A stretch of DNA of 64,000 nt, from positions 1 through 64,000 of the forward strand of contig CACHTV010000001.1 of NCBI GenBank assembly GCA_902582875.1. Reading direction: 5' to 3'. The notes under the pieces are model-generated. The model worked only from the letters and a program-made list of their open reading frames with translations. It was not told where the DNA came from and made no database searches. The translations under genes were made by a program, and so were the position numbers. Below are positions 1 through 64,000 of this stretch, piece after piece; the first letter of the stretch is position 1; every line of letters begins with the position of its first letter. Source of the DNA: an uncultured Pelagibacteraceae bacterium. GTDB lineage: Bacteria; Pseudomonadota; Alphaproteobacteria; Pelagibacterales; Pelagibacteraceae.

Positions 1-2
1 CT

Positions 3-587
3 TGGAGTACAGCTCAAATTTCAAGAGAGTTAATGATACAGGTTAAAGAGGAATTTGGAAGAGTTCCAAAAAAAATGAAATTATTAAACTGTGTGGGGGG
101 AGGTAGTTCTGCTATGGGATTTTGGAATGAGTTTATGGATACTGATGCTGAATTTATTGGTATAGAAGCAGGCGGACCCAAGAATAGCAAACTTCATGCT
201 GCACCTTTAACCAATGGTTCAAATATTGGAATTTTACATGGTGCTGCACAATACGTTGTTCAAAATAAAGAAGGACAAATAAGTTCTACGGAGTCTATAT
301 CTGCTGGTTTAGATTATCCTGGTATTTCACCTTTACATTGTTTTCTCAAAGATGCAAAAAGAGCTAAATATACTTCAGCAACTGATGAAGAAGCTTTGAA
401 AGCTTATCAATTAGTTTCTAAATTAGAGAATATTTCTCCATCTTTAGAACCTTCACACGCTTTTGCTGAAGCAATTAAAATAGCACCTAAATTAAAATCA
501 TCTGATGTAATTGTTGTTAATTCTTGTGGAGATAGCATTAAAGACAGAGACATTATTAAACAAAAATTAGGATCTTACGTAAGATGA
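3..587 (+). CDS. trpB: tryptophan synthase beta subunit, C-terminal part (5' end outside window)
   Basis: Open frame from base 3; GGGSSAMG and the SAGLDYPG motif; followed by trpA with ATGA overlap. Confidence 0.95.
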   Translation, partial: WSTAQISRELMIQVKEEFGRVPKKMKLLNCVGGGSSAMGFWNEFMDTDAEFIGIEAGGPKNSKLHAAPLTNGSNIGILHGAAQYVVQNKEGQISSTESISAGLDYPGISPLHCFLKDAKRAKYTSATDEEALKAYQLVSKLENISPSLEPSHAFAEAIKIAPKLKSSDVIVVNSCGDSIKDRDIIKQKLGSYVR

Positions 588-1384
588 AATCAAAAATAGC
601 ATTGGCTTTCAAAAAATGTAGGGCTGAGAGGAGACCAGCTTTAATTACTTTTACTGTTGCTGGAGATAATACAAAAGAAAACTCTTTAAAAATTTTAAAT
701 TCTATTTCAAAGCACGCAGATATACTCGAACTATCATTTTTACACAATTGCCCTATTGCAGATGGAAGCCAAATACAAAATAGTACATATAGAGCCTTAA
801 AAAACGGAACTACTTTAAATGATACTTTTCAAATAGCCAAAAAATTTAAAAAAAATTATCCAGATAAACCGCTAATTTTAATGGGTTATTATAATTTAAT
901 TTATCAATTAGGAGAAAATAATTTTTTAAAGAACTGCAAAGTTTCTGGTGTGGATGGTTTGATTGTTGTTGATCTTCCTTATCCAGAAAATAAAAATTTT
1001 GCAAAAAAATGTAAAAAAAAATCTATAAATTTTATTCAGCTTTTATCTCCAACAACTTCAAAAGATAGAATGAAAAAAATTATCAAAGATTCTCATGACA
1101 TGATTTATTATATAAGTATGCTATCTACGACGGGTGGAAAATTAAAAGTTTCGCCAAGAAAAATTCTTGAAAAATATAAAAAAATAAAAAGGCTCAATAA
1201 TAATAAAAATCTAGTGATAGGTTTTGGAATAACAAATAAAACTATATCTTCCCTCAAAACAGCTGACGGATTAGTTGTGGGTAGTCAATTATGTAAAACT
1301 ATTACCAATTCTATTAAAAAAAGACAAAATCCTGTCACAAAGTTAGATAAATTGGTATACAGTTTAAAAAATAAAATTCTATGA
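584..1384 (+). CDS. trpA: tryptophan synthase alpha subunit
   Basis: TrpA fold motifs (LEL...IADG..IQ, VDGLIVVDLP); operon with trpB. Confidence 0.93.
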   Translation: MKSKIALAFKKCRAERRPALITFTVAGDNTKENSLKILNSISKHADILELSFLHNCPIADGSQIQNSTYRALKNGTTLNDTFQIAKKFKKNYPDKPLILMGYYNLIYQLGENNFLKNCKVSGVDGLIVVDLPYPENKNFAKKCKKKSINFIQLLSPTTSKDRMKKIIKDSHDMIYYISMLSTTGGKLKVSPRKILEKYKKIKRLNNNKNLVIGFGITNKTISSLKTADGLVVGSQLCKTITNSIKKRQNPVTKLDKLVYSLKNKIL

Positions 1385-2298
1385 ATTGGATAACAAAATT
1401 TATCAAACCAAAAATCAAGTCACTATTTGAAAAAAAATCATCAAAGTCAGAAGAAAATCTTTGGACTACATGTGGATGTAAAAATTTAATTTATAAAGAA
1501 GATCTACAATCTAATCTAAAATGCTGTCCGAAGTGTGGAGCACATCATAAATTATCTTGCAAAGAAAGATTTGAAACTTTTTTTGATAACAAAGAATATG
1601 AATTAATAGAGACGCCTCTACCAAAAGACGATCCTTTAAAATTTCAAGACAATAAGAAGTACACAGACAGACTAAAATCTGCTAGAAAAATTACAAAACA
1701 AGATGATGCTGTTTCAATAGCAAAGGGTAAAATTAAAAATGTTGATGTAGTTGTGGGTGCTCAAGATTTTAGATTCATTGGGGGGTCTTTTGGAGCTGCT
1801 TCTGGTGAAGCATTCATTGCTGGAATTCAACATTCTATAGAAAATAATATGCCATTTATTTTTTTTAGTTGTAGTGGTGGTCAGAGAATGATGGAGTCAT
1901 CTATAGCTTTAATGCAAATGTCTAGAACTGTTTTAGCTGTGAATGAATTAAAGAAAAAAAATATTCCATACATTGTGGTTTTAACTGACCCAACTACTGG
2001 AGGAGTGACAGCTTCCTGGGCTATGTTGGGCGACGTCCTAATTGCTGAACCTAAAGCAACTATTGGTTTTGCTGGAAGACGAGTAATACAAGATACTGTT
2101 AGAGAAACTTTGCCAGAAGAATTTCAAACTGCAGAGTATGTTAAAAATCATGGTGGTATTGACCTTGTGGTTGAAAGAAAATATTTAAACTCCACTATAG
2201 GAACTTTGCTGAATGTATTGTTGAAAAAAGCAGAGGCTCAGGTTAAAAATGAGTCATCTAATGTCTCAATCAATCAATCTTTACAATCAGCTAGCTAA
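1381..2298 (+). CDS. accD: acetyl-CoA carboxylase carboxyltransferase subunit beta
   Basis: N-terminal CxC...CCPKCG zinc finger; GGQRMMES, PTTGGVTASWAMLGD. Confidence 0.96.
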   Translation: MNWITKFIKPKIKSLFEKKSSKSEENLWTTCGCKNLIYKEDLQSNLKCCPKCGAHHKLSCKERFETFFDNKEYELIETPLPKDDPLKFQDNKKYTDRLKSARKITKQDDAVSIAKGKIKNVDVVVGAQDFRFIGGSFGAASGEAFIAGIQHSIENNMPFIFFSCSGGQRMMESSIALMQMSRTVLAVNELKKKNIPYIVVLTDPTTGGVTASWAMLGDVLIAEPKATIGFAGRRVIQDTVRETLPEEFQTAEYVKNHGGIDLVVERKYLNSTIGTLLNVLLKKAEAQVKNESSNVSINQSLQSAS

Positions 2299-3523
2299 AA
2301 ATAAACTATTTAGTAAATCAGTAAATTTTGATCTTAAAAGGATCAAATTAATTCTCCAAAAATTAAATCATCCCGAAAAAAAACTAAAAAATGTTATCAA
2401 TATCATTGGAAGTGACGGCAAGTACTCGCTGTTGACTTCCTTAAAATATTTTATTGAAGCAAATCATCAAAAAGCCTCGGCTTATATTTCACCTAGTTTA
2501 AAATCCATTAGGGAACGATTCTGGATGGGTAAAAACTTTCTAAGTTATAAAGAAATTAAAGAGACAGTAAAAATCATTGAAAAGCAAAAGATTCATTTAA
2601 CAATTTTTGAAGCCTTAACAGTCATATTTGTTTTAAATGCATCAAGAAAAAATAATGATTATAATCTTATCGAAGCAGGCGCATTATTTGCTAAAGACTC
2701 AACAAATCTGTTTGAGTTTCCAAAAATACAAGCAATAGTAAATATAAACAAACAACATTTAAACTTTTTAAAAAAGAAAACATTAAATGAAGTCATTTAT
2801 CAAAAAGTTGGTTTTTTAAGCAATTTTACTAGTATCTATATTGGAAAACAAAAACCTCTAGTTTTAAAAAAGATTAAACAATTATTAAAAAGAAATAGCA
2901 GTTCAATTCAATATTCAAATTCCTGGAAATTAATTAAAATAAATAATAATTTTTTTTATAAAGACAAGAAAATAAGAATAAAATTAAATACAAAATACAT
3001 TCATTCAAAAGGTTTGCTGGAAAATCTATGTTTAGCAATTAAAATCGCTTTAGATCTAAAAATTGATAAGAAGATAATAATAAAAACTATTCCTAAAATT
3101 AAGTTTCCAGCTAGAATAGATTATTTAATTAAAGGTAGATTGGCTAAAAAAATACATAAAAATGAAAAGCTTTTAATAGACGGTTGTCATTCTGAAACAA
3201 GTGCTAAAAATTTAGCAAATTATCTTAAAACTATTAGAATTCCAATTTATGGTATTTGGGCTATGACAAAAAATAAAGATCCCGATAGATTTATAAAACA
3301 ATTCAAAGGAATATTTAAAAAAATTATAACTATACCTATTGAAAATGAATCTGCTGCTTTATCAAATAAATTATTGCTTAAAATAGCAAAAAAAAATAAT
3401 TATAATTCGGAAACTTCTAAAAGTTTTGAAGAAGCATTAAAAAAGATAACTTCAAAAGAAAAAAAAATTATTTGTTGTTTTGGCAGCCTATATTCAGCGG
3501 GAAATATTTTAAATAAAAATTAA
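2249..3523 (+). CDS. folC: divergent FolC-like folylpolyglutamate/dihydrofolate synthase
   Basis: Position after accD and before trxA; Mur-ligase-like architecture with degenerate P-loop; start may be 2261 instead. Confidence 0.75.
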   Translation: MSHLMSQSINLYNQLAKNKLFSKSVNFDLKRIKLILQKLNHPEKKLKNVINIIGSDGKYSLLTSLKYFIEANHQKASAYISPSLKSIRERFWMGKNFLSYKEIKETVKIIEKQKIHLTIFEALTVIFVLNASRKNNDYNLIEAGALFAKDSTNLFEFPKIQAIVNINKQHLNFLKKKTLNEVIYQKVGFLSNFTSIYIGKQKPLVLKKIKQLLKRNSSSIQYSNSWKLIKINNNFFYKDKKIRIKLNTKYIHSKGLLENLCLAIKIALDLKIDKKIIIKTIPKIKFPARIDYLIKGRLAKKIHKNEKLLIDGCHSETSAKNLANYLKTIRIPIYGIWAMTKNKDPDRFIKQFKGIFKKIITIPIENESAALSNKLLLKIAKKNNYNSETSKSFEEALKKITSKEKKIICCFGSLYSAGNILNKN

Positions 3524-3837
3524 ATTTTATTTTTCTTAAGAAAATCAACTAGATCAGCTTTATTTGTAGCCCCAACTTTAACTGCTTTTTGTTCTCCGTT
3601 ACAAAACAGAATCATAGTAGGAATTCCTTTCACAGAAAATTGGGTCGGAACATTTGGTTGTTCATCTATATTATGTTTTGCTATTGTAACATCTTTCATC
3701 TCGTTAGAAATTTCTTCTAAGATGGGAGAAATCTGAACGCACGGATTACACCAAGGTGCCCAAAAATCCAAATATAAATTCTTGTGTTCTTTTTTAAGTT
3801 TTTCAAAAGTTTCGTCAGTTGATTTAATTGTCGGCAT
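3520..3837 (-). CDS. trxA: thioredoxin
   Basis: FWAPWCNPC active site; GIPTMILF. Confidence 0.93.
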   Translation of the reverse strand: MPTIKSTDETFEKLKKEHKNLYLDFWAPWCNPCVQISPILEEISNEMKDVTIAKHNIDEQPNVPTQFSVKGIPTMILFCNGEQKAVKVGATNKADLVDFLKKNKI

Positions 3838-3882
3838 ACATCCTAGATAAGTATTTTTGATTTAAAGTCAATGTGTCTTAAG

Positions 3883-5349
3883 CTATTTCTTTTTTTTATT
3901 ATTACTTGACAGTGCTTTTTCATACACAATTCTCATCTCTTTAATCATTGCATCAACCTCATTGATATAATCAAGTTTTTCTTTGCTTATGTCTTTTTCA
4001 GCTCTAATACTATCAATCAAATGTTCAGCCATCGGGATAGTTGTGAAGTTCTTTTCTTCTAATCTTAGCACTCTTTCAGCTGTTGCAACGTGAATTCTAT
4101 TATAAACTTCTTTTGGTAGAGACTCTGGTTCATTTTGATATATTAGCCTTTCTCCAAAATATTTGAATCTAGGATCTTTAATTTTTATTACCTCTTCATA
4201 TCTTTTATCCCACTCAATAGTGTGAAATTTTTTAATGATGTCGTTATCAGGACTGTTTTTATCTAAAAACCCACCACTATATAACTGATTGTGTGGGTCG
4301 TTAGCTGTTAGCTCATCTTCTTTAGATTTATTCTTTAATTCTTTTTCTTTCACTATTTCGTTAATCGCTTTTTTACATTTCTCTGCAAATTCTGGATTGC
4401 TTTTTATTAAAGTTGCTCTTTCAGTAAGTTTTTCTAAGCCTATCGTTCTAAAAGGTTCTGCTTTTAATGCATAATCTATATTAAGAATTACTGGATGTTT
4501 CAAAGGTATAGCTCTAATAAACTTACCTGGCTTTTTCATTGTCTCTTTTAAAGATTTATAATCAAGTGACATCAAATCTTTAGGGTCTGTTTCTAGACAA
4601 TAAACCATTGGCCAAGTGTATTGAGGGTGATCAAAAAAATAGGTGCAAGCGAATGGTCTAGATTTACCAAAATAATACAAAGCAGTTGTAAATAATTTAT
4701 TTTTAAAAATTTCATCTTTTGCTTTTTGTTTTGAAATAGTCATTAAAGAGGATTCAAATATTGGTTTAGCTGTTTGTTTAATTTTTTTCATCACTTTAGC
4801 TGTTATCTCAACATCTTGTGTGGCTGTATGAAATTTATTTTTATCTGTATCTGGAAAGTTCTTCATGCCTAAATCTTCTAGTTTAAAGACTGGATTATTA
4901 GATTTTGAATAAGATGTTTCTAGTGATTTTGGATAAAAAAGCTTAGCTGCTCTAGCAAAAGGAAGAAAGTCAGATGCTTCATTACCGTTTGTTTTTAAAA
5001 TATAAATAGGAAGTAGAGATCTATAGTTCTCTTTTTCTGCAAGAGGATAATCATATCCATGGCCATTCCATGTAGCCCAAATACAAGGTGACCATTGATT
5101 AATTTTTTTATGCATTTCCAACATAAGTTGGTAATGATTTAAATTAGATTCCTTTAATTTCTTAAGCCCTTTATTTACCCATAAGCTATAAGGATCTGGA
5201 ATATACCCAGGTACATTTCTACAAAATAATTCAAAACGATCTAGCTCCTGAAACTGATCATTATACAAGATTCCAGAAACAGAAATAATTTTACCTGTAG
5301 AAGTCGATGCTGATTGAGCTTCAAAATCTAAAACTGCTATATTTGCCAT
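3883..5349 (-). CDS. sbcB: exodeoxyribonuclease I-like DEDDh exonuclease
   Basis: N-terminal LDFEAQ..., WNGHGYDYPL, TATQDVEIT exonuclease motifs; length about 488 aa. Confidence 0.7.
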   Translation of the reverse strand: MANIAVLDFEAQSASTSTGKIISVSGILYNDQFQELDRFELFCRNVPGYIPDPYSLWVNKGLKKLKESNLNHYQLMLEMHKKINQWSPCIWATWNGHGYDYPLAEKENYRSLLPIYILKTNGNEASDFLPFARAAKLFYPKSLETSYSKSNNPVFKLEDLGMKNFPDTDKNKFHTATQDVEITAKVMKKIKQTAKPIFESSLMTISKQKAKDEIFKNKLFTTALYYFGKSRPFACTYFFDHPQYTWPMVYCLETDPKDLMSLDYKSLKETMKKPGKFIRAIPLKHPVILNIDYALKAEPFRTIGLEKLTERATLIKSNPEFAEKCKKAINEIVKEKELKNKSKEDELTANDPHNQLYSGGFLDKNSPDNDIIKKFHTIEWDKRYEEVIKIKDPRFKYFGERLIYQNEPESLPKEVYNRIHVATAERVLRLEEKNFTTIPMAEHLIDSIRAEKDISKEKLDYINEVDAMIKEMRIVYEKALSSNNKKKK

Positions 5350-5352
5350 TAT

Positions 5353-6384
5353 TTATTGTACCGTATTGTTATCATCATCCTCATCTTCAACGGCAATTGG
5401 AATTTGTTTTTTAGGTGTTAGACCTAATTTGTTCAATCGTTTTACTCTGCTTAAGAAACTTCCGCTGCCATCTTTAATTTTTGCCATGACCTCAGAAACA
5501 TTTTCTGATGTATTAGCAATAGCTTCTTGTGCTTTTTTAGCGCTACCATAAATATCTACTGCTTGAGAGCTTATAAGATTAGCTAATTTAATTATGTCTG
5601 CTACACTCTTGCTTTGTTTATCCGCTTTCCAAGAGTATTCCGCAGTTTTTAACATATAATAAAAAATGCTCGGAGAAGCTAAAGTAACTTTATTTTTTAT
5701 AGCATATTCAAATAATTCACTTCCTCCTTGCCTTGAAGGAATTGATATTGCAGACTCATTAGGGCAAAACATTACAACTGTATCAATTGTTTTAATTCCT
5801 TTAATGCCCTGATAATTTTTCTTTGCTAAAGTGTCTATATGTGTTTTTAAAGACAGCTTATGTCTCTCTAATGCTTCTTCTTTTTCTCTCTCATCAGTGG
5901 TGTTTACATATTCATCCCAGGCTTTTAGAGACACCTTTGAGTCTACTACTACATCTCTTCCGTCAGGAAAATGAATAATGACATCAGGAATTTTTCTTCC
6001 ATCCTCTTCATTAAAGCTTTTATGAACTTCAAACTCTTCACCCTCTGTAAATCGAAGATTTTCAGTCAAAATCCTTTTAAGAACTAATTCGCCCCACGAA
6101 CCTTGGTTCTGAGATCCTCCTGTAACAAGAGTTTTTTTAATATCTTCTGCGGCTTTTACTACATCGGCTTCTCCAGTTTTAATATCCTGAAGAATAGTTT
6201 TTATAGATCCTCGTTCAGTGGCATTTGAGGTTTGAAAACCATCAATTTTATCTTCTAAAGACTTTAAGTTGCTGGCTAGATCTCCTACATTCTCCTTCTT
6301 AGAAAATATATTTTTTAAAACCCAGCCAATAAAAATACCAACTATTAATCCAATTAAGATTTCAAGACTAAATAAATTTATCAC
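5353..6384 (-). CDS. rmuC: DNA recombination protein RmuC
   Basis: N-terminal TM segment, PDVIIHFPDGRDVVVDSKVSLKAW, QGSWGELVL motifs. Confidence 0.93.
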   Translation of the reverse strand: MINLFSLEILIGLIVGIFIGWVLKNIFSKKENVGDLASNLKSLEDKIDGFQTSNATERGSIKTILQDIKTGEADVVKAAEDIKKTLVTGGSQNQGSWGELVLKRILTENLRFTEGEEFEVHKSFNEEDGRKIPDVIIHFPDGRDVVVDSKVSLKAWDEYVNTTDEREKEEALERHKLSLKTHIDTLAKKNYQGIKGIKTIDTVVMFCPNESAISIPSRQGGSELFEYAIKNKVTLASPSIFYYMLKTAEYSWKADKQSKSVADIIKLANLISSQAVDIYGSAKKAQEAIANTSENVSEVMAKIKDGSGSFLSRVKRLNKLGLTPKKQIPIAVEDEDDDNNTVQ

Positions 6385-6546
6385 TGCTTTCCTTGCTTGT
6401 CTTTTTTGTGTCAGACATAACTTACCTTTTTGTTCTGACGCCTATAGTGATGTGAGGAAAATTTTGATTTTCAACAAAACACATTCTAATACAATTAATA
6501 TAAGCGTTCGTTAATGATTCTTAATATAAACACTAAATTTTAAAAA

Positions 6547-7617
6547 TCAAGATAAATGTTTTTTTCTTTTTTGACTTTCTGTTCTTAATTGTCCACATGC
6601 TGCTAAAACATCATCTCCCCTGCTTCTTCGAATAAATGACATATAGCCTTTATCTTGAATATATTTAGAGAATTTTTCTATATCTTTTCTTTCCGTGGGT
6701 TTAAATTTAACGCCTGGCCATGAATTAAACTCGATAAGATTTACTTTGCTTGGAAATTGAGCCATTAATTTTACTAATTGTTTTGCGCAATCTTCAGTAT
6801 CATTTATACCCTTGAGCATTACATATTCTAAGAAGATTGGTTCTTTTACAACTGACGTGTAATATTTTAACTGCTGAATTAAATCCTTAATCTTAAATTT
6901 TTTATTTATCGGCATTATCTCTTCTCTTAATTTGTCATTAGGTGCGTGTAAGCTAAGTGCTAGATAAGTTCCTATTTCATCAGCAGCTTCTGGAATCTTA
7001 TTGGCAATTCCAGATGTTGAAACTGTAATTTTTTTATTTCCATAATTTAATCCTTTTTTATCTTTTAAAATTTGAATTGCGGTCTTTAGATTTTTCATAT
7101 TAATAAGGGGTTCACCTTGCCCCATAAAAACTATATTTGTAACTATTTTTTGATCTCCCCAGTCTTTAAGTTTGTCTTTTACCAGTACAATTTGACTTAC
7201 AATTTCTGATGCAGATAAATTTTTAACTAATCTTTGAGTGCCAGACCTGCAAAATGTACAAGTCAAACTACAACCAACCTGAGAAGATACACATACTGTT
7301 CCTCTCGTTTTTTCTGGAATATAAACACATTCAACTTTATTGCCATCAAATAGTTCTACCAGAAATTTTAGTGTTCCATCTGATGACTCATGCGTCTCAA
7401 CAATTTTTGAATCATTAAAAGAAATTTTTTTTGAGAGTTCTTCTCTTAAATCAATTGGAATAGTAGTAAATTTTTCAAAATCATTTAATCCTTTTTGATA
7501 AGCAGCAGTAAATATTTGCTGAGCTCTCATATTCAGCTTTTTCTCTTTGATTCCTATTTTTTCACTAAGAAAAAATTTTAAATCTTCGTAATTTAAATCG
7601 AATAAATTTTGTTTCAT
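6547..7617 (-). CDS. rlmN: 23S rRNA/tRNA adenine C2-methyltransferase
   Basis: Radical-SAM CTFCRSG, FMGQGEPL, ALSLHAP motifs. Confidence 0.95.
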   Translation of the reverse strand: MKQNLFDLNYEDLKFFLSEKIGIKEKKLNMRAQQIFTAAYQKGLNDFEKFTTIPIDLREELSKKISFNDSKIVETHESSDGTLKFLVELFDGNKVECVYIPEKTRGTVCVSSQVGCSLTCTFCRSGTQRLVKNLSASEIVSQIVLVKDKLKDWGDQKIVTNIVFMGQGEPLINMKNLKTAIQILKDKKGLNYGNKKITVSTSGIANKIPEAADEIGTYLALSLHAPNDKLREEIMPINKKFKIKDLIQQLKYYTSVVKEPIFLEYVMLKGINDTEDCAKQLVKLMAQFPSKVNLIEFNSWPGVKFKPTERKDIEKFSKYIQDKGYMSFIRRSRGDDVLAACGQLRTESQKRKKHLS

Positions 7618-7646
7618 GTTTACTGTTGAGAAGTTTTAATGGTAAA

Positions 7647-7667
7647 GAGGGGTAAAGTGAACCCCTC
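7647..7667 (-). terminator. hairpin 3' of the 63-aa ORF
   Basis: GAGGGGT - AAAGTGA - ACCCCTC, perfect 7-bp stem; weak U-run on the minus strand. Confidence 0.6.
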
Positions 7668-7677
7668 CCTATAAAAG

Positions 7678-7869
7678 TTAAATATTCTCTGACGATTTCT
7701 TTAAATGTTTAAGAACCTTGCCGCGATTTTTTCCGTTTTGAATTTTATATCCAGAAGTTCCATTTGCATTTATTTCTACTGCTTTTCTTGATTTTTGCAA
7801 TTTGTTAAGAAATTCAGCCTGAGATTTGCTTCGGCTGAATTCATTTAACAATTTTGTGTGTCTACTCAT
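7678..7869 (-). CDS. small basic protein of unknown function (63 aa)
   Basis: ORF with AAGGAG-type RBS upstream, own intergenic spacers and a 3' hairpin. Confidence 0.65.
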   Translation of the reverse strand: MSRHTKLLNEFSRSKSQAEFLNKLQKSRKAVEINANGTSGYKIQNGKNRGKVLKHLKKSSENI

Positions 7870-7908
7870 AACACTCTCCTTGTTCTATATTATTCAACCT
7901 ACTTTTAA

Positions 7909-7940
7909 CTCATGTAGATGAGCCACATCTTACCATGTGG
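7909..7940. promoter_or_regulatory. two immediately adjacent stem-loops in a divergent intergenic region
   Basis: CTCAT-GTAG-ATGAG (7909-7922) abutting CCACAT-CTTACC-ATGTGG (7923-7940). Confidence 0.4.
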
Positions 7941-7991
7941 ATGGTTATAGTAATATAATATATAATAACTAAGCGATCAATAGCTGTAAAA

Positions 7992-8147
7992 ATGAACAAT
8001 AAAACCATAGGAATAATAGCGATAGTATTTGGAAGTTTAGTCTTATACAGCGAACAGGAGTATGCTTGGATAATATCTGCAATTTTAATCGGGATAGGTA
8101 GTGGCATTTGGTGGTGGAAGGATAAAGAAAGCGATACAGAAAAATAA
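7992..8147 (+). CDS. small membrane protein (51 aa, MNNKTIGIIAIVFGSLVLYSEQEYAWIISAILIGIGSGIWWWKDKESDTEK); below the ORF-track length cutoff
   Basis: Manual translation; two hydrophobic stretches; stop is 1 nt before the next ATG. Confidence 0.6.
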   Translation: MNNKTIGIIAIVFGSLVLYSEQEYAWIISAILIGIGSGIWWWKDKESDTEK

Positions 8148-8148
8148 T

Positions 8149-8727
8149 ATGTCTAAAAGAATCTTTGTTGTTTACGGTCATCATAATACAAAAAAATGTT
8201 TCAACCAAGAAATTAGAGACACTTTTATTTCTGAAGCTAAAAAATTAGGTCATGAAATTGATCTAATAAATTTACATGAGGAAAAACCTATACCTTTTTA
8301 TGATGGTTCAGAACCTAGTGAACAGATTTTAAATTATAGAAAAAGATTAGAAAAAAGTGATATACTATTTATGATTTCACCTTGCTACAATTTAAGAGCA
8401 ACGGCTATTTTAGAAAATTGGATAGATCTTGTTCTAGCTCCTAAATGGTTTTTTTCTTTTAAAAGACTTGTTGGGAATTGGGGATACCCAGTTGCCGGTG
8501 CGATGAAGGATCGTCAGGCTATTATGTCAATGAGTTATGGAGGCAACTGGTTTAGTATTCAAACGTGGTTTCAAAATATTCCTTTTAGAAGAATAAAAGC
8601 TGGGGTTCTTAAACTTGGGGGCATGCGGACTCAATACATACGGTTCTATGAGGTACTACCTGGAATGTCCCAAGAAAGATTTGAAAATCATATGAATAAG
8701 GTAAGAAAATTAGTAAAAAAATTATGA
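8149..8727 (+). CDS. flavodoxin-fold NAD(P)H dehydrogenase (quinone)-like protein
   Basis: KRIFVVYGHHNTKK, HEIDLINL, LFMISPCYN, GAMKDRQAIMSMSYGG; natural ATG at 8149 rather than the GTG at 8101. Confidence 0.8.
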   Translation: MSKRIFVVYGHHNTKKCFNQEIRDTFISEAKKLGHEIDLINLHEEKPIPFYDGSEPSEQILNYRKRLEKSDILFMISPCYNLRATAILENWIDLVLAPKWFFSFKRLVGNWGYPVAGAMKDRQAIMSMSYGGNWFSIQTWFQNIPFRRIKAGVLKLGGMRTQYIRFYEVLPGMSQERFENHMNKVRKLVKKL

Positions 8728-8736
8728 AAGTAATAA

Positions 8737-8847
8737 ATGTCTAAAAGATATAGCGGTAAGAGCAATAAGGATAGAAGTTTTATGAAAAAAGCTAAACTTA
8801 GTCTAAAAGAAAAAAGAAAACTGAAGAAAGAAAAGAAAAAAAAATAA
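8737..8847 (+). CDS. 36-aa lysine-rich peptide MSKRYSGKSNKDRSFMKKAKLSLKEKRKLKKEKKKK
   Basis: Manual translation; stop overlaps the start of the SRAP gene (TAATG). Confidence 0.55.
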   Translation: MSKRYSGKSNKDRSFMKKAKLSLKEKRKLKKEKKKK

Positions 8848-9473
8848 TGTGTGGAAGGTACGTGATATCTAAACCTGTAAGTAAGACAGTAGATCTTGTC
8901 AAAACTAATATAAAAGTTGAAGATGCTGACAATTTTAATGCTCACCCTTCACAAAAATTACCTGTTATAAAATCCTATACTAATGGAAAAGCCCTTGAAT
9001 TATGTGAATGGGGACTCGTACCTGCTTGGTCTAAAAAACTGGATAAATTCTCTCCATTAATTAATGCAAGAAAAGAAACTCTTATGGAGAAAGTTACTTT
9101 TAAAAACTTAATACAGGCTTCAAGATGTGTAGTTCCAGCTGATGGTTATTATGAATGGAAACGAGAAGATAAAAATAAAGTACCTTATTATTTTACTAAA
9201 GAAGATGATAAGATTATGTTTTTTGCTGCCATTCATCAAAACAATCAATTTTGCATCATAACAAGAGAAGCGACAGAAAAAATAAGTGATATTCATCATA
9301 GAGAGCCTTTGATTATTAATCAAAGTCAAATTAATAATTATCTAAACGTTAAAAAAGAAGCTATGGAAATTTTAAATTCTATCAAACCACCTAAATTAAA
9401 ATTTCACCCAATATCAAAGGATGTAAATAATCCTATAAATAATGACCCAGCTCTAATTAAGTCTATAAATTAA
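8847..9473 (+). CDS. SRAP domain protein (YedK/HMCES-like abasic-site processing)
   Basis: MCGRY start with catalytic Cys2, INARKETL, CVVPADGYYEW, IHHREP. Confidence 0.93.
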   Translation: MCGRYVISKPVSKTVDLVKTNIKVEDADNFNAHPSQKLPVIKSYTNGKALELCEWGLVPAWSKKLDKFSPLINARKETLMEKVTFKNLIQASRCVVPADGYYEWKREDKNKVPYYFTKEDDKIMFFAAIHQNNQFCIITREATEKISDIHHREPLIINQSQINNYLNVKKEAMEILNSIKPPKLKFHPISKDVNNPINNDPALIKSIN

Positions 9474-10286
9474 ATGTGCAATCTATCTATTACTCCTGGA
9501 ACAAATAATGTAGGCGCCTACATTAACAGTATTGAGTTAAAAAACTTAGAACAGAAACAAGTTAATGAGATAAAAGATATTTTAAGCCAATTTGGAGTTA
9601 TTTTTATAAAAGAACAGAGTTTAGATCCTGAGGCTTATCAAAACTTTGCGAAAAGTATAGGAACACCAGTTATCTACCCAAGATTAAAAGGATTAGATAA
9701 AAAATTTCCATTTATCAATGTCATTGAAAGAAAGCCAACTGATAAAAATTTAAGTTTTGGTTCTAGTTGGCTTCATCAGGATACAAGTTATTTAGCTAAT
9801 GATAGGCCTCGTTATACTATGCTGATGGGAGTAGAAATTCCTAACGGCCAAGGCAATACTATTTTTTCATCAGGATTTAACGCTTATAAAAAATTACCAG
9901 ATGAAATCAAACATAAGATTAAAAATGCTACAGGCATTTTTTCTTCAGCAGGACCTATAGCAGTAACGAGACTTGAAAGAGAAAAAGAAATGGGAATTAG
10001 GTCTTCTGACAACATGGAAGCTGAACACCCAATCGTAAAAATGGTAAACGGTAAAAAGACTTTATATGTTTCTCCAGGTCATTTAATGGAGATCAAAAAT
10101 GTTGATAAAAAAGATGCAGTTTATCTAAAAAAATATTTAATAGAGCACGTAAATAAAAAGGAATTTATTTTTTCTTATGAATGGTCAAAAGGTGACATTT
10201 GTCTCTGGGACAACTTAAGTATCTTACATATGGCTAGTGAAATTAAAAACTGTAGAAGAGTAATGCACCGTATTACGATGAAATAA
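9474..10286 (+). CDS. TauD/TfdA-family Fe(II)/2-oxoglutarate dioxygenase
   Basis: WLHQDTSY (HxD), NGQGNTIFSS, GDICLWDNLSILHMA. Confidence 0.88.
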   Translation: MCNLSITPGTNNVGAYINSIELKNLEQKQVNEIKDILSQFGVIFIKEQSLDPEAYQNFAKSIGTPVIYPRLKGLDKKFPFINVIERKPTDKNLSFGSSWLHQDTSYLANDRPRYTMLMGVEIPNGQGNTIFSSGFNAYKKLPDEIKHKIKNATGIFSSAGPIAVTRLEREKEMGIRSSDNMEAEHPIVKMVNGKKTLYVSPGHLMEIKNVDKKDAVYLKKYLIEHVNKKEFIFSYEWSKGDICLWDNLSILHMASEIKNCRRVMHRITMK

Positions 10287-11330
10287 TTATTTCTTTAAGA
10301 CAGTAAGATGTCCCATTTTTCTTTTATCTTTTATTGCCTTTTTTCCGTAATCAAAGAAGAATTCTTTATCACTAAAAGACCTGTTTCTATACTCTTCAAT
10401 TTCTTTACCTAAGATATTTATCATTTCTGCATTAGATGTCTTTTGAACTTTATCATTTTTTAATCCACATACTGCTCTAACGTGATTTTCAAACTGGCTG
10501 ATATTAAAAGCATTGATGGTTAGATGGCCCGAATTATGAACTCGAGGTGCAATCTCATTGACTAATAAAGTGTTGTTTTGATCGATAAAATATTCAACAC
10601 ACATAGTGCCTATATAATTTAGTTTTTCCGCAATAAGTTTTGCATTAGATTGTGCTTTTTTAAATATTTCATCAGTAATGTCTGCGGGTATTTTGGAATA
10701 TTTTAAAATTTGATCTTTATGGGTATTTTCGATGGGTTCATATGTATATATTTCACCATTTCCAAATCTTGTAATTACAACTGAAATTTCTCTACTCAGA
10801 TTTACTTTTTTTTCTAAAATGTAGTCAGCGGTAAAACACCAATCTTTCTTAACATCGTCTAAAGAGTTTAAAACAAATTGTCCATGTCCGTCATAACCAA
10901 GGGTATTTGTTTTTAAGATTCCAGGTAAAAGTTTTTCATTTTTTTTAACATCTTGAGCTGATTCTATAAAAGCCCACTCAGTAGTCCTAATACCAAGGTT
11001 GTTTACAAAAGTTTTTTCTAATTTCCTATTTTGAACTGTCTGGTTGATGTCAGGTTTAGGTAAAACTTTTCTTTCTTTATTTATGCTTTTTAATATTTCA
11101 ATAGGAATGTTTTCAAATTCATAAGTAACTATATCTACTTTACTGATAAATTCTTTTACTTTGTCTTTATCTTTGTATTTAGCAAATATAAATTGATCTG
11201 AATAATTTTGTCCTGGGCCTTGTTCATCGTCAGAAATGATAACTGTTTTGATATTAAGCTTTTTGGCAGCTTGACATAATAAAGATCCTAACTGACCAGA
11301 GCCTATAATTCCTAAAGTAATGTCTGACAT
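10287..11330 (-). CDS. purK: N5-carboxyaminoimidazole ribonucleotide synthase
   Basis: GIIGSGQLG, YEFENIP, LVNEIAPRVHNSGH. Confidence 0.95.
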   Translation of the reverse strand: MSDITLGIIGSGQLGSLLCQAAKKLNIKTVIISDDEQGPGQNYSDQFIFAKYKDKDKVKEFISKVDIVTYEFENIPIEILKSINKERKVLPKPDINQTVQNRKLEKTFVNNLGIRTTEWAFIESAQDVKKNEKLLPGILKTNTLGYDGHGQFVLNSLDDVKKDWCFTADYILEKKVNLSREISVVITRFGNGEIYTYEPIENTHKDQILKYSKIPADITDEIFKKAQSNAKLIAEKLNYIGTMCVEYFIDQNNTLLVNEIAPRVHNSGHLTINAFNISQFENHVRAVCGLKNDKVQKTSNAEMINILGKEIEEYRNRSFSDKEFFFDYGKKAIKDKRKMGHLTVLKK

Positions 11331-11333
11331 TAA

Positions 11334-11822
11334 TTATTTAGGTTTTTTTTTAATGGATTGAGTTTGAATACGTCTCCACTTTTCTAAATTAGATTTTATC
11401 TTTGAGTCTGAGTTGCCAATGATAGATGCAGCAAGTAATCCACCATTAAATGCGCCATCAATAGCTAAACAACCTACTGGAACTGCTTTTGGCATTTGTG
11501 CCATTGATAGTAAACTATCAAGTCCTTTCAATTTTTTAGTTTCTATAGGTACTCCCAAAACAGGTAATGTTGTTAAAGATGCCACCATACCAGGTAGATG
11601 AGCGGCTCCACCAGCACCAGCCACGATCACTCCAAAACCATTTTTTTCAGCATTTTCTGCAAATTTAAACATGCGTTTTGGCGTTCGATGAGCGCTTACG
11701 ATTAAAGATTGGTATTTAACTTTAAGAATTTTTAAAATTTTTTCGCATTCCTTCATAACGTGATAATCAGATTGTGACCCCATTATGATTGCTACTTTAT
11801 TATTTTGTTTATTGAGTTTCAC
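11334..11822 (-). CDS. purE: N5-CAIR mutase
   Basis: MGSQSDYHVM, SAHRTPKRM, AGGAAHLPGM. Confidence 0.96.
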   Translation of the reverse strand: MKLNKQNNKVAIIMGSQSDYHVMKECEKILKILKVKYQSLIVSAHRTPKRMFKFAENAEKNGFGVIVAGAGGAAHLPGMVASLTTLPVLGVPIETKKLKGLDSLLSMAQMPKAVPVGCLAIDGAFNGGLLAASIIGNSDSKIKSNLEKWRRIQTQSIKKKPK

Positions 11823-11927
11823 AGACCAATTTAATCAATTTTATAAATAAAAACAATAGAGTTTAATTTCTTTTTTTGGACTAATTTATGCCAATCAAAA
11901 CACAGATTTTTTTATCAAATTAATATT

Positions 11928-12131
11928 ATGAAAATATTATCTATTTTATCTTTGTTGTTTTTGTTAACTAATTGTGCTGGTAGCAACTTGGCCAAAGTCA
12001 AATTTGGAGAGCGTTGCACTGCTTCTGATGCGAAACAACTACAGGAAAAATCTTACGTGTGGTTTGTGAGTAAAGATGCCGCAAAGGATTTTGACAAAAG
12101 AATAAATAAAGCAAACTGTTTAGATAGCTAA
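11928..12131 (+). CDS. small putative lipoprotein
   Basis: Signal peptide with lipobox-like LLTNC. Confidence 0.6.
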   Translation: MKILSILSLLFLLTNCAGSNLAKVKFGERCTASDAKQLQEKSYVWFVSKDAAKDFDKRINKANCLDS

Positions 12132-12159
12132 ATTAATTATTAATTTTTGTTATTTATGT

Positions 12160-12191
12160 TAATAAGGGGTTTATGTATAGACCCCTTATTA
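12160..12191 (+). terminator. strong hairpin followed by a T-run; terminator of 11928..12131 and/or translational switch for 12173..13261
   Basis: TAATAAGGGGT (12160-12170), 10-nt loop, ACCCCTTATTA (12181-12191), then TTTTTT. Confidence 0.75.
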
Positions 12192-13261
12192 TTTTTTCTA
12201 TATTCTTCTTTTTTTTTAACTCAAATTTAGTAGCTATGGATCAAAAACCCTATCATCACATTTACAAAGACGGAAAGCTATTTGCCTTTAGAAATTTAGA
12301 AGGCGGTCCAAAGAGAGATCCTAATTTTAAATGGAATTGGAAGCTTTTTAGGGAAGAAAAAAAGAAACTTAAAATTGATTATCCTCCTGAGCATGTCGTT
12401 GATAGACAAATAGTTTTAAAAAATCTTGAGAAACATAAGTCTGATTCATATGTTATGTGGCTTGACCATGCGAGCTTTATTATTAAACTTGGAGATACTA
12501 CAATTATTACAGACCCAGTTTTTGAAGAATATTACGGTTATTTTGGTTTTGGTACAAAAAAATATATTAAGCCTCCTTTAGAATTGAAAGAACTTCCAGA
12601 GATAAATTTATTTTTGCTTAGCCATAACCATCTTGATCACATGTCTCAAAAAACAATAAATAACTTTCCTTATAAGAATACTAAAGTTCTTGTCCCTTTA
12701 AAGCTTGGAAAATATTTTACAAGAAATGGATACAAAAAAGATAAAGTAAAAGAGATGGACTGGTTTGATAGAGTTGAAATTAATAAAGAGATCACAATAA
12801 CAATGTTACCAGCACAACATTGGAGTAAACGTTGGATTTGGGGTGATGGAAATACTAATAGAAGTCTTTGGGGAAGTTTTTTAATTGAATATAAAGGAAA
12901 AAAAATCTTTTTTGCCTGCGATACTGGACCCGCTCCTTTTTATAAAGAGTTGGGAGAAAAATTTGGTCCAATTGATTTAGGTTTTGGAAACATTGGTGCT
13001 TATAATTTCTTTCCAATTATAAATGTTAAAGATAAATCTACAGCTCATGCAAACCCTGAAGAACTCTTGTCACTTATGAAAGATCTTAAAGTTAAAAAAG
13101 TAGTTGGAATGCACTGGGGTACAGCAATATTAAGTTTAGAACCGATTTGGGAACCTCCTGTTAGATTTAAAGGAAATGCTGAAAAGTTTGGCTACAAAAA
13201 AGAAGAAGCAATTATATTTAAAATAGGTGAGATTAAAAAATTAGATGAATTAATTAACTAG
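12173..13261 (+). CDS. secreted MBL-fold metallo-hydrolase (UlaG/NAPE-PLD-like)
   Basis: LDHASFIIKLGDTTIITDPVF, SHNHLDHMS, ACDTG, GMHWGT; N-terminal signal-like sequence. Confidence 0.85.
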   Translation: MYRPLIIFSIFFFFFNSNLVAMDQKPYHHIYKDGKLFAFRNLEGGPKRDPNFKWNWKLFREEKKKLKIDYPPEHVVDRQIVLKNLEKHKSDSYVMWLDHASFIIKLGDTTIITDPVFEEYYGYFGFGTKKYIKPPLELKELPEINLFLLSHNHLDHMSQKTINNFPYKNTKVLVPLKLGKYFTRNGYKKDKVKEMDWFDRVEINKEITITMLPAQHWSKRWIWGDGNTNRSLWGSFLIEYKGKKIFFACDTGPAPFYKELGEKFGPIDLGFGNIGAYNFFPIINVKDKSTAHANPEELLSLMKDLKVKKVVGMHWGTAILSLEPIWEPPVRFKGNAEKFGYKKEEAIIFKIGEIKKLDELIN

Positions 13262-14420
13262 CTTTTCTCTTATTTCTTTCTTTATCTAGAAGTTTTGTTA
13301 AAGCATCTACCATCATATCTGAGGCTTTGAAAATTTCATTAGATTTAAACTCATGTGAAATATTTCTTTCTGGATCAGTTTTATCTTCTATTATTATACC
13401 TTCTGATGGTGAATTATTTTTAAGATAAATTAAAATGAGCCATTCTTCATCGGGAGCATCATCCCATTTTATAAAAATCTCACTTGTCTCGAAACGTCTG
13501 TCTATCAATCTCAGAATGCTTAAATATTTTGGAATATACCTTTTGTTGATTTGAAAACATAGACTATGGGCAGATCTATAGAAGCTCTCTAAAGCAAATT
13601 CAATCTTTTGTCTTTCTAAATTGTAAACTCTTTCTTTTTCAAGTAATGCAGCTCTATCATCACCTTCTTCAACTTTGACTCCAAGCTGTTCAACTCTTTC
13701 TCTTATTTTCTGATCTCTTAATGCATGATATTTTTGTTTAATTTTATCAATACGTTCTTGAACATCTACATAAGACTCTCGCTGTTGACTTAAAACAAAT
13801 TTTTCAAGATTTTTTATTTCTAAGGCTTCTCGTTTTCTAAATTTTTCAATTTTTTTCTCTAATTTAATTTGTTCTAAAAATTTTCTTTGTTTTTCAGCCT
13901 GCTCTCTTCTTACTTCAGCTTGCTCAAGCTTAATAAATCTTTGCAATTCTTGTTTTCTTTCTTTTCCAAGTTTAATCTCTTCTTTTAATTCCTGTTCTTT
14001 AGCTTTTAGCTCATTCTTTTGTTCGGTTTTTATTTTATTCTGAATCTCCCGCTTCTCTTTCTCCATTGCTTGAAGTTTAAGAAGTTTCTGTTTTTCTCTT
14101 TCTTCTTGAATAACTTCTTTAATTTCAGAAATTTTATTGGATATTCCTTGAAAAAAACTTTGAAGTGAACGATCTAAATTGAAATTAAATCTAAAAACTG
14201 ATTTTATTTTCTCATTAGCCTTTATTAAACCAAGTATTACTGTTCTTGTTTTTTTCGGAGATTTTAAGCTTTTTTTTGTCTTACTTCTTTTTATTCTATT
14301 TTTTTTTATTTTTTTCTTTTTTCTTTTTTTTGAAATCTTTTTATTTCTTTTCTTTAAAGAGACTTTTCTAGATTTTTTCTTGAGGTATCGTTTTTTATAT
14401 TTTCTTTTCTTTTTTTTCAT
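13254..14420 (-). CDS. coiled-coil protein with extreme Lys/Arg-rich N-terminal tail, unknown function
   Basis: Long ORF; 38 K/R in first 60 residues; charged heptad-like middle; folded-looking C-terminal region. Confidence 0.7.
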   Translation of the reverse strand: MKKKKRKYKKRYLKKKSRKVSLKKRNKKISKKRKKKKIKKNRIKRSKTKKSLKSPKKTRTVILGLIKANEKIKSVFRFNFNLDRSLQSFFQGISNKISEIKEVIQEEREKQKLLKLQAMEKEKREIQNKIKTEQKNELKAKEQELKEEIKLGKERKQELQRFIKLEQAEVRREQAEKQRKFLEQIKLEKKIEKFRKREALEIKNLEKFVLSQQRESYVDVQERIDKIKQKYHALRDQKIRERVEQLGVKVEEGDDRAALLEKERVYNLERQKIEFALESFYRSAHSLCFQINKRYIPKYLSILRLIDRRFETSEIFIKWDDAPDEEWLILIYLKNNSPSEGIIIEDKTDPERNISHEFKSNEIFKASDMMVDALTKLLDKERNKRKAS

Positions 14421-14446
14421 GCCTGTATTTAATTAAATATCAGGTT

Positions 14447-15652
14447 TTATGAATATATATAGTCTCTTGTTCTATGAGCTGACTGGAAGTTCTTCACAAT
14501 TTGTAATTGAAAAACTGCTAAGTCTCTATATCTGAAAGCAGCAGCACAACTAGCTAAATAAAACTCCCACATTTTTACGAATTTTTCATCAAAAAGATCC
14601 TTTACTAAATTTTTTTTAGCTAAAAATCTTTCTAACCAACTTTCTAGTGTTTTATCATAATGTCTAATAAGAGTCTCTGTATCAGCCACTATTAATCCTG
14701 TCTTTTCTATAGGTTCTATAATTTGACTAAAAGAAGGGCATACACCACCTGGAAAAATATATTTATTTATAAATTTATTTGGAGCAGATGGTCTATCAAC
14801 TACTCCGATGGTATGTAGTAAGAATATGCCATCATCCTTAAGCAAGCTGTTTATTGACTCAAAGAAAGCTTTATAAAATTTTTTTCCTACATGTTCAAAC
14901 ATTCCAACTGAATAAATCCTATCATACTGACCACTGATTTCTCGATAATCGGCCAACTCAAAGTTAACTTGATTATCTAAACCCAATTCTTTGGCTTTAT
15001 TGTTACAATATTTAATCTGATTTTTGCTTAAAGAAATACCTTTAACTTCACAGCCTTTTTGTTTTGCAATTTCAAAAGCCATTCCTCCCCACCCACAACC
15101 AATTTCTAAAATTCGTTGACCTTGTTTAATATCTAATTTTTTTACTATATGGTTTATCTTGTTTTTTTGTGCTTCTTCCAAAGTTTTTGTATCATCTTTC
15201 CAATAAGCACATGAATATAATCTATGGTCTCTATCTAAAAATATGTCATAAAGTTTTTCACCTTTATTACCTCCAATATCATAATGATGTTCTACATTTT
15301 TTCTAGAATTGCCTGGTAAATTAAAGTTCGACAAATATCTCCATATCTGAAATATCTTTTTAGAAATATAACTAGCAGAATTTACTTCTCGTCTTCCTAA
15401 ATTTCTAACTAAATCCATTAAAAATTCTTTCAATGATGCATTCTCAATAATGATTTCTCCTCGCATATAGGCTTCTGGAAATTCTAATTCAGGATCTAAA
15501 ATGAGTTTCCAATTAAGATTCTCTTTTAATAATTTAACTGTAACTGGATTATCCTTTCTTGGATTGCCACAAATATATTTTTGACCTTTGGAGTCAATAA
15601 GAATAATTCCACCTTCTCTATATATATTTGAAAATACTCTTGCTAAAATCAT
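14447..15652 (-). CDS. cfa: cyclopropane-fatty-acyl-phospholipid synthase family methyltransferase
   Basis: EHHYDIGG, YSCAYWKDD, LEIGCGWGGMA, GMFEHVG, YIFPGG. Confidence 0.92.
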   Translation of the reverse strand: MILARVFSNIYREGGIILIDSKGQKYICGNPRKDNPVTVKLLKENLNWKLILDPELEFPEAYMRGEIIIENASLKEFLMDLVRNLGRREVNSASYISKKIFQIWRYLSNFNLPGNSRKNVEHHYDIGGNKGEKLYDIFLDRDHRLYSCAYWKDDTKTLEEAQKNKINHIVKKLDIKQGQRILEIGCGWGGMAFEIAKQKGCEVKGISLSKNQIKYCNNKAKELGLDNQVNFELADYREISGQYDRIYSVGMFEHVGKKFYKAFFESINSLLKDDGIFLLHTIGVVDRPSAPNKFINKYIFPGGVCPSFSQIIEPIEKTGLIVADTETLIRHYDKTLESWLERFLAKKNLVKDLFDEKFVKMWEFYLASCAAAFRYRDLAVFQLQIVKNFQSAHRTRDYIYS

Positions 15653-15654
15653 AT

Positions 15655-16536
15655 CTAAGCAGCTAAATTATCTTTAATCATAAATTTTAAATTATCTAAT
15701 TTACTAACTAAATCTTTCTTTTCTTTAGCACTCAAAAGAACCAATGGAGGAAGTAAATTTTTAAAATTATCGTCTTTTGTTGACAAATAACTATGCAAAG
15801 CTGATATCAAATTATATTCGTCAAAGACTTTTCTAACTGCGATCAATTTATCATTATGTGTTTGAACTTTTTGTTTTTCAAAATCATCAAAAACTTTTCT
15901 AGCAATAGGTGCCGTTACATTGCAAATAGCTGAAATGATACCGCTATTACCTATCTCTAATCCTTTTAATAGTTTTGTTTCAGTACCTGGAAAAATTAAA
16001 AAATTTGGTATTTTTAAATTTTCGAATAAATTATAACTCGAATCCTTGCAGCCTATAATATTATCAGGAAAAGCTTTAACTAATTTTTTAACTGCTTCTA
16101 TTGAAAATTTATATCCACTAAGTTTTTCAAAATTATATAGAATGATTTTAATTTTAGGAACTTTTGAAATAATTAGTGAGTAAAAACTAAATACTCCTTC
16201 ATCAGTGTTATCTTTGTAATATGCTGGTGGCATGATTAACCAGGATTTAAATTCATATTCCATTCCATATTTAATTAAATCAATTGTGTCATTTAAAGAA
16301 TTGCAACCAGTGCCAAAAAAAAATTGTTTTTTTAACTTATGATTTGCAGCTTTTGAAATTAAACTTTTTTTTGAGCTGAGGTCAATTAATTGGCTCTGGC
16401 CCGTAGAGCCAAAAAATATAGATCCGTGTAATCCGTTTTTAATAGAAGAAGCAGCGTGCGCAATTGTTGCCTCTATATTTAAAGAACAATCATCATGCAA
16501 AATACTACAAGTAGCGCTATAAACACCTTTAATCAT
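15655..16536 (-). CDS. dihydrodipicolinate synthase family (DapA-like) aldolase/lyase
   Basis: FFGSTGQ, LYNFEKLSGY, IGCKDSS, GNSGIISA. Confidence 0.82.
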   Translation of the reverse strand: MIKGVYSATCSILHDDCSLNIEATIAHAASSIKNGLHGSIFFGSTGQSQLIDLSSKKSLISKAANHKLKKQFFFGTGCNSLNDTIDLIKYGMEYEFKSWLIMPPAYYKDNTDEGVFSFYSLIISKVPKIKIILYNFEKLSGYKFSIEAVKKLVKAFPDNIIGCKDSSYNLFENLKIPNFLIFPGTETKLLKGLEIGNSGIISAICNVTAPIARKVFDDFEKQKVQTHNDKLIAVRKVFDEYNLISALHSYLSTKDDNFKNLLPPLVLLSAKEKKDLVSKLDNLKFMIKDNLAA

Positions 16537-16583
16537 AATCTTACCTAATTTATTCTATCTAAGTTATACAGTTAGAATCAAGT

Positions 16584-17510
16584 ATGAAAATTCTTTGTAT
16601 TAACACTAGAAAAGGAATGGGAGATCAGATTATTTTTCTTCCTTATATTCACGCTATTTCAGAAAAATTCAAAATACCGGTTTCCTTGTTAGCCAAGGAT
16701 AATTCTAAAGCAAAAGATCTTCTAGAAGAAGACAGCCATGTTAATGAAATTATTTCTCTTGAAAAAGAAATGGATGGAGTGAGAGGAATTTTTAAATTAG
16801 TAAATGAATTAAAAAAAAGAGCCTTTGATAAAGTTTTTATTTTTAATTCATCATTAAGATATAATTTAGTTGCTAGATTGGCAGGTATTAAATCTATTTA
16901 TCAATATCCTTTTAGTTTTGGAAAAAAAGATAACATGGTAATTAGTGCAAAAATTTTTACTGAAGACATAATTGAAAAAGTTGTTTCAACAGAGCCTAAT
17001 CTAATAATAAAGAAAAAAGAAAATAATTTTGATAAAAATTTTAAACATATTATTTTTGGAATTGCGGCTAGTGGCAAAACAAAAATTTGGAATATAAATA
17101 ACTATATAAGGTTAGGACAAGAGATATCAAAAAAGGTGAAGTGTAAATTTTATATAGCTGCTGGGCCAAATGATAATGATCTAGTTAATCAATTTAAAGA
17201 ATCAAATATTGGAAAAAATTCTATTTCATTTGAAAAATTAAATATAAAAGAAACTCTTCCAATCATAAAAAATTGTGATTGTTATATTGGAAATGATACG
17301 GGTTTTGCTCATATATCTGTTGCTCTTAAGATAAAGTCTTTAGTTATTTTTACCGATACACCTATCAAAGTTTACGGTCGCTATGCTCCAGCATTTATGT
17401 CTACTGTAGAACCAGAAGGGGAGCATGAAAGCACTGTGCACAATACTTTAGGCGCTGATTCTGTTTCTTTTGATGAAGTTTATAATAAATCAATTCAAAT
17501 ACTTAACTAA
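16584..17510 (+). CDS. glycosyltransferase family 9 (heptosyltransferase-like)
   Basis: GMGDQIIFLPYI, FGIAASGKTKIWN, CDCYIGNDTGFAHISVAL. Confidence 0.85.
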   Translation: MKILCINTRKGMGDQIIFLPYIHAISEKFKIPVSLLAKDNSKAKDLLEEDSHVNEIISLEKEMDGVRGIFKLVNELKKRAFDKVFIFNSSLRYNLVARLAGIKSIYQYPFSFGKKDNMVISAKIFTEDIIEKVVSTEPNLIIKKKENNFDKNFKHIIFGIAASGKTKIWNINNYIRLGQEISKKVKCKFYIAAGPNDNDLVNQFKESNIGKNSISFEKLNIKETLPIIKNCDCYIGNDTGFAHISVALKIKSLVIFTDTPIKVYGRYAPAFMSTVEPEGEHESTVHNTLGADSVSFDEVYNKSIQILN

Positions 17511-18027
17511 AATCAGTTTTAATTATTTTATCTACCGCTTGATTGACAAGTTTGCTTAATTCTTCGGTTCGAATCTCTCTATTTTTATCTGGATGAATTT
17601 TCTGTTGTAATTTTTTTGCTACTTTTAATACATCTTCTTTAGAACATCCTTTTTTTAATCCTAATAATTTATAAGACTCATCAATAGATAGGCTGGATGA
17701 TCCTTGAGGTTGATTAAACTGGCCTTGAGAAAATCTACCTGAATTTTTTAAAAATTGAATTAGCCTCCATAACTGAAACATTTGCAAAGCAGTAAAACCT
17801 TTAATCTTTAATCCACTTAAAATTATTAATAAAAAAGGTAAAGAAAATAAAAACTTTCCTCCTATAGTAAATAAAGCTGCAAGAATTAGAGATAAATAAA
17901 CTGCAATTTTTTTTAGAATAAGAGCAATTTTTTTTGAACTTGCTCTAGCAAATGCATTCAATAAAAGATAAACAATGACAAAAATGATAATTCCAATCAA
18001 AAACAAATTCATATAACTTTTTATCAT
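17503..18027 (-). CDS. membrane-anchored J-domain protein, Tim14/Pam18-like (TimB-type)
   Basis: N-terminal TM segments, C-terminal J-domain with HPD motif (KIHPDKN). Confidence 0.8.
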   Translation of the reverse strand: MIKSYMNLFLIGIIIFVIVYLLLNAFARASSKKIALILKKIAVYLSLILAALFTIGGKFLFSLPFLLIILSGLKIKGFTALQMFQLWRLIQFLKNSGRFSQGQFNQPQGSSSLSIDESYKLLGLKKGCSKEDVLKVAKKLQQKIHPDKNREIRTEELSKLVNQAVDKIIKTDFS

Positions 18028-20110
18028 GAAAATTCCTAAATTGAAAAAAATAGAATCTGTAAAAAAGTATCATGGCATATCAATAGAGGACGATTATGCC
18101 TGGGTAGATCAACCTGATATTTTAGAAGTTTTAAAAGATCCAGATAAATTATCAAAAGATGTAATAAAATATATAGAAGAAAACAATTCTCTAACTGAGG
18201 ATTATTTTAAAGACGTAAAAAACTTACAAAAAAAACTTTTTAATGAAATTAAATCTAAAATAAAATTAGACGATACTTCATTAAAATTTAAAGATAAAAA
18301 ATATTATTACTGGTCTAAAACCGAAACTAAAGGAAATTACGGAAAAAATATCAGGCAACTTATAGATGGCTCAAAACCTGAAGAAATTTATTTTGATGGA
18401 GATCTTGAAAAGAAAAAATGTGGTTCAAAATATTTTGGCTTAGGAGGTATAAGCGTTTCTAACTGTGATAGATATATGGCTTACTCCTTAGATCTTAAAG
18501 GATCCGAATACTACACAATTTATCTAAGAGATCTAGATCTCAACAAAAATGAAAAGGATATCATTGAAAATACAAGTGGTAGTATAACTTGGTCTTTAGA
18601 TAGTAAAAGTTTCTTTTATTCAAAACTAGATAAATTTCACAGACCTAGACAAATTTATAAACATCAAATTGGAACTCAAATAAATACTGATGAACTAATA
18701 TTTGAAGAAAAAGACGAAACTTTTACTGTTGGTATAAGTTTAAGCTCTGATGAAAAATTTTTCATAATTTCTACATCAGATCATATTACAACAGAAGAAT
18801 ATTTTTTTCCTGCAAATGCAAGCTCTATTAAACCAGTTTTATTCCAAAAAAGAGAAAAAGATGTTCGCTATTCAGTAGACTCTTGGAAAGAATATTTTTA
18901 TATCCAGACAAATAAGGATGCTAGAGATTATAAAATTCTCAGGTGTAAAATTAATGATATTAATAAACTAGAGGAATTCATTCCTTCAAAAAAAGAGACT
19001 GTTATAGGAGGTCTGGAATTTCTTGATAATTTTATTATTCGAAGTGAAAAGTCTGATGCCATTCTTAAACTTTTTGTAAGAAATATTAAAAATAATCAAG
19101 AAGAAGAAATAAAAATTTCGAATGAGGCAATAGGTTGTCCTGGCATCTCTTTAATGCAAAAAGATAGGAACACTTCCAAAATTAGAGTGGGTTGGGAAAG
19201 CATGGCAACTCCCAGTAAGGTGTATGAATACGATATTTTAACTAGAGAAAAAAAACTTGTTAAAGAAAGAGAAATACCTTCAGGTCATGATCCAGATAAA
19301 TATATTATTGAGAGAATAAAGGCTAAGTCTCACGATGGAAGAATGGTTCCTATTAGTTTAGTTCGATTAAAAAATTCTAAACTTGATGGAAAATCAAAAA
19401 TTGTTCTCTATTCATACGGAGCCTATAAAAACGATATTTTACCTTCCTTTAGTGCTTCAAGATTTTGTTTAGTTGATCGAGGTATTACTTATGCAATTGC
19501 TCATGTAAGAGGTGGTGGTGAACTAGGTGATATCTGGCATCAAGAAGGGAAAAAGAAATTAAAAAAAAATACTTTCTTAGATTACATTGCTTGCGCTAAT
19601 CATTTGATCGATAAAAAGTATACTTACAAAGGTGGTGTTTGTTTTCTTGGCGGCAGTGCTGGAGGATTAACGGGTGGTTCAGTAGCAAATATGGCACCTG
19701 AACTTTTTTTTTCTATGTTACTGCTTGTGCCTTTTGTTGACACAATGACAACAATGCTAAATGAAAAACTTCCGCTTACACCAGCTGAATGGGAATTGTG
19801 GGGAAATCCAATTAAAAGTAAAGAATACTTTGAATATATTTTATCTTACTCTCCCTATAATAACTTACATAAGACTAATTATCCTGCGATGTTTGTTAGT
19901 TCATCAATATTTGACAACCGAGTTTTATATAGTGAACCAGTAAAATATATTGCAAAATTAAGAGATGTTAAAAATGATAATAATATTCAATTGCTAAAAT
20001 GCAAAATAGAAGCTGCTGGCCATGGGGGAATGAGTGGTAGAGACAACGCTATCACTGAGTTAGCGGAAGAGTATAGTTTTATTTTAAAAACTGCTAAAAT
20101 TCTTGATTGA
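18026..20110 (+). CDS. ptrB: S9 family prolyl oligopeptidase / oligopeptidase B
   Basis: DDYAWVDQPD, HVRGGGELG, FLGGSAGGLTGGSVANMAPELF, AAGHGGMSGR. Confidence 0.9.
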   Translation: MKIPKLKKIESVKKYHGISIEDDYAWVDQPDILEVLKDPDKLSKDVIKYIEENNSLTEDYFKDVKNLQKKLFNEIKSKIKLDDTSLKFKDKKYYYWSKTETKGNYGKNIRQLIDGSKPEEIYFDGDLEKKKCGSKYFGLGGISVSNCDRYMAYSLDLKGSEYYTIYLRDLDLNKNEKDIIENTSGSITWSLDSKSFFYSKLDKFHRPRQIYKHQIGTQINTDELIFEEKDETFTVGISLSSDEKFFIISTSDHITTEEYFFPANASSIKPVLFQKREKDVRYSVDSWKEYFYIQTNKDARDYKILRCKINDINKLEEFIPSKKETVIGGLEFLDNFIIRSEKSDAILKLFVRNIKNNQEEEIKISNEAIGCPGISLMQKDRNTSKIRVGWESMATPSKVYEYDILTREKKLVKEREIPSGHDPDKYIIERIKAKSHDGRMVPISLVRLKNSKLDGKSKIVLYSYGAYKNDILPSFSASRFCLVDRGITYAIAHVRGGGELGDIWHQEGKKKLKKNTFLDYIACANHLIDKKYTYKGGVCFLGGSAGGLTGGSVANMAPELFFSMLLLVPFVDTMTTMLNEKLPLTPAEWELWGNPIKSKEYFEYILSYSPYNNLHKTNYPAMFVSSSIFDNRVLYSEPVKYIAKLRDVKNDNNIQLLKCKIEAAGHGGMSGRDNAITELAEEYSFILKTAKILD

Positions 20111-20115
20111 GAATT

Positions 20116-20421
20116 CTAAAAGCAATTTTTGCTAGTAAAACCTATTACCATATTATTTGGATTTACTTCAAACTTTCTTTCACACTGAATGTTATATTTT
20201 TTTGAAACGTAAATGTAATATCTATTTCTTGTTTCTAGGAATTCTATTTTGTCTGGTTGTCCATAAGCAATTTTAAGTTCTGACTCGGGTTTGTTTAACC
20301 ATTTACTTAATTCTTTTTCTTCTTGAATTGTTTTTTCATCTATTTTTTTAGAAACTGTCTGACAAGCGGTGAATAATAGAGAACTTAATATAATAATAAA
20401 AATAAATTTGATTTTATTCAT
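20116..20421 (-). CDS. small putative lipoprotein
   Basis: MNKIKFIFIIILSSLLFTAC lipobox; start set to the internal ATG. Confidence 0.6.
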   Translation of the reverse strand: MNKIKFIFIIILSSLLFTACQTVSKKIDEKTIQEEKELSKWLNKPESELKIAYGQPDKIEFLETRNRYYIYVSKKYNIQCERKFEVNPNNMVIGFTSKNCF

Positions 20422-20506
20422 AACAAGCAATTTATTTTACACCTAAAACTTATAAACAGAAATATTACCTTCAGGTTGTAAAATGAGCCTAAAATCTACA
20501 TTTAAA

Positions 20507-20543
20507 AGGATTTTTTTACCGAATCGGAGTATTTTCAAATCCT
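20507..20543 (+). promoter_or_regulatory. leader hairpin upstream of purine permease; candidate cis-regulatory RNA
   Basis: AGGATTT (20507-20513) pairs with AAATCCT (20537-20543); nested CCGAATCGG; followed by AAGGAG and ATG at 20564. Confidence 0.4.
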
Positions 20544-20563
20544 AAAAATAAAGGAGAAATTAT

Positions 20564-21901
20564 ATGATGCAAAAATATTTTGGTTATAGGAATTTAAAAA
20601 CAGAAGTTAGAGGAGGAACTGCGACCTTCCTTACTATGGCCTACATTTTGGCCCTCAATCCTATGATCTTAAGCGCAGGAGGTTTTGACAAAGGATCAGT
20701 TTTTATAGCAACTATTATTGCTACTGCAATAGGTTGTGGAATTATGGCTTTCTGGGCTCGAACATGGCCTGTAGCCCTTTCAAGCGGTATGGGATTAAAC
20801 GGATTCATAGGATTCGTTGTTTGTGGAGCGCTTGGTTATTCACCTGCTGAAGCATTAGGCGCGGTACTTGTTGCTGGAGTATTATTCGTTATTGCTTCAA
20901 TAACACCTTTGAGAGCATGGATCATCAATTCAATTCCAAAAAGTTTAAAACTTGGAATCGGAGCTGGTATAGGAATGTTTCTTGCGATGATAGGATTTCA
21001 AATAATGGGAATTACAGTAACTACTTTCCAAGAAGGAGTTCCTTGGGAATTCCAAGATCCTACTTTGATCAAACTTGGAAGTTTAGATAATCTTTTTGTT
21101 TTGTTTGGTCTGGCTGCACTTGTAACAATGATAGTTTTGGATAAACTTAATATAAAAGGTAGCATTATAATATCAATGGTGTTTTGGACTATTGCATCAT
21201 GGATTTTTATTCCGACTGGTCTACAAGAAGCTAATTTCTCAGCATTTCAAGGCGTTTTCCTTTTAAACTTACCTGAGATGAAACACTTCATGAATTTTGA
21301 TGTGTCAAAAGCTTTAAGCGCTGGTGGATTGACTGTGATTTTCACACTATTTTTTGTTGACATTTTTGACTCTACTGGGACTCTAGTTTCTGTAGCTAAT
21401 GTAGCAGGAAAAGTTGATAAAAAAGGTAATGTAAAAGATATTGATAAGGCTTTATTGGCTGATAGTGTTGCAACAGTTGCTGGAGCCATGGTTGGTACTT
21501 CTACAGTAACTTCTTATGTGGAGTCGGGTGCTGGAGTTAAAGAAGGCGGCAGGACAGGTATGGTGCCTTTAGTTGTTGGTGTACTGTTTATATTTTGTAT
21601 ATTTTTATCACCACTTTTCTTAGCAATTCCGAAACAAGTAGATGGGGCAGCTCTGATATTTGTTGCGCTTTTATTTCTTAAAAATATTGTTGATATTGAT
21701 TGGAAAGATATTTCTGAGTCAGCTCCAGCTATTATTTGTATGATTGCAATGCCATTTTTTTACAGCATTTCTAACGGGATTGCTTTGGCCTTTTGCACGT
21801 ATGCACTAATAAAAATATTTACAGGAAAATTTTCGAAAGTTTCACCTGCTATGTGGATAGTAGCTATCCTAAGCGGAGTTAACTTGGCAATATATTCTTA
21901 G
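20564..21901 (+). CDS. NCS2 family (AzgA/PbuG-like) purine permease
   Basis: TEVRGGTATFLTMAYILALNP, SSGMGLNGFIGF, DIFDSTGTLVSVA, TSTVTSYVESGAGVKEGGRTG. Confidence 0.93.
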   Translation: MMQKYFGYRNLKTEVRGGTATFLTMAYILALNPMILSAGGFDKGSVFIATIIATAIGCGIMAFWARTWPVALSSGMGLNGFIGFVVCGALGYSPAEALGAVLVAGVLFVIASITPLRAWIINSIPKSLKLGIGAGIGMFLAMIGFQIMGITVTTFQEGVPWEFQDPTLIKLGSLDNLFVLFGLAALVTMIVLDKLNIKGSIIISMVFWTIASWIFIPTGLQEANFSAFQGVFLLNLPEMKHFMNFDVSKALSAGGLTVIFTLFFVDIFDSTGTLVSVANVAGKVDKKGNVKDIDKALLADSVATVAGAMVGTSTVTSYVESGAGVKEGGRTGMVPLVVGVLFIFCIFLSPLFLAIPKQVDGAALIFVALLFLKNIVDIDWKDISESAPAIICMIAMPFFYSISNGIALAFCTYALIKIFTGKFSKVSPAMWIVAILSGVNLAIYS

Positions 21902-21921
21902 TAAATAATATAATTAAATTT

Positions 21922-21948
21922 AAAGGGCCAGATTTTTTTTGGCCCTTT
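21922..21948 (+). terminator. intrinsic terminator after the NCS2 permease
   Basis: AAAGGGCC - 11-nt loop - GGCCCTTT followed by further T. Confidence 0.88.
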
Positions 21949-21949
21949 T

Positions 21950-22474
21950 TTATTTTTGATGTTTTTTTATTAAATCATCTATTCTTACTTCTTCATACCG
22001 CTCGAAAGGTTGGACAATCCAAGGATTGCTGTCTAATTTTTGAGCACAAAAATCTGGTTCAAAAGTAGAATCTTTTTTTTTCCAAAGAACAGCTGTTTTA
22101 ATATTTTTAATATTTCCTTTTAAAGGAGGATAATTTTTTAACCACTGAATACTTTTATTTAATGTTACCCCGGTATCTGACAAGTCATCGCATAATAGAA
22201 TGTTTCCTTTCATATCTTGAACCGTTGAACTCATTTCTCTAGAAAATACCAATTCTCCTTGCTGATCTTCAATTCCTTTACCTGAGTAAGATTCTACTGC
22301 AAGATAAGCACATTTTAATTTAAATATTCGACTTAAAACGTCCGTGATAGGTAAGCCGCCACGGGCTATTCCAATTAATAAGTCTGGTTTATAACCGCTC
22401 TTATGAATTTGAATTGATAATTTTTCTACAATTAGATTATACTGTTTCCAATCTATGATAAGTTTGTCAGCCAT
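21950..22474 (-). CDS. purine/xanthine phosphoribosyltransferase-like protein
   Basis: LLIGIARGGLP, ILLCDDLSDTGVTL PRPP-binding motif. Confidence 0.85.
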   Translation of the reverse strand: MADKLIIDWKQYNLIVEKLSIQIHKSGYKPDLLIGIARGGLPITDVLSRIFKLKCAYLAVESYSGKGIEDQQGELVFSREMSSTVQDMKGNILLCDDLSDTGVTLNKSIQWLKNYPPLKGNIKNIKTAVLWKKKDSTFEPDFCAQKLDSNPWIVQPFERYEEVRIDDLIKKHQK

Positions 22475-22507
22475 AGAAAAAACTAAATTATTTTAGAGGA
22501 GTTGTAA

Positions 22508-22795
22508 ATGAAAGCTTATTGGGTATGTATATACGAAAAGATTGATAATGTAGATAAATTAAAGGAATATGCAGTTAAAGCTAGGCCAGCAGTAGAAAAA
22601 TTTTCTGGAAAATTTCTGGTTAGAGGCGGAAAAAATAGAACAAATGATGGAATTAAATCTCCTAGAATAGCTGTAGTTGAATTTCCTAATTATAACGCTG
22701 CTGTAGACTGTTATGATTCTGCGGAATATCAAGAAGCACATGATATTCTTCAAGGACATGTTGTGAGACATCATCAGATAGTTGAAGGTAGTTAA
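22508..22795 (+). CDS. DUF1330 domain protein
   Basis: KFLVRGG, VVEFPNYNAAVDCYDSAEYQ. Confidence 0.88.
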   Translation: MKAYWVCIYEKIDNVDKLKEYAVKARPAVEKFSGKFLVRGGKNRTNDGIKSPRIAVVEFPNYNAAVDCYDSAEYQEAHDILQGHVVRHHQIVEGS

Positions 22796-23418
22796 TATTG
22801 GATAGGCTCATTATCTATTGATCTCCAGAGATACCATGTCGCTACCGAACAATAAGGAGTAAATTTTTTATAAAGTTTTTCTAAAAAACTTTTTGGAGGG
22901 AAGTATTTCTTATTATAATTATTTGAAATAGCTCTTAAAAGACCAATATCCTGTAAAGGCCAAATATTTGATCTATTAAAAGTAAATAATAAAATCATTT
23001 CAGCTGACCATCTTCCTATTTGTCTTAATTCAGATAAATATTCTATTGCTTCTTCATCACTCATTTTATTGATTAAACTGGGTTTAAAACTTTTATTTAT
23101 AATTCTTTTGGCTAAATCCTTAATGCCTTTTACTTTTTGTCTGCTTAGACCACAACTTTTTAAACTACTAGCAGATAGTTTATTAACATTTTTTACAGTA
23201 ATTTTATTATTACATCTCTTTTTAAATTTTAAAAAAACAGAATTTGCAGCTGCTACACTTATTTGTTGTCCAATAATACTCTTACAAAGTGAAAAAAAGA
23301 CATCGTTTCTTGTTACTAAAGACTTGTCTTTATATGTATAAATTAGCTTTCTCATTATCTTATCTTTTTTTGATAAAATTCTTTTAGCTCTATTCCAATA
23401 CTTTGGTTTGTTGCTCAT
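22792..23418 (-). CDS. DNA-3-methyladenine glycosylase II-like (AlkA, HhH-GPD)
   Basis: SIIGQQISVAAA, LRQIGRWSAEMILLF, WPLQDIGL. Confidence 0.88.
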   Translation of the reverse strand: MSNKPKYWNRAKRILSKKDKIMRKLIYTYKDKSLVTRNDVFFSLCKSIIGQQISVAAANSVFLKFKKRCNNKITVKNVNKLSASSLKSCGLSRQKVKGIKDLAKRIINKSFKPSLINKMSDEEAIEYLSELRQIGRWSAEMILLFTFNRSNIWPLQDIGLLRAISNNYNKKYFPPKSFLEKLYKKFTPYCSVATWYLWRSIDNEPIQY

Positions 23419-24323
23419 GACCTAGGAGCAATGATTTGTTTTTTTAACTGAGACTCTCTAATAAAAATAATTAAAGAACTTAAAATAACAAGCATAGCAC
23501 CTATTAAAGTTAAAACTTTGGGTATCTCGCTCCATATTAAAAAACCAAAAACTATTGCAAAAACTAAACTAAGGTATTTTATTGGTGTAACAAGTGATGC
23601 TTCAGCTAATCTATAACTTTGAGTTAATAACAAATTGGCAATACTTCCACAAAGTGCCATAATAACAAATATTAAAAAATCTATTTTAGTCGGCATAATC
23701 CAATCAACAAAAAATATAGAAACCAAACCTAAGATGGTACATAATAAAGTAAAATAAAAAGCTATAGTATAGTTGGCATCAGTTTTAGAGAGAGATCTCA
23801 CGCTGATTGCTACACACGCAAAAAAAATACAAAAAATAACTGGAAAAACATAATAGTAATTTAAATCTACAAATGCTGGCTGAACAATTAGTAACATTCC
23901 TATAAAGCCAAGAACCACGGCAAACCATCTTTTCATTCCAACTTTTTCGGACAAAAAGAAAATCGAAGCGATGGTTACGAATATAGGGCCAGCAAAAGTT
24001 AATGAAACAACATCGGCTAATGGCAGCTCTCTTAAACCAAAAAATAATGCAATGATCGCTAATGCTCCACAAATTGCTCTAAAAGCATGAAGTCCAGGTC
24101 GTGAAGTTTTGTAAAATGTAAAAATTTTATCTTTTGGAATAATAAAAAAGATCGGGAGAAACCCGATAAAAAAACGGAAAAATAAAACCTGTCCAACTGG
24201 ATAATAATCAAGCCATTTAACGCAGATATCCATGATAGAAAAGCAAATTACACTTCCAATCATGTACAATACGCCTATTTGATTTTGTGTTAACAATTTA
24301 ATATCCTCATTAATTCTAAACAT
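23415..24323 (-). CDS. EamA/DMT family permease
   Basis: Ten-TM-like hydrophobic pattern with two EamA repeats; start set to MFRINEDIKLL (24323), avoiding overlap with msrA. Confidence 0.85.
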   Translation of the reverse strand: MFRINEDIKLLTQNQIGVLYMIGSVICFSIMDICVKWLDYYPVGQVLFFRFFIGFLPIFFIIPKDKIFTFYKTSRPGLHAFRAICGALAIIALFFGLRELPLADVVSLTFAGPIFVTIASIFFLSEKVGMKRWFAVVLGFIGMLLIVQPAFVDLNYYYVFPVIFCIFFACVAISVRSLSKTDANYTIAFYFTLLCTILGLVSIFFVDWIMPTKIDFLIFVIMALCGSIANLLLTQSYRLAEASLVTPIKYLSLVFAIVFGFLIWSEIPKVLTLIGAMLVILSSLIIFIRESQLKKQIIAPRS

Positions 24324-24335
24324 ATTAAATAACTT

Positions 24336-24788
24336 ATGAAGAAATGTACAACACTTGGGCTGGGCTGTTTTTGGAAACCTGAGGAAAACTTCAAAGACAA
24401 ACCTGGAATTATAGAGACAGAAGTCGGTTACGCCGGAGGAACCAATCCCAATGTTACTTATGAAGAAGTATGTGGTGGAAATACTGGTCATGCAGAAGTT
24501 GTAAGACTTACTTATGATGACAAATTGATTTCTTTTAAAAAAATATTAGATCTATTTTTTAAAATGCATGATCCAACTCAAAAAGACATGCAATTTCCAG
24601 ATGTTGGAAAGCAATATAGAAGTGAAATTTTTTATGAAACTGAAGAACAGAAAAGAGAAGCAAAAGAAGTTTTAAATGAAAAAAATAAAGAGTTTAATGG
24701 AAAAATTCAAACAAATATTTCAAAACTAAAAAATTATTGTAAAGCAGAAAATTATCATCAAAAATATATAGAAAAAAATAAACGATGA
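24336..24788 (+). CDS. msrA: peptide-methionine (S)-S-oxide reductase
   Basis: GCFWKPE, VGYAGG, DPTQKDMQFPDVGKQYRS, NYHQKY. Confidence 0.93.
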   Translation: MKKCTTLGLGCFWKPEENFKDKPGIIETEVGYAGGTNPNVTYEEVCGGNTGHAEVVRLTYDDKLISFKKILDLFFKMHDPTQKDMQFPDVGKQYRSEIFYETEEQKREAKEVLNEKNKEFNGKIQTNISKLKNYCKAENYHQKYIEKNKR

Positions 24789-25600
24789 AACATCTAGTAT
24801 CTACAGATTGGCTTGAAAAAAATTTAGAAAATGTAAGAATTTTTGATGGTAGCTGGCATTTGCCAAATGCTAATCGAAATGCATTAGATGAATTTCAGAC
24901 AGCTCATATAAAAAATTCAATTTTCTTTGATATAGACAAAAATTCTAACCAAAAATCTAAATTACCACACATGTTGCCTGAAAAAAATGTTTGGGAAAAA
25001 ACTATGTGTAATTTTGGAATTAAAAATTCTGATCATGTTGTTATTTACGATAATTCAGATCTTATAAGCTCCTGTCGTGTCTGGTATACTTTCCTATATT
25101 TTAATCATGATCCAAATTTAGTTTCCGTTTTGGATGGTGGTTTTAAGAAATGGTTGAACGAAAAAAAGACCACTACTCAAGATAATAAAAGATTTCTAAA
25201 AAGTACCTACTTAGCTCATGAAAACTCATCTCTAGTTTTAAATAAAGATCAAATAGTAGCTAATATCAAAAATAAATCATTCCAAGTTGTAGACGCTCGT
25301 GGTAGAGAAAGATTTTTAGGTTTGCAGCCAGAGGCTAGGAAAGAGTTAAGAAGCGGAAATATAGAAGGTTCAAAAAATATGCCTTTTACAGAATTAATAA
25401 ATAGAAATGATCATACTTTTAAAAAAAAAGATGAGTTAATATCTATTTTTGAAAGAAATAAAGTTGATCCAAATAAAAAGATAGCTTTTACATGCGGATC
25501 TGGAATAACTGCTTGTGTTTTAGGGTTAACTAATTCTATCATAAGTGGTAAAAAACCCGTTGTCTATGATGGTTCTTGGGCAGAATACGGAATTAAGTAA
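24785..25600 (+). CDS. sseA: thiosulfate/3-mercaptopyruvate sulfurtransferase
   Basis: Two rhodanese domains; CGSGITACV active-site loop. Confidence 0.92.
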   Translation: MKHLVSTDWLEKNLENVRIFDGSWHLPNANRNALDEFQTAHIKNSIFFDIDKNSNQKSKLPHMLPEKNVWEKTMCNFGIKNSDHVVIYDNSDLISSCRVWYTFLYFNHDPNLVSVLDGGFKKWLNEKKTTTQDNKRFLKSTYLAHENSSLVLNKDQIVANIKNKSFQVVDARGRERFLGLQPEARKELRSGNIEGSKNMPFTELINRNDHTFKKKDELISIFERNKVDPNKKIAFTCGSGITACVLGLTNSIISGKKPVVYDGSWAEYGIK

Positions 25601-25602
25601 AA

Positions 25603-26469
25603 ATGAAAACATCTTCAAAATTAAAAGCTTTTTTAATAGTTTTTTTTATAGCAATTTTTGCAGTAATTGCTGCTCGGTATTTTATTGGATTACATTTCAA
25701 AAAAAAATTTAGTGCGAGACCAGCACCTGGCGTAATTGTAGCTAAAGTTGAAAAATCTTTATTTTATAAGAGCATAGAAACTTTTGGAACGGCGATAGCT
25801 CAAAACTCTAAAACATATAGAGTCAAAAAAGACAGTATAGTAGGGAACTTAAATATTGAAAATAGATTTGTAAAAAAAGGTGAAATAATAATTGCTTTAA
25901 AAGATGACAAAAATATTGTTGCAGATTTTGAAGGTAAGATTGGAAAAAGAGAAATTGCTCAGGGTGTTCTAGGTTCAAATAGTTTAATTATAACTCTGGA
26001 TGATTTAAAAAAAATTGTAATAGATATTAAAGTTCCAGAAAACTATGTTGGAATTTTGAAACCTGGTTTAAAGGCAGAAATAATAAATTCAGCATTTAAC
26101 AAAACTTTTAAAGGTAGAGTGGACTCTATTAGCTCAAGAATAGATCCATCAACCAGATCCATCTTAGCAAGAATTATTGTAGATAATTCAAATTTTGAAA
26201 TTATACCCGGACAATTAATGACTGTTAAAATAATTTATGACGAAATAAATCAGATAGGTGTTCCAGAAAGCGCTGTAACTATTCAAGGAAATACCGCTTT
26301 TGTTTACATTGTAAAAGCTAACATAGCTGAAAAGAAAAATATTAAGATGGGCAAAAGAAATTTTGGAAAAGTTTCTGTTTTGTCAGGAATAAATGAAGGA
26401 GATATGGTTATTAGCGAGGGTGTGTCTAAAGTCAGAAATAAAGCTAAAGTTAAAATTATAAATCCATAA
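25603..26469 (+). CDS. RND efflux periplasmic adaptor (MFP), short form
   Basis: Half-lipoyl motifs flanking a very short connector; IDPSTRSILARIIVDN; precedes RND pump. Confidence 0.87.
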   Translation: MKTSSKLKAFLIVFFIAIFAVIAARYFIGLHFKKKFSARPAPGVIVAKVEKSLFYKSIETFGTAIAQNSKTYRVKKDSIVGNLNIENRFVKKGEIIIALKDDKNIVADFEGKIGKREIAQGVLGSNSLIITLDDLKKIVIDIKVPENYVGILKPGLKAEIINSAFNKTFKGRVDSISSRIDPSTRSILARIIVDNSNFEIIPGQLMTVKIIYDEINQIGVPESAVTIQGNTAFVYIVKANIAEKKNIKMGKRNFGKVSVLSGINEGDMVISEGVSKVRNKAKVKIINP

Positions 26470-26472
26470 AAT

Positions 26473-29400
26473 ATGTTTTTAACGGACTTATCTATTAAAA
26501 GACCTGTCGTAGCATCAGTAATGAGCTTAGTGCTTGTTATTTTTGGACTTGTGACTTTTCAAGAAATACCAACTGATGAATTACCTGATGTACAACCTCC
26601 TGTAGTTACAATTCAAACTGAATACAGAGGAGCATCTGCTGAAATTGTAGATACACAAATAACACAAAAAATAGAGGACTTTGTAGGTGGAACGCCTGGG
26701 TTAGAAACAATTGACTCATTTAGTGAAGATGAAAGCTCAAGAATAACTCTAACATTTCAAACAGACTTAGATCTTGATGATGTTGCCAATGACGTAAGAA
26801 GTTCTGTCTCCAGGGTAGTAGATAATTTGCCTGATGGCGCAGGACAACCTGAAATATTTAAACAAAGTGCAGGAATGAGAACTACTATGTGGTTATCTTT
26901 TAATTCTGAAACAATGACAGATTTAGAACTAACAGATTATGCAGATAGATATTTAACAGATGTTTTTTCTGTCGTTTCTGGAGTTGGTAGAGTGCGTCTT
27001 GGTGGAGAAAGAGAGCTATCTTTAAGAGTTTGGTTAGATCCTATCGCTTTAGCAGCAAGAGATATAACTACACAAGAAGTTGAACAAGTTTTAAAAAAAG
27101 AAAATGTAGAATTTCCCGCTGGAAGAATTGAGTCTAAAGATATCGATCTAACTATAAAACTAGATAAAGCTTATAAAAATTTAGAAAATTATAAAAAATT
27201 ACCTCTTAAAAGGGCTAAAGATGGTTCAATAATTACTTTGAGTGATGTTTCTCGAGTAGAAATAGGTGCTGAGTCTACTAGAACTTTATTTAAAGGAAAT
27301 GGTAAACAAGTTGTAGGAATTGGAATTTATCAGCAGTCAGATGCAAACACAATTGCAGTCGCGAATGGTATTAAGAAAAAGATTCAAGAAATAAAACCAA
27401 CATTACCACCGGGTACTACCCTAGAAGTTTCGTTTGATAGAAGCAATTATATTAAAGCTGCTATTTATGAAGTCTACAAAACTTTAGTTATTGCTTTAAT
27501 TTTAGTCACAATAATAATTTATTTATTTCTAGGAAATATAAGAGCTCTTGTGGTACCGTTAATTGCATTACCTGTTTCTTTGATCTCAACTTTTTTATCT
27601 ATTTATATATTTGGTTTTTCGATTAATCTTTTTACACTGATGGCTCTTGTATTGGCTATTGGAATTGTGGTGGATGATGCAATTGTAATGCTAGAAAACA
27701 TTGTCCGAAGAATAGAATTAGGTGATAGCCCTTTAGTAGCTGCTTATAAAGGAGCAAAACAAGTATCTTTCGCTATTATAGCGACAACAGTAGTCCTAGT
27801 AGCTGTATTTGTTCCTTTAATCTTTATTAAAGGTATTACAGGAGTTTTGTTTACTCAAACTGCAATTACCCTTGCCTCTGCAGTAATCATCTCAAGTTTT
27901 GTCGCTCTTTCTTTAAGTCCAATGCTTGGAAGCAAGTTCTTGAAGAAAAATATGAACAAATCAAAAATAGTAACAAGATTTGAGAAATTTTTAAAAAATT
28001 TAACACAACTTTATAAACTATCTCTTTTAGGCTGGATAAAAAAAAAGAAAATAATTACATCATTTTTAATTGGAACACTCGCTTTAACTGTTTTTTTATT
28101 TAATTTTGCGCCAAAAGAATTAATAGCACCTGAAGATCGAGGAGCTTTCTTTGTAATTGTAAAAGCTCCTCAAGGATCTGGTTTTAATTTTACAAAAACT
28201 AAAGCAGAGGAAATTGAAAAGCTTTTGCTACCTAATGTAGGTAAAGGTGAATATAGAAAACTTATAATGAGAGTGCCAGGATTTGGAAAATCAGCAAAGC
28301 AAGTTAATAGTGGTTTTATTATTGTCCTTTTAGAACCTTGGTCAAAAAGAGATCGTCATGGAGTAAAAATTATGAGGGAGTCTTTTGGAAAAATAGCAAA
28401 AGTACCTGGCGTACTTGCATTTCCTATAATGCCTCAAGGAATTCGAACTGGAGGGATCGAAAGTCCAGTTCAGTTTGTCATATTAGGAAATACTTACGAT
28501 CAACTAATCAAATGGAAAGAAATTATAAAAAAAGAAGCCAGAAAAAATCCTGGTCTAGTATCGATTCAAGATGATTTTGATCTAAACAAACCTCAATTAA
28601 ATGTTCAAATAGATCAAAAAAAAGCAGCAGATTTAGGTGTTTCTACTGAAGATATAGGTAGAACAATAGAAACTATCTTCGGATCAAAAAAAGTTACTAA
28701 TTTTACACAAGATGGAAAAGAATATTCAATTATTCTTCAAGGAGACATTAAAGATAGACAAGAGCCGGACAGTATTAGCAAGGTATTTGTTAGATCAAAA
28801 AATAATGGCAAGCTTGTTTCCATTTCTAATTTAGTTGAATACAGCGAAGAAGGCCAATCACCTTTTTTAGCAAGATATAATAGACAAAAAGCAGTTACAA
28901 TTTCTGCAAGACTAGTAGGGGATTATTCTTTGGACGAAGCGTTAAAATTTTTAGTAAATGTTGTAGAAGAAAATACCCCTCAAGCTAAAATTGCTTACAA
29001 AGGTGAGAGTGAAGAATATAAAAAAACTAATACAGAATTATATATTATTTTCGCTTTGGCTCTAATTACTGCCTATCTTGCTATGTGCGCTCAGTTTGAA
29101 AGCTGGAAACATCCACTCACAATTATGTTAACTGTTCCCATGGCTATTCTCGGAGGATTGCTCGGTATTTTGGTCGTAGGATCTTCCTTAAACGTTTATA
29201 GCCAAATTGCATTAATAATACTCATTGGGTTATCCGCAAAAAATGGAATTTTAATTGTTGAATTTGCAAATCAATTAAGAAAAGAAGGAAAAAATTTAGA
29301 AGTTGCTGTATTTGAAGCAGCTGCTATTAGATTAAGACCAATCTTAATGACAAGCTTATCTACTATTATTGGTGTATTGCCTCTAATCATTAGCTTTGGG

Positions 29401-29568
29401 CCTGGTGCTGCAAGCAGGCTTACTGTGGGAATTACAATATTTGCTGGAATGATATTTTCTACTTTTTTTACTCTCTACGTAATACCTACTATTTACACAG
29501 TTGTTGGAAAAAATACTCAAAGAATTGACTCAGTAGAAATTGAACTAAATAAACAACTTAAAAAATAA
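26473..29568 (+). CDS. RND family efflux transporter permease
   Basis: AcrB/MdtB-like length (1031 aa); GIVVDDAIVMLENIVRR; GLSAKNGILIVEFANQLR. Confidence 0.95.
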   Translation: MFLTDLSIKRPVVASVMSLVLVIFGLVTFQEIPTDELPDVQPPVVTIQTEYRGASAEIVDTQITQKIEDFVGGTPGLETIDSFSEDESSRITLTFQTDLDLDDVANDVRSSVSRVVDNLPDGAGQPEIFKQSAGMRTTMWLSFNSETMTDLELTDYADRYLTDVFSVVSGVGRVRLGGERELSLRVWLDPIALAARDITTQEVEQVLKKENVEFPAGRIESKDIDLTIKLDKAYKNLENYKKLPLKRAKDGSIITLSDVSRVEIGAESTRTLFKGNGKQVVGIGIYQQSDANTIAVANGIKKKIQEIKPTLPPGTTLEVSFDRSNYIKAAIYEVYKTLVIALILVTIIIYLFLGNIRALVVPLIALPVSLISTFLSIYIFGFSINLFTLMALVLAIGIVVDDAIVMLENIVRRIELGDSPLVAAYKGAKQVSFAIIATTVVLVAVFVPLIFIKGITGVLFTQTAITLASAVIISSFVALSLSPMLGSKFLKKNMNKSKIVTRFEKFLKNLTQLYKLSLLGWIKKKKIITSFLIGTLALTVFLFNFAPKELIAPEDRGAFFVIVKAPQGSGFNFTKTKAEEIEKLLLPNVGKGEYRKLIMRVPGFGKSAKQVNSGFIIVLLEPWSKRDRHGVKIMRESFGKIAKVPGVLAFPIMPQGIRTGGIESPVQFVILGNTYDQLIKWKEIIKKEARKNPGLVSIQDDFDLNKPQLNVQIDQKKAADLGVSTEDIGRTIETIFGSKKVTNFTQDGKEYSIILQGDIKDRQEPDSISKVFVRSKNNGKLVSISNLVEYSEEGQSPFLARYNRQKAVTISARLVGDYSLDEALKFLVNVVEENTPQAKIAYKGESEEYKKTNTELYIIFALALITAYLAMCAQFESWKHPLTIMLTVPMAILGGLLGILVVGSSLNVYSQIALIILIGLSAKNGILIVEFANQLRKEGKNLEVAVFEAAAIRLRPILMTSLSTIIGVLPLIISFGPGAASRLTVGITIFAGMIFSTFFTLYVIPTIYTVVGKNTQRIDSVEIELNKQLKK

Positions 29569-30157
29569 TATATTTATTTTTATCTAGATTTTTTTTACAA
29601 AGTGTAAGTTGTTTTCTATATTTGTTGGCCATATCTCTTACTGACTTAGCATAAATAACAGCTTTTTTATCTTTTGAATAATTTTTATAATCTCCCCAAC
29701 CTTTATAGTAAGCTAGATATTGTCTGTAGGCATCTTTCTTTGATATTTTTAATATCTTAGAAGTTTTATTAATGTACCAACCTATAAAATCAACTGAGTC
29801 TTTAAAGCGAGCACGAGTAGCAAGTGGATTATTTATTTCTCTTTTATATTGTTCCCAAGTACCTTTTACAGCTTGAGAATAACCAAATGAGCTGGATGGT
29901 CTTTTAAATGGTATGACTTTAAATAATTTTCTTCTTGGTGGTTTAGCAAGCCAATTAAAGTCACTTTCTTTTTTGACGAAAGCTAGTTGCAAATGAATAG
30001 GAGCTCCCCATTTCTCATATGAAGCTTTTGTATGTTTATACCACAAATACCTTTCTTCAAAGATTGCACAACTATTTTGGGTATTTTTTGGAATTGATGA
30101 ACATGCTGTTACTATCAAAAAAATTCCAAAAAATATAATTTTTTTTAAAAGAATCAC
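29558..30157 (-). CDS. lysozyme-like/SLT-domain lipoprotein
   Basis: Lipobox VTACS; FVKKESDFNW, SSFGYSQAVKGTWEQYK. Confidence 0.7.
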   Translation of the reverse strand: MILLKKIIFFGIFLIVTACSSIPKNTQNSCAIFEERYLWYKHTKASYEKWGAPIHLQLAFVKKESDFNWLAKPPRRKLFKVIPFKRPSSSFGYSQAVKGTWEQYKREINNPLATRARFKDSVDFIGWYINKTSKILKISKKDAYRQYLAYYKGWGDYKNYSKDKKAVIYAKSVRDMANKYRKQLTLCKKNLDKNKYIIF

Positions 30158-30177
30158 TTTTCAAATTATATAAGAAA

Positions 30178-30669
30178 TTAATTAAGCTTTCTCCATTTTT
30201 CTGGTTTAATAAAAGTTCCACTCCACAAACCTAGTTTTTCTTCTTTTGCAAAATTTTCATCAAGTACATATATTTTTGAATATTTTCTATAAGCTATTGC
30301 ATAACCATTACGAACCATCCATCTATTTAAATTAATAGTCCCTTTTAAACATTTTGCTAAATATCTTTTATATCTATCTTTTCCCAACAGAATACATTTT
30401 ACTGGTTTATTGCCAATTTTTTGAACAAGCTTTTTTTTAGACATCTGTCCACAGTAATAATCTTTCTGAAAATTAAAAAACATTATTTTTAGGTAGGGCT
30501 TTTTGCATTTTTGTTTCATTTCAGGAGCATCAATACCCTCCAATCTTATTTTATAAGATTTAATGTGTATGGTATCTCCATCAACTACTTTTGGAAATCC
30601 TACAATTTCTGACGCTTGCACAGTTTGAAAAAAAAATAAAGTAAAAATTATAATTATATATTTAATCAT
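30178..30669 (-). CDS. secreted thermonuclease-family (SNase-like) protein
   Basis: Signal peptide; VVDGDTIHIKSYKIRLEGIDAPE, RWMVRNGYAIAYRKYS. Confidence 0.85.
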   Translation of the reverse strand: MIKYIIIIFTLFFFQTVQASEIVGFPKVVDGDTIHIKSYKIRLEGIDAPEMKQKCKKPYLKIMFFNFQKDYYCGQMSKKKLVQKIGNKPVKCILLGKDRYKRYLAKCLKGTINLNRWMVRNGYAIAYRKYSKIYVLDENFAKEEKLGLWSGTFIKPEKWRKLN

Positions 30670-31046
30670 TTAATTAATTTTCTTAATAATGATATCATTA
30701 ATACTCCGGCTACATTAGCAAATAAATCATAAAGCTCGAAGGCACGATTAGGAATAATGTAATGTGAGAGCTCTAAAAAAACTGATATAAAAAAGATAAA
30801 GTAAAAATTAGTAAAAATTCGAGTATTTTTTAAATTACAAATTACTGCCAAAGCTGTCAGATACATAAAGCAAAATAAATGATTAATTGATGTCCCTATA
30901 GGATTATCAACTAAATTTGGTTGTTTACCTAAATCTCCATACAAAAGATATCCAATAAGACTGCCAGGAAATAAATATAGAATGAACAATAATATCAAAG
31001 AGAAATAATAAAGATATTTAATCAACTTTAAGACATTATTTTTCAT
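30666..31046 (-). CDS. VanZ-like membrane protein
   Basis: Multi-TM; HYIIPNRAFELYDLFANVAGVL; start set at MKNNVLKL (31046), avoiding overlap with gpmA. Confidence 0.65.
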   Translation of the reverse strand: MKNNVLKLIKYLYYFSLILLFILYLFPGSLIGYLLYGDLGKQPNLVDNPIGTSINHLFCFMYLTALAVICNLKNTRIFTNFYFIFFISVFLELSHYIIPNRAFELYDLFANVAGVLMISLLRKLIK

Positions 31047-31086
31047 TATAATTTTAATATTACATAATATCTGGTATTTATCTATT

Positions 31087-31806
31087 ATGAGCAAATTAAT
31101 CCTAGTAAGACATGGTCAAAGTGTATGGAACGCAGAAAACAGATTTACAGGATGGGTAGATGTTGATTTATCGGAAAAAGGAATTTTAGAGGCCCAGAAA
31201 TCTGGTCAATTAATTAAAAATCTAAATATTAATATAGATGTTTCTTACACATCTTTTCTAAAAAGAGCCATTAAAACTCTTACCACCATACTTAAAGAAA
31301 ATGGCTTGGAGCTTAAATTTAATACTTCTTGGGAATTGAATGAGAGACATTACGGATCTTTAACGGGTTTAAATAAAGATGAAACTAAAAAGAAAATAGG
31401 TGAGGAACAGTTTAAAAAATATAGAAGATCTTGGGATATACCACCGCCCCCAATAGCTGAAAATGACGAAAATCATTCGTTATTTAGTCCTTTAAACCCA
31501 AGTATACCCGTAGGGATGATACCTTTTACAGAATCTTTAAAAGATACTTATGAACGAGCAATTTCTTATTATGAAAGAGAAATTCAAAAACATATTGAAG
31601 AAAATAAAAACGTTTTAATATCAGCACATGGTAATTCACTAAGAGCACTATGCAAATATCTACTTAAAATTTCTGATCAAAAGATAAATGAATTAGAAAT
31701 TCCAACAGGAAATCCTTTAATAATTGAATTTGATAACAATCTTAAAATTCAAAAATATTATTATCTGGATGAAACTAGAGCTAAAAATATTATCTTTAAT
31801 CAATAA
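31087..31806 (+). CDS. gpmA: 2,3-bisphosphoglycerate-dependent phosphoglycerate mutase
   Basis: LVRHGQSVWNAENRFTGWVDVDLSEKG; NERHYGSLTGLNK; SAHGNSLRAL. Confidence 0.95.
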   Translation: MSKLILVRHGQSVWNAENRFTGWVDVDLSEKGILEAQKSGQLIKNLNINIDVSYTSFLKRAIKTLTTILKENGLELKFNTSWELNERHYGSLTGLNKDETKKKIGEEQFKKYRRSWDIPPPPIAENDENHSLFSPLNPSIPVGMIPFTESLKDTYERAISYYEREIQKHIEENKNVLISAHGNSLRALCKYLLKISDQKINELEIPTGNPLIIEFDNNLKIQKYYYLDETRAKNIIFNQ

Positions 31807-32491
31807 TTTTTAAATTCGATATTTTTTCGTAAATCTCTTTTGTATTCAGATGGTAAAACTTTTGCTTACTTTCATTTCCAATTAGGGAATTTTCCTCAAT
31901 TAAAGAGTCCCAAACCTTGTTCATAGAAAATATTTTATCTTTTATGGAACTAAAAATGCTAGGATCTAAAATTTGAAGGCCAGTAAAAATACATTCATTA
32001 GTATTATTTCTACTAACCTCGCCATCATGAAGATTAAAATCTCCCTTAAAAGAACTATCAAAACTTAAATTTTTATTGACTAACAATAAACAAGATTTTT
32101 TCTTTTTAAAATAAAGATCTTCTAAATCTTTTAATTCATTGCTGTAAACATTACTCCATAAAGTGTCAGGATTAATTGCTACAAAAGGTTTTTTAAAAGA
32201 TCTAGTGGCTTGAAGTATTCCACCTCCTGTATCAAGCAGCATATCCTGTTCATCGGAAATTATAATTTTTGCTTTATAATTCTTACTATTAATAAAATCT
32301 TTTATTTGATCTGGGAGATGATGAACATTAATAGCTATTTCCTCTATTCCATGATTGATTAACAACTCTATAGCTCTCTCTAACAAGTTCTTGTCACCTA
32401 TTTGGATTAATGGTTTTGGAGTTTTTAGAGTAATCGGCTGCATTCTTTTTCCCAATCCAGCTGCTAGAATCATGCCATGTTTAATTTTCAT
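31796..32491 (-). CDS. nucleotidyltransferase, MurU-like (N-acetylmuramate-1-P uridylyltransferase family)
   Basis: MILAAGLGKRMQPITLKTPKPL; LDTGGGI; adjacent to AmgK-like kinase. Confidence 0.85.
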   Translation of the reverse strand: MKIKHGMILAAGLGKRMQPITLKTPKPLIQIGDKNLLERAIELLINHGIEEIAINVHHLPDQIKDFINSKNYKAKIIISDEQDMLLDTGGGILQATRSFKKPFVAINPDTLWSNVYSNELKDLEDLYFKKKKSCLLLVNKNLSFDSSFKGDFNLHDGEVSRNNTNECIFTGLQILDPSIFSSIKDKIFSMNKVWDSLIEENSLIGNESKQKFYHLNTKEIYEKISNLKIID

Positions 32492-33446
32492 ATTTTAACC
32501 TTTTTAATTTTTTTAAAGGCAGATGCTTTTTAAATAATAGATTCAATTTATTGAAAATAGGGTTTCTCATTCTTCTTTCAATAAGCGTCCAGGTATGGGG
32601 TAAATATCTTAAATAATTTGGTTTTTTATCTCTTTTATAAAGACGCACAAAAATTCCAAGTATTTTTAAATTTCTTTGAACAGATAAAATATCAAAGTCA
32701 TTTTTTAGGTAATATTGATCTTTAGCTCTAAATTTTGATTTTTGTATATAGTACTTAAATAAATTATCCTGTAAATTTTTTGGCATTTTAATTCTCACAT
32801 CATCGATTAATGAAGCAACATCGTATAATGGATTGCCAATTATTGCATCTTGACTATCAATAAGACTAAATCTTTTTTTGGTGATCATAATATTTGATGC
32901 ATGAAAATCTCTATGCGTAAAACAATTATTTTTAAAATAAAGTTTTTTATAAATATTATTAAGTTCTTTTCTTAATATTTTTTTAATTTTTCCAAGCTTT
33001 AAATTTCTACAACAATACTTTAGATGCCAATCAAAAAATAGATCTGAATCTTTATGTAGATGGCTAAGAGAATATTTAGTAAATTTGATTTTTTTTCCTT
33101 TAAAATAATATTGATTTTTAAGCTTAATCTTTTGTAATTTAATGATTAATTCAATTAGTTTCTTGTAATCTTTTAATTTATTTTTTTTATTTTTAATATA
33201 GTCATAGAAAGATTTGTCGCCCAAATCTGTAATTTCTATCATATTGTCTTTATAATAATTTTTTAAAAGTTTAGGTGATGAAATATTATGATTGTTTAAA
33301 ATTTTATTTACAACTGAATAAACAATTAAATTTTTATATTGTTCTTTTTTTGCAAAAACTATTATCGAAGTTTTATTATTCTTTTTAACCCTATAAAATT
33401 CTCTAAAAGATGCATCACCGGAAATCTTTTTTAACTTATAATTCAT
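32481..33446 (-). CDS. aminoglycoside-phosphotransferase-fold sugar kinase, AmgK-like
   Basis: FTHRDFHASNIM, LIDSQDAIIGNPLYDVASLIDD. Confidence 0.85.
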   Translation of the reverse strand: MNYKLKKISGDASFREFYRVKKNNKTSIIVFAKKEQYKNLIVYSVVNKILNNHNISSPKLLKNYYKDNMIEITDLGDKSFYDYIKNKKNKLKDYKKLIELIIKLQKIKLKNQYYFKGKKIKFTKYSLSHLHKDSDLFFDWHLKYCCRNLKLGKIKKILRKELNNIYKKLYFKNNCFTHRDFHASNIMITKKRFSLIDSQDAIIGNPLYDVASLIDDVRIKMPKNLQDNLFKYYIQKSKFRAKDQYYLKNDFDILSVQRNLKILGIFVRLYKRDKKPNYLRYLPHTWTLIERRMRNPIFNKLNLLFKKHLPLKKLKRLKYEN

Positions 33447-33891
33447 TTATATTAATATCTTTCCATTTTCCTTGTCCTTCAAGGCTTAGTTCTCTTTCGT
33501 TCTCTTTGTTAGAATATTTTAAATGTAACTCTAATCTATTAGCTATATTCAGCCCAACTAATTCTGGCCATTCAATTATTTTTATTGAGTCTAACTCCTC
33601 TTTAAAAATACCAAGGTGATCTAACTCCTTTTTGTTTTTAATTCTATAAAGATCATAATGCATTACCTTCAAATTTTTAATATCGTACTCATATAATAAG
33701 TTGAACGTGGGACTTAAAACTTCTGTTTCCTTAACACCTTCTCGTTTTTGTAAAAAATTAATAAAATTTCTTGCAAAAGTTGTTTTACCAACGCCAATTT
33801 CACCAATTAAAAAAATACAATCTTTCTCGGATACATTATCTGCAATTTTATTTGAAATTAATTTAAGATGATCTAAAGATTTAATAATCAT
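33436..33891 (-). CDS. tsaE: tRNA t6A biosynthesis ATPase TsaE
   Basis: GEIGVGKTTFARNFI, SPTFNLLYEY, HYDLYRI, IIEWPEL. Confidence 0.95.
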   Translation of the reverse strand: MIIKSLDHLKLISNKIADNVSEKDCIFLIGEIGVGKTTFARNFINFLQKREGVKETEVLSPTFNLLYEYDIKNLKVMHYDLYRIKNKKELDHLGIFKEELDSIKIIEWPELVGLNIANRLELHLKYSNKENERELSLEGQGKWKDININEL

Positions 33892-33902
33892 TAGCTACTA
33901 GA

Positions 33903-35192
33903 CTAGTAGCGGTAAGTATCTGGTTTAAATGGCCCTGATGGTTTAACGCTAATGTAATCTGCTTGTTCTTTTGACATTTTAGTTAACTTTGCTCCAACTT
34001 TTTCCAAGTGAAGTGTTGCTACCTTTTCATCTAAATGTTTTGGCAAAACATATACTTTCTTCTCATATTTATCAGAATTGTTCCATAATTCAATTTGAGC
34101 AATTACTTGGTTAGTAAAAGAAGCGCTCATTACAAAACTAGGATGTCCAGTTGCACAACCTAAGTTTACTAATCTCCCTTCAGCTAATAAAATAATTCTT
34201 TTTTTGCTTGGCAGTTCTATTTCATGAACTTGTGGTTTAATTTCATCCCATTTATAATTTTTTAAAGCTTCGACTTGAATTTCATTATCAAAGTGACCAA
34301 TGTTACATAATATTGCTCTATCTTTCATGTCTCTCATATGATCTGCAGTTACAATATCTTTGTTTCCAGTGGCAGTTACTACTATGTCCGCATCTTTAAT
34401 TGCGTCATTCATTAACACAACTTCATAACCTTCCATTGCGGCCTGTAGAGCACAAATTGGATCTGTTTCGGTTACCATAACTCTTGCTCCAGCTTGTCTT
34501 AATGATGCCGCGCTCCCTTTTCCAACATCACCAAATCCTGCAACAATAGCAACTTTCCCTGACATCATAACGTCTGTTGCTCTTTTTATTCCGTCTACTA
34601 AACTTTCTCTGCAACCGTATAAATTATCAAATTTAGATTTTGTGACTGAATCGTTTACATTAATTGCAGGTATTAAAAGTTCTTTCTTTGACTCCATTTT
34701 CTTTAGAGCTAGAACACCTGTTGTAGTTTCTTCTGAAACACCTTTAACATTTTTTAACATGTCTTTATAATCTTTATGCATTAAAGCTGTAAGATCTCCT
34801 CCATCATCTAAAATCAGATTTGGCTTCCAGTCTTTCTTTCCTTCTATTGTTTGCTTAACACACCACCAGTATTCTTTTTCGGTCTCACCTTTCCAGGCAA
34901 ATACAGGAATACCAGCTTTAGCAATTGCCGCAGCTGCATGATCTTGTGTAGAAAAAATATTGCATGATGACCATCTAACTTCTGCTCCTAACTCTACCAA
35001 TGTTTCAATTAAAACTGCTGTTTGAATAGTCATATGAAGACATCCTAGAATATGAGCTCCTTTTAAGGGTTTTTTACTTTTATACTCTTTTCTTAAAGCC
35101 ATTAATCCTGGCATTTCAGTTTCAGCTAGAGAAATTTCTTTTCTACCAAATTCTGCTAGTTTTATATCTTTTACTTTAAAATCTTGAGACAT
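33903..35192 (-). CDS. ahcY: adenosylhomocysteinase
   Basis: [33 protein letters not shown]-terminal KPDTYRY. Confidence 0.98.
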
Positions 35193-35240
35193 ATTTTAGA
35201 GTTATTTAACAATATAAATGAACGTTATCAAGAAAGATTG

Positions 35241-36764
35241 CTAAGAAAATTTTGGTAGCAATACTTCAACTTGAGCACCTCTTTTATTCACTCTATTTGA
35301 AGCAGATATTGTTCCTTCATGTAATTCTACAATATTTTTAACGATGTTCAGTCCTAAACCAGAGTGTTTTCCAAAGCTTTTTGGTCTATTGCTGTAAAAT
35401 CTTTTAAATATTTTTTGAGGAGAGGTCTCAGAAAATCCTGGCCCTTCATCTTTGATCAATATAACGATATTATTTGTAGTTTCCTCAACCTCGATCTCTA
35501 TTTTCTTATTATCATCACTAAACGAAATAGAGTTATCCAATAAATTGGCAATTACTTGCTCTAATCTATTTTCAATACCCAAAATATAATGACCATCTTT
35601 AGAAACTATTTTCTTTTTGATATTAATATGAATTTTTTTATTTTGATTTTTTAAATCTTGTCTAAAATCATCCGCAACATTAGTAATAATTTCAATTAAA
35701 TTAATCTTGCTCATTTGTTCACTAGACCAAGAGGCTTCATCTTTTAACATTTGAGAATAATCTGTTATTAATCTTTCAATTCTTTCTACATCGTGATTAA
35801 TAATTTTTAGTAATTTTTCACTTTCTTTTTTTTCAGTAGTTTTATCAAGTAACTCAGAAGCACTTTTTAAAGATGCCAATGGATTTCTAATTTCATGTGC
35901 TAGATCATTAGAAAAAGTTTCTGCTCTAGTAGTTCTCTTCTGAAGTTCTTTTGTCATCTCATCAATTGATTTTGTTAATTTTCCAATCTCATCTTCTCTA
36001 ACAAAAAAATTTTTTATATCAATATTTTTACTAGATTTTTTTTTAATAGCCTCACTAAAAGTAACTAGAAGAGCAATTGGCTTTAAAATATATTTGTTTA
36101 AGAAAAGAGAAAAAATTAAAATTACTAATGCTACTGCTAAAACAGTTCTGAGAATAAAAGCTCTTCTTTCTTTAACAGCATTAAGAATATCATTGGCTTC
36201 TTCAGACACAACAATATAACCAACATCTATTTCATTAAGTTTAATTCTGCTTAAAGTACTAACAAAAAAATTATTTTGAATATTTTCTGAGATTGTAATT
36301 GGTTCAGTTTGATATTTGTTTAATATTGTTTCTTTAATTAAATTTTTATTTTTTTCTTTAATTGATCTTTTTAAATTATCTTTTTCTTTAATTTGTCCAT
36401 TAATTGTTTCTTCCACGATTATATCTGATTTTGTAAAAACATTTTGATCTAAATCTAAGATATTAGTATCTCCAATCAGGTCTCCATCCATATTATAAAA
36501 TTGTACTCTATCTAAACTTTGAAATAAAAATCTAGTAGATAGTAAAAAAGTTCTAATATCTTTTGCCTTAAAATTAATATTAAGTCTTTCTAAATGATCT
36601 GCAGTATTATTAATTATAATATAGTGGTCAGCAGTTCTTTCTTTGACAAGATTTGGTTGAATAGCTTTAAGATAGATTATTGTAAAAAGCCCTAGTATGG
36701 AGAAAACAGCTAAATTAAATAATAAAAATTTTCTTAATATAGATGCTGATTTTTTTTGTCTCAT
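35241..36764 (-). CDS. chvG: sensor histidine kinase ChvG-like
   Basis: HAMP, LAHEIRNPLASLKSASELL H-box, GPGFSE, GLGLNIVKNI; paired with ChvI. Confidence 0.85.
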   Translation of the reverse strand: MRQKKSASILRKFLLFNLAVFSILGLFTIIYLKAIQPNLVKERTADHYIIINNTADHLERLNINFKAKDIRTFLLSTRFLFQSLDRVQFYNMDGDLIGDTNILDLDQNVFTKSDIIVEETINGQIKEKDNLKRSIKEKNKNLIKETILNKYQTEPITISENIQNNFFVSTLSRIKLNEIDVGYIVVSEEANDILNAVKERRAFILRTVLAVALVILIFSLFLNKYILKPIALLVTFSEAIKKKSSKNIDIKNFFVREDEIGKLTKSIDEMTKELQKRTTRAETFSNDLAHEIRNPLASLKSASELLDKTTEKKESEKLLKIINHDVERIERLITDYSQMLKDEASWSSEQMSKINLIEIITNVADDFRQDLKNQNKKIHINIKKKIVSKDGHYILGIENRLEQVIANLLDNSISFSDDNKKIEIEVEETTNNIVILIKDEGPGFSETSPQKIFKRFYSNRPKSFGKHSGLGLNIVKNIVELHEGTISASNRVNKRGAQVEVLLPKFS

Positions 36765-37462
36765 TAACTAACATTCCATCTATACCCACTTCCATATCTA
36801 GTTTCAATTGCAGAAAATTTTTCATCAACTTTTTTAAACTTTTTTCTTATTCTTTTAACATGACTATCAATAGTTCTATCCTCAATTTCAGTATTTTCCT
36901 TGTAAGCAATATCCATTAAATGAGCCCTCTCTTTTATTACTCCAGGTCTCTTTGCCAATTCTTTAACAATTAAAAATTCTGTGGTTGTTAGTTTATCTGG
37001 TAAAGGTTTTCCACCCCATTCACATTCTAGCTGAGAAGGGTCTAATTTTAATTTTCCATGGCTTATTATATTCTTAGCATCATCAACTACACTATTTTTT
37101 TTTCTTAATTGAACTCTTATTCTTTCAATTAAAACTTTAGTAGAAAAACCTCCAGATTTTTTAACAAAATCATCAGCACCTAATTTTAAACCAAGCAATT
37201 CATCCACCTCTTCATCTTTTGATGTTAAAAAAATAATAGGAATTGACATTTTTTTTCTTAATTTTTTTAGTAACTCCTCACCATCCATTCTAGGCATTTT
37301 AATATCTAAAACTGCTAAGTCAGGGGGGTTTCTTGTTAATCCGACTAACGCTGACTCACCGTCTATATAGGTTTGAACTTTAAAACCTTCTCTCTCAAGC
37401 GCAATACTTATACCGGTTAAAATATTTCTGTCATCGTCTACTAATGCGATAGTTTGTGTCAT
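36764..37462 (-). CDS. chvI: response regulator ChvI-like (OmpR family)
   Basis: [31 protein letters not shown], winged-helix [14 protein letters not shown]. Confidence 0.88.
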
Positions 37463-37501
37463 ATAATTATTCTCAAGATCATAATGTCAAAATTTAGGCG
37501 T

Positions 37502-40270
37502 CTAATGAGCTTCACCCCAATTATTACCAGAATTAATGCTAACTTCCAAAGGAATTGAAAACATATGATGCTCTGATGCAGAAATTGAAATCATAGCATC
37601 TTTAATAATTTTTTTAATTTCATTTTCATCTTTTTTTAAACATTCAAATATTAATTCATCATGTATTTGAAGAAGCATCTTAGCTTTATTTTTATCATCT
37701 TTTAAAGTTTTATCAATTTTAACCATAGCAAGTCGGATTATATCAGCAGCAGAACCTTGAATAGGTGCATTAATTGCAGCTCTTTCTTGAAAACTTCTTA
37801 CGCTAAAATTTTTATCATTAATTCCTCGTAGATGAATTCTTCTGCCAAAAATATTAGTAACATAACCCTGTTTCCTGCAAGTTTTAATTGTTGCATTCAT
37901 ATAATCTTTGATCTCAGGAAATTTCTTAAAATAGGAATTTATAAAATCCAATGCTTCTTGATTTGATACAGCTATTTGTTTGGCTAGGCCATATTGTGTA
38001 ATACCATAAATAATTCCAAAATTTATTGCTTTTGCCTTTCTTCTAAAATCATCAGTAACTTTATTAATAGACAATCCAAAAACTTGGCTAGCAGTTAAAG
38101 CATGAATATCTTGATTGTTTTTAAAAGCTTTTTTTAGTTCTTTAACATCTGCTATATCTGCAAGAATTCTCATTTCTATTTGATCGTAATCAGCTGAGAT
38201 CAGAATATTATTTTTTTCTGCAATAAAAGCTTTTCTAATCTCTTTCCCATCTAAAGTTTTAATAGGTATATTTTGTAAATTTGGATCGCTAGAGGCTAGT
38301 CGGCCTGTATTAGTTGCTGCTAAAAGAAATGAAGTATGTGCTCTTTTGGTTTTTTTACTAATATGGTCTTGAAGAGCATCTGTGTACGTGCTTTTTAATT
38401 TGGATACTTGTCTCCATTCCAAGATTAAATTAGGGAATTTATGGCCTGTTAAAGCCAAATCTTCTAAAATTTTTGCACTAGTTGCCAGACTTCCTTTCTT
38501 AGTTTTTTTTAATTTTGCAATTTTTAAATCATTATAAATTATTTCTCCAAGTTGTTTTGGTGAACCAATGTTAAATTCTTTCCCTGAAATTTTATAAATT
38601 TCTTTTTCTATTTTTTCTAGTCTTTCTTTAAATTTTTTGGACAATTTTTTTAAATACATATCATCAATCTTAATTCCATTTATCTCTAATTTAGAAAGGA
38701 GCTTAATCATAGGTTTTTCAAAAATTTCATAGATATTGTTTAATTTTTCATTATTAATCCTTTCTAATAAAAGATTATAAAGTCTTAATGTTACATCAGC
38801 ATCTTCTGCTGCATATTTGGTTGCTTCTTCAAGATTTACATCAGAAAAATTCAGCTGTTTTTTTCCTGTGCCAACAACATCTTTATAAGAAATAGTTTTG
38901 TGACCTAGGTGTAATTCTGAAAGTGTATCCATATTATGTCTATTATTTCCAGCATCTAACACATAAGATAAAAGCATAGTGTCTTCCATAGGATTTATTT
39001 CAATTCCATTGTTTTTTAAAACAATAAAATCAAACTTTATATTCTGACCAACTTTTTTGATACTTGGATCTTCAAGTAAAGGTTTAATCTTTTTTAAAAC
39101 TAGTTGTTTGCTGAGACTTTTAACGTTTTTATGCCTTAAGGGAATATAATAGGCTTTGTTTGGAGCATAGCTAAAAGAAATTCCAATTAATTCAGCTTCT
39201 AGAGGGTTTAAAGAGGATGTTTCAGTATCTATAGAAAATAACGGTTTTTCGTTTAAAAGACCTATTAATTTGTCTAAATCCTTTTCGTTAATTATGCTTT
39301 TGTAAAGCTTGGTGTCTATTTTAGATATTTTATTTGTTTTATCATAAGAGCCATAATCTTTTGAGTTTTCTTCGCCATAAAAACTTATTGCTTGGCTTAA
39401 TAATCTATTAAACTCCATTTCTCTTAAAAAATTATAAAGATTATCTTTTTTTACTTCTCTAATTATAAAACTGTTCGGATCATCTTTGATCGGAACATCT
39501 TTTTTTAATGTAACTAATTGTTTGCTTAATAATGCTTTGTCTTTATTTTCTAACAATGTTTCTCGTCTTTTATTTTGTTTAATTTCTGATGCTTTTTCTA
39601 GTAATGTATCTAAATTTTTATACTTATTAATTAATTCAGCTGCTGTTTTTACTCCTATACCAGGCACCCCTGGAATATTGTCTGATGAGTCTCCCGCTAA
39701 TGATTGAACATCTATGACTTGATGAGGTTTCACTCCAAATTTTTCTAGAACTTCTTTCTCACCAATAACTTTGTTTTTCATTGGATCATATAATCTAATT
39801 TTATCTGATACTAGTTGCATAAGATCCTTATCTGATGAGATTACTGTAACTTTTCCACCAGCATCTGTAATTTGTTTTGCATAAGTAGCTATGAGATCAT
39901 CCGCTTCATAGTTAAGAAGTTCTATTGATGGTAGATTAAATGCTTTTACTGACTCTCTTATATATTTAAATTGAGGAACTAAATCATCTGGTGCTTCTGT
40001 TCTGTTAGCTTTATATTCACTATAAATATCATTTCTAAAATTTTTTCTGGCGGAGTCAAAGATGACTGCAAAGTGTGTTGGTTTATTAGCTGAATTGTCT
40101 GATCTCGATTCTTCTAGTAATTTAAAAAGCATAGAGCAAAAGCCGCTTACCGCACCTGTAGGAAGTCCATCACTTTTTCTAGATAGTGGAGGTAACGCAT
40201 AATAGGCTCGGAAAATATAACCTGATCCATCTATGAGATAATAATGATCTGTTTTTTTTATTGAACTCAT
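37502..40270 (-). CDS. polA: DNA polymerase I
   Basis: 5'-3' exo, 3'-5' exo (FSIDTETSSLNP), polymerase motifs (SADYDQIEMRILA, INFGIIYG, QIHDELIFE). Confidence 0.98.
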   Translation of the reverse strand: MSSIKKTDHYYLIDGSGYIFRAYYALPPLSRKSDGLPTGAVSGFCSMLFKLLEESRSDNSANKPTHFAVIFDSARKNFRNDIYSEYKANRTEAPDDLVPQFKYIRESVKAFNLPSIELLNYEADDLIATYAKQITDAGGKVTVISSDKDLMQLVSDKIRLYDPMKNKVIGEKEVLEKFGVKPHQVIDVQSLAGDSSDNIPGVPGIGVKTAAELINKYKNLDTLLEKASEIKQNKRRETLLENKDKALLSKQLVTLKKDVPIKDDPNSFIIREVKKDNLYNFLREMEFNRLLSQAISFYGEENSKDYGSYDKTNKISKIDTKLYKSIINEKDLDKLIGLLNEKPLFSIDTETSSLNPLEAELIGISFSYAPNKAYYIPLRHKNVKSLSKQLVLKKIKPLLEDPSIKKVGQNIKFDFIVLKNNGIEINPMEDTMLLSYVLDAGNNRHNMDTLSELHLGHKTISYKDVVGTGKKQLNFSDVNLEEATKYAAEDADVTLRLYNLLLERINNEKLNNIYEIFEKPMIKLLSKLEINGIKIDDMYLKKLSKKFKERLEKIEKEIYKISGKEFNIGSPKQLGEIIYNDLKIAKLKKTKKGSLATSAKILEDLALTGHKFPNLILEWRQVSKLKSTYTDALQDHISKKTKRAHTSFLLAATNTGRLASSDPNLQNIPIKTLDGKEIRKAFIAEKNNILISADYDQIEMRILADIADVKELKKAFKNNQDIHALTASQVFGLSINKVTDDFRRKAKAINFGIIYGITQYGLAKQIAVSNQEALDFINSYFKKFPEIKDYMNATIKTCRKQGYVTNIFGRRIHLRGINDKNFSVRSFQERAAINAPIQGSAADIIRLAMVKIDKTLKDDKNKAKMLLQIHDELIFECLKKDENEIKKIIKDAMISISASEHHMFSIPLEVSINSGNNWGEAH

Positions 40271-40313
40271 ATATATATATTACATTAATTTTTAACCTAT
40301 ACTTAATCAAACT

Positions 40314-41243
40314 ATGAATAAATATGCTTTAACTGTTGAAAATCTTACAAAGGTTTACTCAAATTCTAAAAACAAAAAACAAGATAAAGCACTTAATGAT
40401 TTAAGTTTTGAAGTTAAACTGGGAGAAGTATTTGGTTTACTTGGGCCTAATGGAGCTGGCAAAACGACATTCCTAAGTATTTTAGGAGGAACAGTTGCAA
40501 AGACTAAAGGTAAAATTAATGTTTGGGGATTTGATCTTGATAAAAATCCTAGACAAGTAAAATCCTCAATTGGAATAGTTCCTCAAGAAGTTAATTTGGA
40601 TGCTTTTTTTAGTCCTAGTAAATTACTTGAATTACAAGCTGGTTTATACGGAATTACAAAAAAGGATAGAATTACAGATTTAATTCTAAAAATGGTAGCA
40701 TTAGAAAATAAAGCTAACGCATATTCAAGAAGTTTGTCTGGAGGTATGAAGAGAAGATTGCTTATAGCAAAAGCAATGGTACATCAACCTCCTATTCTAA
40801 TTTTAGATGAGCCAACTGCAGGGGTTGATGTTGAGCTAAGAAATAATCTTTGGAATAATGTAAAAGAATTAAACAAAGCTGGTGTTACAATTATTCTAAC
40901 AACACACTATTTATATGAAGCTCAAGAAATGTGTGATCGAATAGCAATTATAGATAAAGGAAATTTAGTTGCTCTTGATACAACGCAAAAACTACTAGAC
41001 AGAATTCAAACAAAAAAAATAAATTTCAAAGTTGAAGATATTAACAAAGATAAAATTTTAAAAATGAAAGGCATTCAATTTAAAATTAACTCAAATGAAT
41101 CAATCTCAATTACCTACGAAAAAAATTCACTTAATTTTGGAGAAATTATCAATTATTTCACTAAAAATAATATAAAAATACTAGATATAGTCACAGAAGA
41201 TGGGGATTTAGAGGATGTCTTTGTACAACTAACAAATAGGTAG
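40314..41243 (+). CDS. ABC-2 type transporter ATP-binding protein (permease gene not adjacent)
   Basis: Walker A GPNGAGKTTF, SLSGGMKRRLLIAKAM, ILDEPTAGVD, GDLEDVFVQLT. Confidence 0.93.
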   Translation: MNKYALTVENLTKVYSNSKNKKQDKALNDLSFEVKLGEVFGLLGPNGAGKTTFLSILGGTVAKTKGKINVWGFDLDKNPRQVKSSIGIVPQEVNLDAFFSPSKLLELQAGLYGITKKDRITDLILKMVALENKANAYSRSLSGGMKRRLLIAKAMVHQPPILILDEPTAGVDVELRNNLWNNVKELNKAGVTIILTTHYLYEAQEMCDRIAIIDKGNLVALDTTQKLLDRIQTKKINFKVEDINKDKILKMKGIQFKINSNESISITYEKNSLNFGEIINYFTKNNIKILDIVTEDGDLEDVFVQLTNR

Positions 41244-41269
41244 ATTTAATTTAAAAAAAAGATAAATAT

Positions 41270-41827
41270 ATGCATATGGATATTGTTAAAAATTTTACGC
41301 AGTCAAAATTAATAAAAAATTTATTTATAGCCTTGATTGGGACTGTACTTTTGGCTATTTCATCTAAAATTAAAATTCCTTTTTACCCAGTTCCTATGAC
41401 AATGCAAACTTTGGTTGTTTTAATGATTGGAATTGCATTTGGATGGAAACTTGGTGTTGCAACTATAACATTATATTTATTTGAAGGCATAATAGGTTTG
41501 CCTGTTTTTTCAGGAACTCCTGAAAAAGGAATTGGTCTTGTATATTTTACTGGTCCTACAATGGGTTATTTAATTGGTTTCTTGGTAGCTGTTTTTTTTG
41601 CAGGAAAATTCAATTTCGATAAAAACTTAATAAAAAACTTTTTAAAATTAACTTTTGCAACAAGTTTTATTTATATTTTAGGTATGCTTTGGCTTGGAGG
41701 ATTAATAGGTTGGGATAAACCAATATTTAAATTGGGTGCACAGCCCTTTTTATTGGCTGAATTATTCAAAATTCTTTTAGTAACTTTTGCTATTAATCAA
41801 ATAAAAAAAATTAAAAGAATATTTTAG
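41270..41827 (+). CDS. bioY: biotin transporter S-component BioY
   Basis: ISSKIKIPFYPVPMTMQTLVVL, GLPVFSG, TGPTMGYLIGF. Confidence 0.93.
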   Translation: MHMDIVKNFTQSKLIKNLFIALIGTVLLAISSKIKIPFYPVPMTMQTLVVLMIGIAFGWKLGVATITLYLFEGIIGLPVFSGTPEKGIGLVYFTGPTMGYLIGFLVAVFFAGKFNFDKNLIKNFLKLTFATSFIYILGMLWLGGLIGWDKPIFKLGAQPFLLAELFKILLVTFAINQIKKIKRIF

Positions 41828-41828
41828 G

Positions 41829-42401
41829 TTATTTAGGAGATCTTTTAGATAGTATCCTCTGCAAAGTTCTTCTATGCATTTTAAGTCTTCTGGCAGTTTC
41901 AGAAACATTCCTATTACATAGTTCAAATACTCTATGAATATGTTCCCATTTTACCCTATCTGCTGACATTGGATTTTCAGGAGGAGAAGCCTTTGACTCT
42001 GGCGATGCTAGCAAAGCAGCCTCTACATCGTCTGCATCTACAGGTTTAGCCATATAATCTATAGCCCCCGCCTTTACTGCTGCTACTGCTGTAGGCAAAT
42101 TTCCATATCCGGTTAACATTACTATTCTACAGTCTTTTTTCCTCTTAGAAAGTTCCTTAATCACATCTAAACCATTGCCGTCCTCTAGTCTTAAATCTAT
42201 TAAAGCAAAGGCAGTCGGCTTATTTTTGACTATATTTAGCCCCTCAGAAACACTTTTGGCCTCTTTTACCTCAAAACCCTTCTTTTCCATGGCTCTAGAA
42301 AGCCTTCCTCTTAAAGGATCATCATCATCAAGAATAAGTAGAGACTTGTCGGAAAAATCCGACAGATTTAGTTGATCTGGATATTTATTTTGAGCTCTCA
42401 T
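41829..42401 (-). CDS. regA: RegA/PrrA/ActR-type response regulator
   Basis: LLILDDDDPLRGRLSRAMEKKGF, LIDLRLEDGNGL, Fis-type HTH NVSETARRLKMHRRTLQRIL. Confidence 0.92.
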   Translation of the reverse strand: MRAQNKYPDQLNLSDFSDKSLLILDDDDPLRGRLSRAMEKKGFEVKEAKSVSEGLNIVKNKPTAFALIDLRLEDGNGLDVIKELSKRKKDCRIVMLTGYGNLPTAVAAVKAGAIDYMAKPVDADDVEAALLASPESKASPPENPMSADRVKWEHIHRVFELCNRNVSETARRLKMHRRTLQRILSKRSPK

Positions 42402-42559
42402 TCACTTCTCATATAGTTATTCAGTGCAATATTACAACAGTCTAAAATGACATTTTTTTCTTTACATAAAGTGAAAAAAACCTTAAATGCGACAAATAGG
42501 GTTTTTTTTATTAAAATTTTTTAAAAACCTTCTGTGTAAACTAACGAGGGACACATGAA
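42402..42559 (+). promoter_or_regulatory. structured leader upstream of Orn/Lys decarboxylase (candidate speF-type or attenuator element)
   Basis: Competing complementary segments AAAAAAACC (42474-42482), GGTTTTTTT (42500-42508), AAAAACC (42523-42529); out-of-frame ATG at 42555. Confidence 0.35.
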
Positions 42560-43738
42560 ATGCGAAAATTTAAAGACGTTAACGAACTAGTTAATGAACT
42601 AAAGCCTGATTACCCCGTATATTGTATACGGCCAGAGTCTATAAAAAAATCCATAAAATTTTTTAAGGAGAATTTCCTAGGTAAAGTTCTTTACGCTGTT
42701 AAAACTAATCCTAATGAAAAAGTTATCAAACAAATTATTGCAAATGGAATTAAAGATTTTGACGTAGCTTCTCTAAATGAAATTAAGTTAATAAGAAAAA
42801 TTAAGTCAGAAGCTAATTTATACTTTATGCACACAGTAAAAAGTAAAGAAAGTATTTCATCAGCTTACTTTGATTACGGAGTTAAAAATTTTGCATTAGA
42901 TAACAAAGATGAACTTAGAAAAATTCTCGAAGCCACAAATCAAGCTAAAGATTTAAATTTATACGTAAGAATAGCTATTTCTAATGAGCATGCTGAAATC
43001 GATTTATCAAGAAAATTTGGTGCACTACCTTCAGAAGCTTTGGGTCTTGTAAGATTATGTAAAGACAATTCAAAAAAACTTGGGATAAGCTTTCATGTTG
43101 GTTCTCAATGCATGCATAAGATTTCTTATTCGAAAGGTATTCGAGAAATTGGAAATATAATAAAAAAAACTAAAATTATACCTGATGTTATAAATGTGGG
43201 AGGTGGTTTTCCATCAATCTACCCTGATCTTAATCCTGAACCACTTAATAACTACCTAGATGAAATAAAAAGATCTCTTAAAAATTTAAAATTACCAAAA
43301 ACGCCTGAAATTATTTGTGAGCCTGGAAGAGCTATTGTTGCAGAAAGTGGATCAACTATAGTGAAGGTTATATTAAGAAAAAAACAGAGCCTATATATTA
43401 ATGATGGTACTTATGGCTCTTTATTTGATGCAGGAGTTCCAAACTTTGTTTTACCAAGTAGATTGATTACTAATGGAAGAACTCATTCTAAAAAATTAAC
43501 TTCTTTTAACTTTTTTGGACCTACTTGTGACAGCTTAGATTATATGAAGGGACCTTTTGTGTTACCAAATAATATAAAAGAAGGAGACTATATAGAATTA
43601 GGGCAACTAGGTGCTTACGGATTAACATTTAGAACAAAATTCAATGGTTTTTATTCAAATGAAATCTTTGAATTGAATGATAAACCAATCATGTCTTTAT
43701 ACGAAGATTCAAGTAAAGTTGATTACTTGGTTGCTTAA
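42560..43738 (+). CDS. ornithine/lysine decarboxylase, alanine-racemase fold
   Basis: YAVKTNP PLP-lysine motif, GSQC, CEPGRAIVAESG, FGPTCDSLDYMKGPFVLP. Confidence 0.9.
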   Translation: MRKFKDVNELVNELKPDYPVYCIRPESIKKSIKFFKENFLGKVLYAVKTNPNEKVIKQIIANGIKDFDVASLNEIKLIRKIKSEANLYFMHTVKSKESISSAYFDYGVKNFALDNKDELRKILEATNQAKDLNLYVRIAISNEHAEIDLSRKFGALPSEALGLVRLCKDNSKKLGISFHVGSQCMHKISYSKGIREIGNIIKKTKIIPDVINVGGGFPSIYPDLNPEPLNNYLDEIKRSLKNLKLPKTPEIICEPGRAIVAESGSTIVKVILRKKQSLYINDGTYGSLFDAGVPNFVLPSRLITNGRTHSKKLTSFNFFGPTCDSLDYMKGPFVLPNNIKEGDYIELGQLGAYGLTFRTKFNGFYSNEIFELNDKPIMSLYEDSSKVDYLVA

Positions 43739-44787
43739 TGACAAAAAAAAATGGTCCAAATATTGGACATAATAAAAAATCATTTTTAAATAACCCTATA
43801 GAGCACATTGATATTACTTCATTTGACTCCCGAAAAATAATTGAGGGGATGGGTAAAATGTCATTCACATCTAGAGATACAGCAAATGCTGCTAAAATTT
43901 ACAATGAGATGATATCAGATGAAAACTGCTCTATTTTTCTTACTATAGCTGGATCAACTTCTGCAGGAGGTTGTATGAAACTTTATTCTGATTTGATTAA
44001 ATATAATATGGTTGATGCAGTAGTAGCTACAGGAGCTTCTATAATTGATATGGATTTTTTTGAATCTTTAGGATTCAAACATTACCAAGGATCTCAATTC
44101 CAGGACGATACTGAACTTAGAAAAAATTATATTGATAGAATTTACGACACCTATATCGATGAAGAGGAGCTTCAAGCCTGCGATCAAGCTATTTGTGATG
44201 TCGCTAATTCTTTGCAGCCTAAAGCTTATACTTCAAGAGAATTTATTCTTGAGTTAGGCAAATTCTTAAAAAAAAATGCTAAAAAGCAAGGTTCATTAAT
44301 AGAGACGGCTTTTGATAATAATGTTCCTATTTTTTGCCCAGCTTTTACAGACAGTTCTGCTGGTTTTGGATTAGTTATGCATCAAGAACAAAATCCTGAT
44401 AAACACATAACAATCGACTCGATAAGAGAAATGAGAGAATTAACAGAAATTAAAATAAAATCTAAACAATCTGGTTTGGTAATGATAGGTGGAGGAGTGC
44501 CAAAAAATTTTGTACAAGATACTGTTGTTTGTGCTGATCTGATAGGTAAACAAGTTGACATGCATAAATATGCAATTCAAATCACAGTAGCAGACACTAG
44601 AGACGGTGCTTGTAGTAGCTCAACTTTAAAAGAGGCAAGCTCTTGGGGAAAAGTAGATGTAGCAAAGGAACAAATGGTTTTTGCAGAGGCAACTAGTGTT
44701 TTACCCTTGATTGCTAGTGACGTATACCATCGTGAAAATTGGAAGAATAGAAAAAAAAGAAATTTTTCTCAATTATTTAAGTCTTAA
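43738..44787 (+). CDS. deoxyhypusine synthase family protein (bacterial homospermidine-synthase-like)
   Basis: MSFTSRDTANAAKIYNEM, TIAGSTSAGGCMKL, EASSWGKVDV (retains the SWGK lysine). Confidence 0.88.
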   Translation: MTKKNGPNIGHNKKSFLNNPIEHIDITSFDSRKIIEGMGKMSFTSRDTANAAKIYNEMISDENCSIFLTIAGSTSAGGCMKLYSDLIKYNMVDAVVATGASIIDMDFFESLGFKHYQGSQFQDDTELRKNYIDRIYDTYIDEEELQACDQAICDVANSLQPKAYTSREFILELGKFLKKNAKKQGSLIETAFDNNVPIFCPAFTDSSAGFGLVMHQEQNPDKHITIDSIREMRELTEIKIKSKQSGLVMIGGGVPKNFVQDTVVCADLIGKQVDMHKYAIQITVADTRDGACSSSTLKEASSWGKVDVAKEQMVFAEATSVLPLIASDVYHRENWKNRKKRNFSQLFKS

Positions 44788-45668
44788 TGAACTATCTAAG
44801 TCAAAGAAAAGGTTTTCTTGGTTATGATGCAGCCAAAAAAAAAGATCATAAAGTAATTGTAGTTCCTTTTGGTTTAGAAAAAACTGTTAGTTATGGTGGA
44901 GGAACTAAAAATGGACCTAAAGAGATAATCAAGGCTTCTCATCAAGTTGAGCTATTTGATGAAGAGTTAGATAAAGAGCCTTATAAAGAAATTGGTATTA
45001 AAACTCTTAAGCCATTTTTAATAAAAAAAGAAATTAAGTCAGCATTAAATCAATTATCAAAAATTAATGAAAAAATTTTATCAAATAATAAACTTCCTAT
45101 AATTTTTGGAGGTGAACATTCTTTAACTGTAGGATCGATTAAACCTTTTGTTAAAAAATATGATGATATAATTTTACTTCATTTTGATGCTCATGCGGAT
45201 TTAAGAGAGAGTTATAAAGGAGAAAAATACTCTCATGCTTCTGCAATAAAGAGATGTTTAGATTTTAAAAATGTAAAAGTTGTCTCTTTTGGAATAAGAA
45301 ATTTATCTCAATCTGAAATGAACTTTTATAAAAACAACAAAGGCAGAATTGAGATTTTTTGGGCTAAAGACAAAAAAAATTGGGATTTAAGTCGCCTTAA
45401 AACTATTTTTAAAAAAAAAAATGTCTATATAACGTTTGATGTAGATGGTTTTGATGCAAGTATTATGCCCGCAACAGGTACTCCAGAACCAGGTGGATTG
45501 CTATGGGAGGATGTTCTGCCGATAATTAAAAATGTATGCCAAATTTCTAATATAGTGGGTGTCGATATTAATGAGTTAGCTCCTATAAGAAATTTTGACT
45601 CTTATAATTTTCTGGTAGCAAAATTAGCATACAAAATTTTATCTTATATATTTGAATTTAAACGTTAG
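44787..45668 (+). CDS. speB: agmatinase/ureohydrolase family protein
   Basis: GGEHSLTVG, HFDAHADLR, SHASAIKR, ITFDVDGFDASIMPATGTPEPGG. Confidence 0.9.
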   Translation: MNYLSQRKGFLGYDAAKKKDHKVIVVPFGLEKTVSYGGGTKNGPKEIIKASHQVELFDEELDKEPYKEIGIKTLKPFLIKKEIKSALNQLSKINEKILSNNKLPIIFGGEHSLTVGSIKPFVKKYDDIILLHFDAHADLRESYKGEKYSHASAIKRCLDFKNVKVVSFGIRNLSQSEMNFYKNNKGRIEIFWAKDKKNWDLSRLKTIFKKKNVYITFDVDGFDASIMPATGTPEPGGLLWEDVLPIIKNVCQISNIVGVDINELAPIRNFDSYNFLVAKLAYKILSYIFEFKR

Positions 45669-46947
45669 ATTTCAAATCTATTATTGCCCAGATAATATTT
45701 ACTGAAGCACCACCTAACTTTTTATCTTTTAAAAAAGATAAACGCGCTGACTTTCTTTCTAAAAGTGTTTTGCCAAGAAAAGTTCCTAATCCTGTGCCTG
45801 CATTTTTAACAACTGTTGTTGATTTGGATTTAATATAGGGTTCTCCAAGACTATCTATTATATCCTCTGGAAATCCAGGACCGTCATCGTTTATTGAAAC
45901 TTCTAAATTTTTAGAATTACTTATGATCTTTATTTCTATAGAGCTTTTAGCAAATTTTACAGCATTTCCGATAAAATTTCTTAACCCATAGATTAATTCA
46001 GGAGATCTTAGAAAATCAAATTTATTTTTGTCTGAATCTAAATTTAATATTAATCTTTTAGAAGAAGTTTCTTTAAAATATTGAATAACTTCATTAAGTA
46101 TGTCTTCCATTGTAGTTTTAGAGAAAAATTCATCCTCTTTTATTTGTTTATTTGAAATTTGTCTTAATATTTCTCCACATCTTTTGGTTTGACTAATCAA
46201 TAGTTCAATATCTTTTGAATGTTCATTATTTTTTCCTAATTCTTTTTTTAGCTCTGCAGCAACTACGTTTATAGTTGCTAAAGGAGTTCCTAAAGAATGG
46301 GCGGCCGCTGCGGCTTGACCACCTAAAGATTCTAATTCATATTCTTTTGCTATTACTTGTTGTAGTTTGTTTATTGCATCAGATCTTCTTTTGCTTTCAC
46401 CAGAAAATCTAATTCCAAAGTAACTTAAAAATATTAAACCAACGATAATTGCTAAAAAATATCCTGTTAAATAAAGTTTTGGAAAAGTAATAGAATGATC
46501 ATGTATTCCAGGTAAGGGATAATGAAAGATTGTTAACATAAATAAAAAGATAATAGTTAAAACCCCCAATATGATAGTTGTTCCCATACTTAAAAATGTC
46601 GATGAGACAATAGTTGGAATAATCATTAATATTGAGAAAGGGTTAGAAATCCCACCAGTTAAATATAGTAGAGACGTAAGTTGAATTAGATCATAAATTA
46701 AAAATATACTTGCATAAAAATCTTTTAAAAGAATAGACCTAATACCAAACTGTAAGTATATGTTTGTTAAAAAACCTAAAAATAAGATGAGAAGAGCAAT
46801 AAAAACTGGAAAATCTAACTTCAAATAAAAATAGACTAGATTAATTGCCGAGAATTGACCTATTATTGCTATCCATCTTAAAATTACTAAAGTTTTTTTG
46901 TCTAAATTAAGATTTTCTCTCAATCTAAAGAGAGTAGAAAAATTCAT
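45658..46947 (-). CDS. regB: RegB/PrrB/ActS-type redox sensor histidine kinase
   Basis: Multi-TM N-terminus, GGQAAAAAHSLGTPLATI H-box, RCGEILRQIS, GTGLGTFLGKTLLER. Confidence 0.93.
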   Translation of the reverse strand: MNFSTLFRLRENLNLDKKTLVILRWIAIIGQFSAINLVYFYLKLDFPVFIALLILFLGFLTNIYLQFGIRSILLKDFYASIFLIYDLIQLTSLLYLTGGISNPFSILMIIPTIVSSTFLSMGTTIILGVLTIIFLFMLTIFHYPLPGIHDHSITFPKLYLTGYFLAIIVGLIFLSYFGIRFSGESKRRSDAINKLQQVIAKEYELESLGGQAAAAAHSLGTPLATINVVAAELKKELGKNNEHSKDIELLISQTKRCGEILRQISNKQIKEDEFFSKTTMEDILNEVIQYFKETSSKRLILNLDSDKNKFDFLRSPELIYGLRNFIGNAVKFAKSSIEIKIISNSKNLEVSINDDGPGFPEDIIDSLGEPYIKSKSTTVVKNAGTGLGTFLGKTLLERKSARLSFLKDKKLGGASVNIIWAIIDLKSNV

Positions 46948-46955
46948 TTTAAAAT

Positions 46956-49034
<2,079 letters not shown>

Positions 49035-49160
49035 TTAGATGATTGTTTATATCATTTTTTTAGATCAATAGAAAATGACTACAAACACTCATTGCTTAGA
49101 ATGATTTAATACCAATGCTTTTAGCTTAAAATAAAAAAAAATTTGTAAATTTATGCTAAA

Positions 49161-50276
49161 TTAGATTTTCATAGGCATAATAACGTAATAGCTGTTCCTA
49201 TCCGAGGCATCTTCAATTAAAACTGGCGAAACGGAGTCTTTTAAATTCATTTTTAAATTTTTATCTTCAACTTCAGAGGCAATATCAATAAGATATTTTG
49301 AATTAAAACTAATATTTAAGTCGCTCGAATTAAAATTAGCTTTTATAACTTCGTTACCTTCCCCAGAATTTGCACTATTTACAGAAAGTTGAATATTTTC
49401 TTTATTAATTGCAAGTTTTACACCTTCTTTCCTATCTAAAGAAACACTTGTTACTCTTTCAATAGAATTAATAAAATCTTTAGAAGGTACAATTAATGAC
49501 TTTTCGTTATTAGAGGGTACTACTTTTTTGTAATCAGGAAATTTTCCATCTATAACTTTTGAAATCAATTTAATATTTCCCAGTGTGAATTTAATTTTGT
49601 TTTCCATAGTTTGCATAGATAATTTCTCATTAGACTCTGTTAATAGCGAACAAAGTTGAAATACTGTTTTTCGTGGCAAAATTAAAGATGAAAAATTATC
49701 TGTATTTTCTATTTCAAGACTGCTGGATGACAATCTGTGACTATCTGTTGCGACTCCTGTTAAAAAATTTCTACCATGAGCCTCGGTTAAATGTAAAAAT
49801 ATTCCATTTAGATAATGTCTTGTATCGTCATTAGAAATAGCAATTTTAGTTTTATTCAAAAGTTTTAAAAATTTTTTGTTATTTAGTGGAATCTCTGAAC
49901 CCTCAAATTCATCTTGAAATGTTGGAAAGTTATCAGTCGGTAAGCAAAGTAAATTAAAATCTGAATTATCACTTTTTAAGCTTAACTTGTTTTCTGTTTT
50001 TAAATCAAAATTCAGTTCTGAATTTGAAGATATTTTTCTAAGAATATCATAAAGTATAGCCGCCGATGTAGTTGTGCTTCCTTCTTTGGTAATTCTAACT
50101 TCATTAATTTCATCATAAAAAACTATATCTAAATCAGTTGCTACTATAGATAATTTATTATCCTTTAGTTGTAATAGAACATTTGAAAGTATAGGTAGGG
50201 TATTTTTTTTTTCAACTACGCCTTGAACAAAATTTAATGATTTTAATAAAGTATCTCTTTTAACAATAAACTGCAT
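49161..50276 (-). CDS. dnaN: DNA polymerase III subunit beta
   Basis: Sliding clamp pattern, GVVEKKNTLPILSNVLL, C-terminal YYVIMPMKI. Confidence 0.96.
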   Translation of the reverse strand: MQFIVKRDTLLKSLNFVQGVVEKKNTLPILSNVLLQLKDNKLSIVATDLDIVFYDEINEVRITKEGSTTTSAAILYDILRKISSNSELNFDLKTENKLSLKSDNSDFNLLCLPTDNFPTFQDEFEGSEIPLNNKKFLKLLNKTKIAISNDDTRHYLNGIFLHLTEAHGRNFLTGVATDSHRLSSSSLEIENTDNFSSLILPRKTVFQLCSLLTESNEKLSMQTMENKIKFTLGNIKLISKVIDGKFPDYKKVVPSNNEKSLIVPSKDFINSIERVTSVSLDRKEGVKLAINKENIQLSVNSANSGEGNEVIKANFNSSDLNISFNSKYLIDIASEVEDKNLKMNLKDSVSPVLIEDASDRNSYYVIMPMKI

Positions 50277-50284
50277 TTCTATTA

Positions 50285-51673
50285 CTATTCCAGTAAAAGA
50301 CTTTTAATCTGATTTATATTCTTTTTCATTTCGTCGTCTTGCTCGGATAGCCTCGTGATAGTTTTTACAGCATGTATCACTGTAGTATGGTCTCTATTTG
50401 CAAATCTTCTTCCTATCTCCGGAAGAGACCTGGTTGTCATTTTTTTTGAAAGAAACATCGCAATTTGTCTAGGTCTAGCTAACGGTCTTGAGCGTCTTTG
50501 AGAAAGCATCTCACTTAATGGAATATTAAAATAGTTTGATACAACATTCTGAATCTTATCTACTGTAATAACTTTAATTTGGCTAAATACATCCTTTAAT
50601 ATATTTTTAGTATCACTTATTGTTAAGATCTTATTATGCACCCTACTAAAAGCAATCACACGATTTAAAATGCCAATAAGTTCCCTTATGCTAGTTTTAG
50701 TTTCATTCGCAATATAATTAATTATATCATCACTTAGATTAATATTTTCCTTAAATTGATTTTCTATTTCTATAATTTTTTTCTTTATAATTTTTATTTT
50801 TAATTCTAAGTCAGGCGTATCTATATCAACAACCAGACCACCTGCTAATCGAGATTTAATTCTTTCTTGTACCCTATCTAGCTTCATAGGTGTCCTATCA
50901 GCAGATATAATAATCTGAGATCCTTTGTCCATAAGACTATTAAAGGTATGAAAAAATTCTTCCTGTAAACTTTCTTTTCCTCTTATAAATTGAATATCGT
51001 CAATAATAAAAACAGAGGATTTTCTGAAAAAATCTTTAAAATTTACCATATCATTTTTTTTTATAGATTTTATAAAATGATACATAAATCTTTCAGCAGA
51101 TATGAACATTACATTGTTTTCAGATTGAAGCTCAAGTCCAATGGCATTAAGAAGGTGCGTTTTTCCTAAGCCTACTCCGCCACAAATATATAAAGGATTA
51201 TACCGTGATATATGTTCGCATACTTTTTTTGAATAGGACAAAGCAATATCATTGCTTTTCCCTTGAATAAAATTATCAAAATTCAAATTAGGATTGAGCC
51301 TGTTATAATTTAATATTGAATCCTTAATCTCAGTAACTTTGTTTAATTCATCAATTTTAATCAAATCTGAAGAGTTCTTATTTTCTTCAATAATCTTAAA
51401 CTCAATTCTATTTAAGCTAAGCTTAAAGCTCTTAACCAGTTCTAAAATTTTATCTAAATACCTAGAAACAATCCAATCCCTAAAAAATCTAGTTGGAACA
51501 CCAAGAATTAAATAATCATTATATTCTTTAACTAAAGAAATTTTTTGTAACCAACTTGTATAAATTTCATTACCAAAAGTTTTACTGAAAGAGCTCTGTA
51601 TCTCATCCCAGTTTAATGTTTTTTCTTCTTCAGAAATATAAACGTTTTGTTTCTTTCTATTATTTTTATCCAT
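50285..51673 (-). CDS. dnaA: chromosomal replication initiator DnaA
   Basis: GGVGLGKTHLLNAIG, FIDDIQFI, FANRDHTTVIHAVK. Confidence 0.98.
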   Translation of the reverse strand: MDKNNRKKQNVYISEEEKTLNWDEIQSSFSKTFGNEIYTSWLQKISLVKEYNDYLILGVPTRFFRDWIVSRYLDKILELVKSFKLSLNRIEFKIIEENKNSSDLIKIDELNKVTEIKDSILNYNRLNPNLNFDNFIQGKSNDIALSYSKKVCEHISRYNPLYICGGVGLGKTHLLNAIGLELQSENNVMFISAERFMYHFIKSIKKNDMVNFKDFFRKSSVFIIDDIQFIRGKESLQEEFFHTFNSLMDKGSQIIISADRTPMKLDRVQERIKSRLAGGLVVDIDTPDLELKIKIIKKKIIEIENQFKENINLSDDIINYIANETKTSIRELIGILNRVIAFSRVHNKILTISDTKNILKDVFSQIKVITVDKIQNVVSNYFNIPLSEMLSQRRSRPLARPRQIAMFLSKKMTTRSLPEIGRRFANRDHTTVIHAVKTITRLSEQDDEMKKNINQIKSLLLE

Positions 51674-51889
51674 GTAATTAATTCTTAAAGAAATTCCTTT
51701 AAACGCTTTTTGCTAATCTTTTGCAACTAGCCATAGGTTGTAATGAAAAAAAAACCGAGTCAGGTTGTATTCATGTCGTGATAGAAAAAATTTATTTTAC
51801 AACTTTAAAAAGAAACTATATTTGGATCTGTAAAACTAAATGTAGAATAATTTTGGGAAATTTATCAACTTGAAATTGTTAAATTAAAA

Positions 51890-52141
51890 TTAAATCTTTT
51901 TAGAAATTCTGGAAATTTTTCTTGCAGCAGTTTTTCTACTCATTACTCCAGATTTAGCAACCTGCATTAGAATTGATTGAAATTTTGAAAAAAATTTCTT
52001 AGCTTTTGCCTTATCTTTAGACTTAATTAATAAATCCATCTTTTTGACAGCATTTTTATACTTGCTTTTTCTTATTCTATTGATTTGAGTTTGTTTTTTT
52101 ACCCTTCTCACTCTTCTAATTGCTGATTTTGTATTTGGCAT
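51890..52141 (-). CDS. rpsT: 30S ribosomal protein S20
   Basis: MPNTKSAIRRVRR...; GVMSRKTAARKISRI. Confidence 0.96.
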   Translation of the reverse strand: MPNTKSAIRRVRRVKKQTQINRIRKSKYKNAVKKMDLLIKSKDKAKAKKFFSKFQSILMQVAKSGVMSRKTAARKISRISKKI

Positions 52142-52146
52142 AATTT

Positions 52147-52215
52147 TTAATCTGTATATATGTCAGTATTATCAGGGTCAACTTTATTATTTTCAACTTC
52201 AGGTAATTCTGGCAT
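52147..52215 (-). pseudogene. 22-codon ORF MPELPEVENNKVDPDNTDIYTD: MutM/Fpg N-terminus remnant or micropeptide
   Basis: First 8 residues are the Fpg N-terminal signature (catalytic Pro2, Glu3); lies in the mutM slot between ubiE and rpsT; manual translation. Confidence 0.7.
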
Positions 52216-52226
52216 ATAACTTATTT

Positions 52227-52931
52227 ATGAAAAGTACTATACGAAATAAAGACAAGCTGGTTAATACTGTTTTTTCTAGGGTATACAAAAAGTATGACCT
52301 AATGAACGATATAGCATCTCTAGGCATTCATAGAATTTGGAAAAACAAATTAATAGATTGGATGAACCCGCAATTTAATGAGAGCCTTATAGATGTTGCT
52401 TCAGGCACTGGTGATATAGCCAAGCTTTTCTCGAAAAAAAATAATAATTCATCTCAAATTACTTGTGTTGAGCCTAATGATGAAATGTACTCTGTTGGTA
52501 AATCAAGTTTAAAGAGTTTCAAAAATATTAAATGGCACAAAGCTAAGGCGGAAAAACTACCATTCAAAAATGATACATATAATTTTTATACAATTAGTTA
52601 CGGTATAAGAAATGTTTCAGATATAAATTTATGTTTAAAAGAAGCATTAAGAGTTTTAAGGCCTGGTGGTCGTTTTATGTGTCTGGAATTTTCTAAAATA
52701 GATAATGAAATGATTGATCTTCTTTATCAAAAATACTCAAAAATTATACCTCTAGTGGGTAAATATATTGTAGGATCTTCAGAACCTTACGATTATTTAA
52801 TTAAGAGCATTAATTCATTTCATACTCAAGATGAGCTGAAAAATTTAATAAAGAATAATGGATTTTCTAATGTAGAATATAGAAACCTTTCTGGTGGTAT
52901 TTCTGCAATACATTCTGGATGGAAAATTTAG
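52227..52931 (+). CDS. ubiE: ubiquinone/menaquinone C-methyltransferase
   Basis: VFSRVYKKYDLMNDIASLGIHRIWK, DVASGTGDIA, SYGIRNVSD, C-terminal GGISAIHSGWK. Confidence 0.96.
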   Translation: MKSTIRNKDKLVNTVFSRVYKKYDLMNDIASLGIHRIWKNKLIDWMNPQFNESLIDVASGTGDIAKLFSKKNNNSSQITCVEPNDEMYSVGKSSLKSFKNIKWHKAKAEKLPFKNDTYNFYTISYGIRNVSDINLCLKEALRVLRPGGRFMCLEFSKIDNEMIDLLYQKYSKIIPLVGKYIVGSSEPYDYLIKSINSFHTQDELKNLIKNNGFSNVEYRNLSGGISAIHSGWKI

Positions 52932-54497
52932 ATGCTAAATAGAGTTTTTCAGTTATTTAAAATTGCAAGGAGACTATCTACTTCTGGAGCAATAGAAACA
53001 ATTAATCAGATATATACTTTACCATTTGTAATAAATACTTTTTTTAATTTAATTTCAATTGGATCAGAAAAAAAGGCATTAAATAATAAAAAACTTCCAG
53101 GAGAAAAACTTTGTATAGCGCTTGAAGGGATGGGCACTACTTTTATAAAACTTGGTCAATTCCTTGCAACTAGGCCAGATATAATCGGCGAAGATCTAGC
53201 AAAAAATTTAGAAAAACTTCAAGATAAGCTTCCAGCATTTGACACATATGAAGCAAAAAAAATTATTAGAAAAGAGGTTGGAGAGAGTCAATTTAAGAAT
53301 ATTTTAGAACTAAGCGAGCCTATAGCTGCAGCTTCTATCGCTCAAGTACATATAGCAAAAATTAAAAATGAAAATGAAAATAATCAGGTTGCGATTAAAA
53401 TCTTAAGACCAAATATAGAAAAATTATTTAATGAAGAGTTAGATGCTTTGATGTTATTTGCATATATAATTGAAAATACATTTTCAAAAGCAAAAAGGCT
53501 TAAACTAGTTGAGGTAATTTATTTGTTGCGTGAAATTACAAATGTTGAAATGGATTTAAGATTTGAAGCCGCTGCTGCAAATGAGTTATACGAAAATACA
53601 AAAAATGACAAAGGTTTTAATGTTCCAAAAATTTATTGGAATTATACCTCTAAAAAAGTTTTAACTCTCGACAAAGTTGATGGAATATCTATTCGAGAAC
53701 AAGAAAAACTTCAAGAAAATGGAATTGAATTAAAGATGTTAGCAGAAAACTTAATACAACACTTTTTAAGGCAAGCTATACGAGATGGTTTTTTTCATGG
53801 AGATATGCATCAAGGAAACTTATTTGTTGATGAGAAAGGAAATATTATACCTGTTGATTTTGGGATTATGGGCAGATTGGACAAAAACAATAGAAAATTT
53901 TTAGCAGAAATTTTATTCGGATTTATTCAAAGAGATTATGTAAAGGTTGCTGAAGTACACTTTAAAGCTGGTCTTGTTCCCCAGAATGCTTCTAAAGAAG
54001 AATTTGCTCAAGCATTAAGATCTGTTGGAGAACCAATCTTTGGACAAACAATTAAAGATATATCAGGAGGAAATTTATTAGCGCAACTTTTTGAAATCAC
54101 TGAAAAATTTAATATGCCAACACAAACACCTTTACTTCTATTACAGAAAACAATGGTTGTTGTAGAAGGTGTTTCAAGAAAATTATATCCTGAAACTAAC
54201 ATATGGGAAGTTTCTCGTCCTATTTTGGAGGATTGGATAAAAGATGTCAAAAGTCCTAAAGCCACTATAGACACTGCAATTCATACTTCCGCAGAGATAC
54301 TAAAAAGAATACCTGATTTTCCTGATCTAATGGATAAAGCTAATTATGCTCTTCAACTAATGGCAGAAGGAAAACTAAATTTAGGAACAAGAAGTGATAA
54401 AAATTTAGAGATAGAACAAATGAAATTAAAGAATTTCAGAAACAATTTGATTATCACTTTTTTTGGTATTGTAATTCTTGCTCTATTAGTATTTTAA
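52932..54497 (+). CDS. ubiB: ubiquinone biosynthesis kinase-like UbiB (ABC1 family)
   Basis: EGMGTTFIKLGQFLATRPD, AAASIAQVH, GFFHGDMHQGNLFVD. Confidence 0.96.
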   Translation: MLNRVFQLFKIARRLSTSGAIETINQIYTLPFVINTFFNLISIGSEKKALNNKKLPGEKLCIALEGMGTTFIKLGQFLATRPDIIGEDLAKNLEKLQDKLPAFDTYEAKKIIRKEVGESQFKNILELSEPIAAASIAQVHIAKIKNENENNQVAIKILRPNIEKLFNEELDALMLFAYIIENTFSKAKRLKLVEVIYLLREITNVEMDLRFEAAAANELYENTKNDKGFNVPKIYWNYTSKKVLTLDKVDGISIREQEKLQENGIELKMLAENLIQHFLRQAIRDGFFHGDMHQGNLFVDEKGNIIPVDFGIMGRLDKNNRKFLAEILFGFIQRDYVKVAEVHFKAGLVPQNASKEEFAQALRSVGEPIFGQTIKDISGGNLLAQLFEITEKFNMPTQTPLLLLQKTMVVVEGVSRKLYPETNIWEVSRPILEDWIKDVKSPKATIDTAIHTSAEILKRIPDFPDLMDKANYALQLMAEGKLNLGTRSDKNLEIEQMKLKNFRNNLIITFFGIVILALLVF

Positions 54498-54504
54498 TTG
54501 AGTA

Positions 54505-55734
54505 ATGTCATTAAAAAATAAAAAGATCCTAATAGTCATTGGAGGGGGAATATCTGCCTATAAATCTCTTGATCTCATAAGACTGTTAAAAAAAAATAGT
54601 GTTGAAGTAAAAACTATTCTAACTAAAAGTGGTAAAGAATTTGTTACGCCGCTATCAATTTCTACTTTAACAAAAAATAAAACGTTTGAAGATATTTTTG
54701 ATAAGGATGATGAGGCTTCAATTGATCATATAACTTTATCTAGATGGGCTGATTTAATTATTGTTTTACCTACAACTGCAAATTTCATGACAAAATTAAC
54801 TTTAGGTAAAGCAGAAGACTTAGCAACAACAGTTTTACTAGCTTCTAATAAAGATATTCTTTTGGTTCCTGCAATGAATGTTCGAATGTGGCTTCATAAA
54901 GCCACGCAGCGAAACTTGAAAATTTTACTAGACTTTGGTTATAATTTTATAGGTCCAGAAAAAGGTGAAATGGCTTGTGGAGAATATGGAGAAGGAAAGA
55001 TGTCAAGTCCAAGACAAATTTATTCTTATCTTAAAAATTATTTTGATCAAAAAAATTTAGTAAAAAATAAAAATTTTAAAGCTTTAGTTACTACAGGACC
55101 GACTAGAGAGTACTTAGATCCTGTGAGATATATCTCGAATGAGTCAAGTGGTAAACAAGGATATGAAGTTGCCTTAGCATTAAATAAACTTGGAATAAAA
55201 ACTAAATTAATAGCAGGACCATCTAACTTTATTTCTTCTAAAGATTTAAAAATTAAAAAAATAGTTTCTGCTAAAGAAATGATGGATGAAGTTAAAAAAT
55301 CTCTTCCAGTTGATATAGCTGTTTGTGCAGCTGCAGTATCTGACTTTAAACCAATAAATAAAAGTAAAAATAAAATAAAGAAAAATATTTCAAATATAAA
55401 TAATATACCCTTAAAAAAAAATCCTGATATTTTAGATTACTTAAGTAAAAATAATAAATCTAGACCTAAGATAGTAGTGGGTTTTTCTGCTGAAACAGAA
55501 AATATTATTGAAAACTCAAAGATAAAAATTAAAGAAAAATATTGTGATTTAATTATTGCTAATGACGTTTCAAAAAAAGACTCGGGCTTTAATTCTGAGT
55601 ATAATCAAGTTTCTATAATTGATAAAAAAGGTAAAATCAAAATAATTCCAAAAAATAAAAAAAGTTATATTGCAAATACAATAGCTAGAATTATATTAGA
55701 TAAGCTTTTAATGAATGATAAAAATATTAATTAA
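54505..55734 (+). CDS. coaBC: bifunctional phosphopantothenoylcysteine decarboxylase/synthase
   Basis: [48 protein letters not shown]. Confidence 0.95.
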
Positions 55735-56149
55735 AAGACTATCAAAAGAAATTTCTTTACCTAAATACGAAACAAGTGGTTCTTCAGGCATGGATTTAGG
55801 CTCAAATATAGATGCCAATATTAGTCCTGGTAAAATAGCTATAATTCCTACAGGATTAGCATTATCTATACCAAAAGGGTTTGAAGCTCAAATAAGACCA
55901 AGATCAGGGCTAGCAGCCAAAAAAAAGATAAGTGTTTTAAATACTCCAGGTACGATCGACTCTGATTATAGAGGAGAGATCAAAGTAATATTAATAAATC
56001 TTGGAGAAGAGATTTTTAAAATTGAAAAGGGACTGCGTATTGCTCAAATGGTTTTTTGTCCTATTGTGCAAGCTCAGTTTAGAGAAGTAGATGATTTAAA
56101 TGAAACAGAACGTGGAAAAGGGGGATTTGGGTCTACTGGAACTAAATAA
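55715..56149 (+). CDS. dut: dUTPase
   Basis: [39 protein letters not shown]. Confidence 0.97.
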
Positions 56150-56157
56150 TTCTAAAG

Positions 56158-56901
56158 ATGAAAATTAGTTTGAGCCAATTTAAAAGATTTGAGAAACAAA
56201 TAATCTTAAAAAAGATAGGTTTGGCAGGACAGAGGAGAATATTTTCAGCTAATGTTTTAATTGTAGGATTGGGTGGTTTGGGTTGTCCTTTACTTACTTA
56301 TTTAACTTCTTCTGGAGTTGGGAGAATTGGGATTATTGATTATGATAAAGTTGAAATTTCAAATTTAAACAGACAAACATTATTTTATCCAAAAGATGTA
56401 GGAAAATTTAAAGTATATCAGGCAAAAAAAATAATTAATAAAATAAATAAAAAGATTAAAATTATTCCATTTAAAAAAAAAATAACATCTAAAAATATAA
56501 GTAAAATTTTTAATAATTTTGATATTATATGTGATGGTACTGACAATTATGATACAAGATATTTAATTAATGATTATTGTGTAAGAAACGATAAAATATT
56601 AATTTCATCTGCCATAAGTAAATTTGATGGTCAGCTTATGAAATTTAATTTTAAAAAAAAAGGACCTTGTTATAGATGTTTTATGCCTAGCCCACCTGAT
56701 TTTGAAAATAATTGTCAAAATGAAGGAATATTTTCACCGGTAGCAGGTATAATGGGATCTCTTCAAGCAAATGAAGTTTTAAAAGCTATTTTAAATACTA
56801 AAGATGATTTGACTAACCTTGTCCTTGTGTTTGATGCTCTAAAAACTGAGTTTAGAAAATTAAAAATATCGATTAATCCAGGATGTATTAATAAATGTTG
56901 A
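56158..56901 (+). CDS. moeB: MoeB/ThiF family adenylyltransferase
   Basis: VLIVGLGGLGCPLLTYLTSSGVGRIGIIDYDKVEISNLNRQ, CDGTDNYDTRY. Confidence 0.92.
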   Translation: MKISLSQFKRFEKQIILKKIGLAGQRRIFSANVLIVGLGGLGCPLLTYLTSSGVGRIGIIDYDKVEISNLNRQTLFYPKDVGKFKVYQAKKIINKINKKIKIIPFKKKITSKNISKIFNNFDIICDGTDNYDTRYLINDYCVRNDKILISSAISKFDGQLMKFNFKKKGPCYRCFMPSPPDFENNCQNEGIFSPVAGIMGSLQANEVLKAILNTKDDLTNLVLVFDALKTEFRKLKISINPGCINKC

Positions 56902-57341
56902 GAATAATTATTGTAATTTCAGGTATTCTTTTTTTTGAAGATTTAAGTTTTTCTCAAAATGAATATTTTATGACTTTAAGATATGAAAAAGTAAATCTTA
57001 GACAAGGTCCATCTAAAGAATACCCTGTTAAAATTTTTTACAAGAAAAAATTTTTACCTGTTCTAATTCAAGATACATCTGATAATTTTAGAAAAATTAG
57101 GGATCACGAAAATAACACTGGTTGGATACATAGTTCTCAGCTTTCTAAAAAAAAAGCTGCAATAGTAATTAATGATAAATTAATAATGTTCAAAAACCCT
57201 ACAGTTTATTCAAAGCCAATAGCAATACTTAAAAAAGGTCGTCTGACAAAAATTATAAAATGTAAAGAAATATGGTGCAAAGCTAAGTCGGATAGTTACA
57301 AAGGGTGGTTAAAAAAAGAAGGCTTGTGGGGACTGCTTTAA
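56895..57341 (+). CDS. SH3-domain secreted protein
   Basis: Signal-like N-terminus; KVNLRQGPSKEYPV SH3 motif; NNTGWIHSSQL. Confidence 0.82.
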   Translation: MLRIIIVISGILFFEDLSFSQNEYFMTLRYEKVNLRQGPSKEYPVKIFYKKKFLPVLIQDTSDNFRKIRDHENNTGWIHSSQLSKKKAAIVINDKLIMFKNPTVYSKPIAILKKGRLTKIIKCKEIWCKAKSDSYKGWLKKEGLWGLL

Positions 57342-57580
57342 TTTTTAGCTTTCGAAGCCCAGAACTTATCTAATAAAAAATACCAAACTGCGTTAGCTAA
57401 TGGCTCAACTATAGCGTCGGTTAAAGCAATTGCAAATGACACATCTGCTACTGACATCAAAACAATAATTGCTATCGCAAAGTGACCAATTGTATAAATT
57501 ACTGTCCTAAGTATTGATCCTTTATTATTTTTGTAAATCCCTTTAGCGGTTGAAAAAATACCCTGTGTTAATTCTGTCAT
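57338..57580 (-). CDS. DUF2061 membrane protein
   Basis: Short multi-TM protein; SILRTVIYTIGHFAIAI, EPLANAVWYFLLDKFW. Confidence 0.75.
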   Translation of the reverse strand: MTELTQGIFSTAKGIYKNNKGSILRTVIYTIGHFAIAIIVLMSVADVSFAIALTDAIVEPLANAVWYFLLDKFWASKAKN

Positions 57581-57819
57581 TTAGTCAAATCCCTTCTCGG
57601 ATCTTTTATTTTTTTTACTTTATCTAAAATCCCAGATAATTTTGCTGTAATATATATAACATAAACAATCGCAAAACCTAAAGCCATTGTAGACAAGATA
57701 GTATATATTGCAGATAAAATTCTTTCCTCAAACCAGTTTTCTACTCCTGAGTTCGAATGATATAAAATGTTCCAAAATAATACAAAACTAACTTCGTAAA
57801 TTAAGATTAATTTTAACAT
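57577..57819 (-). CDS. small membrane protein, unknown
   Basis: ORF overlapping the DUF2061 start by 4 nt; two hydrophobic segments. Confidence 0.6.
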   Translation of the reverse strand: MLKLILIYEVSFVLFWNILYHSNSGVENWFEERILSAIYTILSTMALGFAIVYVIYITAKLSGILDKVKKIKDPRRDLTK

Positions 57820-57847
57820 TTTATATCATTTGATAATTAGTTGATTC

Positions 57848-60060
<2,213 letters not shown>

Positions 60061-60072
60061 GTCAATATGAAA

Positions 60073-60492
60073 TTATTTTTTTTGTAAACTAATTACAACC
60101 TCTAAGTCTTTAATTTTTTTTCCTTTTGGTGGATTAGGAATTTTATTTAGAACAACTTCTTGATAATCAATATCAGTTAGCTCCTTAGTGTCAGGATCAT
60201 AAAAATGATGGTGCGACTTAATGTTCGTATCATAATAATTTTTATTATTACTCGTTAAAATTTCTCTTATATGTCCTGCTCTCTTAAATGCTTCTACTGT
60301 ATTATAAATTGTTGCTAATGAAATTCGTTCATTGCATTTTCTATGAATTGCAATATTTAATGTTTCGACTGTAAAGTGAAAAGTTTTTTTTCTATCAAAT
60401 AAATTCTTGGCTATTACAATTCTTTGTTTCGTAGGTCTAAGGCCAGAAGATCTTAATTTATTTACAATTTCTTTTTTTTGGTACATAAACAA
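60073..60492 (-). CDS. irr: Fur-family regulator, Irr-like
   Basis: LRSSGLRPTKQRIVIA, ISLATIYNTVEAF, SHHHFYDPDTKELTDI, no Fur C-terminal Cys motifs; adjacent to fabAB. Confidence 0.85.
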   Translation of the reverse strand: MFMYQKKEIVNKLRSSGLRPTKQRIVIAKNLFDRKKTFHFTVETLNIAIHRKCNERISLATIYNTVEAFKRAGHIREILTSNNKNYYDTNIKSHHHFYDPDTKELTDIDYQEVVLNKIPNPPKGKKIKDLEVVISLQKK

Positions 60493-60578
60493 TAGTTTTT
60501 TAGAAGTATTATCTAATTTTTTTTAAATTATTTATATAAAATTGTATATAAATCAAGTAAAAACTACTAACTTAATCT

Positions 60579-61082
60579 ATGCAAAAAAACAGTTTTAATT
60601 ACGATGAATTAATTGCTTGTGGTAAGGGTGATCTATTCGGTGAAGGTAATGCAAAACTTCCCTTACCGCCAATGTTAATGTTTGATAGAATAACCGAAAT
60701 TAAAAAGGAAGTTGGTGAATTTAAAAAAGGTTTTATTAAAGCGGAACTAGATATAAAAGATAACTTATGGTTTTTTGATTGTCATTTTAAAAATGATCCT
60801 GTAATGCCTGGTTGTTTAGGTTTAGACGCAATGTGGCAGTTAGTAGGATTTTATTTAGGATGGATCGGCGAACCCGGAAAAGGAAGAGCTTTAGGGGTCA
60901 ACTCAGTCAAATTTACTGGTGAAGTTCTAAAAAAAGTCAAAATGGCAACTTATGAAATAAATATGAAGAGAATTTTAAAAAAAGAGGGTGCTGTAGTTGG
61001 TCTTGCTAATGGTATATTAAGTGCAGATGGAAAAGTAATTTATACAGCAGAAAATTTAAAAGTAGGATTATTTAAGTCATGA
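60579..61082 (+). CDS. fabA: 3-hydroxydecanoyl-ACP dehydratase/isomerase
   Basis: [24 protein letters not shown]. Confidence 0.97.
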
Positions 61083-62290
61083 AAAGAGTAGTAGTAACAG
61101 GTATCGGGATAGTGTCTTGTCTAGGAAATAATCAAGATGAAGTATTCAAATCTTTAGTTAATTCTAAATCAGGAATTTCTTTTTGTGAAGAATATAAAGA
61201 ACATAACTTAAAGAGTCATATTCACGGAAAACCAAATATTAATCTTCAAGATCATGTTGACAGAAAAACAATAAGATTTATGGGTTCCGGATCAGCATAT
61301 AATTATATCGCTATGAAAGAAGCTGTTAAAGATTCAGGATTAGAGGATAAAGATATAAGCAACATTACAACTGGAATTGTTATGGGTTCAGGAGGCCCCT
61401 CGATAGAAAATGTTATTTTAGCAGCAGATAAAACTAGAGCGAAGACTCCAAAATTAATGGGGCCCTTTATTGTTCCTAGAACTATGGCAAGCACGGCATC
61501 CGCTACGTTAGCAGTGCCATTTAAAATCAAAGGAGTGAACTATACAATGAGCTCAGCTTGTGCAACTAGTGGACATTGCATTGGCAATTCTGTTGAATTA
61601 ATTCAATCGGGAAAACAAAAAGTAATGTTTGCAGGTGGCAGTGAAGAATTGCACTGGGCTATGACTGCAATGTTTGATGCTATGACGGCTTTGTCCTCAA
61701 AATATAATGATACTCCTGAAAAAGCTTCAAGGGCATATGATAAAACTAGAGATGGTTTTGTCATTGCTGGAGGTGGAGGGGTTTTAGTTCTTGAAGAATA
61801 CGAGCATGCAAAAGCAAGGGGAGCAAAAATTTATGCAGAGGTTACAGGCTACGGAGCTACATCAGATGGATACGATATGGTAGCACCTTCTGGAGAGGGA
61901 GCAGTTAGATGCATGCAACTGGCTTTAAAATCTTCAAGGAATAAAATTGATTATATCAACACACACGGCACTTCCACACCTGTTGGAGATATTACAGAAT
62001 TAAAAGCTATAGCTGAAACTTTTAAAGAAAAAATTCCAAAAATAAGTTCAACAAAATCTCTTTCGGGTCATCCTTTAGGAGCTGCTTCTGTTCATGAAGC
62101 CATTTATTGTCTAATAATGATGAAAAATAATTTTATTGCTGGTTCTGCTAATATTAGTGAAATGGATGAAGAAGCAAAAAAATTTCCAATAATAAATAAA
62201 ATTGAAAAACAAGTTAATTTAAATGCGATTATGTCTAATAGTTTTGGATTTGGTGGAACAAACGCAACATTAATTTTTGAAAAGGTATAA
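61079..62290 (+). CDS. fabB: beta-ketoacyl-ACP synthase I
   Basis: [36 protein letters not shown]. Confidence 0.97.
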
Positions 62291-63076
62291 ATGAGTTTAG
62301 TTAAAGGTAAAAAAGGATTGATTATGGGAGTTGCTAACGAGCGATCAATAGCTTGGGGTATTTCTCAGAAACTCGCTGGAGCTGGAGCAGAATTAGCCTT
62401 TACTTATTTAGGAGATGCATTAAAAAAGAGAGTCATACCGCTAGCTAAATCTCTGAATTCTGAATTTACTCTTAGTTGCAATGTAGAAAATAAAGAAGAA
62501 GTTATTAAACTTTTTGAAGACATAAAGGCTAAATGGGGACAAATTGATTTTGTTGTTCATGCTGTAGCATTTTCTGATAAATCAGAATTGTCTGGTGAAT
62601 ATTTAAACACTTCAAGAGAAAATTTTTTAAAAAGCATGTTGGTGTCTTGTTTTTCTTTTACAGAAGTTGCTAAAGAAGCTTCACAAATAATGAAGAAAGG
62701 CGGAAGCATGCTTACCTTAACTTACGAGTCTACTAAAACAATTCCAAACTATAATGTTATGGGTGTTTGTAAATCTGCTCTTGAAGCCAGTGTAAAGTAT
62801 TTAGCAAGAGATTTAGGTTCAAAAGGAATTAGAGTAAATGCTATTAGCGCAGGACCTATCAAAACTTTAGCAGCTTCAGCTATAGGTGACGCAAAGTTTT
62901 TATACAAATGGAATGAGAGTCACTCATTTTTAAAAAGAAATGTAGATATTAATGATGTAGGAAACTCAGCTTTATATCTCTTAAGTGATCTTGCTTCTGG
63001 TGTTACTGGAGAAATACATTATGTTGATGCAGGTTATAACAAAGTAGGAATGCCTAATCCTAAAAATATTTCCTGA
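62291..63076 (+). CDS. fabI: enoyl-ACP reductase (NADH)
   Basis: GVANERSIAWGIS, LTYESTKTIPNYNVMGVCKSALEASVKYLA. Confidence 0.97.
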   Translation: MSLVKGKKGLIMGVANERSIAWGISQKLAGAGAELAFTYLGDALKKRVIPLAKSLNSEFTLSCNVENKEEVIKLFEDIKAKWGQIDFVVHAVAFSDKSELSGEYLNTSRENFLKSMLVSCFSFTEVAKEASQIMKKGGSMLTLTYESTKTIPNYNVMGVCKSALEASVKYLARDLGSKGIRVNAISAGPIKTLAASAIGDAKFLYKWNESHSFLKRNVDINDVGNSALYLLSDLASGVTGEIHYVDAGYNKVGMPNPKNIS

Positions 63077-63162
63077 TCTGCAAAAATTGCATAGGTGAAT
63101 TAAAATCATATCAATTATAAAATAATTATTAAAACTTTAAGTAACTTTACTAGAGATAAAAA

Positions 63163-63678
63163 ATGAAAATTTTAAAAATAAATGTAAAAGAAAAATTAGA
63201 TAACTTTTTTGATTGGATCAAAGGCGCTCAGTTAGTCGAACTTCAAACATGTAATGTCAATGAAGATCCTGTGAGACCCGAACTTGATATTAAATTTAGA
63301 ACTGAATATGGACGTAAAATCTATGGTGTAAAATATAAAAATGAGATTTGTGCAATTATGTGCTTTGGGTTTACAAATGATATTCCCAAAACTGTTGAAG
63401 AGTTAGACTTGATGACTAAAGATGCACATTTACAAAGTACTTTAAGAGACCGAAATGTTGGAAAAATAGCCATTGCCTATACTGTGTGGTCTAAGAAAAA
63501 GGGTGGAGGAAAATTAATTGTTAAAGAAGTTTTTAAAAAAATCAAAGAATCAAATCACTTAAACAGGTTAGTGACTTTATCTCCCTTGACTGAAATGGCT
63601 AGAAATTTTCATCTTAGAAATGGTGCTTTTGAACTTCAAATAAATGAAAAAACTCAAAATTTTGAATATAAAATTTAA
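63163..63678 (+). CDS. GNAT-like hypothetical protein
   Basis: KKGGGKLIVKEVFKKI, LVTLSPLTEMARNFHLRNGAFEL. Confidence 0.55.
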   Translation: MKILKINVKEKLDNFFDWIKGAQLVELQTCNVNEDPVRPELDIKFRTEYGRKIYGVKYKNEICAIMCFGFTNDIPKTVEELDLMTKDAHLQSTLRDRNVGKIAIAYTVWSKKKGGGKLIVKEVFKKIKESNHLNRLVTLSPLTEMARNFHLRNGAFELQINEKTQNFEYKI

Positions 63679-63682
63679 GATT

Positions 63683-64000
63683 TTAAGCTACAGCTTGCTT
63701 TATAGATAACTTAACTTTACCTCTATCAAAACCCACAACTTTCACAGAAACTTCATCCCCTTCTTTGACTACGTCACCTACTTTTGCAACTCTTTTAGCG
63801 GCAAGTTCTGAAATATGAACTAGACCATCTTGCTTACCTAAAAAGTTTACGAAAGCTCCAAATTCCATAATCTTTACTACTTTACCTTTGTAAATTTTAC
63901 CTATTTCAGGTTTAGCTATAAGATTTTTTATAAATTCTATAGCTTTGTTTCTTGACTCTTCATCTGGAGCGGCAACAGTAACTTCTCCTGTGTCTTTTAC
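63683..64000 (-). CDS. pnp: polyribonucleotide nucleotidyltransferase, C-terminal KH/S1 part (5' end outside window)
   Basis: VKDTGEVTVAAPDEESRNKAIEFIKNL...GKVVKIMEFGAFVNFLGKQDGLVHISELAAKRV. Confidence 0.93.
   Translation of the reverse strand, partial: VKDTGEVTVAAPDEESRNKAIEFIKNLIAKPEIGKIYKGKVVKIMEFGAFVNFLGKQDGLVHISELAAKRVAKVGDVVKEGDEVSVKVVGFDRGKVKLSIKQAVA

Follow-up and report, generated by a model that had tools for sequence, protein, structure and literature searches.

A conserved mutM deletion scar between ubiE and rpsT in SAR11-type bacteria, probably retained as two back-to-back promoters

The ubiE-rpsT locus

The stretch of DNA analysed here (the window, 64,000 nucleotides in full) belongs to an assembly of 0.91 Mb that is 73% complete. 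Between a methyltransferase gene and the gene for a ribosomal protein, with dnaA beyond the latter, it carries a short ORF divergent from ubiE:

52227..52931, plus strand: ubiE methyltransferase gene (PF01209, E 7.8e-75)
52215..52147, minus strand: 22-codon ORF MPELPEVENNKVDPDNTDIYTD between ubiE and rpsT, a fusion scar and probably no functional gene
51890..52141, minus strand: rpsT, ribosomal protein S20 (PF01649, E 4.2e-20)

Re-reading the minus strand from 52215 gave ATG CCA GAA TTA CCT GAA GTT GAA AAT AAT AAA GTT GAC CCT GAT AAT ACT GAC ATA TAT ACA GAT TAA, identical in start and stop to the ORF reported in the initial annotation; the stop codon ends at 52147, and 5 nt separate it from the rpsT start at 52141. 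A Pfam search of the 22-mer itself returned no match, PF01149 (the MutM/Nei N-terminal domain) included, and no terminator-like site was found at the ORF locus. The opening residues, MPELPEVE, had been taken for the N-terminus of Fpg/MutM, and the relatives bear this out: all 22 complete mutM genes found in the same slot in the genus start with MPELPEVE beside ubiE, and the match is therefore one of homology, not chance.

Loss of mutM by a shared deletion

The MutM N-terminal domain was detected in 44 of the 61 genomes searched. Within the window's genus, the whole ubiE-rpsT interval was read in 22 mutM-bearing genomes, and each has a full mutM of 287-291 codons between the two genes; the ubiE and rpsT starts are 918-932 nt apart in these genomes, as against 86 nt in those that carry the scar. 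The scar, with exactly this 86-nt distance, occurs in six species-level genomes, namely the window's own, G005, G009, G014, G015 and AG-414-N03, so that the suggested comparison of the interval across relatives found the remnant conserved in five further species. These five are Pelagibacteraceae or Pelagibacterales, SAR11-type marine bacteria whose ubiE is 79-86% identical to the window's. The ORF consensus of the six scar genomes is MPE[LI]PEVENNKVDP[DHI]N[TS][GD]IYT[VD].

The intact mutM of the relatives shows that the ORF is a deletion remnant, its start region preserved in frame and the rest of the gene missing, as had been proposed. About 840 nt were lost, and comparison with the relatives divides the scar as follows:

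52192..52215, minus strand: mutM codons 1-8, the sole coding remnant of mutM (same start in the 22 intact mutM genes)
52191..52193, minus strand: junction of the deletion, where the ends overlap by 2 nt (AA); placed by comparison with relatives
52142..52191, minus strand: mutM stop region and former mutM-rpsT spacer, matching the non-coding spacer of the 22 mutM-bearing genomes

Intact mutM opens ATGCCAGAATTACCNGAAGTTGAAGTTGTTAAA and typically closes CAAAAATAATAAAGTTGACC, after which the spacer leads to rpsT. With a slash marking the breakpoint, the relatives' ends at the junction are GAAGTTGAA/GTTGTT on the mutM 5' side and CAAA/AATAATAAAG at the mutM 3' end, and the scar itself reads ATGCCAGAATTACCNGAAGTTGAAAATAATAAAGTTGACC, the Leu4 codon being ATA in one genome. 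Both deletion endpoints fall just inside the -35 boxes described below. Codons 9-22 and the stop correspond to the relatives' mutM stop region and non-coding spacer, read in a new frame that hides the stop of mutM. The description of the ORF as a mutM reduced to 22 codons consequently holds for codons 1-8, whereas the relatives trace codons 9-22 to the spacer.

No match to PF01149 was found in the sequenced part of any of the six scar genomes, and the H2TH domain (PF06831), present in the mutM-bearing G028, G033 and G025, is likewise absent from the sequenced part of all six. The search for another full-length mutM or nei called for by the initial annotation found none in the assembly to which the window belongs, which is 73% complete. 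Completeness of the window's own genome, G005, G009, G014 and G015 is 73-87%, and the joint chance of having missed mutM through incompleteness in these five is about 5 in 10,000, independence being assumed. Relocation of mutM elsewhere was considered and is unlikely, as neither PF01149 nor H2TH was found in the six partial genomes. A literature search returned no report of mutM loss at the ubiE-rpsT locus. As a separate observation, five genomes of the genus (G001, G020, G023, G031 and G032) have a contig end in or immediately next to the ubiE 5' end or mutM, perhaps more commonly than by chance.

The identical breakpoints in six genomes argue for one deletion event. A tree of six genes places the mutM-bearing G028 (L076) among the six scar genomes (90/93), and a single clade of scar genomes is neither proved nor rejected by it (p-AU 0.083); a two-gene tree did not resolve the scar group, for which the six-gene tree gave the better resolution. 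Either G028 is truly the sister group, or recombination moved the deletion or restored mutM. The placement of G028 hints at recombination of the mutM locus, and promiscuous recombination has been described in SAR11 (PMC12374537).

In the mutM-less G005, G014 and G015 a full-length MutY-like gene was found, which indicates that part of the 8-oxoguanine system remains; full-length mutY was not found in the window's own assembly or in G009, both of which are incomplete. MutM losses have been described in some low-GC clades and can cause AT bias under oxidative stress (PMC9927291). The present locus documents the loss of mutM, and with it of a part of 8-oxoguanine repair, in a SAR11-type lineage where three or more members retain mutY.

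Candidate promoters on both strands

Two pairs of hexamers, on opposite strands, were recognized within the scar:

52176..52181, minus strand: -35 box TTGACC of the candidate rpsT promoter, invariant in 28 of 28 genomes
52153..52158, minus strand: -10 box TATACA of the candidate rpsT promoter, 11 nt before the rpsT ATG
52192..52197, plus strand: -35 box TTCAAC of the putative ubiE promoter, in former mutM codons 7-8, invariant in 28 genomes
52215..52220, plus strand: -10 box TATAAC of the putative ubiE promoter, overlapping the mutM start codon

In an alignment anchored on GTTGACC, all 28 genomes have TTGACC, exactly 17 nt and TATA[CTA]A before rpsT, the -10 variants (TATACA, TATATA and TATAAA) all ending 8-12 nt upstream of rpsT. 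In the mutM-bearing genomes conservation extends over both boxes and an AATAAAG flank, while most of the 17-nt spacer is variable. The site therefore combines the hexamers, the 16-18 nt spacing and the conservation of a sigma70-type promoter, and it agrees at 9 of 12 bases with the consensus, here that of E. coli. The call is based on conservation across the 28 genomes rather than on the standard promoter scan, which accepts only -10 boxes with a final T and so missed the site. From the position of the -10 box we infer an rpsT start site near 52146, which would give a near-leaderless mRNA. Between the two -35 boxes lie 10 nt, 52182-52191 (AATAATAAAG), that do not vary among the six scar genomes; the hexamers do not account for this conservation, which may reflect a UP-like element or simple relatedness. 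A neighbouring family, f2, of which four genomes were read (e.g. L056 and L004), has a mutM-rpsT gap of only about 15-35 nt, and in these four genomes no TTGACC-17-TATA motif fits the gap; a separate rpsT promoter may be particular to the window's genus.

The putative ubiE promoter has the -10 sequence TATAAT in 27 of 28 genomes and TATAAC in the window, a 17-nt spacer, and a position a few nucleotides upstream of the ubiE start. Constraint at the start of intact mutM accords with its presence: among the conserved residues of the protein, mean codon entropy is 0.16 in codons 2-11 versus 0.96 elsewhere in the gene, none of 20,000 amino-acid-matched resamplings was as low, and the lone freely varying codon, Pro5, falls within the ubiE promoter spacer. 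The mutM start thus likely holds a ubiE promoter on the opposite strand. TTCAAC is a weak match to the sigma70 -35 despite the TATAAT in 27 of 28 genomes and the 17-nt spacing, so the initiation of mutM translation could be responsible for part of the constraint; the constraint persists, however, in the six genomes that have no mutM.

What the scar conserves

Among the six scar genomes, the ORF differs at 7 nonsynonymous and 3 synonymous positions, a ratio that, with such small counts, does not depart from the expectation for no selection (binomial p 0.45). The same ratio is 26:63 in rpsT, from which the ORF differs (Fisher p 0.015), and 120:177 in ubiE, from which the difference is not significant (p 0.10); the corresponding pN/pS values are 0.50 for the ORF, 0.11 for rpsT and 0.17 for ubiE. 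The test of codon-level conservation that the initial annotation had suggested therefore yielded, on small numbers, no bias against amino-acid changes. Silent-site divergence, on the other hand, is 0.10 in the ORF versus 0.48 in both rpsT and ubiE, which places the constraint on the DNA, and mean pairwise difference is 0.06 over the ORF versus 0.35-0.40 at fourfold sites of the flanking genes. The 85-nt gap has 12 variable columns, of which a single one touches a hexamer, the ubiE -10 of the window, and none falls in the ubiE -35, the rpsT -35 or the rpsT -10, although the excess of variable columns outside the hexamers is not significant (p 0.17). Taken together, these numbers, though small, point to conservation of DNA rather than of a peptide.

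The open frame itself needs no selection. An in-silico join of the two pieces in each of the 22 mutM-bearing genomes gave ORFs of 10-34 codons, and 14 of the 22 remained open through the spacer. The join in G028 gives MPELPEVENNKVDPIITGIYTF, 22 codons with a stop 6 nt before rpsT, and so nearly the same ORF from sequence that was never selected as a peptide.

Weighing the explanations

Very probably the locus is a gene-loss scar retained as two back-to-back promoters, with the ORF as a by-product. In this account, one ancestral event deleted about 840 nt, taking out every mutM codon from the ninth to the last and fusing codons 1-8 to the spacer. Two divergent sigma70-type promoters would thereby have been left back to back, 10 nt separating their -35 boxes, that of ubiE (plus strand) in the old mutM start and that of rpsT (minus strand) in the old spacer, and we infer that both motifs are active as promoters. 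Selection would retain the scar DNA in this capacity; the fixed promoter elements and their spacing would bring with them, as by-products, an open frame of constant length and the 5-nt gap between it and rpsT, and both mRNAs are predicted to be near-leaderless.

That selection instead preserves the mutM start for a translated peptide of 22 residues, or for a leader tuning S20 synthesis, is very unlikely. A new functional micropeptide derived from the Fpg N-terminus could account for a frame that is intact in six of six genomes and for 17 invariant residues out of 22. However, the changes that did occur are mostly amino-acid changing and are located in the promoter spacers or the tail, silent sites are conserved as well, and in G028 an almost identical ORF comes out of unselected sequence; with amino-acid-level constraint missing, this proposal of the initial annotation has very little probability left. 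The chance is slim, if somewhat better, that the ORF is a translated leader from which ribosomes terminating 5 nt upstream re-initiate on rpsT (translational coupling). The short stop-to-start distance in the scar genomes would suit such coupling, as would an rpsT that has no Shine-Dalgarno sequence. The absence noted there is real, but it is the rule in this genome segment rather than something unusual: GGAG or GAGG stands at the Shine-Dalgarno place in only 3 of 58 window genes, with 1.1 expected from shuffles. In Caulobacter, 375 leaderless mRNAs and 75.4% of genes without Shine-Dalgarno sequence have been reported (PMC4117421). Moreover, rpsT has no such ORF in the 22 mutM-bearing relatives, where the mutM-rpsT gap is about 42-46 nt, and because the ORF contains the conserved rpsT promoter motif, transcripts from this motif should start downstream and lack the ORF. 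The proposed S20 leader is disfavoured on this ground, even though a read-through transcript may carry the ORF.

A plain, functionless pseudogene remnant whose erosion is still to come would fit the absence of mutM here and its intactness in sister genomes. It was expected to combine full-length mutM in sisters with random decay of the ORF, and only the former was found: the low difference over the ORF, set against the fourfold sites of its neighbours, indicates that the DNA is being kept, which leaves this explanation a small chance. Multiple-displacement amplification can produce chimeras, and the named junction records look like single-cell genomes, which would be in keeping with an assembly or amplification artefact. 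An identical junction in separate records of six genomes as diverged as their ubiE sequences rules out an amplification chimera and makes an artefact of any kind hardly credible. Retention of the scar as a promoter pair is the reading to which these comparisons lead.

Comparison with known systems

Deletion of mutM provides a natural experiment in which the removal of a gene reveals which of its bases served the neighbours. The mutM 5' end seems also to serve ubiE as its promoter, and to have outlasted the protein. It also advises caution, as a conserved short ORF with the N-terminus of a well-known protein can be a promoter pair and not a micropeptide.

The ORF shares with Fpg/MutM codons 1-8, with Pro2 and Glu3 among them, and the slot between ubiE and rpsT, but not the remainder of the catalytic domain, the H2TH domain or the zinc finger; with everything from codon 9 on missing, its product cannot be a glycosylase. 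Regulatory leader peptides and uORFs resemble it in being short ORFs just upstream of a ribosomal protein gene, while the scar ORF differs in having a candidate promoter within it and no coding constraint. The predicted rpsT transcript is comparable to the leaderless and short-leader mRNAs of Alphaproteobacteria, as the -10 boxes of the 28 genomes end 8-12 nt before the start and transcription would be expected to begin at the ATG or close to it. Divergent back-to-back sigma70-type promoters of compact bacterial genomes offer a further parallel, in the form of two 17-nt-spaced -35/-10 pairs on opposite strands within 86 nt; the putative pair described here is unlike them in having been formed by a gene deletion and in having its -35 boxes only 10 nt apart.
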